A stretch of 64,000 nt of DNA from Emcibacter nanhaiensis (lineage in GTDB: Bacteria > Pseudomonadota > Alphaproteobacteria > Sphingomonadales > Emcibacteraceae), in assembly GCF_006385175.1 (NCBI RefSeq), contig NZ_VFIY01000004.1, forward strand, positions 682,001 through 746,000, read 5' to 3'. The first letter of the stretch is position 1. Every line of letters starts with the position of its first letter. The notes under the pieces were generated by a model. The model was given only the letters and a program-made list of their open reading frames with translations, had not been told where the DNA came from and did no database searches. Positions 1 through 64,000 of this stretch are shown piece after piece. A program made the translations under genes and the position numbers.

Positions 1-1294
1 TCTCCACATCCTCGACAGTAATCACTTTCTTGCGCTTGGCCGACGGCAGCAGCTTCTGAGAAGCGCCAACCTCGTCGATCACATCAATGGCCTTGTCGGG
101 CATCTTGCGCTCGTTGATATAGCGGGCGGACAGCTCCACAGCGGCATCAATCACGTCGTCGGAATATTTCACGTCATGATGCTCTTCGAAATATTTTTTC
201 AGCCCCTTGAGGATATCCTTGGTTTCCTGGATGGTCGGTTCGACCACATCGATTTTCTGGAACCGGCGCAGCAGGGCGCGGTCCTTTTCGAAATAGGAGC
301 GGAATTCCTTGTAGGTTGTGGAACCGATACAGCGCAGGGCGCCGCTGGCCAGGGCCGGTTTCAGCAGGTTGGAGGCGTCCATGGCGCCGCCGCTGGTGGC
401 CCCTGCCCCGATAATGGTGTGGATCTCGTCAATAAACAGGATCGCGCCGTCATGCTCTTCCACTTCGCGGATCACTGTCTTCAGGCGTTCCTCAAAATCG
501 CCGCGGTAGCGGGTACCGGCCAGAAGCGCGCCCATGTCCAGGCTGTAGATGGTCGCCGTCTCCAGCACATCCGGCACGTCCTTTTCCACAATGCGCCGGG
601 CCAGGCCCTCGGCAATCGCGGTTTTGCCCACACCGGGATCGCCCACATAGAGCGGGTTGTTTTTGGAGCGGCGGCACAGCACCTGGATGGTGCGGTTGAT
701 TTCGTCGTCGCGGCCGATCAGCGGATCGATCTTGCCGTCCCGGGCTTTCTGGTTCAGGTCGACACAATATTTGTCGAGCGCCGTATCGCCCATGGCTTCG
801 TCGATCATTTCCTCATCTTCGGCGCCGCTGGGCGGACGGGGATCGCTGTGCTGGGCCGATTTGGCCAGACCGTGGGAAATATAGCTCACCGCATCGAGGC
901 GGGTCATGTCATGCTGTTGCAGGAAATAAACCGCATGGCTTTCCCGTTCGGAAAACAGCCCGACCAAGACATTGGCGCCGGTCACTTCTTCCCGGCCGGA
1001 ACTCTGGACATGCAGGATGGCGCGCTGGATCACCCGCTGGAAACCGGCGGTTGGCGAGGCATCCTCGTCGCTATCGGTAACGATATTTTTCAGTTCGACA
1101 TCGAGATAGGCTTTGATTTCGGCGCGGAGCTGCGGGATGTTGACATCGCAGGCCCGAAGCACCGCCACTGCATCCTGGTCATCCAGCAGCCCGAGCAGCA
1201 GATGTTCCAACGTGGCAAATTCATGATTGCGACTGTTGGCCTCGCTGATGGCGCGATGTAAAGTCCGTTCCAGGTTAGGTGAAAATGTCGGCAC
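1..1294 (-). CDS. clpA: ATP-dependent Clp protease ATP-binding subunit ClpA (N-terminal part, cut by window edge)
   Basis: AAA+ unfoldase that feeds substrates to ClpP in the cytosol. The first residues ([15 protein letters not shown]) match the ClpA N-domain, followed by the ATLEHL segment. A Walker A motif [10 protein letters not shown] lies near 620-650, and the segment [12 protein letters not shown] is close to the window edge. About 431 residues are present of a family length near 750-770; the C-terminal ATPase domain lies outside. The start is GTG at 1294, chosen because AGGA sits 7 nt upstream and no in-frame ATG precedes it. clpS lies 39 bp upstream on the same strand, the usual adaptor-unfoldase operon. 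The long plus-strand open frame over this gene is only its shadow. Confidence 0.95.
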
Positions 1295-1333
1295 GATGAT
1301 TTCCTATCTTCAAAGTATGGTCAATACTGCTTA

Positions 1334-1660
1334 CTATTCCTTTTCCAGCGTACACTGCAGCGGATGTTGGTTTCGGCGAGCATAATCGACCACCTTATTC
1401 ACCTTGGTTTCCGCTACTTCAAAACTATATACGCCACACACTCCAACCCCTTTCTGGTGAACCTGAAGCATAATTTGTACTGCTTCGGTTTCATTCTTGC
1501 CGAAAATGGTTTGCAGTACGTGAACCACAAAATCCATGGGCGTGTAATCGTCATTCAGCATCAGGACCTTGTACAAAGAAGGTTTCTTTGTCTTCGGCGA
1601 TGTCTTTGTCAGAATACCTGTTTCGGTATTCCCCTGTCCGTCCTTGTTCTCGTCGCTCAT
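1334..1660 (-). CDS. clpS: ATP-dependent Clp protease adaptor ClpS
   Basis: Adaptor that delivers N-degron substrates to ClpAP. The 108-residue protein has a charged, flexible N-terminus (about residues 1-27). The ClpS core follows, with the [12 protein letters not shown] segment (residues 34-45), where the conserved N-D-D-x-T/N motif forms the N-end-rule pocket, and the [10 protein letters not shown] segment. Length is normal for the family. It lies directly upstream of clpA on the same strand, so the two are probably co-transcribed. The AT-rich stretch 1661-1830 upstream should carry the promoter. Confidence 0.95.
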
Positions 1661-1833
1661 TGGCCAATCGCATCAAACACTTTGGTTACTATATTCTAGT
1701 TAGAACGATGAAACGGGTTTTAAAGATACAAGAAGATAAAAAATCACTCAAAATCGATCCTAGAATAGTAAAATTTATAGCATTAACGAACAGTAAATGG
1801 AATCACCTATTCGTTGAAATATAACGTGCACAA

Positions 1834-1862
1834 ATAAAAAAAGGCCCGGGGAAACCGGGCCT
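1834..1862 (-). terminator. Rho-independent terminator of the phasin gene
   Basis: A GC-rich hairpin (AAGGCCCGG / CCGGGCCTT with a 4-5 nt loop, 1841-1862) is followed on the minus strand by a run of Ts (1840 downward). It lies about 25 bp after the phasin stop codon. Confidence 0.85.
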
Positions 1863-1886
1863 TAATTCCTCAGTAGAAAAATCTGA

Positions 1887-2444
1887 TTAGCCAGCCAGCG
1901 GCAGGTTCAGTTTTTCAGCAACGGCTTCATAACGTGCTTTCAGAGGTTCCATCACTTCGCCTGTGGCTTTGGTTGCTACTTCGTTCAGACGAGTGCTCTC
2001 TGCAACCATTTCGTCGTAGCGGCTTTTCATCAGGCTGGCCTGGATTTCAAAGAAATCAGCCGGGGATTTGGCAGCCATCAGAGACTTCATGGCTTCAACA
2101 TTTTCTTCCATGACTTTCTTGGCAGCGGAAGCAATTTCACCGTTTACAGTTTCGGCGGCTTTCACAGCAGCGTTGCCGGCAGCCATAACAGCTTCAAAGT
2201 TTTCTTTGCTGAAGGCAATGGCGTCGTCATAGGACTTGGTCGCGTCTTCCATCTGCTTTTTGGACAGCTCGACGGTCTTTTCGATGTTTTTCTGTACAGT
2301 CTCAGTGCCGGCTTTGACGGCTTTCTCGATATTTTCTTTGCCGGTCTCTACAGCTTTCTGAACGGTTTCCTGTGCAGCTTTGATGCTTTCTGTAGCGGCA
2401 TCTTCAGCTTTTTTGGAAGATGTGGTTTTCTTGGCAGTGGTCAT
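1887..2444 (-). CDS. Phasin family protein (PHA granule-associated)
   Basis: Small amphipathic protein of the phasin_2 type, which coats polyhydroxyalkanoate granules. The 185-residue sequence begins MTTAKKTTSSKK, a Lys/Ala-rich N-terminus. It continues as long heptad-like helices rich in Ala, Glu and Lys (IKAAQETVQKAVETGKENIE), with no Cys and a short C-terminal tail ending LPLAG. The start at 2444 is preferred over an upstream in-frame ATG at 2519 because AAGGAT lies 6 nt ahead of it. The gene stands alone, with its own terminator downstream and two PhaR-like repeats upstream, which fits repression by PhaR until granules form. PHA synthase genes are not in the window. Confidence 0.88.
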   Translation of the reverse strand: MTTAKKTTSSKKAEDAATESIKAAQETVQKAVETGKENIEKAVKAGTETVQKNIEKTVELSKKQMEDATKSYDDAIAFSKENFEAVMAAGNAAVKAAETVNGEIASAAKKVMEENVEAMKSLMAAKSPADFFEIQASLMKSRYDEMVAESTRLNEVATKATGEVMEPLKARYEAVAEKLNLPLAG

Positions 2445-2542
2445 GTTTATATCCTTAACCGAATAATAGTGTCTTAACCCAATTTGTTCACGCATCACAC
2501 CCGGAAGCCTTACTCTCACCGGGATGTTACAACATATTACTG

Positions 2543-2617
2543 TTTTGTGCGCTGCAACATATCCTCAATATATATTTTTTGAAATTGATGTCAAGAGCAT
2601 TTTGTGCATTGCAATAT
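2543..2617. promoter_or_regulatory. Two PhaR-like repeats upstream of the phasin gene
   Basis: Two near-identical TGC-containing elements, TTTTGTGCGCTGCAACAT (2543-2560) and TTTTGTGCATTGCAATAT (2600-2617), lie about 100-170 bp upstream of the phasin start and 57 bp apart. TGC/GCA dyads of this kind are typical of PhaR operators in front of alphaproteobacterial phasin genes. The assignment is by pattern and context only. Confidence 0.5.
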
Positions 2618-2642
2618 TTTTTTCACGCAAGCGCAATGAAGA

Positions 2643-2670
2643 AGGCCGCTTCTTTTTCCCGAAACGGCCT
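2643..2670 (-). terminator. Candidate terminator hairpin after the phosphomannomutase gene
   Basis: AGGCCG (2643-2648) and CGGCCT (2665-2670) form a 6-bp stem about 35 bp past the stop codon. The tail on the minus strand is only moderately T-rich (CTTCTTCATT), so termination may be weak. Confidence 0.4.
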
Positions 2671-2705
2671 CAGCACTTGGTTTCCTCAGACAATTGGGAA
2701 TTAGT

Positions 2706-4094
2706 TTACATGGCTGGCGGTTCTATGCCGCTGGCCCGCAGCTGATCCGCAAGCGCTTCCTTCAGGCGCTCGAGCGCAGCCTCATCCCGGCCTTCGCACC
2801 TGGCGACCAGAACATCCTGGGTGTTGGACGGCCGCAACAGCCACCAGCCATCCTCGGTATTTACCCTCACGCCGTCGGTATCGTTGACGTCGGCGCCGGC
2901 TTCCTTCAGCCGCTTGTGTACTTCGGGCACGATATCGAACTTGCGCTCCTCGCTGCAGGGAAAGCGGAGTTCAGGAGTATTGATCACCTGCGGCAGCTTG
3001 TCCTTCAGGGCCTTGAGGCCGCCACGTGTGCGCGCCACTTCGTTGAGCAACCGCAGGGCCACATATATGGCGTCATCAAAGCCGTAGAATTTATGCTTGA
3101 AAAAGATATGACCGCTCATCTCCCCGGCCAGGGGGGCACCGGTTTCGTGCATTTTGCTCTTGATCAGGCTGTGCCCGGTTTTCCACATCAGCGGCTTGCC
3201 GCCGCTGGCGGCGATATGGTCGAACAGCACCTGGCTGGCTTTTACATCGGCAATGATGGTGGCGCCCGGCTGGTCCTCCAGCACTTCCCGGCTCAGGATG
3301 GCCAGAAGCTGGTCACCCCAGACAATCCGTCCGGCGCTGTCCACAGCGCCGATGCGGTCCCCGTCGCCGTCAAAGGCCAGGCCCAGGTCGCACTGTTCCT
3401 CTGCCACACAGTCCTGGAGCTGAACCAGGTTCTCCTCCACCGTCGGGTCCGGGTGATGCGCCGGAAAGGTGCCGTCAATATCACCGTTGATCAGGATATG
3501 TTCCCCGGGCAGGCGATTGATCACCGCCTCGACCACTTCGCCGGCGGCCCCGTTACCGGTATCCCAGGCCACCGTCAGGTCGGCCCGCGCAAGGCTCTCC
3601 ATATCCACGTCAGACAGGATCCGCTCCACATAGCGATCGAAAATTTCCTCGTCGGCCGCGGTTCCCTCACCGCTCTCCAGATCGCCTGCGGCGCTCAGAC
3701 GGCCGATTTCCTGAATCCGTTCGCCGAAGCAGGATTCCTTGCCGATCATCATTTTAAACCCGTTATAGTCCGGTGGGTTGTGGGAGCCGGTGATCATGAT
3801 GCCGCCGTCGGCATCAAGTTCAAAGACGGAGTAATACAACATCGGCGTCGGTCCCCGGCCCACCCGGATCACATCCAGGCCGGTCGCCAGCAATCCGCTG
3901 ACCAATGCTTTTTCCAATGAAGGAGAACTCAGTCGCCCGTCATAGCCGACACACACCTTGCGGCCGCCGTTGCGCCGCACCAGTGTACCAAACGCGCGGC
4001 CGAGCGCCTCTGCATCTTGCTCTTTGATGGTATCCCCCACGATACCCCGGATATCATATTCCCGCAAAACCGTCGGATTGAATGAATGGGCCAT
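2706..4094 (-). CDS. Phosphomannomutase/phosphoglucomutase
   Basis: Alpha-D-phosphohexomutase (462 residues, AlgC/PgmG-like length) that interconverts hexose 1- and 6-phosphates for sugar-nucleotide and polysaccharide synthesis. Visible motifs in order: the phosphoserine loop [13 protein letters not shown] (Ser of the catalytic cycle), the Mg2+ loop [11 protein letters not shown], the sugar-binding segment GEMSGHIFF, and the phosphate-binding RPSNT near the C-terminus. All four catalytic regions are intact. It is the last gene of a tight operon behind the MipZ and DnaJ-domain genes (gaps of 8 and 17 bp). Whether mannose or glucose is preferred cannot be read from sequence. Confidence 0.93.
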
Positions 4095-4111
4095 CTGTCG
4101 TCATTTTCCTG

Positions 4112-4582
4112 TCATTTATATTCGTTCAGAAGGACATCCCTGGCATCGTTTATTTTCATGGCCAGATAATCGGAACCGCCCTGGTCCGGATGAATCTTCC
4201 GGATCAGTTTATGATGAGCTTCTTTAATTTCCGTTACAGTGGGATGACCCTTGAGGCCGAGCACTTCGAGCGCCTCTTCCCGGGCCATGGACGGCCGCCC
4301 TGAACGCCTGTTGGTTTCCGACGTATTGCCGCCGTTTTTCCCGGCCCGGCCGGCGAGATAGTTCCACAGGGTACCCTGCCAGGCCAGCACGGCGCCGGTC
4401 GCCAGGACCAGCGCCACATAGACATTACCCCGCAGAAGAATAAACAAACCGAGACCGGCCAGGACGGCGGCCACCACATAGCGGGAAAGAGTTGCCAGTT
4501 TTTTCGGATCAGCCTGCTTGAAATAATTTACGGCGACGAAGACCAGGATAATCAGGCCGATAATCAGAAGGAGCTGGGGCAT
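4112..4582 (-). CDS. Membrane-anchored DnaJ-domain protein
   Basis: A 156-residue protein with an N-terminal hydrophobic helix (residues 3-19), a second hydrophobic region (about 35-70), a short Gly/Asn/Ser linker, and a C-terminal J-domain (about 100-156). The J-domain contains the HPD tripeptide at 131-133 that stimulates DnaK ATPase. This architecture resembles Tim14/Pam18-type J-proteins and the small alphaproteobacterial DnaJ-domain proteins. It probably recruits DnaK to the inner membrane; its client is unknown. It is co-directional with mipZ (8 bp gap) and phosphomannomutase (17 bp gap). Confidence 0.85.
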   Translation of the reverse strand: MPQLLLIIGLIILVFVAVNYFKQADPKKLATLSRYVVAAVLAGLGLFILLRGNVYVALVLATGAVLAWQGTLWNYLAGRAGKNGGNTSETNRRSGRPSMAREEALEVLGLKGHPTVTEIKEAHHKLIRKIHPDQGGSDYLAMKINDARDVLLNEYK

Positions 4583-4590
4583 GCACCGTC

Positions 4591-5448
4591 CTATTCTGCT
4601 GCCGCAGCAGCACTTTCATTCCAGCCGGGCAGTTTAAGGTCATCCATCAGGCGGCGGATTTCCTGGCGGGCCGCCACATGGGACATGGTCATCTTGTCGC
4701 TGTCCGCATCGCGAAAATCCACAAGCGTCAGTCCCTTGGGAAACATCTCGCGGTAGATCACGCGCTCGCCGAGCCCGGCCACGTAGCGGAAGTTGACCCG
4801 CTTTTCCAGTTCCTTCAGCGCCTTGTGGACGCGGCGCTTGTTTTTCGCGTCAAGGGCAGAGGTCCGGTTGCGCATGACAATCCAGTCGATGTTGCCGCGA
4901 TCCGCCAGTGCCCGGCGTTTCTTGGCGTCCCAGACCATTTCACTATAGAGGCTCAGTTTCTCCACCTTGAAATTGTCCGGGTTGACCTGGGCCAGAAGAT
5001 CGAGATCGACAAAACTGTCGTTGATCGGCGTAATCAGGGTGTCGGCAGCCGCATGGGCGATACGGGACAGATGGGAGTCGCTCCCGGGACAATCAATCAG
5101 GATAAAATCCATTGTCCCCCGCAAGCCATCCATCACGCCGTTGAAACGCTCGATCTCGTCGGCGTCCATTTCTTCCTTGGTGGCCAGAGTGGACTTGGGC
5201 ACCACATGAACCTCGGGCATGGTCAGTTTAAGGTTGTGTTGTTCGGCATAGTTCTGACGGTTTTCCAGATAACGGGCCAGGGATTTCTGGCGGGCGTCCA
5301 GATCGAGGACGGCGACGGAGAATCCTTTTTTCAGCAAACTGACGACCACATGCATGGCTGTCGTCGACTTGCCCGATCCGCCCTTTTCATTGCCAACCAC
5401 GATCACATGTGCGCCGGTGGTTTTCCTCGCTGGACTTTCCTGTACCAT
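4591..5448 (-). CDS. mipZ: Division-site positioning ATPase MipZ
   Basis: ParA/MinD-superfamily ATPase that forms a bipolar gradient from ParB-parS complexes and restricts FtsZ assembly to midcell. The 285-residue protein has a deviant Walker A GNEKGGSGKST (residues 19-29; signature Lys22 and Lys27), Walker A' DLDARQKS, and Walker B FILIDCPGSDS. MipZ-specific segments include TPINDSFVDLDLLAQV, WIVMRNRTS and ERVIYREMFPKGLTLVDF, which distinguish it from ordinary ParA. It heads the operon with the DnaJ-domain and phosphomannomutase genes and is divergent from the Bax-like gene. MipZ supports placement in Alphaproteobacteria. Confidence 0.92.
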   Translation of the reverse strand: MVQESPARKTTGAHVIVVGNEKGGSGKSTTAMHVVVSLLKKGFSVAVLDLDARQKSLARYLENRQNYAEQHNLKLTMPEVHVVPKSTLATKEEMDADEIERFNGVMDGLRGTMDFILIDCPGSDSHLSRIAHAAADTLITPINDSFVDLDLLAQVNPDNFKVEKLSLYSEMVWDAKKRRALADRGNIDWIVMRNRTSALDAKNKRRVHKALKELEKRVNFRYVAGLGERVIYREMFPKGLTLVDFRDADSDKMTMSHVAARQEIRRLMDDLKLPGWNESAAAAAE

Positions 5449-5612
5449 AATTTCCCCTTACAAGGCCCAACAGACCTCTACCAAGTTACAATATCCCGCC
5501 TCAGACTCTGCATGTTACTGTTATTTGAGCAGAGAGTCTGGCATTCCCGCCAACATGGAACTATATAGTATTAAAAGCATATGGTTAGAGCAATTATGAC
5601 AGGCCCGAACGA

Positions 5613-6545
5613 ATGCCATCAGGTTCCATAAAACGTTCCAGAAGCTTTATCAGAAACACTATTCTGACAGTCAATGCAATAGTGTTTTTTGTGATAATTC
5701 CGTTGACTCTGGCCGTTGATCAGGTGAACCGCAGCAGAAACCATTTGGCGCCAGTCACTTTGGTCAAAAATTTAAAGCTCCCCGAAAACACCAGCGCCAT
5801 CAGGTTTTTTGCCGCTTATGGTTATGACCTGGGGCCGGTCCGTCGCGGCATCGCCGGCGTCCCGCGGCTTTATCTGGCCGATCTCCCCCCGGAACTGGCT
5901 GCAATGTCCAGTGTCAGGGAACGGAAAAAGCTCTTTATTTCCACCCTGTTGCCGCTGATTCTGAAGGTCAATGAAACCATCCTCGCCGACCGGCAGAAGC
6001 TGGAAAGAATCATTCGCAAGATCGAGGTCGGCACGGTGCCCAGCACATCGGAGCTGCACTGGATTCAACGCAAACAGCGCCAGTATAAAATGAATACCGA
6101 GGACCTCTACGCCCTTCGGAAAAGGATCAACGTGGTCCCGCCATCGCTCGCCCTCACCCAGGCGGCAATCGAGAGCGGTTGGGGAACCTCGCGCTTTGCC
6201 CAACAGGGCAATGCCCTCTATGGCCAATGGACCTGGGGCACAGACGGCCTTGTCCCGGAACAGCGGGATGACGGCAAAAACCACAAAATAAAAAGCTTTC
6301 CCAACGCCATCGAGGCCGTATTCGGCTATGTCCACAACCTGAACACCCACCGGGCCTATCGCAAATTTCGTGACGAACGCGCCCGCCAGACCCAAAACGG
6401 GCATCTGGATATTCACAAGCTGGTGGAAACGCTGGATAAATATTCCGAACGCGGTATGGAATATGTCATCACCCTGAAGGATATCATGCGCGTTAACCGG
6501 CTGCGGGATTTCGACCGCGCCCGTCTACAAGCGACCCCAAGCTAA
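5613..6545 (+). CDS. Bax-like glucosaminidase-domain protein
   Basis: A 310-residue protein with an N-terminal membrane/signal segment (about residues 16-34, following a basic SGSIKRSRSF stretch) and a C-terminal glucosaminidase-type domain of the Bax family. Visible features are SLALTQAAIESGWGTSRFA, with the catalytic-type Glu in AIESGWG, then GNALYGQWTW and a C-terminal YSERGMEYV. These enzymes are thought to cut peptidoglycan glycan strands in the periplasm. It is followed 26 bp later by panC on the same strand, so they may share a transcript. Confidence 0.85.
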   Translation: MPSGSIKRSRSFIRNTILTVNAIVFFVIIPLTLAVDQVNRSRNHLAPVTLVKNLKLPENTSAIRFFAAYGYDLGPVRRGIAGVPRLYLADLPPELAAMSSVRERKKLFISTLLPLILKVNETILADRQKLERIIRKIEVGTVPSTSELHWIQRKQRQYKMNTEDLYALRKRINVVPPSLALTQAAIESGWGTSRFAQQGNALYGQWTWGTDGLVPEQRDDGKNHKIKSFPNAIEAVFGYVHNLNTHRAYRKFRDERARQTQNGHLDIHKLVETLDKYSERGMEYVITLKDIMRVNRLRDFDRARLQATPS

Positions 6546-6571
6546 TAATCAGGCTATGTAAAGAGGAAGTC

Positions 6572-7435
6572 ATGCCGTCTGAGCCCCTAAAAATCGTCAG
6601 AACAGTAAAAGAGCTGCGCCAACAGGTGAGTGAATGGAAACAGCAGGGCCTTAAAGTGGGACTGGTCCCGACCATGGGCGCGCTGCACCACGGCCATATT
6701 TCCCTGGTCAAGCAACTCCAGAAAGATTGCGACCGGATGGTGGTCAGCATTTTCGTCAATCCCAAGCAGTTCGGGCCCAGTGAGGATTTGGACAAATATC
6801 CCCGGCAGGAAAAGCTGGATGCGGAAAAACTCACCGAGGCCGGTGTGGAACTGCTCTATGCCCCGACCGTGGAAGAAATGTACCCGGAGGGTTTCCTGAC
6901 CACTGTCTCCATTGCCGGCATGACGGAAGTTCTTTGCGGCGCCAGCCGGCCCGGCCATTTTGACGGGGTGACCACAGTGGTTACCAAGCTGCTGCTGCAG
7001 TGCCTGCCCGATATGGCCATTTTTGGCGAGAAAGACTTCCAGCAGCTGGCGGTACTGAAAAAACTGGTCAGGGACCTGGATATTCCGGTGCAAGTGGTGT
7101 CCGGCAAACTGATCCGCGACGAGGACGGCCTCGCCACCTCCTCCCGCAATGTCTACCTGTCGCCGGAACAGCGCACCATCGCGCTCGAGATCAACCGCAC
7201 CCTGAAAAAGATCGTAGACGACCTGGAGGCCGGCCGCACTTCTGTTGCCGACGCCACGGCACAGGGTAAGCAACATCTGCTGGAGGTCGGGTTCAACGAA
7301 GTCCAGTATCTGGAAGTGCGCGATGCCAAGACCCTGCAACTGGTCGCCGAGATTACAAAACCGGCCCGGGTGCTGGTCGCCGCCATCCTCGGCGCCACAC
7401 GCCTGATCGACAACATGGCCATCGAGCCAAAATAG
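6572..7435 (+). CDS. panC: Pantothenate synthetase
   Basis: Condenses pantoate and beta-alanine with ATP to form pantothenate, the CoA precursor. The 287-residue length is typical. Nucleotidyltransferase motifs are intact: PTMGALHHGH (HxGH, near residue 35), the pantoate-site VNPKQFGPSEDLDKYPR, FGEKDFQQL, and the KMSKS-equivalent ATSSRN around residue 190. Cytosolic. It lies between the Bax-like gene (26 bp upstream) and the GlcG/HbpS-like gene (20 bp downstream), all on the plus strand. Confidence 0.95.
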   Translation: MPSEPLKIVRTVKELRQQVSEWKQQGLKVGLVPTMGALHHGHISLVKQLQKDCDRMVVSIFVNPKQFGPSEDLDKYPRQEKLDAEKLTEAGVELLYAPTVEEMYPEGFLTTVSIAGMTEVLCGASRPGHFDGVTTVVTKLLLQCLPDMAIFGEKDFQQLAVLKKLVRDLDIPVQVVSGKLIRDEDGLATSSRNVYLSPEQRTIALEINRTLKKIVDDLEAGRTSVADATAQGKQHLLEVGFNEVQYLEVRDAKTLQLVAEITKPARVLVAAILGATRLIDNMAIEPK

Positions 7436-7455
7436 AGTAATACGGGAGAAAACGA

Positions 7456-7878
7456 GTGAGCAAGATCACCCTCGAGCAGGCCAACCAAGTGCTGGCCGAA
7501 ACCCTGAACAAAGCGGCGGAAATGGGCCTCAACCCGCTCGCCGTTTCCGTGGTCGATGCCGCCGGGCAGATTGTCGCCCTCCAGCGTCAGGACGGCGCCA
7601 GCGACCTGCTGGTCAAACTGTCCCGGGCCAAGGCCTACAGCTGCACCCAGTTCGGCATTTCTTCCCGCCAGCTCGGCGAGATAAAACCGAGCATCCCGGA
7701 AATCCTGAATTCCGCCCAGATCCTCGCTGACGGCAATCTTGTGGCCGCCCCGGGCGGGGTGCTGATCCGGGACCAAGACGGCGCCATGATCGGCGCCATC
7801 GGCGTGTCCGGCGATACTTCCGATAATGATGAGGCCTGCGCCATCGCCGGCGTCGAAGCCGCCGGCCTTAAGGTCTGA
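7456..7878 (+). CDS. GlcG/HbpS family protein (DUF336)
   Basis: A 140-residue protein of the family that includes GlcG, heme-binding HbpS and PduO C-domains. Features: N-terminal SKITLEQANQVL, SVVDAAGQIVALQRQDGA, and the Gly-rich APGGVLIRDQDGAMIGAIGVSG, ending with a DNDEACAIAG helix. Start is GTG at 7456 with GGGAG about 9 nt upstream. Family members bind heme, cobalamin or small acids, and the ligand here is unknown. It follows panC closely and is convergent with the DUF1489 gene. Confidence 0.82.
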   Translation: MSKITLEQANQVLAETLNKAAEMGLNPLAVSVVDAAGQIVALQRQDGASDLLVKLSRAKAYSCTQFGISSRQLGEIKPSIPEILNSAQILADGNLVAAPGGVLIRDQDGAMIGAIGVSGDTSDNDEACAIAGVEAAGLKV

Positions 7879-7900
7879 ATACCGGTAAGATCAGCCTCCC

Positions 7901-8326
7901 CTAAATCAGGCCAAGGTCCTGCAGGTCGCGGCGCAACGCCGGCGGCAGGTCGTCCGCGCTCACGCCGTCCGGCAAATCCCGCGGCGCGTCTGCCGACTCC
8001 AGATAACGCCAGCCCTGGTGCGGCCGTCGCGGCTGGCTTTCTGTCCGTACCAGCTTCGTGTCCATGATGATTTTACATTTGGTGCCGTTGTCGGTTTCCA
8101 CCGGCTCGAAGCCGATGATCCGTTGCCGCACCTGGACAAAGCCCTTGATGATCCAGTAGAGCGAGCCGCCGTCCAGCACCTCCTCCGCCCGCTTCGGAGC
8201 AAAACGGGTGATATGGTAATTATAGGGGCGGCCGTCCGGCAGTCGTTGCTCGCGGCCTTTCCGCACTTCGATCAGATGTTCAATGGAGTCGATGCCAACG
8301 CAGAGCTTCAGAAGATGAACACTCAC
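7901..8326 (-). CDS. DUF1489 family protein
   Basis: A 141-residue cytosolic protein matching the alphaproteobacterial DUF1489 family: MSVHLLKLCVG start, conserved ITRFAPKRAEEVLDGGSLYW core and IIDTK-like KIIMDTKLVRTE segment, with a C-terminal PPALRRDLQDLGLI. No enzymatic function is established for the family. It ends convergent with the GlcG-like gene (22 bp) and lies 7 bp downstream of mgtE on the same strand. Confidence 0.85.
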   Translation of the reverse strand: MSVHLLKLCVGIDSIEHLIEVRKGREQRLPDGRPYNYHITRFAPKRAEEVLDGGSLYWIIKGFVQVRQRIIGFEPVETDNGTKCKIIMDTKLVRTESQPRRPHQGWRYLESADAPRDLPDGVSADDLPPALRRDLQDLGLI

Positions 8327-8333
8327 GGCGACC

Positions 8334-9761
8334 TCAGAGCAGGAAGAAAGCGGCGAAACCGAGGAAGGCCAGGAAACCGATCACATCGGTAATCGCCGTC
8401 ACCAGCACCGTACTGGCCAAGGCCGGGTCGACCTTCATTTTTTCCAGGGTCAGCGGCACCATAATACCGGCGAGACCGGCGACGATCACATTGACCACCA
8501 TGGCCAGGGCAATCACCCCGCCCAGTTCCGGATTCTTGAACCATATTGCAGTAAGCCCGCCGATCAGAACCGCCAACGCGCTGCCGTTGAGCAGGCCGAT
8601 CGACAATTCACGGGTCACCACCCTCATCGCGTTGGACGGCGTCAGCTCCTTGGTCGCCAGCGCCCGAACCGCCACCGTCATGGCCTGGTTGCCCGCATTG
8701 CCGCCGAGTGAGGCGACAATCGGCATCAGGATAGCCAGGGCCACCATCTGTTCAATGGTGGCATCGAACTGGGCAATCACGGTCGAGGCCAGCAAGGCGG
8801 TCCCCAGATTGACCACCAGCCACATGATCCGGTTGCGGGACGCTTCCCAGACAGTTTCCAGAATGTCGGTGTCCTGCACCCCGGCCATGCGCAGAATGTC
8901 CTCCTGCACTTCTTCATCGATCACGTCAACCACGTCATCCACTGTAATCATACCGATCAACCGGCCGTTCTGGTCGACAACCCCCATGGAGGTCAGGTCA
9001 TACTGCCGGAACAGAAAGGCCACTTCTTCCTGGTCCATGTCCACCGGCACCACCTTGGGATCGGTATCCATGATATCGCTGACCAGTACCTCACGGCCAG
9101 AGCGCAGCAGATGACTGAGCCGCACGGTGCCGATCGGGTGATGCAGCGGATCGACCACGAAGATCTCGTAAAAATCTTCCGGCAGGGAAGATTCCTCGCG
9201 CAGGAAATCGATCACCTTGCCTACTGACCACAGGCTGGGCACGGCGATCAGCTTTTTCTGCAGCAGGCGCCCGGCACTTTCCTCGGGATAGGACAGGCCC
9301 TCCTCAACCGCCCGCCGGTCATCCTCCGGCAGCGCATCAAGGATCTTGCGCTGTTCATCCTCGTCCAGGTCTTCCAGCAGGTGGATGGCGTCGTCGGTTT
9401 CCAGTTCGGAAATGGCCTTGACCACATGCTGGTCTTGCATTTCCGTGATCACATGGTCACGGGCGACCTCGTCCAGCTCGGTCAGCACATCCGGATCAAG
9501 TTCCTCACCCAGGTGGGAAACCAGGGCGGCGCGGTCTTCGGTGGTCAGCTGTTCAAACAGATCGGCCAGGTCGGCGGAATGGAGCGCCTCGACAACCTCG
9601 TCAAGGACCTCAATGTCTTCTTCCTCAATGGCGCGGACGACTTCCTGGACAAGCTCGGGGCCGTGCTGAAGCAGTTCCTGCTTCAGTTTCTTTTTTTTCT
9701 TATTCTTCTTTTTTTTCTTTTTCCTCTTGCGCTCGGGCTCAAGAAGGTCCTGATCTATCAT
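8334..9761 (-). CDS. mgtE: Magnesium transporter MgtE
   Basis: Gated Mg2+ channel of the inner membrane, 475 residues. It begins with an unusual lysine tract (about residues 11-27, almost all Lys), then the MgtE N-domain with repeated acidic helices (ADLFEQLTTEDRAALVSHL). Two CBS domains follow (about 140-265, including VSDIMDTDPKVVPVDMDQEEVAFLFRQYD). The C-terminal pore has about five membrane helices, with the conserved SLGGNAGNQA motif near residue 355. The organisation is complete. The A-rich codon run behind the lysine tract could favour slippage, but no frameshift is seen. Confidence 0.93.
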   Translation of the reverse strand: MIDQDLLEPERKRKKKKKKNKKKKKLKQELLQHGPELVQEVVRAIEEEDIEVLDEVVEALHSADLADLFEQLTTEDRAALVSHLGEELDPDVLTELDEVARDHVITEMQDQHVVKAISELETDDAIHLLEDLDEDEQRKILDALPEDDRRAVEEGLSYPEESAGRLLQKKLIAVPSLWSVGKVIDFLREESSLPEDFYEIFVVDPLHHPIGTVRLSHLLRSGREVLVSDIMDTDPKVVPVDMDQEEVAFLFRQYDLTSMGVVDQNGRLIGMITVDDVVDVIDEEVQEDILRMAGVQDTDILETVWEASRNRIMWLVVNLGTALLASTVIAQFDATIEQMVALAILMPIVASLGGNAGNQAMTVAVRALATKELTPSNAMRVVTRELSIGLLNGSALAVLIGGLTAIWFKNPELGGVIALAMVVNVIVAGLAGIMVPLTLEKMKVDPALASTVLVTAITDVIGFLAFLGFAAFFLL

Positions 9762-9929
9762 CTATTCTTCCCCGTTAGATGTGTGACAGGTATCCGATGT
9801 TTCCGCGCCCGGGTCAAGGTCCAACGGGCAAACTTCCTGAAAATAATTATGAAGTTTATTTTACCCACGCCCTTTCACTTTTGAAAGCAGCAAGGCATAC
9901 TCACCCTAAAATATAGATGAGGTCATTTT

Positions 9930-11045
9930 ATGAGTGTATTTACCCCCCCGAAAAGAACCCTGATGGGCCCCGGCCCGTCCGATGTGCCCGAGCGTATTCT
10001 CGAGGCCATGAGCCAGCCCACCATCGGCCATTTTGATCCCGCATTCCAGGGACTGATGGACGACATCAAAGGCTTGCTCAAATATGCCTTCCGCACTGAA
10101 AACGCCCTCACCTTTCCCCTGTCCGCACCGGGCTCGGCCGGCATGGAATGCTGTTTCGTCAACCTGCTGGAGCCGGGCGACAAGGCCGTGGTCTGCCGCA
10201 ACGGCGTGTTCGGCGGGCGCATGATCGAGAATGTGGAACGCTGCGGCGCCATCGCCGTGGTGGTGGAAAGCGACTGGGGCGAGCCGGTGGATCCTGGGCT
10301 GCTGGAAGAAACCCTCAAGGACCATCCCGACGCCAAACTGGTAGCGTTCGTCCAGGCGGAAACCTCCACCGGCGTGTCGTCAGATGCAAAGACCCTGTGC
10401 CGGATCGCCCGGGAGCATGACTGCCTGACGGTGGTCGATGCGGTGACCTCGCTTGGCGGCACCCCGCTGGAGGTGGACAAATGGGGCATCGATGCGGTCT
10501 ATAGCGGCAGCCAGAAGTGCCTGAGCTGCCCGCCGGGCCTCAGCCCGGTGAGCTTCTCCGAGCGGGCGCTGGACGCGATCAGGAACCGCAAGACCAAAGT
10601 ACAGAGCTGGTTCCTTGACCTCAGCTTGGTGATGGATTACTGGGACGGCGCCGGTGGGCGCACCTATCACCATACCGCGCCGGTCAATGCCATGTACGGT
10701 CTGCATGAAAGCCTGTGTATCCTCAAGGAAGAAGGACTGGAGGAAGCCTGGGCCCGGCACCGGACCATGCATGAAAAACTGCGCGACGGGCTCGAGGACA
10801 TGGGGCTCGAGCTATTGGTCAAGCCGGACTACCGCCTGCCGCAACTGAACACGGTCAAAATACCCGATCACGTCACTGACGAAGCCGCGCTCCGGAAGCG
10901 GCTCTTGGAGGAGTTCAACCTGGAAATCGGCGCCGGGCTCGGCGCGCTGGCCGGCAAGGTCTGGCGCCTCGGCCTGATGGGCCATAGCGCGCGGCAGGAA
11001 AATGTGGAATTGTGCCTGGGGGCGTTGAGAAGGGTGTTGAATTAG
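9930..11045 (+). CDS. Class V aminotransferase (alanine/serine-glyoxylate aminotransferase-like)
   Basis: PLP enzyme of 371 residues. It starts in AGXT style (LMGPGPSDVPERILEAM, then PTIGHFDPAF). Further motifs are SAPGSAGMECC for cofactor phosphate contact, QAETSTGV, VVDAVTSLGG, and the PLP lysine in SGSQKCLSCPPGLSP near residue 200. The conserved C-terminal arginine region (KVWRLGLMGHSA) is present. It most likely transfers amino groups from serine or alanine to glyoxylate. It is divergent from mgtE and precedes the DUF6616-like and halogenase genes (81-bp gap), which may or may not be co-transcribed. Confidence 0.9.
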   Translation: MSVFTPPKRTLMGPGPSDVPERILEAMSQPTIGHFDPAFQGLMDDIKGLLKYAFRTENALTFPLSAPGSAGMECCFVNLLEPGDKAVVCRNGVFGGRMIENVERCGAIAVVVESDWGEPVDPGLLEETLKDHPDAKLVAFVQAETSTGVSSDAKTLCRIAREHDCLTVVDAVTSLGGTPLEVDKWGIDAVYSGSQKCLSCPPGLSPVSFSERALDAIRNRKTKVQSWFLDLSLVMDYWDGAGGRTYHHTAPVNAMYGLHESLCILKEEGLEEAWARHRTMHEKLRDGLEDMGLELLVKPDYRLPQLNTVKIPDHVTDEAALRKRLLEEFNLEIGAGLGALAGKVWRLGLMGHSARQENVELCLGALRRVLN

Positions 11046-11126
11046 CTTCCCCCACCCCTTCGTGTGGTCCCTTCCCTGTCTAAATTCTGTAGTATTTACG
11101 GAAAACGGATTTAAAGGGGAAGACAG

Positions 11127-11462
11127 ATGCATACCTTCATCGAACTGTGGAACATCAAAGACAGTTGGCGGGCATTAAGCGAGAGTGACCGGGCCGCGTT
11201 TATGGAAAAGCTCGGCCCGGCCATCGCCCAGCTCGCCGAACAGGGCGTCACCTGCAAAGGCTTCGGCTTTGCCGAAGAGGTGGATCACCGCGCCCCCTTT
11301 GACTTCTTTTCCGTCTGGGACTGCACGGAGCGGAAAGCTGCGGAGAAATTCGAGCAGGCAGTCGCCGCCTCCGGCTGGTATGATTATTTTGAGCACAAAA
11401 ATGTCTGTGGCGTGTTGCAGTCACCGGAGGTGATCCTGAAACAGCATATTGAACTTACCTGA
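11127..11462 (+). CDS. Small DUF6616-like protein
   Basis: A 111-residue soluble protein with no signal peptide. It has the feel of a dimeric ferredoxin-like alpha/beta barrel: a strand (HTFIELWNIK), helices (FMEKLGPAIAQLAEQG), then FDFFSVWDC and a C-terminal GWYDYFEHKNVCG. It resembles DUF6616 proteins by my reading; no function is known. AAAGGGGAAGA lies ahead of the ATG. The next gene on the strand, a flavin-dependent halogenase, begins 76 bp later, which suggests an accessory or stress-related link, but this is inference. Confidence 0.65.
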   Translation: MHTFIELWNIKDSWRALSESDRAAFMEKLGPAIAQLAEQGVTCKGFGFAEEVDHRAPFDFFSVWDCTERKAAEKFEQAVAASGWYDYFEHKNVCGVLQSPEVILKQHIELT

Positions 11463-11538
11463 AACTGTTGTCCGCTTTACGGATTTTTCAGTAAATCCGG
11501 CTAGAACAGTCTACAGTAAAAAGCGGAGGAGAGTATCA

Positions 11539-13257
11539 GTGGGTAAAATCACCTGTGACGTGGCCATCATCGGCGGCGGGCCGGCCGGCAGCACGGCGGC
11601 GAGCCTGCTCAAAAAATATAATCCCGGCCTGAATGTGCTGGTGCTGGAACGCGAGGTCTTCCCGCGCGAGCATGTGGGCGAAAGCCAGCTGCCACCGATC
11701 AGCAAAATCCTCGACGAAATGGGTTGCTGGGACAAGGTCGAGGCGGCCAATTTCCCGATCAAGATCGGCGCCACCTACCGCTGGGGCAACAGCCCCGACC
11801 TGTGGGATTTCGAATTTCTGCCCATCGACCAGTTCACCGACGAGCCGCGCCCGGCCAAATACCGGGGCCAGCGCCTGCAGACCGCCTTCCAGGTGGAACG
11901 CGCCCTCTATGACCAGATCCTGCTCGACCATGCCGCGGAACTGGGCGCGGACGTGCGCCAGAACACCAAGGTCAGCAAAATCCTGCACCAAGGCGATCGG
12001 GTCACCGGGCTGGAACTGGACAGCGGCGACATGGTCGAAGCCAAATATTATATGGACGCGTCCGGCAACAGCGGCATTCTGCGCCGCGCACTCGGCGTCA
12101 CGACCCATGCCCCGACCAAGCTGCGCAACGTGGCCTTCTGGGATTACTGGAACAATACCGAATGGGCGGTGTCCATCGGCGTCGGCGGCACCAGGGTGCA
12201 GGTGCTGAGCATCGGCACCGGCTGGATTTGGTTTATTCCGCTCGGCCCCACCCGCACCAGCATCGGCTATATCTGTCCTGCCGACCATGCCAAGAGCTGG
12301 AGCGGCAGCACGGAAGAGCTCTATCTCGACGCCCTCGCCCAGGAACCGTTGATCGCCAAGCTGACGGCCAACGCCAGCCGGGACGGCGACGTCAAGGCAA
12401 CCAAAGACTGGTCGTTCCTCGCCGATCGCATGGTCGGGGAAAACTGGTTCATGATCGGCGAATGCTGCGGCTTTGCCGATCCGATCCTGGCCGCGGGCCT
12501 GACCCTCGCCCATTCCGGCGCCCGGGAAGCCGCCTACTCCATCCTCGCCATGGAAGACGGCTATGACGATCCCGCGTTCCTGAGACAATTCTATGAAGAC
12601 AGCCAGAAAACCCGCATCAACCAGCATATCCGCTTTGCCGATTTCTGGTACAGTGCCAACGGCCAGTTCACCGACCTGCAGGAATATACCAGCGAAATCG
12701 CCAAAGACGCCGGTCTCAAGCTGGACGCCAGGCAGGCGTTCCAGTGGCTCGGCACCGGCGGCTTTACCGGTGATGTTCAGGGTCAGGCCGGACTCGGTGG
12801 CCTTGACCTCGCCGGCGTCAAGCAGATTACCGGCCTGTTTACCGGCCAGGACCTGGACTGGCAGGTCTCGAAATTCAACAAGTTCAAGCTCAATCTCACC
12901 CGCGCCAGGGAAGGCCGCAGCCTGGAGTATAAGGACGGCAAGGTAGAAACCCTCACCTGTTATCACCGCGGCAACAAAAAGCTGGTGGTCACTGGTCTTT
13001 ACGCGCTGATGATCGAGGTGCTGAAACAACACAGCGACATCGCCGACATCGCCCGGGCCCTGCTGCAGCATTATGCCAAAACCGGCGCCGCCGCCACACC
13101 GGAACTCGGCCTGCAGCACGCCCTGCAGGCGCTGGAAGTGATGCTCAACGACGGCTGGGTCACCGCCAAGCTGGACAAGAAGAAGCCGAAGCTGAACCTG
13201 AGTTCCCCCACCGAAGGCCAGATCATCCACAAAAACCGCGACGAAGGTCGGGTTTAA
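11539..13257 (+). CDS. Flavin-dependent halogenase-like oxidoreductase
   Basis: FAD protein of 572 residues. The Rossmann motif GGGPAGS is at residues 12-18 and FPREHVGES at 41-49. Lys75 in NFPIKIGATYRWG aligns plausibly with the catalytic lysine of halogenases. The diagnostic GWIWFIP is at 228-234, matching the flavin-dependent halogenase signature GWxWxIP. A long C-terminal half includes the FAD-site GECCGFADPILAAGL. The GTG start at 11539 is chosen because GGAGGAGAG lies 5 nt upstream; an earlier in-frame ATG (11449) overlaps the previous gene and lacks a site. The substrate (tryptophan, phenol or pyrrole) is undetermined and no flavin reductase is adjacent. Confidence 0.85.
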   Translation: MGKITCDVAIIGGGPAGSTAASLLKKYNPGLNVLVLEREVFPREHVGESQLPPISKILDEMGCWDKVEAANFPIKIGATYRWGNSPDLWDFEFLPIDQFTDEPRPAKYRGQRLQTAFQVERALYDQILLDHAAELGADVRQNTKVSKILHQGDRVTGLELDSGDMVEAKYYMDASGNSGILRRALGVTTHAPTKLRNVAFWDYWNNTEWAVSIGVGGTRVQVLSIGTGWIWFIPLGPTRTSIGYICPADHAKSWSGSTEELYLDALAQEPLIAKLTANASRDGDVKATKDWSFLADRMVGENWFMIGECCGFADPILAAGLTLAHSGAREAAYSILAMEDGYDDPAFLRQFYEDSQKTRINQHIRFADFWYSANGQFTDLQEYTSEIAKDAGLKLDARQAFQWLGTGGFTGDVQGQAGLGGLDLAGVKQITGLFTGQDLDWQVSKFNKFKLNLTRAREGRSLEYKDGKVETLTCYHRGNKKLVVTGLYALMIEVLKQHSDIADIARALLQHYAKTGAAATPELGLQHALQALEVMLNDGWVTAKLDKKKPKLNLSSPTEGQIIHKNRDEGRV

Positions 13258-13266
13258 ACCAAAACA

Positions 13267-13295
13267 AAACGGCCCCGGAAATGCCGGAGCCGTTT
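13267..13295. terminator. Hairpin terminator between convergent halogenase and PEP-CTERM genes
   Basis: AAACGGC-CCCGG / GCCGG-AGCCGTTT forms a strong near-symmetric hairpin 10 bp after the halogenase stop and about 40 bp past the PEP-CTERM gene stop. Flanking A- and T-runs suit both directions. Confidence 0.7.
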
Positions 13296-13334
13296 GTTCG
13301 AATAGTCTTGGTGTAGGCTTTTGCCCTGCGGTAA

Positions 13335-13937
13335 TTACGCTTTGCGACGACGCGCTGCGAAACCCATACCAACCAGGCCGAGCCCCATCAGGCCGAGGGC
13401 TGCAGGCTCAGGCGCATCAACGATTTCCCAGTTGATGTTCAGGCTCCAGTAGTCCAGCAAACCAGCATCACCACCAGCCAGATCTTCGATGTGCAGTGTC
13501 CATGTTCCAGCCAGGGATTCACCAAACAGGGAAGCCAGGGCGTCGTCCGGACCATAAGTGCCGCCACCGTTTGCAGTTTCAGCAGCCACCAGTGAAGCAT
13601 CATCAAAAATCAGCGGGTTGCCAGCAGACAGGTCGTCGCTGTTGCCGAATGTTGAAGCAGGTACACCCGGACGGTCCATCAGGACGATCTCCGTGCCATC
13701 AGCAGATTCCAGAGTGATCAGCAGGTCACCGATCCATGTGTGGTCAATGCCGGCTTCTACTGTGATGCTGGCGATAGATCCTGCATCAGCGATAACGATG
13801 TCGCTGGAAACAGAACCTTCGGCAGGAATCGCAACATCGGTGTCATTGGTGTAAATTGTTGCCATAGCGGCAGACGGCAGCGCAAAACCGGCCATCAGGG
13901 CCACAACAGCGGCTGTATTTTTGAGTGTTTTTGTCAT
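13335..13937 (-). CDS. PEP-CTERM sorted protein with P/Homo B-like domain
   Basis: A 200-residue exported protein. A signal peptide covers residues 1-26 (basic start, hydrophobic core, cleavage near SAAMA). The body resembles a proprotein-convertase P domain: SITVEAGIDHTWIGDLLITLESADGTEI, SLAGTWTLHIEDLAGGDAGLLDYWSLNI. The C-terminus has a canonical PEP-CTERM signal: PEPAALGL, a hydrophobic helix, then ARRRKA. Such proteins are processed by an exosortase encoded elsewhere and sent to the surface or matrix. No protease domain accompanies the P domain. It is convergent with the halogenase gene. Confidence 0.85.
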   Translation of the reverse strand: MTKTLKNTAAVVALMAGFALPSAAMATIYTNDTDVAIPAEGSVSSDIVIADAGSIASITVEAGIDHTWIGDLLITLESADGTEIVLMDRPGVPASTFGNSDDLSAGNPLIFDDASLVAAETANGGGTYGPDDALASLFGESLAGTWTLHIEDLAGGDAGLLDYWSLNINWEIVDAPEPAALGLMGLGLVGMGFAARRRKA

Positions 13938-14259
13938 AACTAATACCCCTATTAATTACTATTCCGTAGAAGTTGGTTTTATACACACTGTTCTACTGTC
14001 AGCAATATTCGTGCCAACTTTTTTTATTCATTAAAATCAATTAGTTAAAACACTTTCCACCTATAAGTGTAATGAAACTGTAAAAAATCCAGACACTTAA
14101 CTTTCGCCATTCCCATTTCGGGACAGTTTTTCCACTATTCTGCAGAATAAATTCCATTTTATTTGGAAACACTCACGAAAATGTGAATTCACCGCAAAAA
14201 AAGCCTGTGAAAACTCACAGGCTTTTGTCACTTTTGAACTTATTTTGGAAAAAAATTAT
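13938..14259. other. Intergenic region, 322 bp, AT-rich
   Basis: Holds the upstream region of the PEP-CTERM gene (13938-14100, AT-rich, no distinct promoter called) and the terminator of the transporter gene (14194-14224). No coding frame of note is seen. Confidence 0.6.
14194..14224 (-). terminator. Rho-independent terminator of the MFS transporter gene
   Basis: Perfect 10-bp stem AAGCCTGTGA / TCACAGGCTT with an AAAC loop (14201-14224), followed on the minus strand by seven Ts (14200 downward). About 35 bp beyond the transporter stop. Confidence 0.88.
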
Positions 14260-15612
14260 TCAGCCTGCCTCCCCCGTTCCGTTGCCGGGGGCAAGCCTTC
14301 CCAGGTAGCGAACTGACAGGAGGCAGACGAACAGCGGCAGGGTCATGGCGGCGAAGAACATCTCCGGGGTCCAGCCCATTTTGATCAGGTAGCCGGCAAT
14401 GATCGGCCCGAGCATGGCGCCAAACCGGCCCATGCCGATACCCCAGCCGAGGCCGGTGTTGCGGACCCGGGCCTCATACATGACCACCGACATAGTGTAA
14501 TGGCCGATGATGATCACCTGCAGGAAGAAACCGCACAGGAACAGGATGCCGAGCACCACCAGGATCGGACTGCCGATGGCGTAGCCGAACACGGTCATGA
14601 AGATGATAGCGCCGACCAGGAAAAACAGCAGCATCCGGTGCAGGCCGAGCCGCGGCGCCATCAGGCCCAGCAGCAGCATACCGAGTACGCCGCCCACATT
14701 GAAGATGGCGCCGGCGCCGATGCCTTCCCACAGGCTGCCGCCCTCGCTGACCACAATCTGCGGCAACCAGTTGATCATGAAATAATAGGTCACGAACACG
14801 CAGAAAAAACCGACCCACAGCATCAGGGTGGGAATGCGAACGGCCGGTTCCATCAGGGCCTTGAAACCCGCGGCGTGATCCTCATCCTCCGGCTTCAGGT
14901 CGGGCAGTCTGTCGATGGTTTCCTTGCCGAGGCGCGAAAGCACCCGGTTGACCTTGGCCAGTGCTTCCTTCGGCCGCTTGTGCAGCAGGAAGTCGATGGA
15001 TTCCGGCAGCAGGAAAAATACCGGCAACATGGTAAGCACCGTGATCACGCCGCACACCTGGAACACGGCGCGCCAGCCATAGTCCGGGATAATCAGGCCG
15101 GCCAGGAAGCCGCCGATAAAGGAGCCGACCGGATAGCCCATGCCGACGATGCTGATGCTGAGCGCCCGGCGCTTGTCGGAACTATATTCCGCCGCCATGG
15201 TGCTGCTGCTGGCCAGCACGATACCGATGCCGAGGCCGGTGACAAACCGGGCGGCGATCATCTCATAGGGTGAGCCGGACAGGCTGGTCCAGAACAGGCC
15301 GACGGCAATGATCACCAGCGCAATGAGCAGCGATTTCTGCCGGCCGATCATATCGGCGAAGGGCGCCAGGAACAGGGCGCCGAGGGTCATGCCGGCCAGG
15401 CTGGCGGAAAAGACATAGCCCATGACGTCGGGCTCCACCTGCCAGTAGGCGGTGATGGCGGGCGCCGTATAGGCCAGGGCCAGAAGGTCAAGGCCGTCGA
15501 GGAAATTGAGGAAAAAGCAGATGGCCACAGCCATCACCTGGAACGGGGTCATATCCCCTTTGTTAATCACATCCCTTAGCGCGCTGTTACTCTCGGTTAC
15601 CGGTGTACTCAT
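14260..15612 (-). CDS. MFS transporter, aromatic acid:H+ symporter (AAHS) type
   Basis: Inner-membrane transporter of 450 residues with 12 predicted helices. The helix-1 motif LDGLDLLALAYTAPAI corresponds to the D-G-x-D signature of the AAHS family. The loop 2-3 motif is LAPFADMIGRQ (MFS motif A) and loop 4-5 contains RFVTGLGIGIVLASSS. A second motif-A-like copy follows helix 8 (LMAPRLGLHR). AAHS members import benzoate-like or hydroxybenzoate-like acids with protons, and the true substrate is unknown. It appears to be transcribed alone, with its own terminator; the thioesterase gene upstream is 131 bp away. Confidence 0.88.
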   Translation of the reverse strand: MSTPVTESNSALRDVINKGDMTPFQVMAVAICFFLNFLDGLDLLALAYTAPAITAYWQVEPDVMGYVFSASLAGMTLGALFLAPFADMIGRQKSLLIALVIIAVGLFWTSLSGSPYEMIAARFVTGLGIGIVLASSSTMAAEYSSDKRRALSISIVGMGYPVGSFIGGFLAGLIIPDYGWRAVFQVCGVITVLTMLPVFFLLPESIDFLLHKRPKEALAKVNRVLSRLGKETIDRLPDLKPEDEDHAAGFKALMEPAVRIPTLMLWVGFFCVFVTYYFMINWLPQIVVSEGGSLWEGIGAGAIFNVGGVLGMLLLGLMAPRLGLHRMLLFFLVGAIIFMTVFGYAIGSPILVVLGILFLCGFFLQVIIIGHYTMSVVMYEARVRNTGLGWGIGMGRFGAMLGPIIAGYLIKMGWTPEMFFAAMTLPLFVCLLSVRYLGRLAPGNGTGEAG

Positions 15613-15711
15613 CTGTCCTTGTCCCTTTATCTGTGCAACCCTTTGTTTTATGGAAAAGCACCCTAGCCCAATTTAAAAAATTTTCCCAGAAAATATTCCC
15701 GGCCGGTTGAG

Positions 15712-15733
15712 CGGCGCCGGATTTCCGGCGCCG
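15712..15733 (-). terminator. Perfect hairpin after the thioesterase gene
   Basis: CGGCGCCGG / CCGGCGCCG, 9-bp stem with an ATTT loop, 11 bp past the thioesterase stop. There is no T-run directly after it on the minus strand, so it may stabilise the 3' end rather than terminate efficiently. Confidence 0.45.
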
Positions 15734-15743
15734 TCTGTTCCAG

Positions 15744-16523
15744 TTAGTCTCCGTTATCCTCCCCCCGGTGCGGTGAACTTAAGGCCACCATGGTGAAAGT
15801 CCCGCTGCCGCAGAGCCTGCGCTCATCGGCATGAAGGTTTTCCGCCCACAGTTCCACCACCACCCGGATCGAACGCTCACCGGTGCCGATGATACGGGGC
15901 ACGGTGATCATCACCTCCCCGTTCTGGATCTGGCTGGTGAAATCCACCCGGTGGGTGCCGGCCAGGACCACGGTCCTGCGGCAATGACGGGAGGCGGCGA
16001 TAAAGGCCGCCTTGCCCATGGCCGCCAGCGCATTGCCGCCGTAAAGGCTGCCGTAATGGCTGGTCTTTTCCGGAAAAACAATTTCCGCCAGCGCCGTTGT
16101 CTGCCCCGGGACAGGAGCGGCCGGCTCGGCCATGGGCGGCAGAACGCCACCAATCCGGGCCAGGTGCGGACCGACCGCCACCATGTTGAAGATGCCGCGA
16201 CTGCAGTGGCGACGCTCGCCGCTCAGCGGCCCTTCGGCGACCATATCCACCTCCACCGACAGGGACCGCCGCCCGACCCGGACGATTTTCCCCACCAGTT
16301 CGACAATGTCGCCGACATTCACCGGCGCTTCGAAATCAATATGCTCGCAGGAGGCAGTGACGAAATCCACCCGGCCGTGACGCGCCGCGGCGATGAAGGC
16401 GACCTTGTCCATTTGGGCCAGGCCGATTCCGCCAAACAGGGTCCCATGATGGTTGGCGTCACCGGGAAATACCACATCCGCCATGCGGGTCGGATTGACA
16501 AGTGCAGGATGGTTCGGGGTCAT
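15744..16523 (-). CDS. Double-hotdog acyl-CoA thioesterase
   Basis: A 259-residue protein made of two hotdog domains of the YciA/ACOT type. The first (about 10-115) holds DVVFPGDANHHGTLFGG and SCEHIDFEAPV. The second (about 140-245) holds EIVFPEKTSHYGSLYGG and THRVDFTSQI. Such enzymes hydrolyse acyl-CoA to free acid and CoA in the cytosol. The start codon overlaps, as ATGA, the stop of a 28-codon frame that follows a cobalamin riboswitch. B12-dependent expression is therefore likely and unusual for this family. The natural acyl substrate cannot be inferred; a propionyl or methylmalonyl link is speculative. Confidence 0.87.
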   Translation of the reverse strand: MTPNHPALVNPTRMADVVFPGDANHHGTLFGGIGLAQMDKVAFIAAARHGRVDFVTASCEHIDFEAPVNVGDIVELVGKIVRVGRRSLSVEVDMVAEGPLSGERRHCSRGIFNMVAVGPHLARIGGVLPPMAEPAAPVPGQTTALAEIVFPEKTSHYGSLYGGNALAAMGKAAFIAASRHCRRTVVLAGTHRVDFTSQIQNGEVMITVPRIIGTGERSIRVVVELWAENLHADERRLCGSGTFTMVALSSPHRGEDNGD

Positions 16524-16606
16524 GACCGCGCCTCCCTGCTTCGATAAAAACGCAGCCGCACGGGGCCGCCACTCAGGATCAATTTCAGGTTATTTAATTC
16601 AGGCAT
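16520..16606 (-). CDS. 28-residue leader-like small ORF between riboswitch and thioesterase
   Basis: Starts MPELNNLKLI and ends REARS, with a stop that overlaps the thioesterase start (ATGA). AAGGGA lies about 8-10 nt upstream. The position after the riboswitch and the overlapping stop/start suggest translational coupling, or a remnant of a longer gene. No family is recognised. Confidence 0.4.
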   Translation of the reverse strand: MPELNNLKLILSGGPVRLRFYRSREARS

Positions 16607-16662
16607 TGGACTTATTCCCTTGTTAACAGGGGGCAAAGGCCTGGAAGAAACATGCAGAACGG

Positions 16663-16682
16663 CCGTCCCGGAACCGGGACGG
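16663..16682 (-). promoter_or_regulatory. 20-nt perfect palindrome downstream of the cobalamin aptamer
   Basis: CCGTCCCGG / CCGGGACGG with a 2-nt centre lies about 50 nt 3' of the aptamer and 57 nt before the small ORF. It has no T-run, so it is not a classic terminator. It may be part of the riboswitch expression platform. Confidence 0.5.
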
Positions 16683-16730
16683 AACAAATGCAGCTCTCCA
16701 CCGGGGCACCCCGCCCGAGGACGATTACAA

Positions 16731-16912
16731 GGTCGCGGCAGGTCTCCTGGCTCGCAGGTCGGCACCGTGATCCTGCCTTCCCGAAACCGGATGGTTCCAG
16801 TGGCATTGATGAATAACGGCTCGCTGCTTACAGTTGCGGGGGCAGCTCCGGCATTGTCCCATGAACGCACCGGATTCCCTCTTAGCTCCTTCCCCGTTCA
16901 GGGGAGAAGAAC
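16731..16912 (-). promoter_or_regulatory. Cobalamin (adenosylcobalamin) riboswitch
   Basis: Read on the minus strand, the B12 aptamer signature is present in order: AAGAGGGAATCCGGTGC, then TGCCGGAGCTGCCCCCGC and AACTGTAAGCAG, the CACTGG segment, CGGGAAGGCAGG, and the closing B12 box GCCAGGAGACCTGCC near the 3' end. The only genes downstream in this direction are the small ORF and the hotdog thioesterase. avtA runs the other way, so its 5' region overlaps the riboswitch promoter area. Identification is by primary-sequence motifs; the expression platform is not resolved. Confidence 0.92.
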
Positions 16913-17075
16913 CAACGACGGGGAGAAGATGACGTCTAAAGAGATCAGTGTCAATTTTTATATTGCAGTTGCGAAACAGCTTATGAAAGCCATTCCCGGC
17001 TTTTTCGGCATGGCCTTGCCAGATAATTTGCGCTATACCGCTTTCAGCCACCAAACAGATTACAAGGTCGTAACA

Positions 17076-18335
17076 GTGAAACTTTCCGCCTTTGGTCAAA
17101 AATTCGCCGGCCAGTCCGGTATCGTCAGCCTGATGGAAGATCTGGGCACCGCGCTTAGCGACAACCCGGATATCCTGTTTATGGGCGGCGGCAATCCCGC
17201 CCGCATCAAGCCTGTGGAGGATATTTTCCGCCAGCGGCTGCAGGCCATCCTCGACGATCCGGACAAATGCCACGGCCTCTTGGGCACCTACCAGGCGCAC
17301 CAAGGCGACAAGGCCTTCATGGAACAGGTCGCCGACTTCCTCAATCGCCAGTTCGGCTGGAACCTCAGCTGGCGCAATATTGCCGTATCCAACGGCAGTC
17401 AGCCGGCCTTCTTCGTGCTCTACAACATGTTTGCCGGGCAAATGGCCGACGGCAGCCAGCGCACCATTCACCTGCCGCTGGCCCCGGAATATCTCGGCTA
17501 TGCCGACGCCGGCCTGAGCGACGACTTTTATACCGCCACCCGGCCGACCATTGAATATCTCGACGACAACCTGTTCAAATATCATGTGGATTTTTCCAAG
17601 CTCAAGCTGGGTGACAGCACTGGCGCCTTGTGTGTGTCGCGCCCCACCAATCCGACCGGCAATGTGCTGACCGATGACGAGGTGGAGCATCTGGATGCCA
17701 TGGCCAAGGCAGCCGATATTCCTTTGATTATCGACGGCGCCTACGGCCTGCCCTTCCCCGGCATCATCTTCACCGACGCCAGGCCCCTGTGGAACGACAA
17801 TATCGTCCTCATGCTGAGCCTGTCCAAGCTTGGCCTGCCCGGAGCGCGGACCGGCATCATTGTCGCGCGGGAGGAAATCATCAACGCCTTCGCCAACGCC
17901 ACCACCATTGTCAATCTCAGCTGCGGCACCCTGGGCCCGGCGCTGATGAAGGGTTTCTTCGAGGGGGACGAGTTCCTGGATATGTGCCGGACCCATATCA
18001 CCCCCTTCTACCGGGACCGCGCCATGGCTGCGACACAATGGTGCCGGGAGGATATGCAGGGCCTGCCGTTCCATATCCACAAGCCGGAAGGGGCCATTTT
18101 CCTATGGCTGTGGTTCGAGGGTCTGCCCATCACCAGCCAGGAGCTATACGAACGGCTCAAAACGCGCGGCGTGCTGATCATCCCGGGACAGAATTTCTTT
18201 GTCGGCCTCAGGGACGACTGGCGGCACAAGCATGAATGCATCCGCATGTCCTATGCCCAGGACGAGAAAACCGTGCGCGAAGGCATCCGCATCATCGCCG
18301 AGGAAGTGCGCTCACTCTACGAAACCGAGGCCTAG
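17076..18335 (+). CDS. avtA: Valine--pyruvate aminotransferase AvtA
   Basis: PLP fold-type I aminotransferase (419 residues from this start) that interconverts valine and pyruvate with 2-ketoisovalerate and alanine. Motifs: FGQKFAGQSGIVSLMEDLG at the N-terminus as in AvtA, GGGNPARI, RPTNPTGN, IIDGAYG, and the PLP lysine in LSLSKLGLPGARTG. The C-terminal FFVG...RMSYAQ region is also present. I prefer the GTG at 17076 (AAGG 9 nt upstream): it matches the usual N-terminus and family length of about 417, and leaves room for the divergent riboswitch promoter. An in-frame ATG at 16929 would add 49 residues with no family match. Confidence 0.88.
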   Translation: MKLSAFGQKFAGQSGIVSLMEDLGTALSDNPDILFMGGGNPARIKPVEDIFRQRLQAILDDPDKCHGLLGTYQAHQGDKAFMEQVADFLNRQFGWNLSWRNIAVSNGSQPAFFVLYNMFAGQMADGSQRTIHLPLAPEYLGYADAGLSDDFYTATRPTIEYLDDNLFKYHVDFSKLKLGDSTGALCVSRPTNPTGNVLTDDEVEHLDAMAKAADIPLIIDGAYGLPFPGIIFTDARPLWNDNIVLMLSLSKLGLPGARTGIIVAREEIINAFANATTIVNLSCGTLGPALMKGFFEGDEFLDMCRTHITPFYRDRAMAATQWCREDMQGLPFHIHKPEGAIFLWLWFEGLPITSQELYERLKTRGVLIIPGQNFFVGLRDDWRHKHECIRMSYAQDEKTVREGIRIIAEEVRSLYETEA

Positions 18336-18349
18336 GATACCCAAAGCAT

Positions 18350-20236
18350 TTACTGCGGGTATCCTTCGGCGCCAAGCGCCTGTTCGATTTCATCGAGAAT
18401 GGTGTGATCATCAATGGTGGCGGGCGGCGTAAACTCCTCGCCGTTGGCCATGGACCGCATGGTGCCCCTGAGGATCTTGCCGGAGCGGGTCTTGGGCAGG
18501 CGCTTGACCGCAATCACATGCTTCAGGGCCGCCACCGGGCCGATCTCGTGGCGCACGCTGGCGATCAGTTCCTTTTCGATCGTCTCGGCCTCGCCCTCGG
18601 CATCGGCGAACAGCACGACGAAGGCCACCGGCAGGGCGCCCTTGATTGCGTCATTGACCCCGATCACCGCGCATTCCGCCACCTGGGCGTGATTGCTGAT
18701 CACTTCCTCCATCGCCCCGGTCGAGAGCCGGTGACCGGCCACATTGATCAGGTCGTCAGTCCGGCTCATGATCGAGATATAGCCCTCGTCGTCAATAAAG
18801 CCCGCATCGCCGGTGCTGTAATAGCCCGGATGCTGGGTCAGGTAGGATTTCCTGAACCCTTCCTCATTGTGCCACAGCGTCGGCAGGCAACCCGGCGGCA
18901 GCGGCAGCCTGATCGCCAGGTCGCCGATCTCGCCTGGTTTCAGTTCCTCATGCCATTTGTTCAACACATGGAAGTCATAGCCCGGCACCGCCAGGCCCGC
19001 ACTGCCCGGCTTGACAGGCTTCAGCCCCGCCCCGGCGAAGTTACCGATCGCCGGCCAGCCGGTCTCGGTCTGCCACCAGTGGTCGATCACCGGCACGTCG
19101 AGCAGCTTGTGCGCCCAGATCAGGCTGTCCGGGTCGGCCCGTTCCCCAGCCAGGAACAGATGGGTCAGCGACGAGACGTCATATTTTTCCTTGTACGACC
19201 CCGCCGGATCTTCCTTCTTGATGGCGCGAAGCGCGGTCGGGGCGGTGAACAACACCTTGACCTTATGGTCCTCGATCACCCGCCAGAAGGCCCCCGGATC
19301 CGGGGTGCCGATCGGTTTGCCCTCATAAAGGATGGTAGTGCAGCCCACCAGCAGCGGGGCATAGACGATATAGCTGTGGCCCACGACCCAGCCGATATCG
19401 GAGGCCGCCCAATAGGTCTCGCCTGCCTGCATGCCGTAGATCTGTTCCATGCTCCAGGAAAGAGCCGTGAGGTAGCCGCCCACATCCCGCACCACACCCT
19501 TGGGCACCCCGGTGGTGCCGGAGGTATAGAGGACATAGAGCGGATCAGTGGCATTGGTGACCACACAATCAGCCGGCTCTGCACCCTCTGTAAACTGCCG
19601 CCAGTCGGCGTCGCCCTCTTTCAGCTCAGCTTCATGTTCCGGGCGCTGCAGGATCACGCATTGTTCCGGCTTGTGGGCGGAAAGTTGCAGCGCTTCCTCC
19701 AGCAGCGGCTTGTAAGCCACCACCCGCCCCGGCTCGAGCCCGCAGGAGGCGGACAGCACCAGCTTTGGTGTGGCATCGTCAATCCGCTTGGCCAGTTCGC
19801 GCGCCGCAAAGCCGCCGAACACTACTGAATGGACCGCGCCGATGCGGCAACAGGCCAGCATGGCGAACACCGCTTCCGGCACCATGGGCATGTAGATCAC
19901 GACCCGGTCACCCTTCTCCACCCCGGCGCGCCGGAATGCGCCGGCCAGGCGCGACACCTCCTCCAGCAGGTCGTCATAGCTGTAGCTTCTGACCCCGCCG
20001 GTCATCGGGCTGTCATAGACCAGTGCCGCCTGGTCGCCGCGCCCCGCCTTCACATGACGGTCGATCAGGTTATGGCAGGCGCTTAAGGTACCATCGGCAA
20101 ACCAGCGATAGATATCGTCATTTTGCTGCAGGATGCGGGTCGGAAATGTGTCCCAGGCGAGCTGTTCCGCCGCCTCTTTCCAGAAATCTTCCGGCGAGGC
20201 GCGCCAGCTTGAGATCAGTTGTTCGTAGTTTGACAT
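18350..20236 (-). CDS. prpE: Propionyl-CoA synthetase
   Basis: ANL-superfamily acyl-CoA synthetase that activates propionate to propionyl-CoA via the adenylate. Length 628 matches PrpE. Motifs: the P-loop YTSGTTGVPKG, the Trp-containing WWQTETGWP acyl pocket, STGDAGFIDDEGY, and the catalytic lysine in KTRSGKILRGTM near the C-terminus. GGAG lies about 10 nt before the ATG at 20236, which is favoured over an upstream in-frame ATG at 20281. It is convergent with avtA (14 bp). The downstream propionate pathway genes are not in the window. Confidence 0.9.
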   Translation of the reverse strand: MSNYEQLISSWRASPEDFWKEAAEQLAWDTFPTRILQQNDDIYRWFADGTLSACHNLIDRHVKAGRGDQAALVYDSPMTGGVRSYSYDDLLEEVSRLAGAFRRAGVEKGDRVVIYMPMVPEAVFAMLACCRIGAVHSVVFGGFAARELAKRIDDATPKLVLSASCGLEPGRVVAYKPLLEEALQLSAHKPEQCVILQRPEHEAELKEGDADWRQFTEGAEPADCVVTNATDPLYVLYTSGTTGVPKGVVRDVGGYLTALSWSMEQIYGMQAGETYWAASDIGWVVGHSYIVYAPLLVGCTTILYEGKPIGTPDPGAFWRVIEDHKVKVLFTAPTALRAIKKEDPAGSYKEKYDVSSLTHLFLAGERADPDSLIWAHKLLDVPVIDHWWQTETGWPAIGNFAGAGLKPVKPGSAGLAVPGYDFHVLNKWHEELKPGEIGDLAIRLPLPPGCLPTLWHNEEGFRKSYLTQHPGYYSTGDAGFIDDEGYISIMSRTDDLINVAGHRLSTGAMEEVISNHAQVAECAVIGVNDAIKGALPVAFVVLFADAEGEAETIEKELIASVRHEIGPVAALKHVIAVKRLPKTRSGKILRGTMRSMANGEEFTPPATIDDHTILDEIEQALGAEGYPQ

Positions 20237-20363
20237 GGTCCAAAGTCTCCTGAATAAACACATAGGCCCTGAAAGTAACAAGGGGAATCGGGCTCTCTTT
20301 TGTAACGGGATTCTACGCCATGAAAGTGAAAACGCATATTAGACATGGGGCTAATGAATAATG

Positions 20364-21116
20364 CTATTCCAGCAGGAGCCGGGCAAGGGCGTCACGCTTT
20401 GCATCATCTATCCCTGCGCCGGCAAAATAGGCCTCCAGCGATCCCGACAGTTCATCAATGGCTTCGAAGGCGGCCGCCAGATAGTCCGGCTCAACGCCAA
20501 TGATTGGCATCAGCACTTCGTCCGCCGGCTCAAAACCGAGCCGGCGCTGGAAGCCGCCGCGGATAATATCGAGATTGGCGGGATTTTGGCCGAAACGGGC
20601 GGACTGCATATAGTCGTGCATAATGTCCGCCTCTTGCGCATTGATCATCCTCAGCAGCAAAGCGACCAGAACCCCGGTCCGGTCCTTGCCCGCAGCACAA
20701 TGAATAAGCGCCGGCAGAGTGCCGCCGACCAGCAAGTCTGTAAATTCCCGAAGATGAGGCTGCAGTGCAGCCGGAATAACCTGGTAATTGTAGATCATCG
20801 CTTCGCGGGCACCCTGGACCGTGGGATTTTCCATCAGTTTCTCCCAGCCCCCGTTTTGTTTGTTCCGCAAATCAGCAAGTACATCCAGGCTCAAAAACCG
20901 GGCCTGTTCTGCCCAGTCATTGGGTTTGGTTCGCTGTTCTTCTTCTGACCTCAGGTCACAGACCAGCCTGATGCCCAGATCCGCCAGTTCGGCATGGTGG
21001 AGTTCGTTGAAACTGGCCGGTCCCTCCGAACGATAAACCAGCCCGTGGCGCATCTTGCCGCCCGGCGCCGCAATGCCGCCGAGATCGCGAAAATTGAGCT
21101 TACCAAGTGCTTTCAT
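20364..21116 (-). CDS. Tyrosine/serine protein phosphatase family protein
   Basis: A 250-residue cytosolic phosphatase of the Y_phosphatase3 type. N-terminal FRDLGGI with YRSEGPASFNE, and the active-site P-loop HCAAGKDRTG (Cys and Arg of CX5R present, with the GKDRT variant typical of this family). These enzymes act on phosphotyrosine or phosphoinositides. The start overlaps the end of the enoyl-CoA hydratase gene by 17 bp, so the two are translated from one mRNA. Confidence 0.85.
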   Translation of the reverse strand: MKALGKLNFRDLGGIAAPGGKMRHGLVYRSEGPASFNELHHAELADLGIRLVCDLRSEEEQRTKPNDWAEQARFLSLDVLADLRNKQNGGWEKLMENPTVQGAREAMIYNYQVIPAALQPHLREFTDLLVGGTLPALIHCAAGKDRTGVLVALLLRMINAQEADIMHDYMQSARFGQNPANLDIIRGGFQRRLGFEPADEVLMPIIGVEPDYLAAAFEAIDELSGSLEAYFAGAGIDDAKRDALARLLLE

Positions 21117-21870
21117 CGTTTTTTTCCTTCCCGGCCCGGACAGAACGGATCAGCTCCGCAAACCCCGGTCCGTGTCCTTCACTGTGATGCAGCTCCCAGG
21201 CATTGCCGGCGGCGAGGCTCATACCGTCAGTATCCTGCAACAGTTTCTTGATCGCCCGGTTGGAGCGGCGGCTGTTGGCCAGAATATCGGCGCACAGGGC
21301 TTCAACCTCGCTATCCAGTTCCTCCTCGGGCACGGCGAGGTTGGCCAAGCCCATTTTCACCGCCTCTGCCCCCGAATAGGTCCGCGAGGCAAATATCATT
21401 TCTTTCGCCTTTGCCATGCCGACCCGGCGCGGCAGGCGCTGACTCAGTCCCCAGATCGGCACCAGGTCGAATTTCGCATGGGTGTCGGCGAAACGGGCAT
21501 TTTCCGCGGCCACGATAATATCGGCGGCCAGCACCAGCTCCAGCCCGCCAGTATAACAGTGGCCGCGCACGCTGGCCACCACCGGAAACGGCAGGGTCGC
21601 CAGACGTTCCACCAGACCGTTTTCTATGCGCTCCGTCTGGCCGCCTTCGTCCCCGGACGCCAGGTCATCGAGGTCATGGCCCGCACAGAAACTGCGCCCG
21701 GCGCCGCTGAGCAGCAGGCAGCCGACCCTATTATAGTCCAGGGTGTCGAGATGGGCGGCAATTTCCTCGAATATATGAACATTCAAGGCGTTGAGTTTGT
21801 CCGGCCGGTTAAGCGTCAGGCGGCACAGGCCATCCTCAAGCGTACAAATGATTGATTGCTGTCCCGTCAT
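21100..21870 (-). CDS. Enoyl-CoA hydratase/isomerase family protein
   Basis: Crotonase-fold protein, 256 residues. Features: NRPDKLNALN, oxyanion-hole segment SGAGRSFCAGHDLDDL, and the second oxyanion segment ASVRGHCYTGGLELVLAADI. At the usual catalytic-glutamate positions the sequence reads DTHAKFDLVPIWGLSQRLPR, so one conventional Glu is absent; specific hydratase activity is uncertain and another crotonase reaction is possible. It overlaps the phosphatase gene by 17 bp. The 266-bp stretch upstream (21871-22136) holds its promoter region and the next gene's terminator. Confidence 0.85.
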   Translation of the reverse strand: MTGQQSIICTLEDGLCRLTLNRPDKLNALNVHIFEEIAAHLDTLDYNRVGCLLLSGAGRSFCAGHDLDDLASGDEGGQTERIENGLVERLATLPFPVVASVRGHCYTGGLELVLAADIIVAAENARFADTHAKFDLVPIWGLSQRLPRRVGMAKAKEMIFASRTYSGAEAVKMGLANLAVPEEELDSEVEALCADILANSRRSNRAIKKLLQDTDGMSLAAGNAWELHHSEGHGPGFAELIRSVRAGKEKNDESTW

Positions 21871-22079
21871 AAAGCATCCTTCTTATATATTAGTATATTA
21901 CTTTACGTCCGACAGGATATTTTTTGCAACCGCTATGTGACAACCGTATAAAAAGAGGAGACATTGTCCCCATGGGAGTGTGGACAATATCTCCCGACAC
22001 TACATAACCCCTGTTGTGAAAGGCGAGTGTCAAAGTTTAACTGTGAGTCTTCCCCCAATATAAATCGGGACTGAACCCG

Positions 22080-22115
22080 AAAAAAATGCAGGAGGGTGGG
22101 CTTACCCCCACCCTC
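22080..22115 (-). terminator. Rho-independent terminator of the ring-cleavage dioxygenase gene
   Basis: Stem GAGGGTGGG / CCCACCCTC (22092-22115) with a 6-nt loop. A seven-T run follows a few bases later on the minus strand (22087 downward). Confidence 0.8.
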
Positions 22116-22136
22116 GCAAAATCAAGCAGCCTTTGC

Positions 22137-23394
22137 CTATACCTTGGTGCCGACGGAATAAACCGCGCCCGGTTTGTTGCGGGTCGCCAGCAGTTCTTCC
22201 AGCGTTTGCTTGCGCATGGCCGCATAAACATCCAGGTTGGACAGCCCCAGCACGGCCGCGAATTTTTCCAGCCCGAAGAAAATTGCCCCGGCATCAATCA
22301 GACCATGCCAGTCGCGGTTCCGGACCAGGTCCTTCTCCTTGTCCGTCAGGTTTGACTCGCTGAGTACCGCCTCTTCATCGGCCAGCAGCCGTTCCCGGAA
22401 GTCAGGCTCGATCAGGGAACGGAAGAATTTGTTGAGCTCGTAGTGATCCACACTGACCTGGAGATCAAACGGATAGGAATTCGGCGGCGCCAGTTCCGGT
22501 GCATTAGCCGGACAGCGTTCGACTTCCACAACCGGATAGTTTTCCAGCAACAGGGTCGCAATGCCGGTCATGGACGGCAGATAATAAGAGCGAGACAGTT
22601 CCTTCACGTTGGCGGAAAGTGCTGCGCGCATGATCAGCCACATGACGATTTCCGACCCTTCCCAGCCGCCGAGATAAGCATAATCGGCCTGTGTCAGGTT
22701 CAGCAGGACTTCGGGGTCATTGACCAGCAGGTCCATGAACTGCTGGTCCCATTCCTCGTTGTTAAAGCCGTTGCGTTCGCCGTGCACCTGGTGGGACAGG
22801 CCTCCGGTGCCGATGATGGCCACATTGATATCCTCGGGATAGCTTTCAATGGCGCGACGGAGTGCCCGGCCGAATTTCCAGCACCGCCGCGGCGTCGGTA
22901 CCGGATTCTGCAATACGCCGACCTGCAGCGGCACCATGGAAATCGGCCAGCCGTCCCTAGGGTCGAACAGCACCCTGAGCGGTGAAAAACACCCGTGATC
23001 CAGCGGACGGTGATGAAAAAAGGAAAGGTCGAATTCCTCCTGCATCATGCTTTCGCCGATGTGCTTGGCAAAGTCCGTATTGCCGGGGATCGGCTGGATC
23101 TTCTGCGGTCCGCCGCCTTCATCCGCCCCCTTGTGCTCCGCCCCTACCCCCAGGGCAAAGGCCGAATAGTGATCCCAGGGCAAAGGCCGAATAGTGATCA
23201 AAGAAGAAAGAGGTGATATGGTCGTTATAGATGGTAAAAATGACATCCACCTGCTTTTCCTCGAGCCATTTCTTGAGGGGCTCATAAGCCTCGAAGATGG
23301 GTGCCCAGTCAGAATCCTGCTGCTTGTTGGTATCATAGGCAAATCCAATAGTTGGTGTATGCGAAGTACCGATACCGCCGACAATCCTGGCCAT
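22137..23394 (-). pseudogene. Fused LigAB-type extradiol dioxygenase (gallate dioxygenase-like), frameshifted
   Basis: The N-terminal part starts at 23394 (GGGAG upstream) as MARIVGGIGTSHTPTIG, with the iron-ligand His in GTSHTP and a second in YNDHITSFFFDHYS. The frame is then lost and resumes as GAEHKGADEGGG, with IGTGGLSHQVHG (catalytic His) and GGWEGSEIVMWL. A LigA-like C-terminal helical domain follows (YELNKFFRSLIEPDFRERLL). The break falls exactly in a 25-bp tandem duplication; removing one copy gives a continuous 410-residue protein, close to known gallate dioxygenases (about 420). The enzyme would cleave gallate or protocatechuate between C4 and C5. It is either a recent inactivation, a switchable allele or an assembly error. 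Confidence 0.85.
23149..23198. repeat. Perfect 25-bp tandem duplication inside the dioxygenase gene
   Basis: Two identical copies, 23149-23173 and 23174-23198, each encoding DHYSAFALG on the minus strand. Because 25 is not a multiple of three, the second copy shifts the reading frame. Confidence 0.97.
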
Positions 23395-23552
23395 GGTTGG
23401 AGTCTCCCGTTTAGTTCTATTGCACTTAATTTCATTGACGGGTGCGGCCTCTGTTTTTTTTGAATAGCCACACACAATGAAAGACCCGTGCAAAATGGCA
23501 CCTGTGGCCAAGACGGGCAATGACACAAACTTGATAATTATTGGACTTTGTT

Positions 23553-23597
23553 TGCAGTTTCCGGATGAACTGCATTTTCATTCTGCGCAAATGCAGA
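23553..23597. promoter_or_regulatory. Inverted repeats between dioxygenase and AraC-type regulator genes
   Basis: TGCAGTT (23553-23559) and AACTGCA (23568-23574) form a perfect 7-bp dyad with an 8-nt spacer. TCTGC / GCAGA (23582-23597) form a second, adjacent to the regulator stop codon. They sit about 160-200 bp upstream of the dioxygenase start and could be operator sites or a weak terminator of the regulator gene. Confidence 0.4.
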
Positions 23598-23598
23598 C

Positions 23599-24486
23599 CT
23601 AGACGGCAACTTCCTTGCGATAGTCCGCGGGAGACTTGCCGGTATTCCTTTTGAAGTAGCGGGAAAAATAAGCGGGGTCGTCAAAGCCGAGAAAATGGCC
23701 GATCTGGGCACAGGTCAGCGAGGTATAGACCAGCGAGCGTTTTGCCTCGAGGATCACGCGGTTGGTGATCACTTTTTTCGGCGGCATGCCGATGACACTG
23801 TTGCTGACCCGGATCAGTTTTGCTTCCGATATGCCAAGCAGCGAGGCATAGAATTCGTTGCCCTGATGCTCCGTATAATGTTCGTCAACGGCTTCGATAA
23901 AGCGCGAAGCGATGGCCGCTTCCGAGCCTCCCTTGTCAATTGTACTACCGAGAAAAAAGGATTTGGTTCGCGCCAGCTTCACCAGGATCTGTGATGTCAG
24001 GGCATGAAGGGCCTGCAGGCCTCCCGGCTTGCTGTTGTGGAATTCCTGGGCCATTTCTTCAAACACCCTGTCAATCTCTTCCGACTGGCCGGGAGTGAGA
24101 TCGCGGGAGATCACGAACGGCCCCTTGAACCTGGCCTGCAAATCCGGAGAATGGGAAAGAAAACTGTCGAATGCCGTATCAAGGATGGTCAGCACGTGGC
24201 CATCGGAGTTTTCCTTATACTTGAACCCATGTACTGTCATGGGGGGCACAAAAACGAGGATCGGCGCCACACATTTGGTTTCACGGCCGTCAATGGACGT
24301 CACGACTTCCCCTTTGGTCAGCATGAAAATCTGATAGAGGGAATCATGGCGATGTGGGGCGATATTCCAGCCGTACAGGTTGCTGCGATTGAATAATTCG
24401 TCATAGTGCATTGGCTCGGGAATATCCCAGCCGGTCTCTTCACCGTAGGGCGCCAGTGCAAAGTTCGGAATAGTCTCCTTTAACAT
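23599..24486 (-). CDS. AraC family transcriptional regulator (PobR-like)
   Basis: A 295-residue regulator with a cupin-like N-terminal sensing domain (HRHDSLYQIFMLTKGEV, VFVPPMTVHGF) and a C-terminal AraC/XylS double helix-turn-helix. The second HTH ends in the typical IGHFLGFDDPAYFSRYFKRNTGKSPADYR. PobR-type regulators respond to hydroxybenzoates. Position between the ring-cleavage dioxygenase gene and the divergent TonB receptor gene suggests control of both. Confidence 0.88.
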   Translation of the reverse strand: MLKETIPNFALAPYGEETGWDIPEPMHYDELFNRSNLYGWNIAPHRHDSLYQIFMLTKGEVVTSIDGRETKCVAPILVFVPPMTVHGFKYKENSDGHVLTILDTAFDSFLSHSPDLQARFKGPFVISRDLTPGQSEEIDRVFEEMAQEFHNSKPGGLQALHALTSQILVKLARTKSFFLGSTIDKGGSEAAIASRFIEAVDEHYTEHQGNEFYASLLGISEAKLIRVSNSVIGMPPKKVITNRVILEAKRSLVYTSLTCAQIGHFLGFDDPAYFSRYFKRNTGKSPADYRKEVAV

Positions 24487-24613
24487 TTTTCTATGTCATC
24501 CCTGAGTATTTTTGGCTTTTTTCTTAGTTTTTAAGCCCCTCTCCCTCCTTATATGAAAAACACATCATATCAAGCAGAAACCAATATTTTGTAAAGAAAG
24601 TGCAATTTTCTGT

Positions 24614-24667
24614 CTGCTAAGTCCATTGCTGCAAACGCTTGTGGCCGGTTATTCACTAGCTTAGCAG
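24614..24667. promoter_or_regulatory. Inverted repeat in the divergent AraC/TonB-receptor promoter region
   Basis: CTGCTAAG (24614-24621) and CTTAGCAG (24660-24667), a perfect 8-bp dyad with a 38-nt spacer, in the 243-bp region between the regulator and receptor genes. A looped regulator site is one reading; no promoter hexamers are confidently called. Confidence 0.4.
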
Positions 24668-24729
24668 GCGGTATTGGGAAGATTGATTACCGTTTGCACA
24701 CACCGAAAACATAAATAGGGAGAAGGCAA

Positions 24730-27153
24730 GTGAAGAATATGTTGCTCATGAGCACATCGCTCAGTCTATCACTTTTTCTACTAACTCCTGTTCAGGCTCA
24801 GGAAGCAGCGGAACAGGACAGTTTCAAGGGTTTTGAAATCGAGGAAATCTCGGTAACCGCCCGTAAAGTAACGGAAAACATGCAAGACGTTCCGGTTGCC
24901 GTGACCGCCTTTACCGGCGACGCACTGGAAAGACGTCAAATTAACACAACCACAGACATTGGCAAAATCACGCCAAACCTGGAGTTTACCAACAACGCGC
25001 CGCTGGCCGGCAACCCCAACTCATCTATCATTTTCATCCGTGGTATCGGCCAGGTATCCCCGCGCGCCAACTCTGACCCGGGTGTCGGCCTGTATATTGA
25101 TGACGTTTACATGGGCCAGTCTGTCGGCGGCACCATGGAGTTCCGTGATATTGCAGGCGTACAAGTCCTGCGCGGCCCGCAGGGTACCCTATTCGGCCGT
25201 AACACCATCGGTGGCGCCGTTTTGCTGAGCACCAAGGAACCCGGAGAAGAGTTTGGCGGCACCGTCAAGACCCGGGTTGGCACTGACAACCTGCGTCAGA
25301 TTTTTGCTGGTGTGGACGTGCCGATCACCGATGAACTCAAAACCCGTTTCACCATGGGTCACAAATCACAGGACGGCTATGTCACCCGACTGTATGACGG
25401 CACAAAACTGGGTGATACCAACAACACCACCATCACCGCCAAGGCGGTTTATACACCGTCTGATAATTTTACGATCAAGCTGAACTTTGATCATACTCAG
25501 ACCGATGAAAACGGTGCCCCTCTGGTATTTGCTGCTTACGGCAACAACACTGATCCTACAGTTGCCCAAAGCGCTGCTTTCTTTGGCGCAATCCAGAGCA
25601 TTGCCGCCGGATGTACCGACGCTTACTTTGTTGGCGGCGGTGGTCCCGGTGCCGTTGTCTCCTACGCCCCCGGTTTCGACACCTCCATTTTTGACAGTGT
25701 CGATTTCATCGCCTGGGATGCCGGCGCCGGCGCCTATGTGAAAACGGTTGGCGGTCCGCCGCTGGGTTACACCGCGGAAAACACCGACTCCCGTTGCGCC
25801 AACAACCAGTGGAATGCCGGCCCCTACGCCAACAACGGCACCGGACCGGTGGGAAGCTCCATGGAAAACTGGGGCGTGTCTCTGAACATGGCTTACGACA
25901 TGTCAGATGCAGTCACCCTGAAATCCATCACTTCTTACCGTGAACTCAACTGGACCGGTAAACGTGACGCTGATAACACACCGTTCACCATTCTGCATAC
26001 CGACTATGACAGCAGTGGTGATCAGTTCAGCCAGGAGCTGCAAGCCACCTATAGCAGCGACATAATGAAAGGCGTTGTCGGACTGTTTTACTATGAAGAA
26101 GAAGTTGTCGACATCCTGACCGTAGCCTTGGGCGAAAGGGAGTCTCTGGATAGTGACAACAATACGGTGCAGAACGATGCCTGGGCCGCCTTTACCCAGT
26201 GGACCTACGACATCACCGACAAACTGAGCCTTACCGGTGGCATCCGTTACACCGAAGAGAACAAGGGCTCCATTCCGGACCAGTTCGACTATGCTGATCC
26301 GGACGCCAAGTATCTTGAAGTAAAGCTGTATGAAGAAAAATACACCGCAACAACCTTCTCCGGCAGCATCGATTACCGGTTCAATGACAACTTCATGGTT
26401 TACGCCAGCTACTCAGAAGGCTTCAAAGGCGGCGGCTGGAACAGCTCCTTCAACGTACCGCAGTCCGCAGAAGCCCTGGAAAACTTCCATCAGTTTGATG
26501 AAGAACGCGCCAAAACCATTGAGGTCGGCTTCAAGTCAGATCTGCTGGATAATACCCTGCGTCTGAATGCGGCAGCCTTCTTCACCGACTATACCGACCT
26601 CCAGTTCGTGTTCCGTGCCGGTCCGGCGCCTTACCTGCTGAATGCGGGTAAAGCTTCGATCAACGGTTTCGAAGCTGAACTGACCTGGGTTCCCAGCGAA
26701 AACTGGATCATCGAAGCCGGTATCGGTTACCTGGATGACAGCATCGATGAAGTGGTTGACCTCAGCGGACTGGGCGTTTCCACACCGATCTCGACGGATA
26801 ACTCCCTGCCCTTTACGCCTGAAATCCAGGCCAACCTGGGCATCGGATACACCAACTACATCGGTAATCTGGAAGTCTCTCCCCGTGTTGATATCTCCTA
26901 TCGCGACCAGACTTTCTTCGATACGGCCAACACAGTTGAGATCGCCCAGATGGACGGTGTAACCACTATTGACGCCTCTATCGCGGTCCAGCCGCAGGAC
27001 GGCAACTGGCAACTGGTGTTCTCCATGAACAACCTGACTGATGAGGTCTACCCGGTCTCAGGTAACTCCTCCCTGACCACAGGCAGTGGTTATGCCGAGG
27101 CCGCTTACGCCCGCAAGCGTCAGTGGTTCCTGAGCCTCAACTACGACTTCTAA
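24730..27153 (+). CDS. TonB-dependent receptor
   Basis: Outer-membrane receptor of 807 residues. Signal peptide residues 1-23 (ends TPVQAQ). A TonB-box-like region (EIEEISVTARK) precedes the plug domain with VQVLRGPQGTLFGRNTIGGA. A beta-barrel follows, ending in ...WFLSLNYDF with a terminal aromatic. It imports a scarce ligand with energy from TonB-ExbBD. Start is GTG at 24730, with GGGAGAAGG just upstream; an ATG at 24739 is an alternative. Its setting among ring-cleavage, AraC and AAHS genes suggests an aromatic compound rather than a siderophore, by inference. Confidence 0.9.
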   Translation: MKNMLLMSTSLSLSLFLLTPVQAQEAAEQDSFKGFEIEEISVTARKVTENMQDVPVAVTAFTGDALERRQINTTTDIGKITPNLEFTNNAPLAGNPNSSIIFIRGIGQVSPRANSDPGVGLYIDDVYMGQSVGGTMEFRDIAGVQVLRGPQGTLFGRNTIGGAVLLSTKEPGEEFGGTVKTRVGTDNLRQIFAGVDVPITDELKTRFTMGHKSQDGYVTRLYDGTKLGDTNNTTITAKAVYTPSDNFTIKLNFDHTQTDENGAPLVFAAYGNNTDPTVAQSAAFFGAIQSIAAGCTDAYFVGGGGPGAVVSYAPGFDTSIFDSVDFIAWDAGAGAYVKTVGGPPLGYTAENTDSRCANNQWNAGPYANNGTGPVGSSMENWGVSLNMAYDMSDAVTLKSITSYRELNWTGKRDADNTPFTILHTDYDSSGDQFSQELQATYSSDIMKGVVGLFYYEEEVVDILTVALGERESLDSDNNTVQNDAWAAFTQWTYDITDKLSLTGGIRYTEENKGSIPDQFDYADPDAKYLEVKLYEEKYTATTFSGSIDYRFNDNFMVYASYSEGFKGGGWNSSFNVPQSAEALENFHQFDEERAKTIEVGFKSDLLDNTLRLNAAAFFTDYTDLQFVFRAGPAPYLLNAGKASINGFEAELTWVPSENWIIEAGIGYLDDSIDEVVDLSGLGVSTPISTDNSLPFTPEIQANLGIGYTNYIGNLEVSPRVDISYRDQTFFDTANTVEIAQMDGVTTIDASIAVQPQDGNWQLVFSMNNLTDEVYPVSGNSSLTTGSGYAEAAYARKRQWFLSLNYDF

Positions 27154-27169
27154 TCCAAGCCGTGACTAG

Positions 27170-27200
27170 AGCAGGCAGGTTTCGACCTGCCTGCTTTTTT
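27170..27200 (+). terminator. Rho-independent terminator of the TonB receptor gene
   Basis: Perfect 11-bp stem AGCAGGCAGGT / ACCTGCCTGCT with a TTCG tetraloop, followed by Ts to 27200. Confidence 0.92.
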
Positions 27201-27286
27201 GCTGCCTTTTTTCAATCAAAGACGTTATGACGACGAATGAATATTTATCCGCCAAAATGCGGAATGGCAATTGAGAGTAGACGAAA

Positions 27287-28600
27287 ATGAGCGAAGCAAA
27301 CATTATCAGAGAGCGTATCGACAACGGTCCCGTCACCCCGACCATGCTGCTGGTGGTCGGCATTGGGTTTATGCTGAGCCTGGTTGATGGTTTTGACGTC
27401 ATTGCCATGTCTGTGTCAGCTCCTTACCTGAGTAGCGAATGGGGAGTGACAAGAGCCGAACTCGGGCCGATTTTCTCGGCCGCCCTGATCGGTATGGCAC
27501 TCGGTGCAGCGACCCTCGCTCCCTTCGCCGACAAATACGGCCGCCGGTTCATTCTGCTGCTCGCCACTCTCGTTATCGGTATTTCCATGATCGTGACCGG
27601 CCTGCTGCCAAAATCCATTCTGCTCTTGGTGATCGTGCGCTTTATCGCCGGACTTGGAGTGGGTGTAATCTTTGCCAATGCAGCCACGATCGCTTCGGAA
27701 TTTGCCCCGGCGCGCTACAAACATATTGCCGTCACCACAGCCATCATGGGCTATGCCTCCGGCGCTACCGTCGTGGGCCCGGTGGCCAATATGATCATCC
27801 CGACCCAGGGATGGGAAATGGTCTTCATTTACGGCGGTATCGCCACCCTGGCCATGGGCGCTTTCATTCACCTGACCATGCCGGAATCTGTGGATTACCT
27901 GGCGTCCCGGCCCGACAACAGGGATGCCAACCTGCTGAAAATAAATAAAATACTCGCACGCCTGAAACGGGAGCCGATCGCCGCGCTGCCCGCACATCCG
28001 GAAACGCCGCATCTCAAGGCCGCCAGTGTTAAAAGTATCCTCAATGAGGAATTCCGGGGACAGACCCTGGCGCTGTGGACCACCTATTTCATGGGCTTCA
28101 TGACCCTCTACTTCCTGCTGTCCTGGATCCCGACCTTGTTTGTGGACAGCGGCTACGAACGCTCCGCCGGCATTGATGCGCTCAGTTATTTCAATCTTGG
28201 CGCTGTGGTCGGTATTATCGCCATCGGCCTGATCGCCACCAAGATCAAACTGGCCAAGCCGATCGCACTGTTCTTTCTCGGCGGCGCCCTGTTTCTGATC
28301 TACATTTATGTTGGTCATCCGAAGGCCCTGTTCGCCCTCAATGTCCTGATCTTCATTGTCGGCTTCCTGCTGCAGGGAGCCTTCACGGCTCTTTATGCCC
28401 TTGCGGCGCATATCTATCCGACAAAAGTCAGGGCCACCGGCGTTGGCTGGGGTGCCGGCCTCGGTCGGGTCGGCGCCATCGTCGCCCCGGTGATCGCCGG
28501 GCTGTTGACATCAACAGGCTGGACCATGCACGACCTGTTTCTGCTGTTTTCGGTTCCGCTGATTGTTGCCGCGGCCATGGTCGCCCGCTTCAAGGTCTGA
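27287..28600 (+). CDS. MFS transporter, AAHS type (second)
   Basis: A 437-residue 12-helix transporter with the AAHS helix-1 signature LVDGFDVIAMSVSAPYL and motif A LAPFADKYGRRF. The RFIAGLGVGVIFANA segment and the C-terminal half VGWGAGLGRVGAIVAPV are also present. It lies 133 bp after the TonB receptor and its terminator, so it probably has its own promoter. It would move the same kind of aromatic acid across the inner membrane that the receptor moves across the outer membrane. It is related to, but clearly distinct from, the transporter at 14-15.6 kb. Confidence 0.88.
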   Translation: MSEANIIRERIDNGPVTPTMLLVVGIGFMLSLVDGFDVIAMSVSAPYLSSEWGVTRAELGPIFSAALIGMALGAATLAPFADKYGRRFILLLATLVIGISMIVTGLLPKSILLLVIVRFIAGLGVGVIFANAATIASEFAPARYKHIAVTTAIMGYASGATVVGPVANMIIPTQGWEMVFIYGGIATLAMGAFIHLTMPESVDYLASRPDNRDANLLKINKILARLKREPIAALPAHPETPHLKAASVKSILNEEFRGQTLALWTTYFMGFMTLYFLLSWIPTLFVDSGYERSAGIDALSYFNLGAVVGIIAIGLIATKIKLAKPIALFFLGGALFLIYIYVGHPKALFALNVLIFIVGFLLQGAFTALYALAAHIYPTKVRATGVGWGAGLGRVGAIVAPVIAGLLTSTGWTMHDLFLLFSVPLIVAAAMVARFKV

Positions 28601-28634
28601 CGGATAAGATTGAGCGAGGTTCCCTGAGCCTCAC

Positions 28635-31466
28635 TCAGCCCAGGGCGCCGACAAAACCGGTAAGGGCCTGGGAAATCTGCCGCACCAGGCTGTAAGTCTC
28701 GCCGATTTCATCAAAAATCTCGCGATTTTCATACTCGTAGCCGTGGGCATTGTCGCCCTTATAGGTGATTTTCTCGGGATTGAGCGGATCGATGTCGTAA
28801 TCCCCCTCGAGCGGGAAAATTTCCCGCAACAATTCCAGCGTCGGTTCGACCTGGAACCTGAGAATCCCCAGCACCAGGTCATCCACACTATGGCCCTTGT
28901 GATCCCGGAACCGGGGAATTCGGGTGATCAGAAGGAATATCTTCTGCACCAGCGTCATGCGCAGGACATGCAGCAGGATGTATGAAGTCCGCTCCTCCTC
29001 TCCTCGCTCGTAGGGCAGCGGCGGCATCTCCCGGTCGGCAATGGCGTCACGCAGATACATCAGGTCTTCCCGCAGCGTCAGCTCGATCCGGTTCAGGCCT
29101 TCGTAAACTCCGTGAGTTTCCAGCATCTTGGCCAGGCGCAGCATCCGGTCGTGATCATGGCTCTCCTCTTCATAGCGTGCGGAATGCATCCAGTAGCGCG
29201 GACGGAACAGCGAGGTGTAGGCGCCCAGGAAATCCTCGTCACTCAGATCCAGAGCCGTCAGCACCAGAGTCATGAGGTGGCGCAGGCGGGGAGACTGATC
29301 GTACATTTTCCAGAAACCGTGATCGTCCTGGAAGATCGCAGCACCGACGCCACCGACACTGTTGGCCAGGCAGCCCAGCTGATGGAGCAGCATATTGTTG
29401 GGGATCGCCCGTACCTGGGACAGTTTTTCCAGCGGACGGCTGACCACGCCTTCGTCCTGGCGGAGCGTCATACGCGAACCAGACGGATAGCTAATGTCGG
29501 TCCCCAGCAGGGAGATCAGCTGTAAAAAATCCCGGTTGGCGGATATCTCGTTATTGAAGCCTTTCACCGTCATGAAAAAATCCAGCGACCAGTCGGTATT
29601 TTCATAGAAGGGGTCCACCACTTCCTCGACTGGCGCCAGCAGGTTTTCCATGATGCGGGTGACGGTCGCCAGCGCCAGCCCCGGGGTTTGCAGCCAGAGA
29701 TAGCCGTCCCCGCCCTGCAGGCTGATTTCCTGTTTATAGGCAATCGCCCGCTCCGCGATCAGCCGGCGGGCTTCCGGTGAATGATAATAGTCCAGCCGCG
29801 CACCGAATCCGCCCGGATGCGCCCCGCGTCCCAGGCTTTCGCCCCCGGTATCGAAAATGACCAGTTCCACATCCTCAAGGTCGAACTTGTCCCACAATTT
29901 GATCAGCTTGATGCGCAGCCGTTCGATCGCCAGCCCTGCAGCCACCTGGCCGAGATAGCGCCCGGCATCGGAATAGCCGGCCTGTACGCACAGCCTTTTC
30001 CTTTTTTTGACATAGGCGAAATAATGCGGGTTTTCCAGCAGTTCCTCAATCACCTCCGCCCCCCGCGCCAGCGCCAGGTCGGTCTCGAACAGCGGCGAGA
30101 TATCCACCTTGTGGTCGACGCCGAACATGCGGGCGTAACAGAGCGCCGCGAGAACCGTGAAGGGGGTATCGCTTTCGGCGATCAGGAAGCGGATCGGCGT
30201 TTCCGGATCGATATATTTGAGAATCTGGGCAATAATCATAAACAGCCGCCGGGCCGTGGTTTGTTCATGCAGAATGGACTCATAACCGATGGTACGGCTC
30301 TGCATATGATCCAGCAGTTTGCTGGCGGCCTTCATATAACGCCGCCGCCCCGTCGGGTCATCAGGGTCTTTTTCCAGCGCCACCAGGGGACGGATGGCGT
30401 TGTGAAGCTGAACCGAATTGAGCCGGAAATGGATATGGGAGACCCCGGTGCGGAAATTGTTCAGCAGTCCCCGGAACACGATCAGACCAGCAACCTGCGC
30501 TTCGTCCTTTTCTTTCGCTATCAGCTTATCGAGCTGGCTCAGAATGTGCGGTAAAATGCTTTCCGTTTCCGCCCGGCTTTCCACGATATAACGCGCGAAG
30601 GAACGGACGGCGTCAGTCGTGTCCGGCACCGGGGTGAGCCGTGCGACATCCTCGGCGAAAATCTCTGCCACCCGGTCGAGAAGCCCGGTGACAACTTCCT
30701 CCCCTTCCGGCCTTATTTTGTTCCAGCGCGTCACATATTCCTGACACTGCAGAGACGCCATCCGGTGGCGGAAGCTGACGCTGGTCATCCAGGTAATGTC
30801 ATCGCGGCCATCCACATCGAACCCCACCCAGCTGGCGGCGGTGATCAGTTTCAGGTCAATTTTCTTCCAGTCTTCTGGGAACAACTCCCGGGCGGCACCG
30901 GCCGCTTCTTCATACAGGATAGCGGTGGCCCGCTGCAGGTTGAGAAGCGCTTTTTCCGCCTGGTCGAATTCATATTCAAGCGACAGGTTCTGATCAGGTC
31001 GGCCGTTGCAGGCGCCCGCCGTGTCCCGGGCCCGTGCCTCGGTCACAGAACCGTCAATTAAACCGGCGATCAGGCTGTACTGTTCGTGGCTGAAGCCGAA
31101 AGTGGGATGTCCCGTTACGACAATACCGGCGATCTCCCGGCCCACCAGCGCCTGATATGCGTCGAAATCCAGTCCCGTACCGGCCTGCAAAAAACAACGA
31201 CGTAATAGCGCCCGGTTTTCCTGTTCCCCGGTTTCCTTGAGATAGGCTTTCGACCGTCGGCCGCGACTGACCAGTCCCTGAGCGGAAAGCTCCGCTACAA
31301 GCCCGGAAATACTGTCCATAGAGGCCTCGCCTGACTTCATTTGCGTCAGAAGGCGATATGACAGTTGCTGGTAAGGATTCACCAATGGCGTTTCACTGGA
31401 AAGCCGGAGACACTCTTCCAGCTCCCCAGTGATGTCGCGCAAAATATTTTTTGAATTATTATTCAT
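28635..31466 (-). CDS. Phosphoenolpyruvate carboxylase-like protein with altered catalytic motifs
   Basis: A 943-residue protein with PEPC organisation throughout. TGHPTF (His120) stands where PEPC has TAHPTE, and SWVGFDVDGRDDIT (212-225) matches SWxGGDRDG. SPLFET near 457 and the GYSDAGR segment at 497-503 (for GYSDSNKDG) follow. FDTGGESLGRG (538-548) replaces FHGRGGSxGRG, and VRAIPN matches RAIPW. His120, the GYSD Asp and the second Arg of the loop remain; the loop His and first Arg and the GYSD Lys are changed, and the C-terminal RNTG is absent. Carboxylase activity is doubtful. The ATG at 31466 is chosen over a TTG two codons earlier; no strong ribosome site is seen. Confidence 0.75.
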   Translation of the reverse strand: MNNNSKNILRDITGELEECLRLSSETPLVNPYQQLSYRLLTQMKSGEASMDSISGLVAELSAQGLVSRGRRSKAYLKETGEQENRALLRRCFLQAGTGLDFDAYQALVGREIAGIVVTGHPTFGFSHEQYSLIAGLIDGSVTEARARDTAGACNGRPDQNLSLEYEFDQAEKALLNLQRATAILYEEAAGAARELFPEDWKKIDLKLITAASWVGFDVDGRDDITWMTSVSFRHRMASLQCQEYVTRWNKIRPEGEEVVTGLLDRVAEIFAEDVARLTPVPDTTDAVRSFARYIVESRAETESILPHILSQLDKLIAKEKDEAQVAGLIVFRGLLNNFRTGVSHIHFRLNSVQLHNAIRPLVALEKDPDDPTGRRRYMKAASKLLDHMQSRTIGYESILHEQTTARRLFMIIAQILKYIDPETPIRFLIAESDTPFTVLAALCYARMFGVDHKVDISPLFETDLALARGAEVIEELLENPHYFAYVKKRKRLCVQAGYSDAGRYLGQVAAGLAIERLRIKLIKLWDKFDLEDVELVIFDTGGESLGRGAHPGGFGARLDYYHSPEARRLIAERAIAYKQEISLQGGDGYLWLQTPGLALATVTRIMENLLAPVEEVVDPFYENTDWSLDFFMTVKGFNNEISANRDFLQLISLLGTDISYPSGSRMTLRQDEGVVSRPLEKLSQVRAIPNNMLLHQLGCLANSVGGVGAAIFQDDHGFWKMYDQSPRLRHLMTLVLTALDLSDEDFLGAYTSLFRPRYWMHSARYEEESHDHDRMLRLAKMLETHGVYEGLNRIELTLREDLMYLRDAIADREMPPLPYERGEEERTSYILLHVLRMTLVQKIFLLITRIPRFRDHKGHSVDDLVLGILRFQVEPTLELLREIFPLEGDYDIDPLNPEKITYKGDNAHGYEYENREIFDEIGETYSLVRQISQALTGFVGALG

Positions 31467-31632
31467 ATTCAATACTTTATATTATTTTCTTAAACTATTT
31501 TATGATTATGAGCAGTCCCGTCTCCCCTGGAGACCGCACGCCGACACTCCATCCGGCTTGGCTTGTCCGGTTCTTTGGAAAGTCTATACGTCACCAGGAG
31601 ACCAGCGCAAGCAATTGCGCGCAATTTATGCG

Positions 31633-32352
31633 TCAGGACGTGATTGTTCCCCCGGGATATGCTTCTGTAAAGGCAGCGATGATCGAGGCACAGCTTATGT
31701 CCCCGGTGCAAAATTGATCGATGCTGCTGGATACCCCTTCCCGTACACGGACCTCTGACTTGAGCGCTCCATAATAGAGGTTAATTACCTTTTCCATCTG
31801 CAGGGCATCAACCGTCACCAGCAGGCTCATGTGCGCCAGAATGGTGCGGTGATCGATATGGGCGCCGGCCGACTTGATCCGTTGCGCCGTCCCGGCGATC
31901 TTTTGCCCGTCAATCACCAGATTATAGTCCCCGTCACAATAGGCGCCGGGAATGGAGGCAAAATAGGCCCGGCCGGCAAGTTCCGGCACCAGAAGGTCAA
32001 ACAGATCCAGCAATTTCTGATATCCCAGCTCCATGGAGACCTTGTCCGCTTTCGGTGTCCGGAAAATCACCGAGGCATTGAGCACCTGCGCATTATGCAG
32101 CACCGCCGTGCCCCCGGATGAGCGGACAGCCACCTCATAGCCGTGTTGCTGCATGGTGGTGCGGGCTTGTTCAAATTCCGGCAACCGGCTGTCGCGTGTC
32201 GGCACGACAATGCTGGGGCTGTTGGTCCACAACCGGATCACCGGCTGGCCGGCCGTCTCGTGCACCTCGGTCAGAAGACGTGTGTCCTCCTCGACCGCCA
32301 CCCCGGCGGAAGAGTTTTCCTGATCAGTCCTGAGAGTGAAGCTGTCGAACAT
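31633..32352 (-). CDS. Lipoate--protein ligase/octanoyltransferase family protein
   Basis: A 239-residue protein with the BPL/LplA catalytic fold: VRSSGGTAVLHN corresponds to the RRxGGGxV-H motif, and GDYNLVIDGQKIAGTAQR carries the conserved lysine of lipoate ligases. The C-terminal region SSSIDQFCTGDI is short, with no accessory domain. It may transfer lipoate or octanoate to carrier domains, or be a paralog with another role. It is co-directional with the PEPC-like gene but 160 bp upstream of it, in an AT-rich gap. Confidence 0.8.
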   Translation of the reverse strand: MFDSFTLRTDQENSSAGVAVEEDTRLLTEVHETAGQPVIRLWTNSPSIVVPTRDSRLPEFEQARTTMQQHGYEVAVRSSGGTAVLHNAQVLNASVIFRTPKADKVSMELGYQKLLDLFDLLVPELAGRAYFASIPGAYCDGDYNLVIDGQKIAGTAQRIKSAGAHIDHRTILAHMSLLVTVDALQMEKVINLYYGALKSEVRVREGVSSSIDQFCTGDISCASIIAAFTEAYPGGTITS

Positions 32353-32449
32353 AATATTTGTTTAATCAGTCTGTCAGTTCCTCACAACTGAAAACTGTCA
32401 CAGGAACCGGATTTTGCTGTCCCGGCGTTCAGGAAAGATTCGGAAACCC

Positions 32450-33292
32450 TCATACTATAAAGCGGGTTGAACCAGCGACCCTTACGCTTTCGCCTTTGGT
32501 CTCGCCATAGTCGACAAAAATTCTTGAGGGATACCCCATATCCACGCCCTGGCTGATTTCAAAACTGCGCGCCCCGCCCCAGTCCAGATCGCGCAAATAT
32601 CCCGCCAGTGCCGCAGCGGCGGCGCCGGTGGCCGCATCCTCATAGACTCCGCCGGAAGCAAAAAAGTTCCTGGCACAGACCCGTTTGAGACTTTCGATAT
32701 ACACAACGCTTATCGTGGCAAGTCCCTGCTCTTTCATCAGCGCCCGGACCGGTTCAAATTCATAGGCGGCATTCTGCAACACCCGCATGTCCTTCACGAC
32801 CAGCACCAGATGCTTCGATCCACCATAGGCGATCATCGGCGGATACAGAGGATCCAGATGATCGGTAGTGAAGTTAAAATGCCGAAGAACTTGTTCCGTA
32901 TAACCTTTGGGCGCCTGCCTCGTCCAGGTCTCCGGAGACTGCAGAGCCACCGAAATCCGGTCCGGCACATGATGCTGGATCTCTATGTCAATCTGGCGGT
33001 CATTCAGATAGAGCCGGCAGGCCCCCGATACGTTGCGTTGACCGAGCGCCGCCCCGGCGGCAATTGTCGCATGCCCGCAAAAGGGCACTTCCGTCTCCGG
33101 TGAGAAATAACGGATTCTCCACCCGTCCTCAAAGGGGACCAGGAAACATGTTTCGGAATAGCCGACTTCCTTCGCGGTCGCCTGCATGTCCTCATCAAGG
33201 GGAAATTCCTCGCCAATCATCACTCCGGCCGGATTTCCGCCTGTGTTTCCCTCACTAAAAGCCGCAATTCTTTTCAAGTTCTTCATCTTCAT
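32450..33292 (-). CDS. PhzF family phenazine-biosynthesis-like isomerase
   Basis: A 280-residue protein of the diaminopimelate-epimerase fold. It has the PhzF signature GNPAGVMIGEEF, the catalytic-glutamate segment VGYSETCFL, the FCGHATIAAG loop, and the C-terminal half motif YEDAATGAAAAALAGYL. PhzF acts in phenazine synthesis, but most homologues are of unknown substrate and no other phz gene is nearby. It lies 18 bp ahead of nothing on its strand except the transporter gene at 33311-34186, which is upstream, so the two may form one unit. Confidence 0.85.
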   Translation of the reverse strand: MKMKNLKRIAAFSEGNTGGNPAGVMIGEEFPLDEDMQATAKEVGYSETCFLVPFEDGWRIRYFSPETEVPFCGHATIAAGAALGQRNVSGACRLYLNDRQIDIEIQHHVPDRISVALQSPETWTRQAPKGYTEQVLRHFNFTTDHLDPLYPPMIAYGGSKHLVLVVKDMRVLQNAAYEFEPVRALMKEQGLATISVVYIESLKRVCARNFFASGGVYEDAATGAAAAALAGYLRDLDWGGARSFEISQGVDMGYPSRIFVDYGETKGESVRVAGSTRFIV

Positions 33293-33310
33293 AAATCCTA
33301 CTGGAAAAGT

Positions 33311-34186
33311 TTAATTAGGTACGCGGGCCGGTACGCTTTTTTGCTCCTTCCATGAGCTGTAAACAGAGCTTCCCAAGATCAGCATCGACCCTGCCACGAC
33401 CCATACATCCACAACTTCCTGAAAAAACAGGCTGCCTACAATCGAGGCCACCACCAGTCTCAGAAAATCCAGCGGCAGCACGGCGCCGGCCTCTGCCGCG
33501 GCGAAAGCCTTGACCAGGAAAAATTGCGTCAGACTGATCCCACAGCCCATGACAAGCACAAGGGGCAACTGGGCGAGGCTGGGGGGTGTCCAGTTCGTCG
33601 CGCCCAAAACCGCACTGAGCGGCAGAATAAAAAGGAACGGGAACGCCACTGTCGTCTTTGAACTTTCCGTCGCCGAGAGTTTCTTGACGCACAGAAAAGC
33701 CGCCGCCGTTGCCAAGGCGGTCACGATTGCCGCCAGAAGACCGTCAGCTTCAATGCCGGCGCTCGGGCGCAGAACGATCAATACACCGATGAAACCAGTC
33801 ACAATGACTGCGGCCCGGGACCGGGTCAGGCTTTCCCCAAACAGGAAGATTGCCAGGAAGCTCGCCAGCACCGGCGAGAAAAATGTGATGGCCACCACGG
33901 TCGCCAGGGGCGCATGGGCCACGGCATAGAAGATGCTCAAGCCTCCTACGAACGCCGCCACGGCCCGCAGGAGATGCAGCCGAAGTTTCCGGGTCCGGAA
34001 CAGAGCGAGGCCGGTGCCCGGCAACAGTGGAACGATCGTCAGGAAACCCACCAGGTTCCGAAAAAAGAACAGGGTTTCCATTGACATGCTTTCCCCCAGA
34101 TAACGTACCAGACCCCACACCAGCGCCTGGGTGATCGAATAAAGAGCCATATAGATGAGACCCCGGTTCAGGGAATTGCTGGACAT
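33311..34186 (-). CDS. EamA/DMT-family transporter
   Basis: Ten-helix inner-membrane protein (291 residues) with two EamA repeats. The first contains RNLVGFLTIVPLL and APLATVVAITFFSPVLASFLAIFLFGE, and the second QFFLVKAFAAAEAGAVLPLDFLRLVVA. Members export or import metabolites; substrate unknown. The ATG at 34186 is preferred (GAGGTGG 6 nt upstream) over a GTG three codons earlier. It is divergent from the LysR gene at 34307, with 120 bp between. Confidence 0.86.
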   Translation of the reverse strand: MSSNSLNRGLIYMALYSITQALVWGLVRYLGESMSMETLFFFRNLVGFLTIVPLLPGTGLALFRTRKLRLHLLRAVAAFVGGLSIFYAVAHAPLATVVAITFFSPVLASFLAIFLFGESLTRSRAAVIVTGFIGVLIVLRPSAGIEADGLLAAIVTALATAAAFLCVKKLSATESSKTTVAFPFLFILPLSAVLGATNWTPPSLAQLPLVLVMGCGISLTQFFLVKAFAAAEAGAVLPLDFLRLVVASIVGSLFFQEVVDVWVVAGSMLILGSSVYSSWKEQKSVPARVPN

Positions 34187-34306
34187 TTGCGCCACCTCAG
34201 TAAATTGAAAAGACCGTTTCCTCTCTCTATGACTTTCTCATTGATATAACAAATATTTATATACTATACTTTTTATAGATTTTTTTTATCATTTGGAGAA
34301 AACACA

Positions 34307-35209
34307 TTGGATCTCAGACAATTGCGCTATTTTCTGGCTATCGTTGACGAGGGCAGCGTCCGCCAGGCGAGCCTGCGCGTGAACGTCAGCCAGCCAGCCC
34401 TGACCGTCGCTATCCAGAACCTGGAAGACGAACTTCAGGTCAAACTGTTTGAACGCACCCGTCGAAGCCTGACCCCGACCAGGGAGGGATTTCACCTCTA
34501 TCAGCATGCCCGCTCCATCCTCGGCCAGGCGGAAAAAATAAAGGCAGACATGGCGTCCCTCAAAAACCTTGAGAAGGCAGAGATCAAGATGGCTGCCCCC
34601 GTCACCATCGCCAGCTATACGCTGACCGATCCCATAAGCAGTTTTATGGAAATCTATCCCGGCCTCCGGCTTCATCTGACCCAAATGGCCGGCCCCATGG
34701 TGGAAGGCGCCCTTCTGAGCGGTGATATCGATATCGGATTCCTCAGCCGCCCTCCCGGGTCAGCCGAACTGGTCCAGACTCCACTCTATAAACGAACCGT
34801 GCGGGCCTTCATGCGGCCCGGACATTCTCTCGCCCAAGAAAAAGGGCTGACTTGGCGGCAGCTTTTTGAGCAGGAACTGGTAACCCTGCCCGCACGCTAC
34901 GCCATGTATGATACCATACAGAAAATCGCCGCCCATTACCGCTGCTCCGCGGATATCACCCTGACCAGCGATGTGGTACCCCTGCTCTCTTCCACGATCC
35001 GCAAAAGCAATGTGGTCGGCATCCTGCTGGAGAGTGTGGCCGACGTGGATACAGACCTGGTCAGTCTGCCCATCCTCGACGAGGACACCGGCGAGGAAGA
35101 CCGCGAAACAATTTTCCAGGTTCGCGCCTGCTACCTGAAACAGGCCCCGCTTTCCCTTGCTGCCGACAAGTTAGTCACACACCTGAAAGCTTATTTCTCC
35201 GGTTCTTAA
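34307..35209 (+). CDS. LysR family transcriptional regulator
   Basis: A 300-residue regulator. Start is TTG at 34307, with TTGGAGAA about 7 nt upstream. The winged HTH spans residues 1-60 (LRQLRYFLAIVDEGSVRQAS, VSQPALTVAIQNLEDEL). The rest is a two-lobe substrate-binding domain with GDIDIGFLSRPP. It is divergent from the EamA transporter gene and 228 bp upstream of the Fe-alcohol dehydrogenase gene; it may regulate either. Confidence 0.88.
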   Translation: MDLRQLRYFLAIVDEGSVRQASLRVNVSQPALTVAIQNLEDELQVKLFERTRRSLTPTREGFHLYQHARSILGQAEKIKADMASLKNLEKAEIKMAAPVTIASYTLTDPISSFMEIYPGLRLHLTQMAGPMVEGALLSGDIDIGFLSRPPGSAELVQTPLYKRTVRAFMRPGHSLAQEKGLTWRQLFEQELVTLPARYAMYDTIQKIAAHYRCSADITLTSDVVPLLSSTIRKSNVVGILLESVADVDTDLVSLPILDEDTGEEDRETIFQVRACYLKQAPLSLAADKLVTHLKAYFSGS

Positions 35210-35437
35210 ACCGCCATCCCCCTTGATTTAATTGACTGTTGACTTTGGTTGCCACTCCTCCAGAATTATTCCCCTAAAAAACAAATGCGGCCAGGGAGAA
35301 TATCCAGGACAACCAAACTCTCGCCGCACAGGGAACCGGCCTTCAGACACCGCAACTCGCGCTTGAAACGAACGTTTTTTTAGCTAATCTGGAACCTACT
35401 GCACGAAGCAGGGAACCTAAAAAGAAAAGGACATCTC

Positions 35438-36589
35438 ATGACAGGGTTTGACTTTATCAGCGTAAACTCCGTTCTGACGGAAGACGGTGCCGCCTCGCGT
35501 CTGGGGACACTCCTCAAGGAACGCTTCGCGGCGAAAAAAGTCATGGTGGTGACCGATGCAGGGCTGGTCAGGGCCGGTCTTCTGGAGGACGTCCTGAAGT
35601 CACTCGAGAATGAAAGCATCGCCGCGAATGTCTTTTCCGGCGTTTTGGCCGACCCGAGCGAGAATGTCGTTGATGCCGCTGTGGAAGAAGCCCGCACACA
35701 GGATGCCGACGTCATCGTCGGCTTCGGCGGCGGCAGTTCCATGGATGTGGCCAAACTGGTCGCCATCCTCTCGCCCGGCGAGCAGAAACTGCAGGATATT
35801 TATGGTATCGGCAATGTAAAAAGCCGCGCCCTGAAACTGGTTCAGATCCCGACCACGGCCGGAACCGGGTCCGAGGTCACGCCGATTTCCATCATCACAG
35901 CGGCCGGTGACGTCAAGATGGGAGTGGTCGATCCCCATTTGCTGGCCGACCTCGCGATCCTTGATGCGACCCTGACCCTCGGCCTGCCCTCCCATATCAC
36001 GGCGGCCACCGGCATCGACGCCATGGTGCATGCGATCGAAGCCTATACCAGCGCGGTCAAGAAAAACCCGATTTCCGACGCCCTGGCCATAGGCGCCCTG
36101 AAGCTTTTGGGCGGCAATATTGTTGAAGCCTGTACAAACGGCGGCAATCTGGACGCCCGCCGGGCCATGCTGCTTGGGGCCCAGATGGCCGGGACCGCCT
36201 TCACCAATGCCCCGGTAGCAGGGGTGCACGCCCTTGCCTACCCGCTCGGCGGCCGGTTCCATATTCCGCACGGCCTCTCCAATTCACTTGTTCTTCCCCA
36301 TATGCTGCGGTTCAACGCGCCGGTGGCCAGCGCGCTCTACAGTGAACTGGCACAAAGCCTGGACCTCGACGGACAATCGGACAGTGCGAGGACAGAAGCC
36401 TTCATTGAGTGGCTTGAGAAAATTGCCGATACCGTCGGTATCGAACGCCGCCTGCGGGAGCTGAATATCGGCCAGGAGCATCTGGATATGCTGGCGGAAG
36501 ACGCCATGCTGCAAACCCGCCTGCTGGTGAATAATCCGCGGAAAGTAACCCTGGAAGACGCCCGCAAAATCTATCAGGCCGCTTGGTAG
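35438..36589 (+). CDS. Iron-containing alcohol dehydrogenase
   Basis: Group III Fe-dependent alcohol dehydrogenase, 383 residues. NAD-site GFGGGSSMDVAK (near residue 95) and IPTTAGTGSEVTP. The metal ligands are visible in the TGIDAMVHAIEAY segment (Asp and His) and in GVHALAYPLGGRFHIPHG (two His). All iron ligands appear intact. Substrate could be a primary alcohol/aldehyde or a maleylacetate-like compound. AGGACAT lies upstream of the ATG. It is convergent with the next TonB receptor gene. Confidence 0.88.
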   Translation: MTGFDFISVNSVLTEDGAASRLGTLLKERFAAKKVMVVTDAGLVRAGLLEDVLKSLENESIAANVFSGVLADPSENVVDAAVEEARTQDADVIVGFGGGSSMDVAKLVAILSPGEQKLQDIYGIGNVKSRALKLVQIPTTAGTGSEVTPISIITAAGDVKMGVVDPHLLADLAILDATLTLGLPSHITAATGIDAMVHAIEAYTSAVKKNPISDALAIGALKLLGGNIVEACTNGGNLDARRAMLLGAQMAGTAFTNAPVAGVHALAYPLGGRFHIPHGLSNSLVLPHMLRFNAPVASALYSELAQSLDLDGQSDSARTEAFIEWLEKIADTVGIERRLRELNIGQEHLDMLAEDAMLQTRLLVNNPRKVTLEDARKIYQAAW

Positions 36590-36644
36590 TCAGGAAAGCC
36601 AGTCGGCAGAAGGCCGACCAGCAGTAATTTCACCCGAAACGAGA

Positions 36645-36705
36645 AACGGAAGACGCAGGGAGTTCGCGCCTTCCGTTCAGAACACAGTTCCAGCGAACTG
36701 GAACT
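36645..36705 (-). terminator. Hairpins between convergent Fe-ADH and TonB receptor genes
   Basis: Two dyads lie in the 129-bp gap. AACGGAAG / CTTCCGTT (36645-36677) with a 17-nt loop has a partly T-rich tail on the minus strand. AGTTCCAG / CTGGAACT (36686-36705) is a perfect 8-bp stem with a CGAA loop. Either may end the receptor mRNA. Confidence 0.4.
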
Positions 36706-36718
36706 ACTCCCCATGGGA

Positions 36719-39196
36719 CTAGTTGATATCTACCGTCAGGCGCAGCCAGACACTGCGGCCGCGAGTGGTAAAGCAGCCCGTTTCAGGCTGTCCAGCCAGA
36801 CCGCCCATGGCACCCGTCCCGGCAAAAGCATCGGCCCGACCAAAGATCAGGGTGTCGGCATAGGGCTGGGGCGCGCAGTTGCCATAGACATACTTGTCCG
36901 TGAGATTGTCACCGATCAGCTCGAGACGCCAGCCGCCGTTGCTGCTGCCCAGACCCACATTGGCACTCAGCTTGACATAGCTGTCCTGATAGGCATCAGG
37001 AAAGTCAGTGCTTGAAGCTGAATAAGAGCCTGAATAGCTCATATTACCTGCCAGGTTCAGCATCAGGTCGTTCGACACATCGGTGCTAAAGTTGAAGCCG
37101 GCATTGGCCATCCACTCGGGCGCACGCAGCAGCGGAGCACCTGTTAGATCCTGGGCGTCACCAATTCCGTCACCGTCGAAATCGATATTACAGCCCTGGG
37201 CAAATGTCTGGCCGTTCCAGCACTGGGCATTGGTGAAATCGGTATATTCCGCCTTGTTCCAGTTAGCAGACGCATACAGCGTCAGACCTTCAACATTCGG
37301 CACCGCATAGGTCAGATCAATATCAATACCGTAGAGCTCGGATGACCCGGCGTTGGTAGTTTTAATGGAGGCAACGCCAGCCAGCGGATCAAAGACCTGT
37401 GTCTCGACCTGCATGTCAGTATACTCATAATAGTATCCTGCCGCATTGATCAGCAAAGCACCGTCCGCCAGGAGAGCCTTGACACCGAGCTCGCCACCGC
37501 GAATCTTTTCGTCATCGAAGGATTTGTCGTCACCATTAGCAGCGGCGCCGCCGATATCAAATGAACCGGATTTATAGGCGCGCTTGAAGTTGGCATAAAT
37601 CGTCAGTTCATCAGTCGGCGTATAGGTAATGGACAATTCCGGCGACCAGTTGGAAGAGCTGATCGACGGGACTGCCAGGTTGATCGGGATTGCCGGCCCC
37701 CCGTAGAACATTTCATAAAGCCTGTCTACGACACTGTGGTCACGCTGTTCATCAGTCCAGCGGACACCGGCGCCGATTTCGAGCTCGGGGGTGATCTTCC
37801 ACAACAGCTGACCAAAGAGTGAAACGGTTTCAGCCTTGATCTTGTGGTCTGCCCAGGCAAGGGCAGCAGGCCAGGGCTGCGGAGCAACCAACGCCGCCCA
37901 TATCTGGTTAGCCGGCAGACCGGACAGGAATTTGGTCTCGCCATTCTGGTAGAAACCACCCAGCATAAAGTTCCAGTCACCGCTATAGTTTGATGTCAGG
38001 CGAAGTTCCTGGGTAAAATCATGGCGCTCCAGATGCCCCTGAATGGCAAACGGAGTACCATATTCCGTCGAAATACCACCGTTCAACATGGAAGACTGGT
38101 CAACGTCGTAATAGCCGGTTACTGACGCCAGGCTAAGTTCGTCACTGAAGTCATAGTTCATTTCAAGCGAACCGAAATACTGCTCTACATCGGCAAACGG
38201 TACACCGCCATTATAGATACCCGGGAAAAAGGTCGGGTCCATGTAAACAAAGTTCTGGGTCTGGTCCGCTTCACAGGTCTCACCGCCGATATAGGACGAG
38301 ATTCCTATCGGTATCGCGTAAGTGAATACGCCGCTGGTTGTTCCTTCCGGACAGGCGGTTAGCTGCGGCTCGGAGCCCCAACCCTGGATTTCCATATCGG
38401 AATAGTTCAGCTTCAGGCGGGCGTTGAAATTGTCAGACGGATTCCAGACCAGGGTTCCCCTGAGCATAAACTGCTCCCGGTTGGGGAACTCATCATAGAC
38501 AACCGGTGCCGCCCCCAGAGCCCCAAAGAGGGGATGACTGCCGACTTCGGCTTCGTTCTTGAAGTAGCCGTCCATTTTAGAGTACTGGCCGGCAATCCTC
38601 ATTCCAAGGGTGTCGGTAACAGGCCCGGAGACCACGATTTCTCCCATCCGTTCCTGGGCGGCAAATTCATAGCCGGTCCGCAGCTTCACTTCGAATTCGT
38701 CCCCCGGATCCGCGGTCCGGACGGAGATCACGCCGGCCGGGGCCGCCTTGCCGAAGAACAGCGCCTGCGGGCCTTTCATCACCTCGACCTGGGCCATGTC
38801 CATGGTCGCCATTTCAAAGGCGAGACCCTGGGTGAACTGCATGCCGTCGATCACAAAGGCAACGGACTGGTCAATGCCCGGGTTGTTGGTGCCGGTACCG
38901 ATACCCCGCATGGACACCAGAACGCCGGAAGCGGTCGGGCCGTTGCTGAAGTTCAGGCCCGGTGTTTTGTCGGCGACACCGGCAACATCAGCGATGGCGT
39001 ATCGATCGAGTGCTTCCCCGCCAAGCACTGACGTGGTCACCGGCACTTTCATGATTGATTCTTCACGCTTACGTGCTGTAACGGTGATTTCTTCAAGCAC
39101 CATGGCCTCATCGTCTGCCGATGCCGGTGTAGCCCATGTTGCCGATCCTGCTGCGATCGCTACCGTAAGTAGCCCTGTGGAAAGTTTTCTAGTCAT
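36719..39196 (-). CDS. TonB-dependent receptor (second)
   Basis: Outer-membrane receptor, 825 residues. Signal peptide residues 1-27 (ends PASA). The TonB-box region VLEEITVTARKREES is followed by a plug domain with MRGIGTGTNNPGIDQSVAF and VEVMKGPQALFFGKAAPAGV. The barrel ends WLRLTVDIN. GGGAGAAG precedes the ATG. It is only distantly similar to the receptor at 24.7 kb, with a different plug loop, so ligands should differ. Its setting in a catabolic region suggests uptake of an organic substrate. Divergent promoter region shared with the ThDP enzyme gene. Confidence 0.9.
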   Translation of the reverse strand: MTRKLSTGLLTVAIAAGSATWATPASADDEAMVLEEITVTARKREESIMKVPVTTSVLGGEALDRYAIADVAGVADKTPGLNFSNGPTASGVLVSMRGIGTGTNNPGIDQSVAFVIDGMQFTQGLAFEMATMDMAQVEVMKGPQALFFGKAAPAGVISVRTADPGDEFEVKLRTGYEFAAQERMGEIVVSGPVTDTLGMRIAGQYSKMDGYFKNEAEVGSHPLFGALGAAPVVYDEFPNREQFMLRGTLVWNPSDNFNARLKLNYSDMEIQGWGSEPQLTACPEGTTSGVFTYAIPIGISSYIGGETCEADQTQNFVYMDPTFFPGIYNGGVPFADVEQYFGSLEMNYDFSDELSLASVTGYYDVDQSSMLNGGISTEYGTPFAIQGHLERHDFTQELRLTSNYSGDWNFMLGGFYQNGETKFLSGLPANQIWAALVAPQPWPAALAWADHKIKAETVSLFGQLLWKITPELEIGAGVRWTDEQRDHSVVDRLYEMFYGGPAIPINLAVPSISSSNWSPELSITYTPTDELTIYANFKRAYKSGSFDIGGAAANGDDKSFDDEKIRGGELGVKALLADGALLINAAGYYYEYTDMQVETQVFDPLAGVASIKTTNAGSSELYGIDIDLTYAVPNVEGLTLYASANWNKAEYTDFTNAQCWNGQTFAQGCNIDFDGDGIGDAQDLTGAPLLRAPEWMANAGFNFSTDVSNDLMLNLAGNMSYSGSYSASSTDFPDAYQDSYVKLSANVGLGSSNGGWRLELIGDNLTDKYVYGNCAPQPYADTLIFGRADAFAGTGAMGGLAGQPETGCFTTRGRSVWLRLTVDIN

Positions 39197-39954
39197 ATAC
39201 TTCTCCCATTAACTCCCTTGGTTCTAATTATTTTGGACGTAGGTATTCCTGGACGCATCATATTGCTGATTTGGAAAATCCTGACCCTGCGTCCTGGGTT
39301 CAGGTTTCCGGTACGCTTCGGCACAAGGCCGGAATTAAACTGCCCCTGTGCATTGGCGACAACACTCGGTTGTGCAACCCAATAAACATTGGCGCATTAG
39401 TCACCCGGTCAGCGAACTCGGCATTCCGGATCGTTACTGTTTCTTAAAAGGTACCAACTAGGAAGAATGACAACATGACTGTCTCTCTCCCACCGTAATC
39501 AGTTAATCTATTTTTTTGGCTTTGCAGACTGTTACTGGCAAAGCATTCCCTATATAAAATTCTCAAATTCTATTGCTTCACACAAAATTCTTTTGATTTG
39601 AGCATTCTTTATTTTTGAGGATACTGACTAGTTATGAGCGTTGTAAAATTGTTTGTCTTTATCGCTCATATATGTGGGACTTATACATGAAATAACATTT
39701 TGGCACGAAATTGTACCCGCGAAAAACATAAGAATAATGTTATATATCTGCTTGATCAGTAGCAAAACATAGTCATTTCTTGACGCCCCCTTGTGAGACA
39801 GGCGTCTGAAGGCCCTCTCCAAAGACAATTATTTTTTGGCGCGGAATACTATAGGTTCTTCATATACAATATATCAGTATTAAAGATTTTGTCCCGCTCC
39901 GGACCCTGTTTAAACTTTCCGTCTCTCATACATCTATCAAAGGACGAATAGACA
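39197..39954. other. Long intergenic region, 758 bp, AT-rich, divergent promoters
   Basis: No convincing gene is seen; the only notable frame (minus strand, 66 codons near 39628-39828) has no family features. It contains a dyad ATGAGCG (39634-39640) / CGCTCAT (39663-39669) with 22-nt spacing. It should hold the promoters of the TonB receptor and the ThDP enzyme. The size is large for two promoters; a decayed gene or a small RNA cannot be excluded. Confidence 0.6.
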
Positions 39955-41637
39955 ATGCCGGAAACTGACATTCCTGTTTATGAAGCCCTGGTCACCGATA
40001 TCAAAAACCTGGGCGTTGAATGTGTGTTCGGGTTAATGAGCGATGATACAGCTGAACTTGTCGCGCTGATCGACGCGGCAGGTATGAGGTTTTACAGCGC
40101 ACGCCATGAAAATAACGCGGTTTCAATGGCGGAAGGATATGCCGCCGCGACCGGCCGGCTGGGCATTGCCCTGATCGGACGCGGACCGGCGACCGCCAAC
40201 AGCATGAACGGCATAAATTACGCCAACCGAACCGGGTCCCCGGTTCTTGTCCTTTATGGCGATGCCGCAAATACCGGCCCCCAGCCTAACGCCCTCGGGC
40301 CTGACCTGAAGAGTCTGAACAGCCAGGCGGTGCTCGAGGCTGTCGGCATAAAAACCTTCAGGGCAAGCGACGGCCTCACCGCCCGCAGCACCTTTGTGCA
40401 GGCGGCGGCCTCCGCCCTGAGCCGCACCACCGCATTACTGTTGCCCGTCAACATCCTGCAGGCCCGCGTTTCCCCGACAGATACCGTCCCGGAAGGCATC
40501 GATCCGGTGCTTCCTGCCCCGCAGCCGGCGCGCGACAGTGCGGTCCGGTCTGCGACGTCCCTGTTGGAAAAAAGCCGCAAGCCGCTGATCATTGCCGGCG
40601 CCGGCGCCCACGCGGCGGGGGCACGGGACGCGATCATCAAGCTTGCCGATCAGATCGGCGCCGCCCTGGTCACCTCGTTAAAAGGCAAGGATATGTTTCG
40701 CGGCCACCCCTTTGACTGCGGCATCCTGGGATCGCTGTCACATGCCGGCGGGCGCTGGCTGATCGATCAGGCCGATTGCATTCTTGCCATCGGTGTCGGA
40801 CTCAATCAGATGACGACGAGCTACAGACAAGCCCTGCCGGAGGGCGCGCCGCTCATTCACGTGGACAATTGCCGTCCTCATATCGGCCGCTGGTATGATG
40901 CAGATGTCTCTCTTGTCGGAGACGCCAGGCTGGTCGCGGAGCAATTGTGCGATATCATTCCCGCCCGTTCCCAGGCGGAAATGGAAATGCGCACTAAAGA
41001 GAATTCCCGCTGGCTCGCTGGCTTCACCCTTGCCGACGATTTTGAAGCCCGGCACACAGAACATACCGTGGACAGCCGGTCTCTTACCCTGGAGCTCGTG
41101 CGGTTGCTGCCGGAAAACCGGAATGTGGTCTGGGACTCCGGCAACATGCTTGGCAACGCCACCTATTTTTCCGTGCCCGGCCCGTCTCATTTCAAGCATA
41201 CCAGCGACACCGCCTCGATCGGTATGGGGTTTGGGACGGCCATGGGCTTTGCGGCCGGAACCCCGGAGCGGACCACCGTCCTTGCGATGGGAGATGGCAG
41301 CTTCCTGATGAACCAGGGGGAACTGGAAACAGTTGCCCGGGAAGATATTCCGCTTGTCATTGTGATTTATAATGATTGCGCCTATGGGGCAGAACTGCAT
41401 TACCTCAAGGAAAAGAATATACCGGTCAACCTGACACAATTTCCGGATATTGACTATGCGCCGATTGCCGAAGCTTATGGGTTCAAGGCGTACACAGTCC
41501 GCAGCCTGGATGACCTGCGGGCGATTGCCCCGGTGCTGGAGAAGCCGGAAGGACAAATATTCCTCGACTGCAAGATCAACGCCGCCGTGGCAGCCCCTTT
41601 CATGCTCGAAATTGCTGAACTCTCCCGCAAGAAATAA
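39955..41637 (+). CDS. Thiamine diphosphate-dependent decarboxylase/acetolactate synthase-like enzyme
   Basis: A 560-residue ThDP enzyme with three domains. The N-terminal PYR domain carries the catalytic Glu in ARHENNAVSMAEGYA. The middle domain starts near KPLIIAGAGAHAAGARDA. The C-terminal PP domain has the metal/ThDP motif GDGSFLMNQGELETVAREDI...VIYNDCAYG (GDG-x26-ND). It resembles acetolactate-synthase-like or benzoylformate-decarboxylase-like enzymes. No regulatory-subunit gene is adjacent, so amino-acid biosynthesis is unlikely and catabolic 2-keto acid decarboxylation is favoured. AAGGACG precedes the ATG. Convergent with the SMP-30 gene. Confidence 0.85.
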   Translation: MPETDIPVYEALVTDIKNLGVECVFGLMSDDTAELVALIDAAGMRFYSARHENNAVSMAEGYAAATGRLGIALIGRGPATANSMNGINYANRTGSPVLVLYGDAANTGPQPNALGPDLKSLNSQAVLEAVGIKTFRASDGLTARSTFVQAAASALSRTTALLLPVNILQARVSPTDTVPEGIDPVLPAPQPARDSAVRSATSLLEKSRKPLIIAGAGAHAAGARDAIIKLADQIGAALVTSLKGKDMFRGHPFDCGILGSLSHAGGRWLIDQADCILAIGVGLNQMTTSYRQALPEGAPLIHVDNCRPHIGRWYDADVSLVGDARLVAEQLCDIIPARSQAEMEMRTKENSRWLAGFTLADDFEARHTEHTVDSRSLTLELVRLLPENRNVVWDSGNMLGNATYFSVPGPSHFKHTSDTASIGMGFGTAMGFAAGTPERTTVLAMGDGSFLMNQGELETVAREDIPLVIVIYNDCAYGAELHYLKEKNIPVNLTQFPDIDYAPIAEAYGFKAYTVRSLDDLRAIAPVLEKPEGQIFLDCKINAAVAAPFMLEIAELSRKK

Positions 41638-41653
41638 TGATGCGCGAGATGCC

Positions 41654-42592
41654 TTACGAGCTCGATTGATGGGGCAGCCGCAGTCCCGGCCTGGGCCAGC
41701 GCACGGCCAGCAACTGGCCATAGCCTGACAGTGTAATGTAAGCCGTCTGCATATCCTCCCCGCCGAAACAGATATTGGTGCAGAAACTTTCCGGCGCCTT
41801 GTGGAATTCGAGGAACTCCCCCTCTGGCGAGAAAACGCTGATGCCGCCGGTGACCAGGGTCGCCACGCAGATATTGCCGTTTTCCTCCACCGCCATTGAA
41901 TCAAAGCGTTGAAATCCGGACAAGCCATGGACCAGTTGGCCGCCGTTGGTGTTGGGCCACGGCTCCTTGCCGACTTCTCCCTCGCCGATAATCGGATAAC
42001 GCCACAGACGGCTGGTTTCCGTTTCCGCCACATAAACGATACTTTCATCCGGAGACAGGCTGACGCCATTTGCCGTCAGCAGATGAGCGGCGGCACAGCG
42101 GATCAGACTTCCGTCCGTCCGGGCATAATAAAGTGCCCCGTGCATCATATGACTTTCGAATTTCTTTCCCCAGTCCGTGAACCAGAACCCGCCCTTGTTG
42201 TCAAAAACGATATCATTGGGGCCATGCAACGGCACGCCGTCACACTGGGTATACAATACCTCCACTTCGCCGGTTTCCAGGTTTACACGCTGGATCGAAC
42301 CGCCGACATAATCCTCGGGCACACCGGTCGGGCGGGTAAATCCTTTCTCGTTCTGCCAGGTAAACCCGCCATTATTACAGACATAGCAATGGCCGTCCGG
42401 TCCAATTGCCGCCCCGTTCGGGCCGGCGCCGAGTTCCGCAACAGTCTGCAGTTCCCCGTCAGGAAGAATTCTGGTCAGGCGTCCGCCGGCGATTTCCACC
42501 ACCAGGAAACTCCCGTCCGGCATGACGACCGGCCCTTCCGGAAACTCCAGACCGGTGGCAACCAGTTCCCCTTCCAATGTCATCTGCTTCAT
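41654..42592 (-). CDS. SMP-30/gluconolactonase family protein
   Basis: A 312-residue six-bladed beta-propeller of the SGL family. Features: GLEFPEGPVVMPDGSFLV at the N-terminus (metal-ligand Glu), GPNGAAIGPDGHCYVCNN, PNDIVFDNKGGFWFTDWG (Asn ligand) and TANGVSLSPDESIVYVAET (Asp ligand region). These enzymes hydrolyse lactones with a divalent metal. No signal peptide is evident. A sugar- or enol-lactone intermediate in the local pathway is plausible. Confidence 0.87.
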   Translation of the reverse strand: MKQMTLEGELVATGLEFPEGPVVMPDGSFLVVEIAGGRLTRILPDGELQTVAELGAGPNGAAIGPDGHCYVCNNGGFTWQNEKGFTRPTGVPEDYVGGSIQRVNLETGEVEVLYTQCDGVPLHGPNDIVFDNKGGFWFTDWGKKFESHMMHGALYYARTDGSLIRCAAAHLLTANGVSLSPDESIVYVAETETSRLWRYPIIGEGEVGKEPWPNTNGGQLVHGLSGFQRFDSMAVEENGNICVATLVTGGISVFSPEGEFLEFHKAPESFCTNICFGGEDMQTAYITLSGYGQLLAVRWPRPGLRLPHQSSS

Positions 42593-42670
42593 ATCATCCT
42601 CCCGGATATCAAGTTCAAAGTATCAGTTTGGTCAGTTCTGTCCTGTCCCGGGAACAGAAATCATCTTAGC

Positions 42671-43864
42671 CTAGAGCGTCGGATTATTCACCACACCGCC
42701 CAAGGCCAGCAGCCCCCAGGTCGAATAGTTGATATCCGGAGAGAACAGAATGTGGCTGCTGCCGGCATAGGTATCCCGGAACATTCGCTGGATCGGGTAA
42801 CGGTGATAGATGGCGTTGGCGCCCGCCAGGGTAAAGACCTCATCGACAGCTTCCCGGAACAAACCCGCCCCGAAGGACACATTTCGCTTCGAGCGAAGTT
42901 TCCGCTCCTGGTCAGGCACTCCGCCGGCCCTGGCAATATCCTGGCCCTCAAGCATGTCGTGGCGAATGATATTTACACCGGCATCGATCTTCGCCCCCGC
43001 CTTACCGATCCGCATCTGCACCGCCTGAATGTCGCGCAGTTTGGCGCCTGTCGTAACGGCGCTTCGCTGCTTGATGGAATCGATCGTCATCTCCAGGGCG
43101 CCCTGCGCATTACCTGCAATGGCGGATCCGATAACGTGGCCGGACAGCATGGACAAAGCCACCTTGTACAAAGGACTGGTATTGACCTTTGTCCCCGGAG
43201 CCACATCTCCCCCGCCAAGCTGATACATGCTCAGGGCGCGATGTTCGGGAACAAAAACCTTCTCGGCCTTCACTGACATGCTGCCGGTGGCTTCCATGCC
43301 GATGACCTGCCAGTCGTCGATCACTTCATATTGCGACTTGTGCAGCAAAACCAGGCGCAGATCGACAACTTTGTCCCCGTCGCGCACGGTTGTCGCCAGC
43401 ATATTCCAATCGGAAACATGTACGCCGCTTGAGAAATTCCAATAGCCGCTCACCTCATACCCGCCATCAACCGGTGTAGCCTGCCCCTGGGAGGGAATGA
43501 CGCCGGAGGCGATCCCGGCATCGGGATTATCCCCCCAGATGTCCTCCTGGGCCTTGTCATCGTAAAGCGCGAGCATCCAGTGGTGGATCATCAGGTTCAC
43601 CAGTGTCCAGGAGGTGGACGCACATCCGCGCCCCATCTCAAATCCGATATCAAAAACGCTTGTGAAATCCAGTTCCATCCCGCCGTAACGTTTCGGCTGC
43701 AGGGCGCGCAACACGCCCGAACGATGAAATGCATCCAGCGTCTCCGGCAGGACAATACGTTCCTTTGCAGATCTTTCGGCACGCTCCCTCAGCACGGGCA
43801 CAAGATCGCGTGTCCGCTGGACCGCCTCGTCATAGGCTACATCGGCAAAGGAACTTGCACTCAT
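42671..43864 (-). CDS. Flavin-dependent monooxygenase, acyl-CoA dehydrogenase fold (HpaB/HsaA-like)
   Basis: A 397-residue group D oxygenase. FHRSGVLRALQPKRYGGMELD and GCASTSWTLVNLMIHHWML are typical of the flavin-monooxygenase branch rather than true acyl-CoA dehydrogenases. A central strand domain includes SGYWNFSSGVHVSDWNML, and the C-terminal helices carry FREAVDEVFTLAGANAIYHRYPIQRMFRD. These enzymes hydroxylate phenols or steroid rings with reduced flavin from a partner reductase, which is not encoded here. The start at 43864 overlaps the VOC stop as ATGA, with GAGAGGGGG just upstream. The two proteins are translationally coupled. Confidence 0.85.
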   Translation of the reverse strand: MSASSFADVAYDEAVQRTRDLVPVLRERAERSAKERIVLPETLDAFHRSGVLRALQPKRYGGMELDFTSVFDIGFEMGRGCASTSWTLVNLMIHHWMLALYDDKAQEDIWGDNPDAGIASGVIPSQGQATPVDGGYEVSGYWNFSSGVHVSDWNMLATTVRDGDKVVDLRLVLLHKSQYEVIDDWQVIGMEATGSMSVKAEKVFVPEHRALSMYQLGGGDVAPGTKVNTSPLYKVALSMLSGHVIGSAIAGNAQGALEMTIDSIKQRSAVTTGAKLRDIQAVQMRIGKAGAKIDAGVNIIRHDMLEGQDIARAGGVPDQERKLRSKRNVSFGAGLFREAVDEVFTLAGANAIYHRYPIQRMFRDTYAGSSHILFSPDINYSTWGLLALGGVVNNPTL

Positions 43865-44292
43865 TCCCCCTCTCCCCGGCCGCGGGCAGTGCAGCGGCAC
43901 TGGTCGACCTGGTGCAGCTCGATCATGTTGCCGCAGGGGTCATGAACAAAGACCTGTTTGGTATCGCCGGCCACGCTTTTGTAATAAGGAACGCCCATCC
44001 GGTCCAGCTCAGCGATGGTGTCATCCATACTCTCGACGGCCAGCGCAACATGCGGGTCGCAGGGGTCTTTTCCCGGCCCTTTGGAAACAGGTGACGGATA
44101 TGGTCCTCCCATGAGATGGATCTGCCCGGTGCTGCCCGTATTCATCCACCAGCCTGGAATAATCTGCGGCCGGCTTTTGTCATAGTCCATACCCAGAACA
44201 TTGGTATAGAAATCAAAGACATCATCCAGCGGTTCACCGTTGTCTCCCACGCGAATACCGTGATGATGAATACCTACTATTTTGAGTGCCAT
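43861..44292 (-). CDS. VOC-family (glyoxalase/extradiol dioxygenase superfamily) protein
   Basis: A 143-residue single-module VOC protein. VGIHHHGIRVGD gives the first metal-ligand His region, TGQIHLMGG the second, and GNMIELHQVDQ the C-terminal Glu. GGAGAGG precedes the ATG at 44292; an upstream in-frame ATG has no site. It overlaps the monooxygenase gene by 4 bp. Possible roles are ring cleavage, isomerisation or lactone chemistry on the monooxygenase product. Confidence 0.82.
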   Translation of the reverse strand: MALKIVGIHHHGIRVGDNGEPLDDVFDFYTNVLGMDYDKSRPQIIPGWWMNTGSTGQIHLMGGPYPSPVSKGPGKDPCDPHVALAVESMDDTIAELDRMGVPYYKSVAGDTKQVFVHDPCGNMIELHQVDQCRCTARGRGEGE

Positions 44293-44494
44293 CTGTACCT
44301 CTCCTATGTTTGGGGACCTGCTGCAACAGGGACGATCAGTCCTTTTGCAAAAAGCAATCTCCAATCCGATATCTTCTGTTTTTCAGCTTTTTATAATTTG
44401 TCCGGATAGAGTACGGGATGACCGGGAGGCTTGGGAAATCGATTGTTGTTATCCCTTGTATCCGGTTAGGCTATAAACAGGGCGCCGGAGCGGC

Positions 44495-45472
44495 TCAATT
44501 CGCCACCGAAATTACAGGGACACTACCCTGAATATTGTGAAGTGTCGAATGCCCCAGTTCCAGGGTAATCTCCATCAACAGCTCCCGGAACCATTTGATG
44601 TCAGGCTCGTCTTCATTCCGTGCGTCCCAAATCAGATGTTCTTCAATGGTCGGTGTTTCGAACGGCACCCTTACCATCTTCAGGAAAGGACGCTCCAGAT
44701 CATTGACCAACATCGACGGCACCACGGTAATACAGTCAGAATGCATGGTATGGGTTATGGCCAGCTCAAAATGCGGCACACTGAGCCTGGTCTGTGGCCG
44801 GCGGTTTTTGCAATCAAGGATCTGATCGATCGGCGTACGCAGATTTCTGCCCAGGCGCGTTTCGATGTAGGGCAGTGCACAGAATTCTTCAAAAGTAAGG
44901 TTATTTGTCACCAGGTCATTTTCTGCCGAGGCAAGAACCACCCATTCATCCTCAAAAAGAAAGCTGTAGTTATATTCTTCCCTCGCCTCCGGCCAGTCCA
45001 GGAAGGCTGTCGGCAGTGTCGCGATACAAAAGTCGATCTTGCCTTCCTTCACGCGTGCGACGGAATCAGTACGGAGACTTTCCACATCCAGGGATATCTT
45101 GGGATAGACATTGATAAGTTTGTCCATGATACCGTCCGTCAACAGGTTGCCGACATAGGACGACATGGCTATTTTGAAAGTTCTGTCCACCCTGGCGGGA
45201 TCAAAATCCGGGCTCGGGATCATCGTCTTTTCAATCTGGCGCAGAATATCTTCCACCGGCTTCACCAATGCCTGCGCGCGGGGCGTAAGCACAAAAGTCC
45301 GCCCGACCTTTTGCAAAAGTTCATCGCCGGTAAAGTGACGCAATTTCGATAATGCGGCGCTCGCGGCAGGCTGGGAAATACATACCCGGTCCGCCGCCTT
45401 GGTCACGTTCCGCTCCTTGAGAAGCGCATCAAGAATAATCAAAAGATTTAGATCAAGTCCTTTTAAGTGCAA
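44495..45472 (-). CDS. LysR family transcriptional regulator (NodD-like group)
   Basis: A 325-residue regulator with the HTH at residues 1-65 (LDLNLLIILDALLKERNVTKAADRV, ISQPAASAALSKLRHF) and an effector domain with GKIDFCIATLP. Start is TTG at 45472, GGGAGATGG lying about 10 nt upstream; no in-frame ATG fits. It is 202 bp upstream of the VOC gene on the same strand, so the VOC-monooxygenase pair is a candidate target. Confidence 0.86.
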   Translation of the reverse strand: MHLKGLDLNLLIILDALLKERNVTKAADRVCISQPAASAALSKLRHFTGDELLQKVGRTFVLTPRAQALVKPVEDILRQIEKTMIPSPDFDPARVDRTFKIAMSSYVGNLLTDGIMDKLINVYPKISLDVESLRTDSVARVKEGKIDFCIATLPTAFLDWPEAREEYNYSFLFEDEWVVLASAENDLVTNNLTFEEFCALPYIETRLGRNLRTPIDQILDCKNRRPQTRLSVPHFELAITHTMHSDCITVVPSMLVNDLERPFLKMVRVPFETPTIEEHLIWDARNEDEPDIKWFRELLMEITLELGHSTLHNIQGSVPVISVAN

Positions 45473-45556
45473 GGCACCATCTCCCTATAGGTCTTCGCCA
45501 AGCAATTTCACTCGCCTTTATTATGAACTGCTACAGCCTAACATGCTACCATAGCA

Positions 45557-45594
45557 CCGGAGGGTCATCGACCGCCACATCAAGTTCCCTCCGG
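45557..45594. promoter_or_regulatory. Inverted repeat between LysR gene and SDR operon
   Basis: CCGGAGGG (45557-45564) and CCCTCCGG (45587-45594), perfect 8-bp arms with a 22-nt loop. It lies about 20 bp past the last SDR stop and upstream of the LysR start; it could end the SDR transcript or be a regulatory site. Confidence 0.4.
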
Positions 45595-45611
45595 CATGAA
45601 CAGCCTCTCAA

Positions 45612-46361
45612 CTAGGAAACAACCCTGCCACCGTTGACACCAATGGTCTGCCCGGTGACATAGCCTGTCTCCTCCTTGACCAGCCAAGAAACAGCATTGG
45701 CGATATCCTCCGGCTCGCCGGTCCTGCGGACCGGCAACATCTTCTTCAGGTCATCAGGATGGATCGGGAATTTTTTCTTGTTGGCTTCCGACATGACCGT
45801 ATTCATCACCGACGCCGGCGGTACATTGTTGACGGTAATACCCAATGGTCCCAGCTCCAGGGCCAAGGTGCGGGTAAAGGAGATAACGCCGCCTTTGGCT
45901 GCCGTGTAATGGGCCATGTGCGGACAGCCGGACTGGGCACCGGAAGAAGAAATATTGACAATCCGTCCCCATTTCGCCGCCTTCATATCCGGCAGCACCA
46001 CCTGGGTCGGGATAAAGACACCCTTCAGGTTGACCTCCATCTGGCGATCCCACATTTCGTCGGTAATCTCTTCAAAGGGCGTAATCCCGGGAATACCGGC
46101 ATTATTGACCAGGATGGTGATGGCACCGAAGGCGCTGCGCAATTCATTGACTGCAGCCTTGACGTTTTCCCGGTCCGCCACATTGCACTCAAGGGCAATG
46201 GCTTTTCCTCCCTCGGCCACGATGCTGTCGGCGACTTTTTTCGCATCCTCCAGATTGATATCCGATACTCCGACGGCGATCCCGTCACGTGCCAGTTGCC
46301 GGCAAATGGCCGCTCCAATCCCCGCGGCCGCCCCTGTGACCAGCGCAACTTTTTCACTCAT
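45612..46361 (-). CDS. Short-chain dehydrogenase/reductase (SDR) 1
   Basis: Classical SDR, 249 residues. Cofactor motif TGAAAGIG near residue 10, NNAG in the ILVNNAGIPG segment, and catalytic SSSGAQ...YTAAKGG (Ser, Tyr, Lys). C-terminal TGQTIGVNGGRVVS is FabG-like. NAD(P)-dependent oxidation or reduction of a hydroxyacyl or cyclic alcohol substrate. Last gene of a three-SDR run (gaps of 55 and 56 bp), each with its own GGGAG-type site. Confidence 0.9.
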   Translation of the reverse strand: MSEKVALVTGAAAGIGAAICRQLARDGIAVGVSDINLEDAKKVADSIVAEGGKAIALECNVADRENVKAAVNELRSAFGAITILVNNAGIPGITPFEEITDEMWDRQMEVNLKGVFIPTQVVLPDMKAAKWGRIVNISSSGAQSGCPHMAHYTAAKGGVISFTRTLALELGPLGITVNNVPPASVMNTVMSEANKKKFPIHPDDLKKMLPVRRTGEPEDIANAVSWLVKEETGYVTGQTIGVNGGRVVS

Positions 46362-46416
46362 TTAGTGTCTCCCGTCATATGAAAAGGTTCAAAATTTATG
46401 GTGCTTTTTAGCTGCC

Positions 46417-47217
46417 TTAATCGACCGCCGACGATGCCGTGCGGAAAAATTCATCCGCCGCCATGCTGGAGTAGCCAATGCAATAGCCGCCATCAACCGG
46501 TAGCAATACCCCGGTGATATAGGAGGCCTCATCGCTGGCGAGGAACAGGCCGGTATCGGCAATCTCCCGGGCCAGGCCCCAGCGGTCCATCGGAATACCC
46601 GGAATTTTGTAAATCCCCTCCGGCGGCTCGGCAAACTGCTGGGATTCCGGCACCAGGCCGGTCCAGATCGTGCCGGGCAGGATGGCGTTTACCCGAATGT
46701 TATCTTTGGCATAATCAAGCGCCGCTGCCTTGGTCAGCTGGTTTACGCCGGCCTTGGCCGCGCCGTAAACGCTATGCCCTTTCCAGCCGACCATGCCGGC
46801 CGCTGAGGAAACATTGACAATGGCGCCGCCACCGCTCTTTTTCAGGGCAGGCACCGCATATTTTATGCCGTAGAACACGCCCTTGAGGTTGACGTTATGA
46901 ATTCTGTCCCAGTCTTCGCTGGTCTGTTCATGCAGCGGCATCATCTTGCCACCGAAACCGGCGTTATTGACCATGATATTCAGCCGGCCGAATTTCTCTT
47001 CCGCCAGCGCCACCATGGCGCGGACATCCTCTTCCTTGGCCACATCGACATGGATGCTGACCGCCGCCTCGCCAAGGGCGGCGGCGACTTCGTCCTGCTT
47101 GCCACTGATGTCAGCACAAACGATTTTAGCACCCTCAGCGGCAAATCCTTCCGCCATCGCCTTGCCCATGCCGGAGCCCGCCCCGGTGATGACGGCCACT
47201 TTATTTTCCAGACGCAT
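46417..47217 (-). CDS. Short-chain dehydrogenase/reductase (SDR) 2
   Basis: Classical SDR, 266 residues: ITGAGSGMGKA for the cofactor, NNAGFGGK, and catalytic Ser in VSSAAGM with YGAAK. An insertion after the active site (PESQQFAEPPEGIYKIPGIP) enlarges the substrate loop relative to its neighbours. Ends TASSAVD. It is the middle gene of the SDR run and probably acts on a related intermediate. Confidence 0.9.
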   Translation of the reverse strand: MRLENKVAVITGAGSGMGKAMAEGFAAEGAKIVCADISGKQDEVAAALGEAAVSIHVDVAKEEDVRAMVALAEEKFGRLNIMVNNAGFGGKMMPLHEQTSEDWDRIHNVNLKGVFYGIKYAVPALKKSGGGAIVNVSSAAGMVGWKGHSVYGAAKAGVNQLTKAAALDYAKDNIRVNAILPGTIWTGLVPESQQFAEPPEGIYKIPGIPMDRWGLAREIADTGLFLASDEASYITGVLLPVDGGYCIGYSSMAADEFFRTASSAVD

Positions 47218-47273
47218 TTTATAATCTCCCAGATTGGATTATTGGTTCTTCCCTGCCAGTCCCCTGCCGACGC

Positions 47274-48029
47274 CTACATCGCTGCGACGTCGCTGGTCGG
47301 TCGAATAAGGATCTCGGACACATTCGCCCGCCGCGGCAGCGAGATGATGAAGACAATGGTCTTGCCGATATCCTCTGTCTTCATGGAACCTTCCTTGGTG
47401 ACATGATGGCGGATAAATTCTTTCTTTCGGGGATCGTCAATGGACTCAGCCACTTCGGTTGACGTGGCGCCCGGCTCGATCACACAGACGCGAATACCGT
47501 CCCCGCCAACTTCCTGGCGCAGCCCCTCTGTCATCGCATTGAGGGCGAATTTGCTGGCGCCATAGGGGCCGATCGCTGCCGCAGTACGCCTGCCGGCGGT
47601 AGAGGAAATATTGATAATATCGCCACCGCCCTGTGCGCGCAGATGGGGGATGGCCGCCGTACAGGTGTAGAGAGTGGCAAAGAAATTGATATTCATCACA
47701 TGCCGCCATTTGTCCAGGTCGGCCTTGTCTACGCCGTCCAGCGCCATGACCCCGGCGGAATTGACAAGAATGTCCAGCCGTCCATAGGCCTCGACCGTCC
47801 TGGCGACCACAGATTTGGCGAATTCTTCATCTGTGATGTCGCCGGCAACTGCCAGGGCATCGCCGCCATTGTCCTTAATCTTGCTGACCAGGTCTTCGAG
47901 ACGATCCGCCCGGCGGGCCGTGACAACGACCTTCACGCCTTCCGCAGCGAGGGCAAGCGCTGCCCCTTCCCCAATCCCTGATGAAGCCCCGGTAATCAGG
48001 GCGACTTTTTCCGACAGCTGGTTTCCCAT
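47274..48029 (-). CDS. Short-chain dehydrogenase/reductase (SDR) 3
   Basis: Classical SDR, 251 residues: ITGASSGIGEGAA, VNSAGV in place of NNAG (Asn still present), and catalytic SSTAGRRT...YGASK. The C-terminal VSEILIRPTSDVA is typical of the YdfG/serine-dehydrogenase-like group. First gene of the SDR run; a terminator separates it from the TauD-like gene upstream. Confidence 0.9.
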   Translation of the reverse strand: MGNQLSEKVALITGASSGIGEGAALALAAEGVKVVVTARRADRLEDLVSKIKDNGGDALAVAGDITDEEFAKSVVARTVEAYGRLDILVNSAGVMALDGVDKADLDKWRHVMNINFFATLYTCTAAIPHLRAQGGGDIINISSTAGRRTAAAIGPYGASKFALNAMTEGLRQEVGGDGIRVCVIEPGATSTEVAESIDDPRKKEFIRHHVTKEGSMKTEDIGKTIVFIISLPRRANVSEILIRPTSDVAAM

Positions 48030-48054
48030 CGTCTTCCCTCTCGTTTTTTAGTGA

Positions 48055-48092
48055 AATAAAAAAGGGACTGTGGGCGTTACTCCATAGTCCCT
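48055..48092 (-). terminator. Rho-independent terminator of the TauD-like gene
   Basis: GGGACT / AGTCCC arms (48064-48091), extended by TGG/CCA pairs, with a T-run on the minus strand (48063 downward). It separates the dioxygenase transcript from the SDR run. Confidence 0.8.
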
Positions 48093-48117
48093 GGAGTTTA
48101 GGTACAACAGTACTGAA

Positions 48118-48963
48118 TCAGGCGGCTGCGCCGTCCTCGACACCGGCAACGGACGTCCTGTGCATGCGGCGACCGGTATCGGAGCTGTACGGCCGGGCCC
48201 GGTGCAGCACACCACAATTGTCCCAGATCGCCATATCCCCTTCGGTCCAGGTGTGCATCACGCTGAACGCCGGCTGGGCGGCCCACTCTGTCAGACGCGC
48301 AATCAAGGCACGCCCTTCCGGCTTGGACATGCCGACAATGTAGTCCGCACTATAGCCGATCAACATGCATTTGCGACCGGAGTCCGGGTTCGTGTATACC
48401 AGTGGCCGCTCATGCTGCGCACCGCGCTTTCTTGCGTCCTTGATCTCGTCAGGCTCAGCCACTGCGCGAACAGCCGCCGTCACACTATGCAGGACCCGCA
48501 GTCCCTCCAGGAACTTCTGCTCATCCTCCGGCAGGGCTTCAAACGCCGCATAGGTGTTGGCAAATTCAGTCTGCCCGCCTTTGTCAGGCGCCTTGCGACA
48601 GGACAGAACCGTATATTTCGGCGGTGCGATCGGAGAACACATGCCATCGATGTGCCAGAAGAAGGTTCCCAGCACATATTCGGGCTCGGTATTGACCTTG
48701 GGATCAAGCGTGATCGTGTAGACGTCCTTGGCCGCCTCGTTGCCGCCGGCAATATTGTCGGTAAAATTCACGCGGGCGCCAAGACGGTCATTGAATTCCA
48801 GCTGCTCCTCATCGCTCAGGTTGATCTGCGGCAGGATGAGCGCTCCCTGCTTGTACAGCAGGTCCAGGCAATAATCTGCGAAGGCCGGGTCCTTTGTCGC
48901 GGCGGCATCGGCGTGGACAACGGCGCCCACACCGGGTTTGATAATTTCTGAAGACCAGTTCAT
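48118..48963 (-). CDS. TauD/TfdA family Fe(II)/2-oxoglutarate dioxygenase
   Basis: A 281-residue dioxygenase. The iron ligands are His and Asp in FFWHIDGMCSP and the distal His in NCGVLHRARPYSSDTGRRMHRTS, which also carries the 2-oxoglutarate Arg. TfdA-like enzymes hydroxylate and cleave aryloxy- or sulfonate-bearing substrates. The ATG at 48963 (GGAGAG upstream) is preferred over a far upstream frame extension that runs through repeats. It has its own terminator downstream and an unusual repeat array upstream. Confidence 0.88.
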   Translation of the reverse strand: MNWSSEIIKPGVGAVVHADAAATKDPAFADYCLDLLYKQGALILPQINLSDEEQLEFNDRLGARVNFTDNIAGGNEAAKDVYTITLDPKVNTEPEYVLGTFFWHIDGMCSPIAPPKYTVLSCRKAPDKGGQTEFANTYAAFEALPEDEQKFLEGLRVLHSVTAAVRAVAEPDEIKDARKRGAQHERPLVYTNPDSGRKCMLIGYSADYIVGMSKPEGRALIARLTEWAAQPAFSVMHTWTEGDMAIWDNCGVLHRARPYSSDTGRRMHRTSVAGVEDGAAA

Positions 48964-49002
48964 GAAGCTCTCCTGTGAATCAGCGTTTGTTCTTGCTATT
49001 TG

Positions 49003-49066
49003 TTTAACACCTTCATAGCAGCTTCGACAGCTGCACGTCAAACAAATTTTTAACACCTTCATAGCA
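49003..49066. repeat. Two 18-bp direct repeats flanking a dyad upstream of the TauD-like gene
   Basis: TTTAACACCTTCATAGCA occurs at 49003-49020 and 49049-49066 (46 bp apart). Between them is the dyad GCAGCT-N5-AGCTGC (49018-49034). They lie 40-103 bp upstream of the dioxygenase start, in likely promoter space, and may be binding sites for the adjacent TetR regulator. Confidence 0.75.
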
Positions 49067-49081
49067 ATGCGCCATGAACAT

Positions 49082-49113
49082 GAAAAAAGCCCCCGCCTGG
49101 AAAGGCCGGGAGC
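49082..49113 (-). terminator. Terminator of the TetR gene
   Basis: CCCGCCT / AGGCCGGG stem with a one-base bulge, followed on the minus strand by TTTTTT (49087 downward). About 50 bp past the TetR stop. Confidence 0.65.
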
Positions 49114-49161
49114 CTGGATTAACTGTCTTTGAAATAACAATAAATAGAGGGGTCTGGACCG

Positions 49162-49758
49162 TTATGATTTGCCGGTTTCATCCTGGCGATAGCGGGCGAG
49201 CATCCGTTCAACGAAATTCAGGACCTCTTCATGCCCGGCCGAAAACCCCAGGGCATCCTCTGTAACCAGCAATCTGGCCAGAGCTACGCCGACCATCAGC
49301 GCTTCGGAGGCAGAAACCTGGTCTTCGCTTGTTTTCTCGCGGGGAAGCAGTTTTGACACCGCCTCTATCTGCATTTTGCGCAACTGGTCTGCGGAATCGA
49401 TGACTTCAAGACGGGCTTTTTCGTGGCGGGCGGCGATTGAGGTCAACTCGGCGGTCAAGCGCGCGAGATCATTGTCAATATTCAGTTCCCAAATGGCGCG
49501 CAGTGGATCAGCAGACTCCAGCGCCTCCTGTAATCGGACATGACGTATCTCGTTAAATTCACGGATCACGGCGATAAGAAGGTCGTCCATGGTCTTGAAA
49601 TAATAGTAAAGAAGCTGTGGGGTCAGCCCGGCCCTGGCGCCGACCTTACGCGCGGAAAAACTGGCGTAGCCTTCAGTCTTCAGAACTTCTGCCGCCGCCT
49701 TGATCAGCTTGGCGCGGACTTCTGAATCTTCAGCCCCCATGCGGCGTTTTTTTGCCAT
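49162..49758 (-). CDS. TetR family transcriptional regulator
   Basis: A 198-residue regulator with an N-terminal TetR HTH (ARKVGARAGLTPQLLYYYFKTMDDLLIAVI) and a helical ligand-binding domain. GAGAGG sits 5 nt before the ATG at 49758; an in-frame extension upstream has no support. It lies directly upstream of the TauD-like gene and its repeat array, so it likely controls that gene or itself. Confidence 0.87.
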   Translation of the reverse strand: MAKKRRMGAEDSEVRAKLIKAAAEVLKTEGYASFSARKVGARAGLTPQLLYYYFKTMDDLLIAVIREFNEIRHVRLQEALESADPLRAIWELNIDNDLARLTAELTSIAARHEKARLEVIDSADQLRKMQIEAVSKLLPREKTSEDQVSASEALMVGVALARLLVTEDALGFSAGHEEVLNFVERMLARYRQDETGKS

Positions 49759-49921
49759 CACGACCTCTCCCCTACCAGGAATCTGGCACTCCATGAAATC
49801 AATAACTTTATGTCCCGGTTTTATTGGTTTAGGGGCGATAAAACAAGTCGTAAGATCGGTCCGGGAATTCAAAAGACCTCAATTGAGATATCCTGGCCAA
49901 TCATTCCACCGCCGGACAAGA

Positions 49922-52096
49922 TCAGATCGTGAAGGTCACCTCCTGGTCGACCAGCAGGGTCGCCCCGCCGGAAGTATAGGTATGGTAGGTTTCCCCGTCA
50001 TAGTCCTGGTCCGCGCCCTGCACCCAGCCCTCGCCGGTGGAGGTAACAGTATCGTCCGCATCCCCCTGCAGCACGAGAATATTGTCGGCGTCGGTGACAT
50101 CGAGAATATCCTGGACGGTGAAGGTGATGTCAGTGCTGCCCCCATGATCAATATCAACAATCTCTATGTTGACCATATCAATTTGGGAGAGATCAAAATC
50201 AATCTCCTCATTTTCATAAAACTGTACTGCATCCTCCCCATCTCCCCCGTCGTAGCTATCCTCAGGTGTCAGAATCATATGGTCATCACCAATTCCCCCG
50301 TACAATATATCCACCCCTCCATCTCCGGAAAGAAAGTCATTACCGGCGCCACCGTCAAGAATATCATCTCCTGCGTTACCCGATAACATATCGCTGCCAT
50401 CGTCTCCCGCGATCTGATCATCGCCTTCATAACCGTCCAGAGAATCGTCCCCGGCTCCTCCGCTGATCTGATCGTTACCTTCCATGCCCCAAATCACATC
50501 AGCGCCACCGCCGCCACTTATAGTGTCGTCGCCTTCATAGCCTATAATAAAGTCATCACCGTCATCACCGGCAATCAGGTCGGCAGCCTCACTGCCGTAG
50601 ATATAATCGTTCCCGGTTCCGCCATGCAATTCATTGCCTTCAAGGTCAATGCTGCCAAATCCATAACCAGGCACCTCCCCACCGTAAATGATATCGTCAC
50701 CGTCGCCACCGTCGATGTAACTGCCTTCAAAGGCATATATCTTGTCATCACCGGGACCACCGTAAATATAGTTGTATCCCAGACCGGCAAATATAAAATC
50801 ATTCCCGGCACCGGCATTGATCTGATCGTCGCCGTCGCCCGTATATATGCTGTCGTCGTTGGTGTCGCCGGTCACCGTCAAATTGGGGGTTACGTCCGGA
50901 CGGTACAGGATGGCAATCTGGCCGGGAGTAGTGACTGAAAAATTGTTCGCCGTAGTTTCCGTAAAGTTGGCTTCAATATCAGGCAGCCCCTCGGTGTTCG
51001 CATCGGGATTAATTTTCAGGAACACCGAGCCATTATCATAGACAAGATAGATGTTTGCCGCGCTCTCAACCTTTTCAATACCATAGGGCGTCCATCCCGC
51101 ATCCTCGACAATAATCTGGTCGTCAAAGCTGCTTCCGGCACCGATTGTAAGACTATTGTTTGCATCGGTAACATTAATGATATCATCCCGATTCAATCGC
51201 AGGATTTGTTCACCTGTAGAGAGATAAATTCTTTCAATATTGACAATATCCTTGCCGGTCAGGTCAAAGTCCACAACCTGCCCTTCGGGACTGATGATTG
51301 TAAACAAATCATTCCCCTCGCCCCCGTCGACGTGATCCAGAAACTCGCCGCCCTGGTCCCAGACAATTGCGTCGTCAAAGTCTCCGCCATAGAGGTAGTT
51401 TTCACCGGCGCCGCCATAAAGGCTGTCCCAGCCCCCCATGCCATACAGGATGTCATCCCCGTCCCCGCCGCGAAGCACATTTCTTTCCCAGTCGCCAACG
51501 AGGGTGTCATCATGGGCGCTGCCGGTGACCCATTCAATATCAATCAATGTGTCACCTTCCGCATCTCCGCCGCTGATCTCACCCGTAGTCAGGTTGATTG
51601 TCACGCCGGCGGAAGAGGTTTCGTAGGAGACAATATCATAATAATCGCCTCCGCCATTGATGATGTCTGCACCGGGACCGGCATTAATAGTGTCCAGGCC
51701 GCCACCGCCATTGATATCATCATTGCCCGCCCCGGTGATGATGGTATCGTCACCGCCCTTGCCAATTACTGTCAGGTCTTCGGTGGAAGAAGACATATCC
51801 AGGGTGCTGTCGCTGTCGTCAACCGCCGTCCACGTATTGGTTGAGGTCTCGGTAAACGTACCGGCCGAAGGCGTCGACGGCGTGGTCGGCGTGGTCGGTG
51901 ATGTGGGGGCCGCGGTACTGCCGCCACCACCGCAGGCGGCGAGGAGCAGGGGCGTGAGAGAAACGGACGTGCGGGCCAGGCGGCCCTTCACGGAAAAGGG
52001 ACCGGCTTTGACTTCTTTTATTGTTCTGGCAATTTCCGGAAAATTACTGGAACCGGACTGAAGTATTGTGTTTTTACGGACTGTAGCGTTACTCAT
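49922..52096 (-). CDS. RTX repeat protein A, type I secretion substrate, two-unit
   Basis: A 724-residue protein. The N-terminal 44 residues are basic/mixed, followed by a short hydrophobic stretch and lipobox-like LLLAAC with Cys55, then GGGGS and a Thr/Pro linker. Two repeated units follow (81-377 and 378-724). Each opens with an FTET...-type segment, runs through Ca2+-binding GGxGxDxUx nonapeptides, and closes with a strand-rich module (DIVNIE..., VTDANNSL, a Trp-containing segment). The second unit ends at the C-terminus with STGEGWVQGADQ...ATLLVDQEVTFTI, a T1SS target of the VCA0849 type. Paralog of the proteins at 52.3 and 60.3 kb, next to the matching T1SS operon. Function on the surface is unknown. 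Confidence 0.88.
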   Translation of the reverse strand: MSNATVRKNTILQSGSSNFPEIARTIKEVKAGPFSVKGRLARTSVSLTPLLLAACGGGGSTAAPTSPTTPTTPSTPSAGTFTETSTNTWTAVDDSDSTLDMSSSTEDLTVIGKGGDDTIITGAGNDDINGGGGLDTINAGPGADIINGGGDYYDIVSYETSSAGVTINLTTGEISGGDAEGDTLIDIEWVTGSAHDDTLVGDWERNVLRGGDGDDILYGMGGWDSLYGGAGENYLYGGDFDDAIVWDQGGEFLDHVDGGEGNDLFTIISPEGQVVDFDLTGKDIVNIERIYLSTGEQILRLNRDDIINVTDANNSLTIGAGSSFDDQIIVEDAGWTPYGIEKVESAANIYLVYDNGSVFLKINPDANTEGLPDIEANFTETTANNFSVTTPGQIAILYRPDVTPNLTVTGDTNDDSIYTGDGDDQINAGAGNDFIFAGLGYNYIYGGPGDDKIYAFEGSYIDGGDGDDIIYGGEVPGYGFGSIDLEGNELHGGTGNDYIYGSEAADLIAGDDGDDFIIGYEGDDTISGGGGADVIWGMEGNDQISGGAGDDSLDGYEGDDQIAGDDGSDMLSGNAGDDILDGGAGNDFLSGDGGVDILYGGIGDDHMILTPEDSYDGGDGEDAVQFYENEEIDFDLSQIDMVNIEIVDIDHGGSTDITFTVQDILDVTDADNILVLQGDADDTVTSTGEGWVQGADQDYDGETYHTYTSGGATLLVDQEVTFTI

Positions 52097-52164
52097 CTCT
52101 TCCCTTCCCCACCAGCAAGGGACTTCCGATCAGAGAACGGACATGAGAAACGGAACCGGTGTCA

Positions 52165-52308
52165 AGGATCAGCCTCCCCCCCCTGGGCATTGCAGAATAT
52201 GTTTTTTCAGCATCACCCGCGCATCCACCTCTGGTATATGCTGGCGATTCTTCCCGGATTTTATACAAACTGGCGCGGGATGACAATTAACCAGTTGTTA
52301 ACCATAAA
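52165..52308 (-). promoter_or_regulatory. Promoter/leader of RTX gene A with CtrA-type site
   Basis: On the minus strand, a TTAA-N7-TTAA site (52287-52301, CtrA consensus) lies beside a -35 TTGTCA (52281-52286). A 17-bp spacer leads to -10 TAAAAT (52258-52263). Predicted start of transcription near 52251 gives a leader of about 155 nt. The whole 144 bp is nearly identical to 55518-55660 upstream of RTX gene B. Confidence 0.65.
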
Positions 52309-52330
52309 CTGCAGCGCCTTCAGCGAAGGA

Positions 52331-55300
52331 TCAGATGATGAAGGTCAGTTCCTCATGGACAAGGAGAGTGGCATCACCGGAAGTATAGGTATGGTATGAT
52401 CCCTGGTCCGCGCCCTGCACCCAGCCCTCGCCGGTGGAAATTAACGTGTCTTCGCCATTACCCTCCAGTATCAGGATATTGTCGTCATCTGTCACATCCA
52501 GGATATCCTGGGCGGTAAAGGTCAGGGTATTACTGCCAAGCCCGCTCAGGTCAAACACCTCAATATTTAAAATATCCATATCTGTAAGCGACAGATCAAT
52601 ACCGTCCAGTTCATAGTCATATCCCATGAATTTGATCGTGTCTGTTCCATCGCCACCGTCATAAATATCCTCGGGCGCCAGTTGCATCTGGTCGTCACCA
52701 CTGCCGCCATACAGTGTGTCAACAAGCCCCTCACCTGCGGCGCCGCCCTGAAGTATGTCGTTTCCTCCTTCACCGCGGAGGATATCACTGCCGTGGTAAC
52801 CATCCAGATTGTTGTCTTCGTCATCACCAATTAGTTGGTCATCGTAGTCAGACCCGGTAATACTCTCCATATTGACCAGAGTATCGCCTTCCGCATGACC
52901 GCCATGTCCCTCGCCGGTTGTCAGGTTGATGATCACCCCTTCGTCGGATTGCCAATAACCCGTAAAGTCGTAGCCCTCTCCACCATCCAGATAATCAGCT
53001 CCCTCTTCCCCGTACAAAGAGTCAGCTCCGGCTCCCCCCCGCAGAATGTCATCTCCCTGATCACCGGAAAGAACATCCGACCCCTCACCGCCATCCAGGG
53101 CGTCGTTGCCATTTCCACCGTAAATCCTATCGTCACCGATGCCGCCTTCAACGGTGTCATTCCCGTTCCCGGTTGTTATCCGGTCATCGCCGCCCTTACC
53201 GTAAACCGTAAGGTCTTCATCGACAAAGAACCTGCTCATCAAGGCATCACTGTCATTGATTGCGGTATATGTGTTATCCGGCCCTTCAATAAAATCAGGT
53301 TCAGCAAGAAACTCCCCGGTACGGATCAAATCGATGCCCAGGTAAACGGTTGCTGAACCATTGGTAAAGGCATAGAAATCATCAGGATAGGACCCGGACG
53401 TGTAAAAAACTTCATGGCTTACAACATCCGTTGCCACCCAGCCACTTGTTGATGAAGTAATTTTCTGCTCGCCTTCGATATGCAGTTCATTATTCAGGTC
53501 GGTACAATCGAGGACATCCTGCAAAGAAAAGCTTATTTCTGCTTCATCCCCATTGTCGCCGTATACACTGGTATATATCAACTCCATATTTTGAATATTA
53601 TATTCAGACAAATCGATGACGGTCGTACCTTCTTCCAGCCACAAGTTCAGGGTGTCATAACCATCACCGCCATCAAAGCTGTCTTCGCTATCCCCATAAG
53701 CTTCGCGCATGTAGAACGTATCGTTGCCGAGCCCTCCCTCCAGGACATCAGCACCTCGCACCCCCTGCAACTCGTCATTATCGGCACCCCCCTCCAGGAT
53801 ATCGCTGCCATCAGCTCCATACAGGCGGTCCCGACCATCGCCCCCCAACAGATGATCATCCCCACTGCCGCCGTCCAGGAAGTCATTCCCCTCCTCCCCT
53901 CTCAGTATGTCATTCCCCTCCTGCCCTCTCAGTGCGTCATTGCCGGTGCCGCCATATATGATGTCGCTCCCTTGATCACCATAGATTTGATCGTCGCCGC
54001 TGCCGCCGTCTATGTCATTGTCCTGGACACCGACCTCCAGATACCCGCCATAAATAAAGTCATTGCCGGTTCCTCCGAGGATGGTACTGCCTTCCGTAAC
54101 AACGATGTGGTCGTCCCCATCACCGGCATCGACATAATTGGCGCCGGCCCCGGCATGAATTGTGTCATCCCCGCCGAGGGTTTTTATGATGTCATCGCCG
54201 GCCCCCGTGATGATGCTGTCATTCCCGCTGAAACTGTCCACCGTTAAATCTGAGGTGCTGTCCGGCCGATACAGAATTGAATTCACGCCCACCGTACCGA
54301 CAAAATAATCCGGACTGGACTCGGTGAAATTTGTCTCAATTTCCGGAAGACCAACCAATATTGCATGGGACTCGACACTCAGAGTCACACCGGCATTGGT
54401 GTAATTAAAATACATTTGATAATAACGAAACCCGGACAGAGTTATGGAAGCGGGCACCCAGCCGCCATCCTGGGCCTCTACGCGATCTTCACCTCCGAGG
54501 ATATCGATCGTCAGGCTGTTTCTGCTGTCTGTGACCGCGATAACATCTGCCCGTGTAAAGACGAGATGCTGGCTCCCGCTTTCCAGCCCAAGGACTTCAA
54601 TATTGGAAATATCCGTTTGTGACAGATCGAGAGTAATCGACGCTCTTCCAACCAGCCGAATATCTAATTCGTCATTTCCCTCGCCGCCATCAATCTGATC
54701 CACAAAAGGACCGGATTGTTCCCAGATGATCCGATCGTCGCCGCTTCCTGCATCTATCGTGTTTTGTCCCGCCCCCGTGTAGATGACATCATAGCCACCC
54801 AGGCCGTTCAGCACATCATTCCCGTCCCCGCCTCTGAGTATATTATATCCATCCGTGCCGGTCAGATGATCATCATAATCACTACCCGTGACATGATTTA
54901 TATTGACCAGTGTATCCCCCTCCGCATCACCGCCGGAGCCGGTTCCCGTCGACAGATTGACGGTGACCGCCGAGGAAGAATTTTCATAAGTGACAAGATT
55001 ACTCTCCGATCCGCCGCCATCGATTACGTCGGCACCTGCTCCTCCGTCAATCGTGTCGAAGCCGCCGCCACCATTGATGGTATCATCGCCTGATCCGGTC
55101 GTGATTTTATCATTCCCCCCTTTGCCGACTACCGTCAAATTCTCTGTGGAGGAAGACATATCCAGGGTACTGTCGTTGTCATCATCAGCCGTGAATGTAT
55201 TGCTGGAAGTTTCCGAAAAATTTATCGTGGATGAAGTAGGCGTCGTTGGGGTCTGGGTCGGAGCCGGGGTGCTGCTGCCGCCACCGCCACAGGCGGCCAG

Positions 55301-55453
55301 GAGCAGCGGTGTGAGGGAGACTGAGGAACGGGCCAGGCGTCCTTTGACAGCGAAGGGACCGGCCTTAATTTCATTCACTGGTTCTATGGGTTTCAAAACC
55401 CCGGCGTGACCGACCTTCAGTGTTGTGATAGTGCGAAGCGTAGCGTTGCTCAT
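52331..55453 (-). CDS. RTX repeat protein B, type I secretion substrate, three-unit
   Basis: A 1040-residue paralog of protein A. The N-terminus is nearly identical (AGPFAVKGRLARSSVSLTP, then LLLAAC with Cys55, GGGGS). Three units of about 300-345 residues follow: 79-374, 375-720 and 721-1040. Each has an opening FxETxxN-like segment and a run of Ca2+-binding nonapeptides. Each closes with a terminal-type module (unit 1 ends near GGWVPASI, unit 2 near SGWVATDV, unit 3 at STGEGWVQGADQ...LLVHEELTFII). Only the last is a free C-terminal T1SS signal. Strongly acidic. Function unknown; surface structure or adhesin is inferred from length and RTX content. Confidence 0.88.
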   Translation of the reverse strand: MSNATLRTITTLKVGHAGVLKPIEPVNEIKAGPFAVKGRLARSSVSLTPLLLAACGGGGSSTPAPTQTPTTPTSSTINFSETSSNTFTADDDNDSTLDMSSSTENLTVVGKGGNDKITTGSGDDTINGGGGFDTIDGGAGADVIDGGGSESNLVTYENSSSAVTVNLSTGTGSGGDAEGDTLVNINHVTGSDYDDHLTGTDGYNILRGGDGNDVLNGLGGYDVIYTGAGQNTIDAGSGDDRIIWEQSGPFVDQIDGGEGNDELDIRLVGRASITLDLSQTDISNIEVLGLESGSQHLVFTRADVIAVTDSRNSLTIDILGGEDRVEAQDGGWVPASITLSGFRYYQMYFNYTNAGVTLSVESHAILVGLPEIETNFTESSPDYFVGTVGVNSILYRPDSTSDLTVDSFSGNDSIITGAGDDIIKTLGGDDTIHAGAGANYVDAGDGDDHIVVTEGSTILGGTGNDFIYGGYLEVGVQDNDIDGGSGDDQIYGDQGSDIIYGGTGNDALRGQEGNDILRGEEGNDFLDGGSGDDHLLGGDGRDRLYGADGSDILEGGADNDELQGVRGADVLEGGLGNDTFYMREAYGDSEDSFDGGDGYDTLNLWLEEGTTVIDLSEYNIQNMELIYTSVYGDNGDEAEISFSLQDVLDCTDLNNELHIEGEQKITSSTSGWVATDVVSHEVFYTSGSYPDDFYAFTNGSATVYLGIDLIRTGEFLAEPDFIEGPDNTYTAINDSDALMSRFFVDEDLTVYGKGGDDRITTGNGNDTVEGGIGDDRIYGGNGNDALDGGEGSDVLSGDQGDDILRGGAGADSLYGEEGADYLDGGEGYDFTGYWQSDEGVIINLTTGEGHGGHAEGDTLVNMESITGSDYDDQLIGDDEDNNLDGYHGSDILRGEGGNDILQGGAAGEGLVDTLYGGSGDDQMQLAPEDIYDGGDGTDTIKFMGYDYELDGIDLSLTDMDILNIEVFDLSGLGSNTLTFTAQDILDVTDDDNILILEGNGEDTLISTGEGWVQGADQGSYHTYTSGDATLLVHEELTFII

Positions 55454-55799
55454 GTTCCCCCTCCGATACAGCAGGGGGACCCGGTTTTAACGGATACCGG
55501 GAAGAATAGAGACACTCAGGATCAGCCTCCCCCCTGCGGCACTGCAGAATATGTTTTTTCAGCATCTCCCGCGCATCCACCTCTGGCATATGCAGGCGAT
55601 TCTTTCTGAATTTTATACAAACAGGGGTCGGATGACAATTAACCAATTGTTAACCATAAATATTGAAAGCACAGCTGAGGGTTAATTCTTCCCCCCGGAC
55701 CTGCAACCAGAAAACATTGGTCAAACGGGAACTTTTATCCTATGAATAGCCCATCAGAGGTTATAAAAATAAAGTATTAGAAAGTGTCTTGGGGAAAGA
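55454..55799. other. Divergent intergenic region between RTX gene B and the T1SS operon (346 bp)
   Basis: Contains the RTX gene B promoter/leader on the minus strand (55518-55660). Near 55680-55799 it should hold the promoter of the TolC operon; no clear hexamers are called there. The AT-rich end before 55800 includes a GGGGAAAG ribosome-binding stretch for tolC. Confidence 0.6.
55518..55660 (-). promoter_or_regulatory. Promoter/leader of RTX gene B with CtrA-type site
   Basis: Perfect TTAA-N7-TTAAC (55639-55654), -35 TTGTCA (55633-55638), 17-bp spacer and -10 TAAAAT (55610-55615). The geometry is the same as at RTX gene A. The leader to the ATG at 55453 is about 150 nt and holds a conserved GGGGGGAGGCTGATCC element of unknown role. 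Confidence 0.65.
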
Positions 55800-57197
55800 A
55801 TGCATCTCCGTTTTTTGAATAACGCCATGGGCCGGGCTTCGAACGTCATCTTGTCGCTGCTTATCCTCCTTGCCGCCGGTGCCGTGCAAGCGGAAGAGAA
55901 TGTTCCCGAAACGACCCTGTTTGCCCCTGCCCCCGGCTATACCGCCAGTTTCAAAACCCTGCTGCAGGATGTGGTGGAAAATCACCCGCGCATCAAGAGT
56001 TCCCTGTCCTACCGCAACAGTGTGAAAGATGAAGAACGGGAAGAAAAAGCTGCGCTTTATCCCCAGGTGGATGTGGGCGTGGACGGGCGCTACCGTTTCC
56101 TGGATAACTATGACAATACCCTGGAAAACTTTGACGAGCTCAACGACCCCACCACCCATGTGGACGCCTATGTGACCGTGTCCCAGAAGGTGTTTGACGG
56201 CGGCGCGACTTTCCGCAAGATCGACCGGGCCAGATATGCCTATGCCGCCGCCCACGCGGATTATGAGGTCCAGGCCTCGGAAGTGGTCCTGACCGCGATC
56301 GAAGCCCACTACAATTATCTCGTGCGCGGCATTATCGGCCGCATCCGGGAAGAGGCCCTTCAACGGCACCGCAAGATCCTGGAGTTTGCCCAGGAACGCT
56401 TCGAGCGCGGCGTCGGCGCCAACCGGGATGTGGCGCTGGCCCGGGCCCGCCTGGCGCTGGCGGAACAGAATCTGCTCGCCAACAAGATCGACTTTGCCGA
56501 GGCCGCCGGCCTGTATGAGGAAATCTTCGGCACCCCGCCCGCCAATGTCAAACGACCGGACATCGCTCTGTCCCTGCCGACCAGCCAGGAGGATGCCCTG
56601 AAGCTTGGCCTGCTCAACAGCCCGCTGCTGTCGTCCGCCACCAGCCAGGTGATGGCCAGCCGGGCGTCTATGGAATCCGAGGAGGCCAGCCGCTGGCCGG
56701 GGCTCAGCCTGCAGGTGACCGGCACCCGTTACGACCTGGACCGGGATTCCAATGATTATGATGTCCAGGCCCGGCTGCAGATGAATTACGCGCTTTATAC
56801 CGGCGGCGCCCAGACCGCCCGCATCAAGCGCAGCACCAATCAGTATGCCCAGGCCCGCGCCAATGAGGAAACCATTCACCGGGAATTCAGCCGCCAGCTG
56901 AAAGTGTCCTGGGAAAAGGTGGAAAACCAGAAGCTCCGGGTCATGAGCCAGGAAAAGAGCGTGGAAGCCAACCGACTGAGCCGCGATCTGTTCCAGGAAC
57001 AGTTTGAAACCACAGGCGGCAGCATCCTGTCGCTGCTGGAAGCGGAAGACGACTATCGCAATTCACTGGAAAGCTATGTGCAGGGCCTGATGGACCAGGA
57101 ATTGTTCCAGTATCAGCTGCTGCATGACATGGGCACCCTGTTATCTTATCTCAACCTGCGCCTGACCGGCACCAAGGACGGCGGAGCCGGACAATGA
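55800..57197 (+). CDS. TolC-family outer membrane protein of the type I secretion system
   Basis: A 465-residue outer-membrane channel. A signal peptide covers about residues 10-31 (hydrophobic core SLLILLAAGA, cleavage near AVQA). Two OEP repeats of long amphipathic helices follow, the first with SYRNSVKDEEREEKAALYPQ and VTVSQKVFDGG, the second with MNYALYTGG and SRDLFQEQFETTGGSILSLL. Such a protein forms the outer exit duct of the T1SS. The stop overlaps the next gene start as ATGA. First gene of the secretion operon. Confidence 0.9.
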   Translation: MHLRFLNNAMGRASNVILSLLILLAAGAVQAEENVPETTLFAPAPGYTASFKTLLQDVVENHPRIKSSLSYRNSVKDEEREEKAALYPQVDVGVDGRYRFLDNYDNTLENFDELNDPTTHVDAYVTVSQKVFDGGATFRKIDRARYAYAAAHADYEVQASEVVLTAIEAHYNYLVRGIIGRIREEALQRHRKILEFAQERFERGVGANRDVALARARLALAEQNLLANKIDFAEAAGLYEEIFGTPPANVKRPDIALSLPTSQEDALKLGLLNSPLLSSATSQVMASRASMESEEASRWPGLSLQVTGTRYDLDRDSNDYDVQARLQMNYALYTGGAQTARIKRSTNQYAQARANEETIHREFSRQLKVSWEKVENQKLRVMSQEKSVEANRLSRDLFQEQFETTGGSILSLLEAEDDYRNSLESYVQGLMDQELFQYQLLHDMGTLLSYLNLRLTGTKDGGAGQ

Positions 57198-58966
57198 ACG
57201 ACCAGCCCGCCGTACAGAGCAAATCCATCGATACGGACAACTGGTTCTGGTCCGCCTTTGTGGAACATAAATGGTCCTATATCCAGATCATTGTCGCCGC
57301 CGGCCTTATCAATATCTTTTCCCTGGCCAGCTCCATTTTCATCATGGTGGTTTATGACCGGGTTATCCCCAACAACGCCGTTGAATCCCTGATTGCGCTG
57401 ACCACCGGCATGGTGATTGTCATCGTCTTTGACTTTACCCTGAAGTTCCTGCGCGCCCTGTTTATCGACAGTGTCGGCCGCAAGATCGACCTCAAGGTCG
57501 CCCGGCGCATCTTCAAACGCCTGGAAGACCTGAAACTGTCCGCGTTCAAAGGTTCCGTCGGAGAACTGGTCAACAGTGTCCGGGAATATGAAAGCATCCG
57601 GGATTTCTGCACCTCCGCCACCCTGGCGACCGTGGTCGACATCCCGTTTATCATGTTGTTCCTGCTGGTGATCTGGGCGATCGGCGGATCACTGGTCATT
57701 GTTCCCATCCTGGCCATCCCGCTGGTGGTTATCACCGGCCTGCTGATCCAGCCGTGGCTGGCCAAATATTCGCAGGCGGGTATGAGTGAAGGCCAGAGCA
57801 AGCAAAGCACCCTGATCGAGGTGGTCAGCGGCCTTGAAACCATGAAAGCACTGGGTGCCGGCAGGATGTTCCTCAACCGCTGGGAAAAAGCCGTGGCCAA
57901 CCATTCGGAGATCAGCCTCAAGTCGCGGCTGCTGAGCCAGATTACCGTCAACAGCGCCTCCACCGCCCAACAGATCTCCCAGATCGGCATTGTGGTGTAT
58001 GGCTTCTGGCTGGTGGTGGCCGGCGACCTCACTTTCGGGGCCCTGATCGCCTCGGTGATACTGTCCGGGCGTTGCTTGGCGCCGCTGGGCCAGATGGCCA
58101 ACCTGATGACCCGCCTCAACCATGCCCGCAGCGCCTACCGCAAGCTGGATGCGCTGATGCGCGCCCCGCACGAGGATATGAGCGAACGCGACGTCCTGCG
58201 CCGTAAGACCCTGGACGGAAAAATCGAGTTCAACAATGTCAGCTTCCGCTATCCGGGCCAGAATACCAATGTGCTGGAGAATGTCTCCTTCACCATCAAT
58301 TCCGGTGAAAAGGTCGCGATCCTCGGCCGCATCGGTTCCGGCAAGAGTACCGTGCTCAGGCTCGCGTCCGGCCTGTATGAACCGGACAACGGCGCGGTGA
58401 TGATCGACAATACCGACATCCGCCAGATCGTCCCCGAAGACCTGAGGAACAATATTTCCATGGTGCTGCAGGATGTGTTTCTGTTTTCCGGCAGTGTGAA
58501 GGAAAACCTGACCTTGGGGCGGGAAGACATTACCGACGAAGACATCCTCAGGGCGGCGGAACTGAGCGGCGTGCAGGAATTCATCGGCGCCATTCCCAAC
58601 GGCTATGACCTGAAGCTCCGGGACCGGGGCGAAGGCCTGTCCGGCGGTCAGAAACAGTCTATTTCCCTGGCCCGGGCCCTGGTGCGTCCGAGCCCGATCC
58701 TGTTCCTGGATGAACCGACCAGCGCCATGGATAACAACTTCGAGGCCGCCGTGGTCAGCCGCCTCAAGCAGACCATGCAGGATAAAACCGTGGTGATCGT
58801 GACCCACCGGGCCAGCCTGCTGCAGCTGGTGGACAAGATTATCATCATGGACAAGGGCCGCATCGCCATGATGGGCCCCCGGGACCAGGTGCTGCAGAAG
58901 CTTGCCCAAAACCAGGGCCCGAACCAGATGCAGAAGCCGGTGCAGAGTGAGGGGCAGGACGCATGA
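57194..58966 (+). CDS. Type I secretion system ABC transporter (permease/ATPase)
   Basis: A 590-residue inner-membrane half-transporter with about 25 residues before the first membrane helix. It therefore lacks the N-terminal C39 peptidase or C39-like domain of HlyB/LapB-type (about 700-residue) transporters. Six transmembrane helices (about 30-310) precede the ATPase: Walker A GRIGSGKST (378-386), Q-loop VLQD, signature LSGGQ (482-486), Walker B ILFLDE (502-507) and H-loop His538. Overlaps TolC and HlyD genes by 4 bp each. It would export the RTX proteins encoded on either side, starting from their C-termini. Confidence 0.92.
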   Translation: MNDQPAVQSKSIDTDNWFWSAFVEHKWSYIQIIVAAGLINIFSLASSIFIMVVYDRVIPNNAVESLIALTTGMVIVIVFDFTLKFLRALFIDSVGRKIDLKVARRIFKRLEDLKLSAFKGSVGELVNSVREYESIRDFCTSATLATVVDIPFIMLFLLVIWAIGGSLVIVPILAIPLVVITGLLIQPWLAKYSQAGMSEGQSKQSTLIEVVSGLETMKALGAGRMFLNRWEKAVANHSEISLKSRLLSQITVNSASTAQQISQIGIVVYGFWLVVAGDLTFGALIASVILSGRCLAPLGQMANLMTRLNHARSAYRKLDALMRAPHEDMSERDVLRRKTLDGKIEFNNVSFRYPGQNTNVLENVSFTINSGEKVAILGRIGSGKSTVLRLASGLYEPDNGAVMIDNTDIRQIVPEDLRNNISMVLQDVFLFSGSVKENLTLGREDITDEDILRAAELSGVQEFIGAIPNGYDLKLRDRGEGLSGGQKQSISLARALVRPSPILFLDEPTSAMDNNFEAAVVSRLKQTMQDKTVVIVTHRASLLQLVDKIIIMDKGRIAMMGPRDQVLQKLAQNQGPNQMQKPVQSEGQDA

Positions 58967-60258
58967 TTAAACTGCCGTTCAAATTCGACCCGTCCTCGGC
59001 CCAGCATCTCGGCGCCAATGTGCTGTTTTACAGCATTGTCGCCTTTGTGGTGCTGTTTTTCATCTGGGCTTCTTTTTCCGAGCTCGACGAAGTCACCCGC
59101 GGCATGGGCCGGGTGGTGCCGGCCAAACAGATCCAGGTGGTGCAGAACCTGGAAGGCGGCATCATCAAGGAAATCCTGGTCAAGTCGGGCCAGGAAGTGA
59201 AAGCGGGCGATATCCTGGTGCGCATGGACAGCACCCAGCTGGGCTCCGACCTCAAGAAAAACGAAGAGGAATATCTCGCCCTGGACCTGAAAACCCGGCG
59301 GTTGCAGGCGGAAACGGACCTGAAAGCGGTGGAGTTTCCCGAAGATCTCAGCCAGCGCTACCCGGACCAGGTGGCGCGGGAACTAAACCTCAACAAGGCA
59401 CGACTGTCCGGCCTGCGCGCCTCGCTGAGTGGCTTGGAAGCCAAGAAAAAGAACCTGGAACAGGAACTGATCGAAGCGCGCATGATGTCGGTCAACTCCG
59501 AGGAAAACGAGGAACTGGCCCAGGCGGAAATCGACATGATCGGCCCGCTGGTGGAAAAGGGCATCGAACCCCGGATCAGCCTGATCAGGGCCCAGCAGAA
59601 AATGACCGAGGCCAAGAGCGAACGCCAGCGCTCCGAACTCGGTATCGAAAAAGCCAAGAAATCCATCGAGGAAGTGGAGCTGAATATCGAGCAGGCCCGG
59701 GAACAGTTCCGCACCGAAACGCTGAGCGAACTGAGCGAAGCCCAGAGCCGGTTCAACCAGCTGCGCGAAACCATCCCCGCCCTGTCCGACCGGGTGTACC
59801 GCACCGATGTGGTGGCGCCGACCGACGGCATCGTCAACCAGGTGCTGGTCACCACCGTGGGCGGCGTGGTCAAGCCGGGCATGTCCATCGTTGAACTGGT
59901 ACCGAGCGACGACAGCCTGCTGGTCGAGGCGGAAATCCGCCCCCAGGACATCGCTTTCCTGTATCCGGGACAGGCGGCCAAGGTGAAGATTACCGCCTAT
60001 GACTTTGCCCGCTACGGGGCGCTCGACGGCACAGTGGAAACCATCAGCGCCGACGCGATCCTCAACGAGCGCGAGGAATATGTCTATATCGCCAAAATCA
60101 GGACCAAGCAGAACAGCCTCGAAGCCGACGGCGACACCCTGCCGATCATTCCCGGTATGGTCGCCGACGTCAACATCGTTCACGGCAAGAAAACCATCCT
60201 CGAATATCTGATCAATCCGGTACTCCGCCTCAGGGACAATGCACTGCGGGAGCGGTAG
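58963..60258 (+). CDS. HlyD-family membrane fusion protein of the type I secretion system
   Basis: A 431-residue periplasmic adaptor with one N-terminal transmembrane helix (about 19-40), then a lipoyl half (KQIQVVQNLEGGIIKEILV). A long coiled-coil hairpin (about 100-265, e.g. EVELNIEQAREQFRTETLSEL) is followed by the second lipoyl half (VVAPTDGIVNQVLV). A C-terminal beta domain ends KTILEYLINPVLRLRDNALRER. It bridges the ABC transporter and TolC. Last gene of the operon; convergent with RTX gene C, whose stop lies only 11 bp away. Confidence 0.9.
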   Translation: MIKLPFKFDPSSAQHLGANVLFYSIVAFVVLFFIWASFSELDEVTRGMGRVVPAKQIQVVQNLEGGIIKEILVKSGQEVKAGDILVRMDSTQLGSDLKKNEEEYLALDLKTRRLQAETDLKAVEFPEDLSQRYPDQVARELNLNKARLSGLRASLSGLEAKKKNLEQELIEARMMSVNSEENEELAQAEIDMIGPLVEKGIEPRISLIRAQQKMTEAKSERQRSELGIEKAKKSIEEVELNIEQAREQFRTETLSELSEAQSRFNQLRETIPALSDRVYRTDVVAPTDGIVNQVLVTTVGGVVKPGMSIVELVPSDDSLLVEAEIRPQDIAFLYPGQAAKVKITAYDFARYGALDGTVETISADAILNEREEYVYIAKIRTKQNSLEADGDTLPIIPGMVADVNIVHGKKTILEYLINPVLRLRDNALRER

Positions 60259-60269
60259 AACAATCTTCC

Positions 60270-63200
60270 TTACGTCACCGTCTGGGTAATGTCCGCATCC
60301 ACCAGCAGTGTTGCGTCACCATAGGAATAGCTGTGGTACAGCTCCCCGTCGATGGTCTGGTCGTCGCCCTGAACCCAGCCCTGGCCGGTTGATGTCACGC
60401 TGTCAGAAGCGTCCCCCCAGACGATCAAATGGTCCCCATCAGCAGACATTCCCAGCACATCGCCAAGGGTCAAGGTGAGACTGTTTTCGCCATCGTCTGT
60501 AACCAGATCTATGATCTGAAATTCAGAAATATTGTGATCCGGCTCCAACTGGGAAAGGTCCAGATCAATGCCATCCAGCCGGAGAATATCTTCCCCTTCT
60601 CCTCCGCTTATATAGAAAAAATCCAGATTATTGATGACAATAATATCGTTACCGCCTTCTCCGTTAACGACATCGCCTCCGGCGCCACCATTCAAGAGGT
60701 TATCGCCATCATCCCCTGATATAATATCGTCATAATCAGACCCGATAATGTTCTCAATGCTGATCAGGCTATCGCCAAAAGCTCCGCCGCCATAAGCGTT
60801 AAGTCCAAGGTTTATCTGGACACCTTCTGTGGCGTCAGCATAGGAAACCGTGTCACTGCCGCTGCCACCATCCATATGGTCGCTTCCTTCACCACCAAAT
60901 ATCAGATCGTCCCCCTGGCCGGCGCGGATGTTGTCGTCACCGGCTCCAGCGTAGATAACATTGTCGCCTTTACCGCTGACAATCGTATCATCGCCACCGC
61001 CTGTATCGATATCCCCCAGAAACACGCCTCCCTGGGCGATGAGGGTATCGTCCAAAGGACCGAGATAGACGTCCCCTTCTACCGTCCCGAGGTTATACAG
61101 GACCACATTGTTTCCGGTCAGTCGGATGGAGGTTTCTCCGGAAAGCACCACATCCTCATCAACAATAACAAAGGCATGGTCTTCATCCAGAATGAAGGTA
61201 TGATCATCATCCCGGTCAATGAGATAGCTTAGTGTTCCCTCCACCTCGACAACTGAATAATGGGGATCCAGCTCGACGATGAAGGTCTCTGTGTTAAGGG
61301 TCAGGAAAATTTGGCGTCCATCACTGGACAGGCTCATTTTGGCAGAATTAAATGACATGGAGTCATCATAAAAACCACCGACATCATAACTGTCGACGAC
61401 AGTCCAGCTTTCTGTGTTGACGTACAGAATCTCCCGATTATCGACGTCCAGAACGTACAGAATATCCCCTGCAGGAGAGAACTGGACGTCGGCCATACGG
61501 CCGACTCCTTCCAGATCGTATAAGTCAAATACCCGGGAAAGTTCGAGATCATAGACAAATGCATCATTGTAAGTAATCACTGATGCTAGACCGGCAGTTG
61601 AACTGACACTCGACCTACCGGCGTTAAAACCACTCGAGCCCTGTTCATATAAATTGGTATCCCCAATTATTTCTCCGATCTGGGAATCATAGAGAAAAAG
61701 ACCACCATCTGAAAGATGAGCTTCCTGTATCAAAATATATCTGTTGTCCTCGGACGTCTCGAGATAGGATCCCTCCTGGATAGATACCCATGGCGCAAAA
61801 AGTGTTATCTCTTCCGTAGATATATCGATTTGACGGAAAGGGTTTGATCCGGATCCAGCATAATCAGTCGTGAATAATCCCGTACCCGTAGCATCAATGC
61901 TGATATCTGATGTTCCCCTTTCCGCATCATTGACATTAAGAGTTATTTCTTTCAGTTGACCAGTCTGAAGATTAATTCGTGTAATCGAAATCTCATATAC
62001 ATCATCTCTGTCAAATTCCGCGTCCTCAACCATCAGGTATTCATGGTTTGCAACAAAAAGTGCCATACCATCAAGAGATAACGCCATTCCATCGAGATAT
62101 CCCCCGATCGAATATTGTTCTTGGTAAATACCATTATTTGGATCCCAGGATTTTATCTTTCCACTGGTGGTGGACACATAAAATCCGCCACTATAAGGAT
62201 CCGCGATCACATCCGACATATTGCTTTCAATAATCTGGAAGACTATCGGCTCGGCTTCGATATCGGTATAGGTGATAGGCTCCAGAGAGACAGGGTTCAG
62301 GACAACCCCCTCATCAGTCGTAATGGCGGCCAGGGCGTCATCCGCCGCGGTTTGTCCCTGGGTATCAATTCCGCCATGTCCCGCGACGATACCCACACCA
62401 ATTTCCGAAAGCAGTTCAGGCGCATCAAGCACAAGAACAGCGTCATCCCCCAGATAAATTTCATTCACCTGGGGGAATATTTCCGCAATCCCCTGCAGGC
62501 TGACTGCTACGGGTTCATCCCCTGCCATCAGTTCCAGTTTGATCTGGCTCGCGTCCTGTATGTTCAGATCCGCAATCCCGCTCAAATCTTCCAGACTGTC
62601 CACACGAACAGTCACGTCACCAGAGATATTCAGGCTCGCGATATCTGAAATATTCAAAACAGAGAAATCCAGAACCACTTCTCCGCTGCCTGCCGGCACC
62701 TCGATATTGATCACCGAATTGCCATCGCCGTCGATGGTGGTGAACTGGGCGATCTGTTCCTGGGTCAGTGTCACCGTGGAATTAACAATCAGCTGGGTGA
62801 CATTGGTCAGCGTCACCCCGGTCAGGTCGACGGTGCCATAGATATAAAGGGTATTGTTGCCAGCCCCGCCATCGATGGTCTCACCGCTTTCGACCTCGCT
62901 CACCGACCGGCCATTCAGTTCCGCCAGGGTCAGCAGAGAAGACAGGTCTACACCGGAACCACCCGGATTGGTGATCGCGGAAGAAGTATATTCATCCGCC
63001 GCCGTTGTCCCCAGCACCACGATGACATCATCGCCATCACCGGCGGAAATCGTATCCATCCCTTCACCGGCCCGGATCAGGTCATTCCCGCTCCCGGTAA
63101 TGATTGTATCATCCCCGCCCTTGCCGATGACGGTGAGATCCGCCGTCGAACTGCTTTCATCCAGGGTCCGGTCATTGTCGTCAATAGCAGTAAAGACGTT

Positions 63201-63449
63201 GGTTGGATCTTCCGTAAAGTCCGGATCCGGCGTTACCGGAGTTGTCGGCGCCGTGGGCGCCGCCGTGCTGCCACCACCGCCACCGCAACCCGCCAGCGGC
63301 AGAAGAGCAAGGCTCATGACACCATATCGAACAGGAGTTCGGGCACTCTGGAACCTTTCATTCAAGGTCCCGGGTTCACCAGACTGTTTCTTTTGAACTT
63401 TTGCAAAAATCGATTTCGATGATGAATCGCGATAAGGATTTGCAGACAT
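60270..63449 (-). CDS. RTX repeat protein C, type I secretion substrate, with beta-propeller insert
   Basis: A 1059-residue protein. The N-terminus differs from A and B, but a lipobox-like LPLAGC again has its Cys at residue 55, followed by GGGGGS and a Thr/Pro linker. Next come the shared FTEDPTNVFTAIDD...SSSTADLTVIGKGGDD opening, a strand-repeat region (about 160-400, TLYIYGTVDLTG, VTLTQEQIAQF) and a YVTN-like beta-propeller (about 401-770, e.g. VIADPYSGGFYVSTTSG). RTX nonapeptides lie at about 805-960. The C-terminal module ends STGQGWVQGDDQ...ATLLVDADITQTVT. It is a single unit, unlike A and B. The gap to 63658 holds its promoter; no CtrA-type site is seen there. Confidence 0.87.
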   Translation of the reverse strand: MSANPYRDSSSKSIFAKVQKKQSGEPGTLNERFQSARTPVRYGVMSLALLPLAGCGGGGGSTAAPTAPTTPVTPDPDFTEDPTNVFTAIDDNDRTLDESSSTADLTVIGKGGDDTIITGSGNDLIRAGEGMDTISAGDGDDVIVVLGTTAADEYTSSAITNPGGSGVDLSSLLTLAELNGRSVSEVESGETIDGGAGNNTLYIYGTVDLTGVTLTNVTQLIVNSTVTLTQEQIAQFTTIDGDGNSVINIEVPAGSGEVVLDFSVLNISDIASLNISGDVTVRVDSLEDLSGIADLNIQDASQIKLELMAGDEPVAVSLQGIAEIFPQVNEIYLGDDAVLVLDAPELLSEIGVGIVAGHGGIDTQGQTAADDALAAITTDEGVVLNPVSLEPITYTDIEAEPIVFQIIESNMSDVIADPYSGGFYVSTTSGKIKSWDPNNGIYQEQYSIGGYLDGMALSLDGMALFVANHEYLMVEDAEFDRDDVYEISITRINLQTGQLKEITLNVNDAERGTSDISIDATGTGLFTTDYAGSGSNPFRQIDISTEEITLFAPWVSIQEGSYLETSEDNRYILIQEAHLSDGGLFLYDSQIGEIIGDTNLYEQGSSGFNAGRSSVSSTAGLASVITYNDAFVYDLELSRVFDLYDLEGVGRMADVQFSPAGDILYVLDVDNREILYVNTESWTVVDSYDVGGFYDDSMSFNSAKMSLSSDGRQIFLTLNTETFIVELDPHYSVVEVEGTLSYLIDRDDDHTFILDEDHAFVIVDEDVVLSGETSIRLTGNNVVLYNLGTVEGDVYLGPLDDTLIAQGGVFLGDIDTGGGDDTIVSGKGDNVIYAGAGDDNIRAGQGDDLIFGGEGSDHMDGGSGSDTVSYADATEGVQINLGLNAYGGGAFGDSLISIENIIGSDYDDIISGDDGDNLLNGGAGGDVVNGEGGNDIIVINNLDFFYISGGEGEDILRLDGIDLDLSQLEPDHNISEFQIIDLVTDDGENSLTLTLGDVLGMSADGDHLIVWGDASDSVTSTGQGWVQGDDQTIDGELYHSYSYGDATLLVDADITQTVT

Positions 63450-63658
63450 CCTTCTTCCCCCAAAAGCAGATATTGTTTCCTGAAACTGTACATGAGCCCT
63501 TCCAGCGATGCAAGAGGGGGTAATCCACGTCCGCTGGCAAAGCCATCAGTCAGGAAAATATCCGGCGGGGCAGAAAAGTTCCTGCCCTGCAATATGTCAG
63601 GTGAAAAAGTGCGCGATCCTTTATCTGGTTTCCGCCATCCGCCCTATCCGGCAGATGA

Positions 63659-64000
63659 TCATATCACGCCTTTCTCCTTGAGCACCTGCTGTTCGCCCGG
63701 GCTTATGCCCAGAAGATCGCCGTAGATTTCGGCGTTATGGGCCGCCATCTCGGTCGGTCCCGCCCAGTTGATATGACCCGGGGTCCTGGACAGTTTTGGC
63801 GCCACATTCTGCATGTAAAGCTTGTCAAACTGCGGATGGTCCACCTTGACAATCGCTTCACGGGCCTTGAACTGCTCGTTCTCCATCATGTCGGCTGCGG
63901 TGAATATCTTACCGGCCGGCACGGCATGTTTGTCCATCAGGTCGAGCACCTCCTGCGCGCTTTTGGTGCGCGTCCAGTCGGCGATCAGATCATCCAGTTC
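63659..64000 (-). CDS. CaiB/BaiF family CoA-transferase (C-terminal part, cut by window edge)
   Basis: The open frame continues to the right edge (ELDDLIADWTRTKSAQEVLDLMDKHAVPAGKI...). It carries the family III CoA-transferase C-terminal features: AVPAGKIFTAADMMENEQFKA and a final SRTPGHINWAGPTEMAAHNAEIYGDLLG. These enzymes move CoA between carboxylic acids such as formyl-CoA/oxalate or carnitine. At least 113 residues are present of about 400. Start and neighbours lie outside the window. Confidence 0.88.
   Translation of the reverse strand, partial: ELDDLIADWTRTKSAQEVLDLMDKHAVPAGKIFTAADMMENEQFKAREAIVKVDHPQFDKLYMQNVAPKLSRTPGHINWAGPTEMAAHNAEIYGDLLGISPGEQQVLKEKGVI

Follow-up and report, generated by a model that had tools for sequence, protein, structure and literature searches.

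Organization of the riboswitch unit

We analyzed a 64,000-nt stretch of the Emcibacter nanhaiensis contig NZ_VFIY01000004.1 (hereafter referred to as the window; genome G000, 4.0 Mb, 98.7% complete) and focused on a minus-strand unit in which a cobalamin (B12) riboswitch is followed by a 28-codon frame and a double-hotdog acyl-CoA thioesterase (TE). Its features, by window position, are as follows:

16720-16932, minus strand: cobalamin (B12) riboswitch aptamer (RF00174, 118.3 bits, full length)
16707-16716, minus strand: GGGCGGGGTG box just 3' of the aptamer, proposed anti-sequestor strand (putative function)
16607-16641, minus strand: RBS hairpin region GGCCTTTGCCCCCTGTTAACAAGGGAATAAGTCCA in a metE-type leader, proposed sequestor with the Shine-Dalgarno AAGGG
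16520-16606, minus strand: 28-codon frame MPELNNLKLILSGGPVRLRFYRSREARS at the position of metE in relatives, proposed translational relay from its start/stop context
15744-16523, minus strand: TE, double-hotdog acyl-CoA thioesterase, 259 aa, D39 in the N-terminal hotdog (PF03061 twice)
15712-15733, minus strand: hairpin GGCGCCGGAAATCCGGCGCC 3' of TE, probable end of the unit (-22.1 kcal/mol)

The aptamer was the sole Rfam match in the 64-kb window (cmscan, E = 4.7e-29, model positions 1-189 complete), and its 118.3 bits compare with a gathering cut-off of 31.5 bits for RF00174. This bears out an earlier note on this DNA, which had described a complete B12 aptamer on the minus strand with a 28-codon frame and a double-hotdog thioesterase behind it; both frames were found on that strand, and the 5' boundary of the aptamer, 16932, lies 20 bases past the 16912 given there. 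The only other cobalamin riboswitch of the genome precedes a TonB-dependent receptor that, by sequence, looks like btuB.

The next gene after TE encodes an aromatic-acid-type MFS transporter (15612-14260), and the riboswitch unit probably ends with TE, since the 131-base gap to the transporter contains the strong hairpin at 15712-15733, directly downstream of which no T-run is present. The earlier note had also considered a terminator separating the aptamer from the thioesterase. The lone candidate was a weak terminator-like hairpin (16569-16543, minus strand, GCGGCCCCGTGCGGCTGC then GTTTTTAT, -10.9 kcal/mol) within the 28-codon frame, and we rejected it in this role because the scan returned 3 sites against 1.9 +/- 1.5 expected, a count not above chance. 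This hairpin could cause polarity when the 28-codon frame is untranslated.

Elsewhere in the window, a 602-aa FAD-dependent halogenase-like protein is encoded at 11449-13257 on the plus strand (Trp_halogenase, 131 bits; the CmlS model scored under its cut-off); the gene comes after an aminotransferase gene, and its product is a possible tailoring enzyme. The protein encoded at 13335-13937 on the minus strand is secreted and combines a proprotein-convertase P-domain with a PEP-CTERM sorting signal.

The leader, the 28-codon frame and metE

We further compared the 60 bases 5' of the 28-codon frame with the leaders of other riboswitch-controlled genes and found that they match leaders of metE, which encodes the B12-free methionine synthase (z = 7.3 for L071, taken from its first ATG, 5.7 for L038 and 4.8 for L046), whereas the controls (btuB, nrdH, a TonB receptor and two other riboswitch-controlled genes) gave z values of -0.8 to 2.1. 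Values of 3.2 and 4.2 were obtained against one mesX leader and one direct TE leader, respectively. Judged by sequence, the leader between the aptamer and the start codon is of the metE type, and because these 60 bases match metE leaders, the ATG of the 28-codon frame is placed at the metE start site.

The GGGCGGGGTG box is nearly invariant, with a core that is invariant across 13 aligned leaders, and, across the 10 leaders tested, it can base-pair with the 5' arm of the RBS hairpin (-13.8 to -21.9 kcal/mol). The window leader has two near-isoenergetic folds (-51.5 and -51.1, a difference of 0.4 kcal/mol); its single-sequence fold is no better than shuffles (z = -0.3 and -0.8), and its RBS hairpin has a z of -0.8, compared with a mean of -1.9 over 17 leaders. 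Box/arm complementarity and the two modelled alternative folds fit a translational switch. When cobalamin is plentiful, the aptamer would favour the hairpin, in which the ribosome site of the 28-codon frame is masked; at low B12, the GGGCGGGG box would pair with the 5' arm of that hairpin and the 28-codon frame would be translated. The stop codon of this frame overlaps the start of TE as ATGA (16523-16520), through which ribosomes would be handed to TE, and in several relatives, including Thalassospira, the metE stop overlaps the TE start. We infer the relay through the small frame from this ATGA, and TE also has its own Shine-Dalgarno (GGGAGG, shortly 5' of its ATG).

A search for MetE in genome G000 gave no PF01717 match at E = 1e-10 (the best was partial, at 20 bits). 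MetH is present, split into two frames, and CbiC was not found in the genome, which together with the lack of MetE suggests that this genome depends on outside B12. We also asked whether the 28-codon frame is what remains of metE at the sequence level, and rejected this after its comparison, as protein and as DNA, with the two ends of 13 metE genes yielded nothing convincing (one of the 39 protein tests reached p = 0.007). Since the frame holds no detectable metE sequence, the argument for a loss of metE is one of position and leader; no intermediate with a partial metE was found. On these grounds, it is likely that metE was lost here, and we predict with equal confidence that the riboswitch now regulates TE. 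The metE connection, which the earlier note did not draw, explains the riboswitch and the 28-codon frame alike. Compared with known cobalamin riboswitch-metE units (RF00174), the window shares the full aptamer, the metE-type leader and start context and the low-B12 logic, but it is without metE, and its predicted target, a thioesterase, comes after a 28-codon frame. Overall, the locus is probably best explained as a metE-type cobalamin riboswitch that lost metE and now controls a double-hotdog thioesterase serving B12 shortage.

The thioesterase and its company in relatives

TE matched PF03061 (4HBT) in two stretches (91.4 bits, cut-off 20.6, E = 4.6e-26). In an alignment of 28 sequences (27 homologues and the window), the N-terminal hotdog keeps the motif NHH-x-TLFGG (TMFGG in one), and the Asp after it is invariant (28/28; D39 in the window), whereas the matching position of the C-terminal hotdog is occupied by Gly, Thr or Ala. 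The catalytic residue of Haemophilus influenzae YciA is D44 (PMC10560148), and D39 would be its counterpart by the shared motif, so that each double hotdog likely has one active site. With YciA/Acot-type hotdog thioesterases, TE shares the 4HBT fold and the TLFGG...MD motif with the catalytic Asp, but it differs in consisting of two fused hotdogs with the Asp only in the first and in sitting behind a B12 riboswitch; at 72.6 bits, it also falls well short of the 162-bit cut-off of the YciA equivalog NF007970, a family resemblance only. Like TE, ACOT7 (PDB 6VFY, 4ZV3) has two hotdogs per chain and an MD aspartate in only one aligned hotdog, although the similarity is weak (78 bits) and the order is reversed in the alignment, the Asp domain of ACOT7 being second. 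The best full-length solved homologue is PDB 2GVH (250 bits, 49% identity), which carries only the locus tag AGR_L_2016p as its name in the PDB copy and is 88% identical to the Shinella protein encoded directly after a riboswitch at locus L067.

We next examined 28 TE loci, comprising the nearest homologues from genomes and plasmids with the window included, in which riboswitches were located with Rfam and metE by tblastn. The plasmid sample holds near-copies (e.g., L044 and L070), so that loci are not independent events, and among the 28 the order riboswitch-metE-TE occurred in 13 (Thalassospira, Aquabacter, Enterovirga, Sinorhizobium, Shinella, Ensifer and genomes G090, G071, G065 and G457), a riboswitch directly before TE in 6 (the window, Sphingomonas NY01, S. 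medicae pSU277_4, Shinella sumterensis, Azospira and Comamonadaceae OS-4) and no riboswitch in reach in 9 (one on a contig end). The linkage spans Alpha- and Betaproteobacteria. In the 18 genomes searched, each full-strength MetE match (about 500 bits) was the one preceding TE. From these sequences, TE appears usually to sit behind metE, the gene that is missing from genome G000. A SAM-I/IV riboswitch match (L071:6404-6543, minus strand, 49.4 bits) precedes a metA-like gene beside the riboswitch-metE-TE unit of genome G457.

The TE tree places the window together with Thalassospira (riboswitch-metE-TE) and genome G068 (no riboswitch), with support of 95/94. Arrangement labels were clustered, and the direct form requires at least four changes, suggesting that riboswitch and TE were brought or kept together repeatedly. 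It is unlikely that the riboswitch is a relic left after metE loss, with TE translated from the adjacent ribosome site GGGAGG and perhaps transcribed from a promoter of its own. The aptamer is complete, at 118 bits (mostly 103-136 in relatives), the leader retains the box, the sequestor arm and a Shine-Dalgarno, a search between aptamer and TE gave no sigma-70-like promoter, and a riboswitch stands directly before TE in other lineages too, even though TE has a Shine-Dalgarno of its own, a terminator-like site lies within the 28-codon frame, and homologues without a nearby riboswitch exist, the closest (74% identical) among them.

The genes around TE further pointed to B12 shortage. In four of the direct riboswitch-TE loci (Sphingomonas, S. 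medicae, Shinella and Comamonadaceae), mesX (DUF1852) and mesD lie close by; they are annotated as such in three of them, and we read the unnamed protein and xecA1 of OS-4 as the same pair. MesX/MesD form a B12-independent methionine synthase system, in a report that names neither a thioesterase nor a riboswitch (PMC7857596), and B12 strongly represses a DUF1852 gene of Acinetobacter (PMC12892962). As neighbours of riboswitch-TE in these four loci, MesX/MesD belong to the same B12-shortage set as TE. In Shinella and Sinorhizobium, the unit adjoining the TE locus is nrdHIEF with its own riboswitch, and in Azospira ribonucleotide reductase genes follow the riboswitch-TE unit. TE is thus found among genes whose products stand in for B12-dependent enzymes, and because its homologues share units or neighbourhoods with such isoenzymes (metE, mesXD, nrd), expression of TE at low B12, as the earlier note had it, is the natural expectation. 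The set expressed at B12 shortage would comprise TE, MetE or MesX/MesD (for MetH) and B12-independent ribonucleotide reductases (for NrdJ), and TE may be a recurring, apparently undescribed member of this response.

TE could alternatively be a partner of MetE in methionine synthesis, for instance by clearing thioesters derived from homocysteine or by releasing CoA for one-carbon flow, and would then persist here only as a remainder of the metE operon. This would accord with metE being its commonest partner (13 loci, with start and stop often overlapping) and with the alternative methionine synthase genes mesX/mesD adjoining the direct loci of Sphingomonas, S. medicae, Shinella and Comamonadaceae, but TE keeps an intact active-site motif in genomes without MetE (the window, G068, G070 and five of the window's family), and the Azospira gene leads into ribonucleotide reductase genes rather than a methionine synthase gene, so we give this alternative a low probability.

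Four plasmid or contig regions (L042, L041, L044 and L066) gather riboswitch-controlled B12-independent genes, namely metE or mesXD, TE and nrdHIEF, and look like portable B12-independence islands.

Candidate substrates and implications

The earlier note had proposed that TE relieves a build-up of methylmalonyl- or propionyl-CoA and had seen in a nearby prpE a link to propionate. The prpE link was not supported, given that this neighbour, scored as propionate-CoA ligase, reaches 716 bits where the cut-off is 955, that a divergent valine-pyruvate aminotransferase (avtA-like) gene lies between, and that no such neighbour was seen in those homologous loci for which the genes were listed.

We then turned to the B12-dependent mutases. 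Genome G000 encodes a methylmalonyl-CoA mutase (1298 bits, cut-off 876). Its second mutase adjoins genes for a zinc-ADH-type reductase and for an acyl-CoA dehydrogenase, a setting expected of the ethylmalonyl-CoA pathway, and by this context is assigned as ethylmalonyl-CoA-mutase-like. A strong methylmalonyl-CoA mutase match was found in 17 of the 18 TE genomes, and an ethylmalonyl-type match (about 440-450 bits) in 6 of 18. A mutase was present in all nine riboswitch-TE genomes tested, compared with 157 of 241 in the class (p = 0.023, ignoring kinship and genome size), a weak association. Under cobalt limitation in Methylorubrum, methylmalonyl-CoA rises 35-fold, ethylmalonyl-CoA 6-fold and propionyl-CoA 3.6-fold, while mesaconyl-CoA (1.45x) and methylsuccinyl-CoA (0.49x) do not accumulate (PMC2773004). 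The idea of methylmalonyl-/propionyl-CoA relief is thus reasonable, as the genome has mutases and cobalt limitation raises these pools in Methylorubrum. Since the mutases are without a B12-free substitute in the set, TE would most likely hydrolyse the acyl-CoAs that pile up at stalled mutases (methylmalonyl-, ethylmalonyl- or propionyl-CoA, or neighbours), freeing CoA. By elimination and precedent, we give this relief of mutase-substrate pools close to an even chance.

The known substrate preference of YciA calls for caution in this respect. In Methylorubrum, YciA acts on methylsuccinyl- and mesaconyl-CoA, and other CoA esters of the ethylmalonyl pathway are not considerably converted (PMC10560148); its expression releases methylsuccinate and mesaconate, with a sixfold higher yield at low cobalt (PMC9529712, PMC10560148). 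This precedent, together with the reductase and dehydrogenase genes flanking the second mutase of genome G000, would allow TE to hydrolyse these pathway products instead of mutase substrates. We regard that as improbable, because the ethylmalonyl-type mutase occurs in only 6 of the 18 TE genomes, against 17 for methylmalonyl-CoA mutase, and because mesaconyl- and methylsuccinyl-CoA fail to accumulate under cobalt limitation (1.45x and 0.49x; PMC2773004).

Returning to hydrolysis of mutase-stalled acyl-CoAs, we tentatively propose, at somewhat below an even chance, a dedicated B12-shortage thioesterase across Alpha- and Betaproteobacteria that would act on these esters in place of a substitute mutase, with a short relay frame at the place of metE keeping the riboswitch coupled in the window. 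The known targets of B12 riboswitches are mostly B12 synthesis, B12 uptake and B12-free isoenzymes. In the open-access literature searched, no link between this thioesterase and B12 riboswitches was found; the parts are of known kinds, and what looks new is their repeated combination and the form without metE. If true, the proposal would add a third strategy to the B12-shortage set, clearing what an idle B12 enzyme leaves behind, a task akin to the one posed by human methylmalonic acidaemia, and would provide a testable function for the structural-genomics orphan 2GVH. It also suggests a route by which a riboswitch may be handed over from a lost gene to the next gene via a small overlapping frame.

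In the Thalassospira genome G528, which also has riboswitch-metE-TE, a cobalamin riboswitch match that is weak yet above the cut-off (34.7 bits; contig C133, L086:645-815) lies directly before both methylmalonyl-CoA mutase genes.
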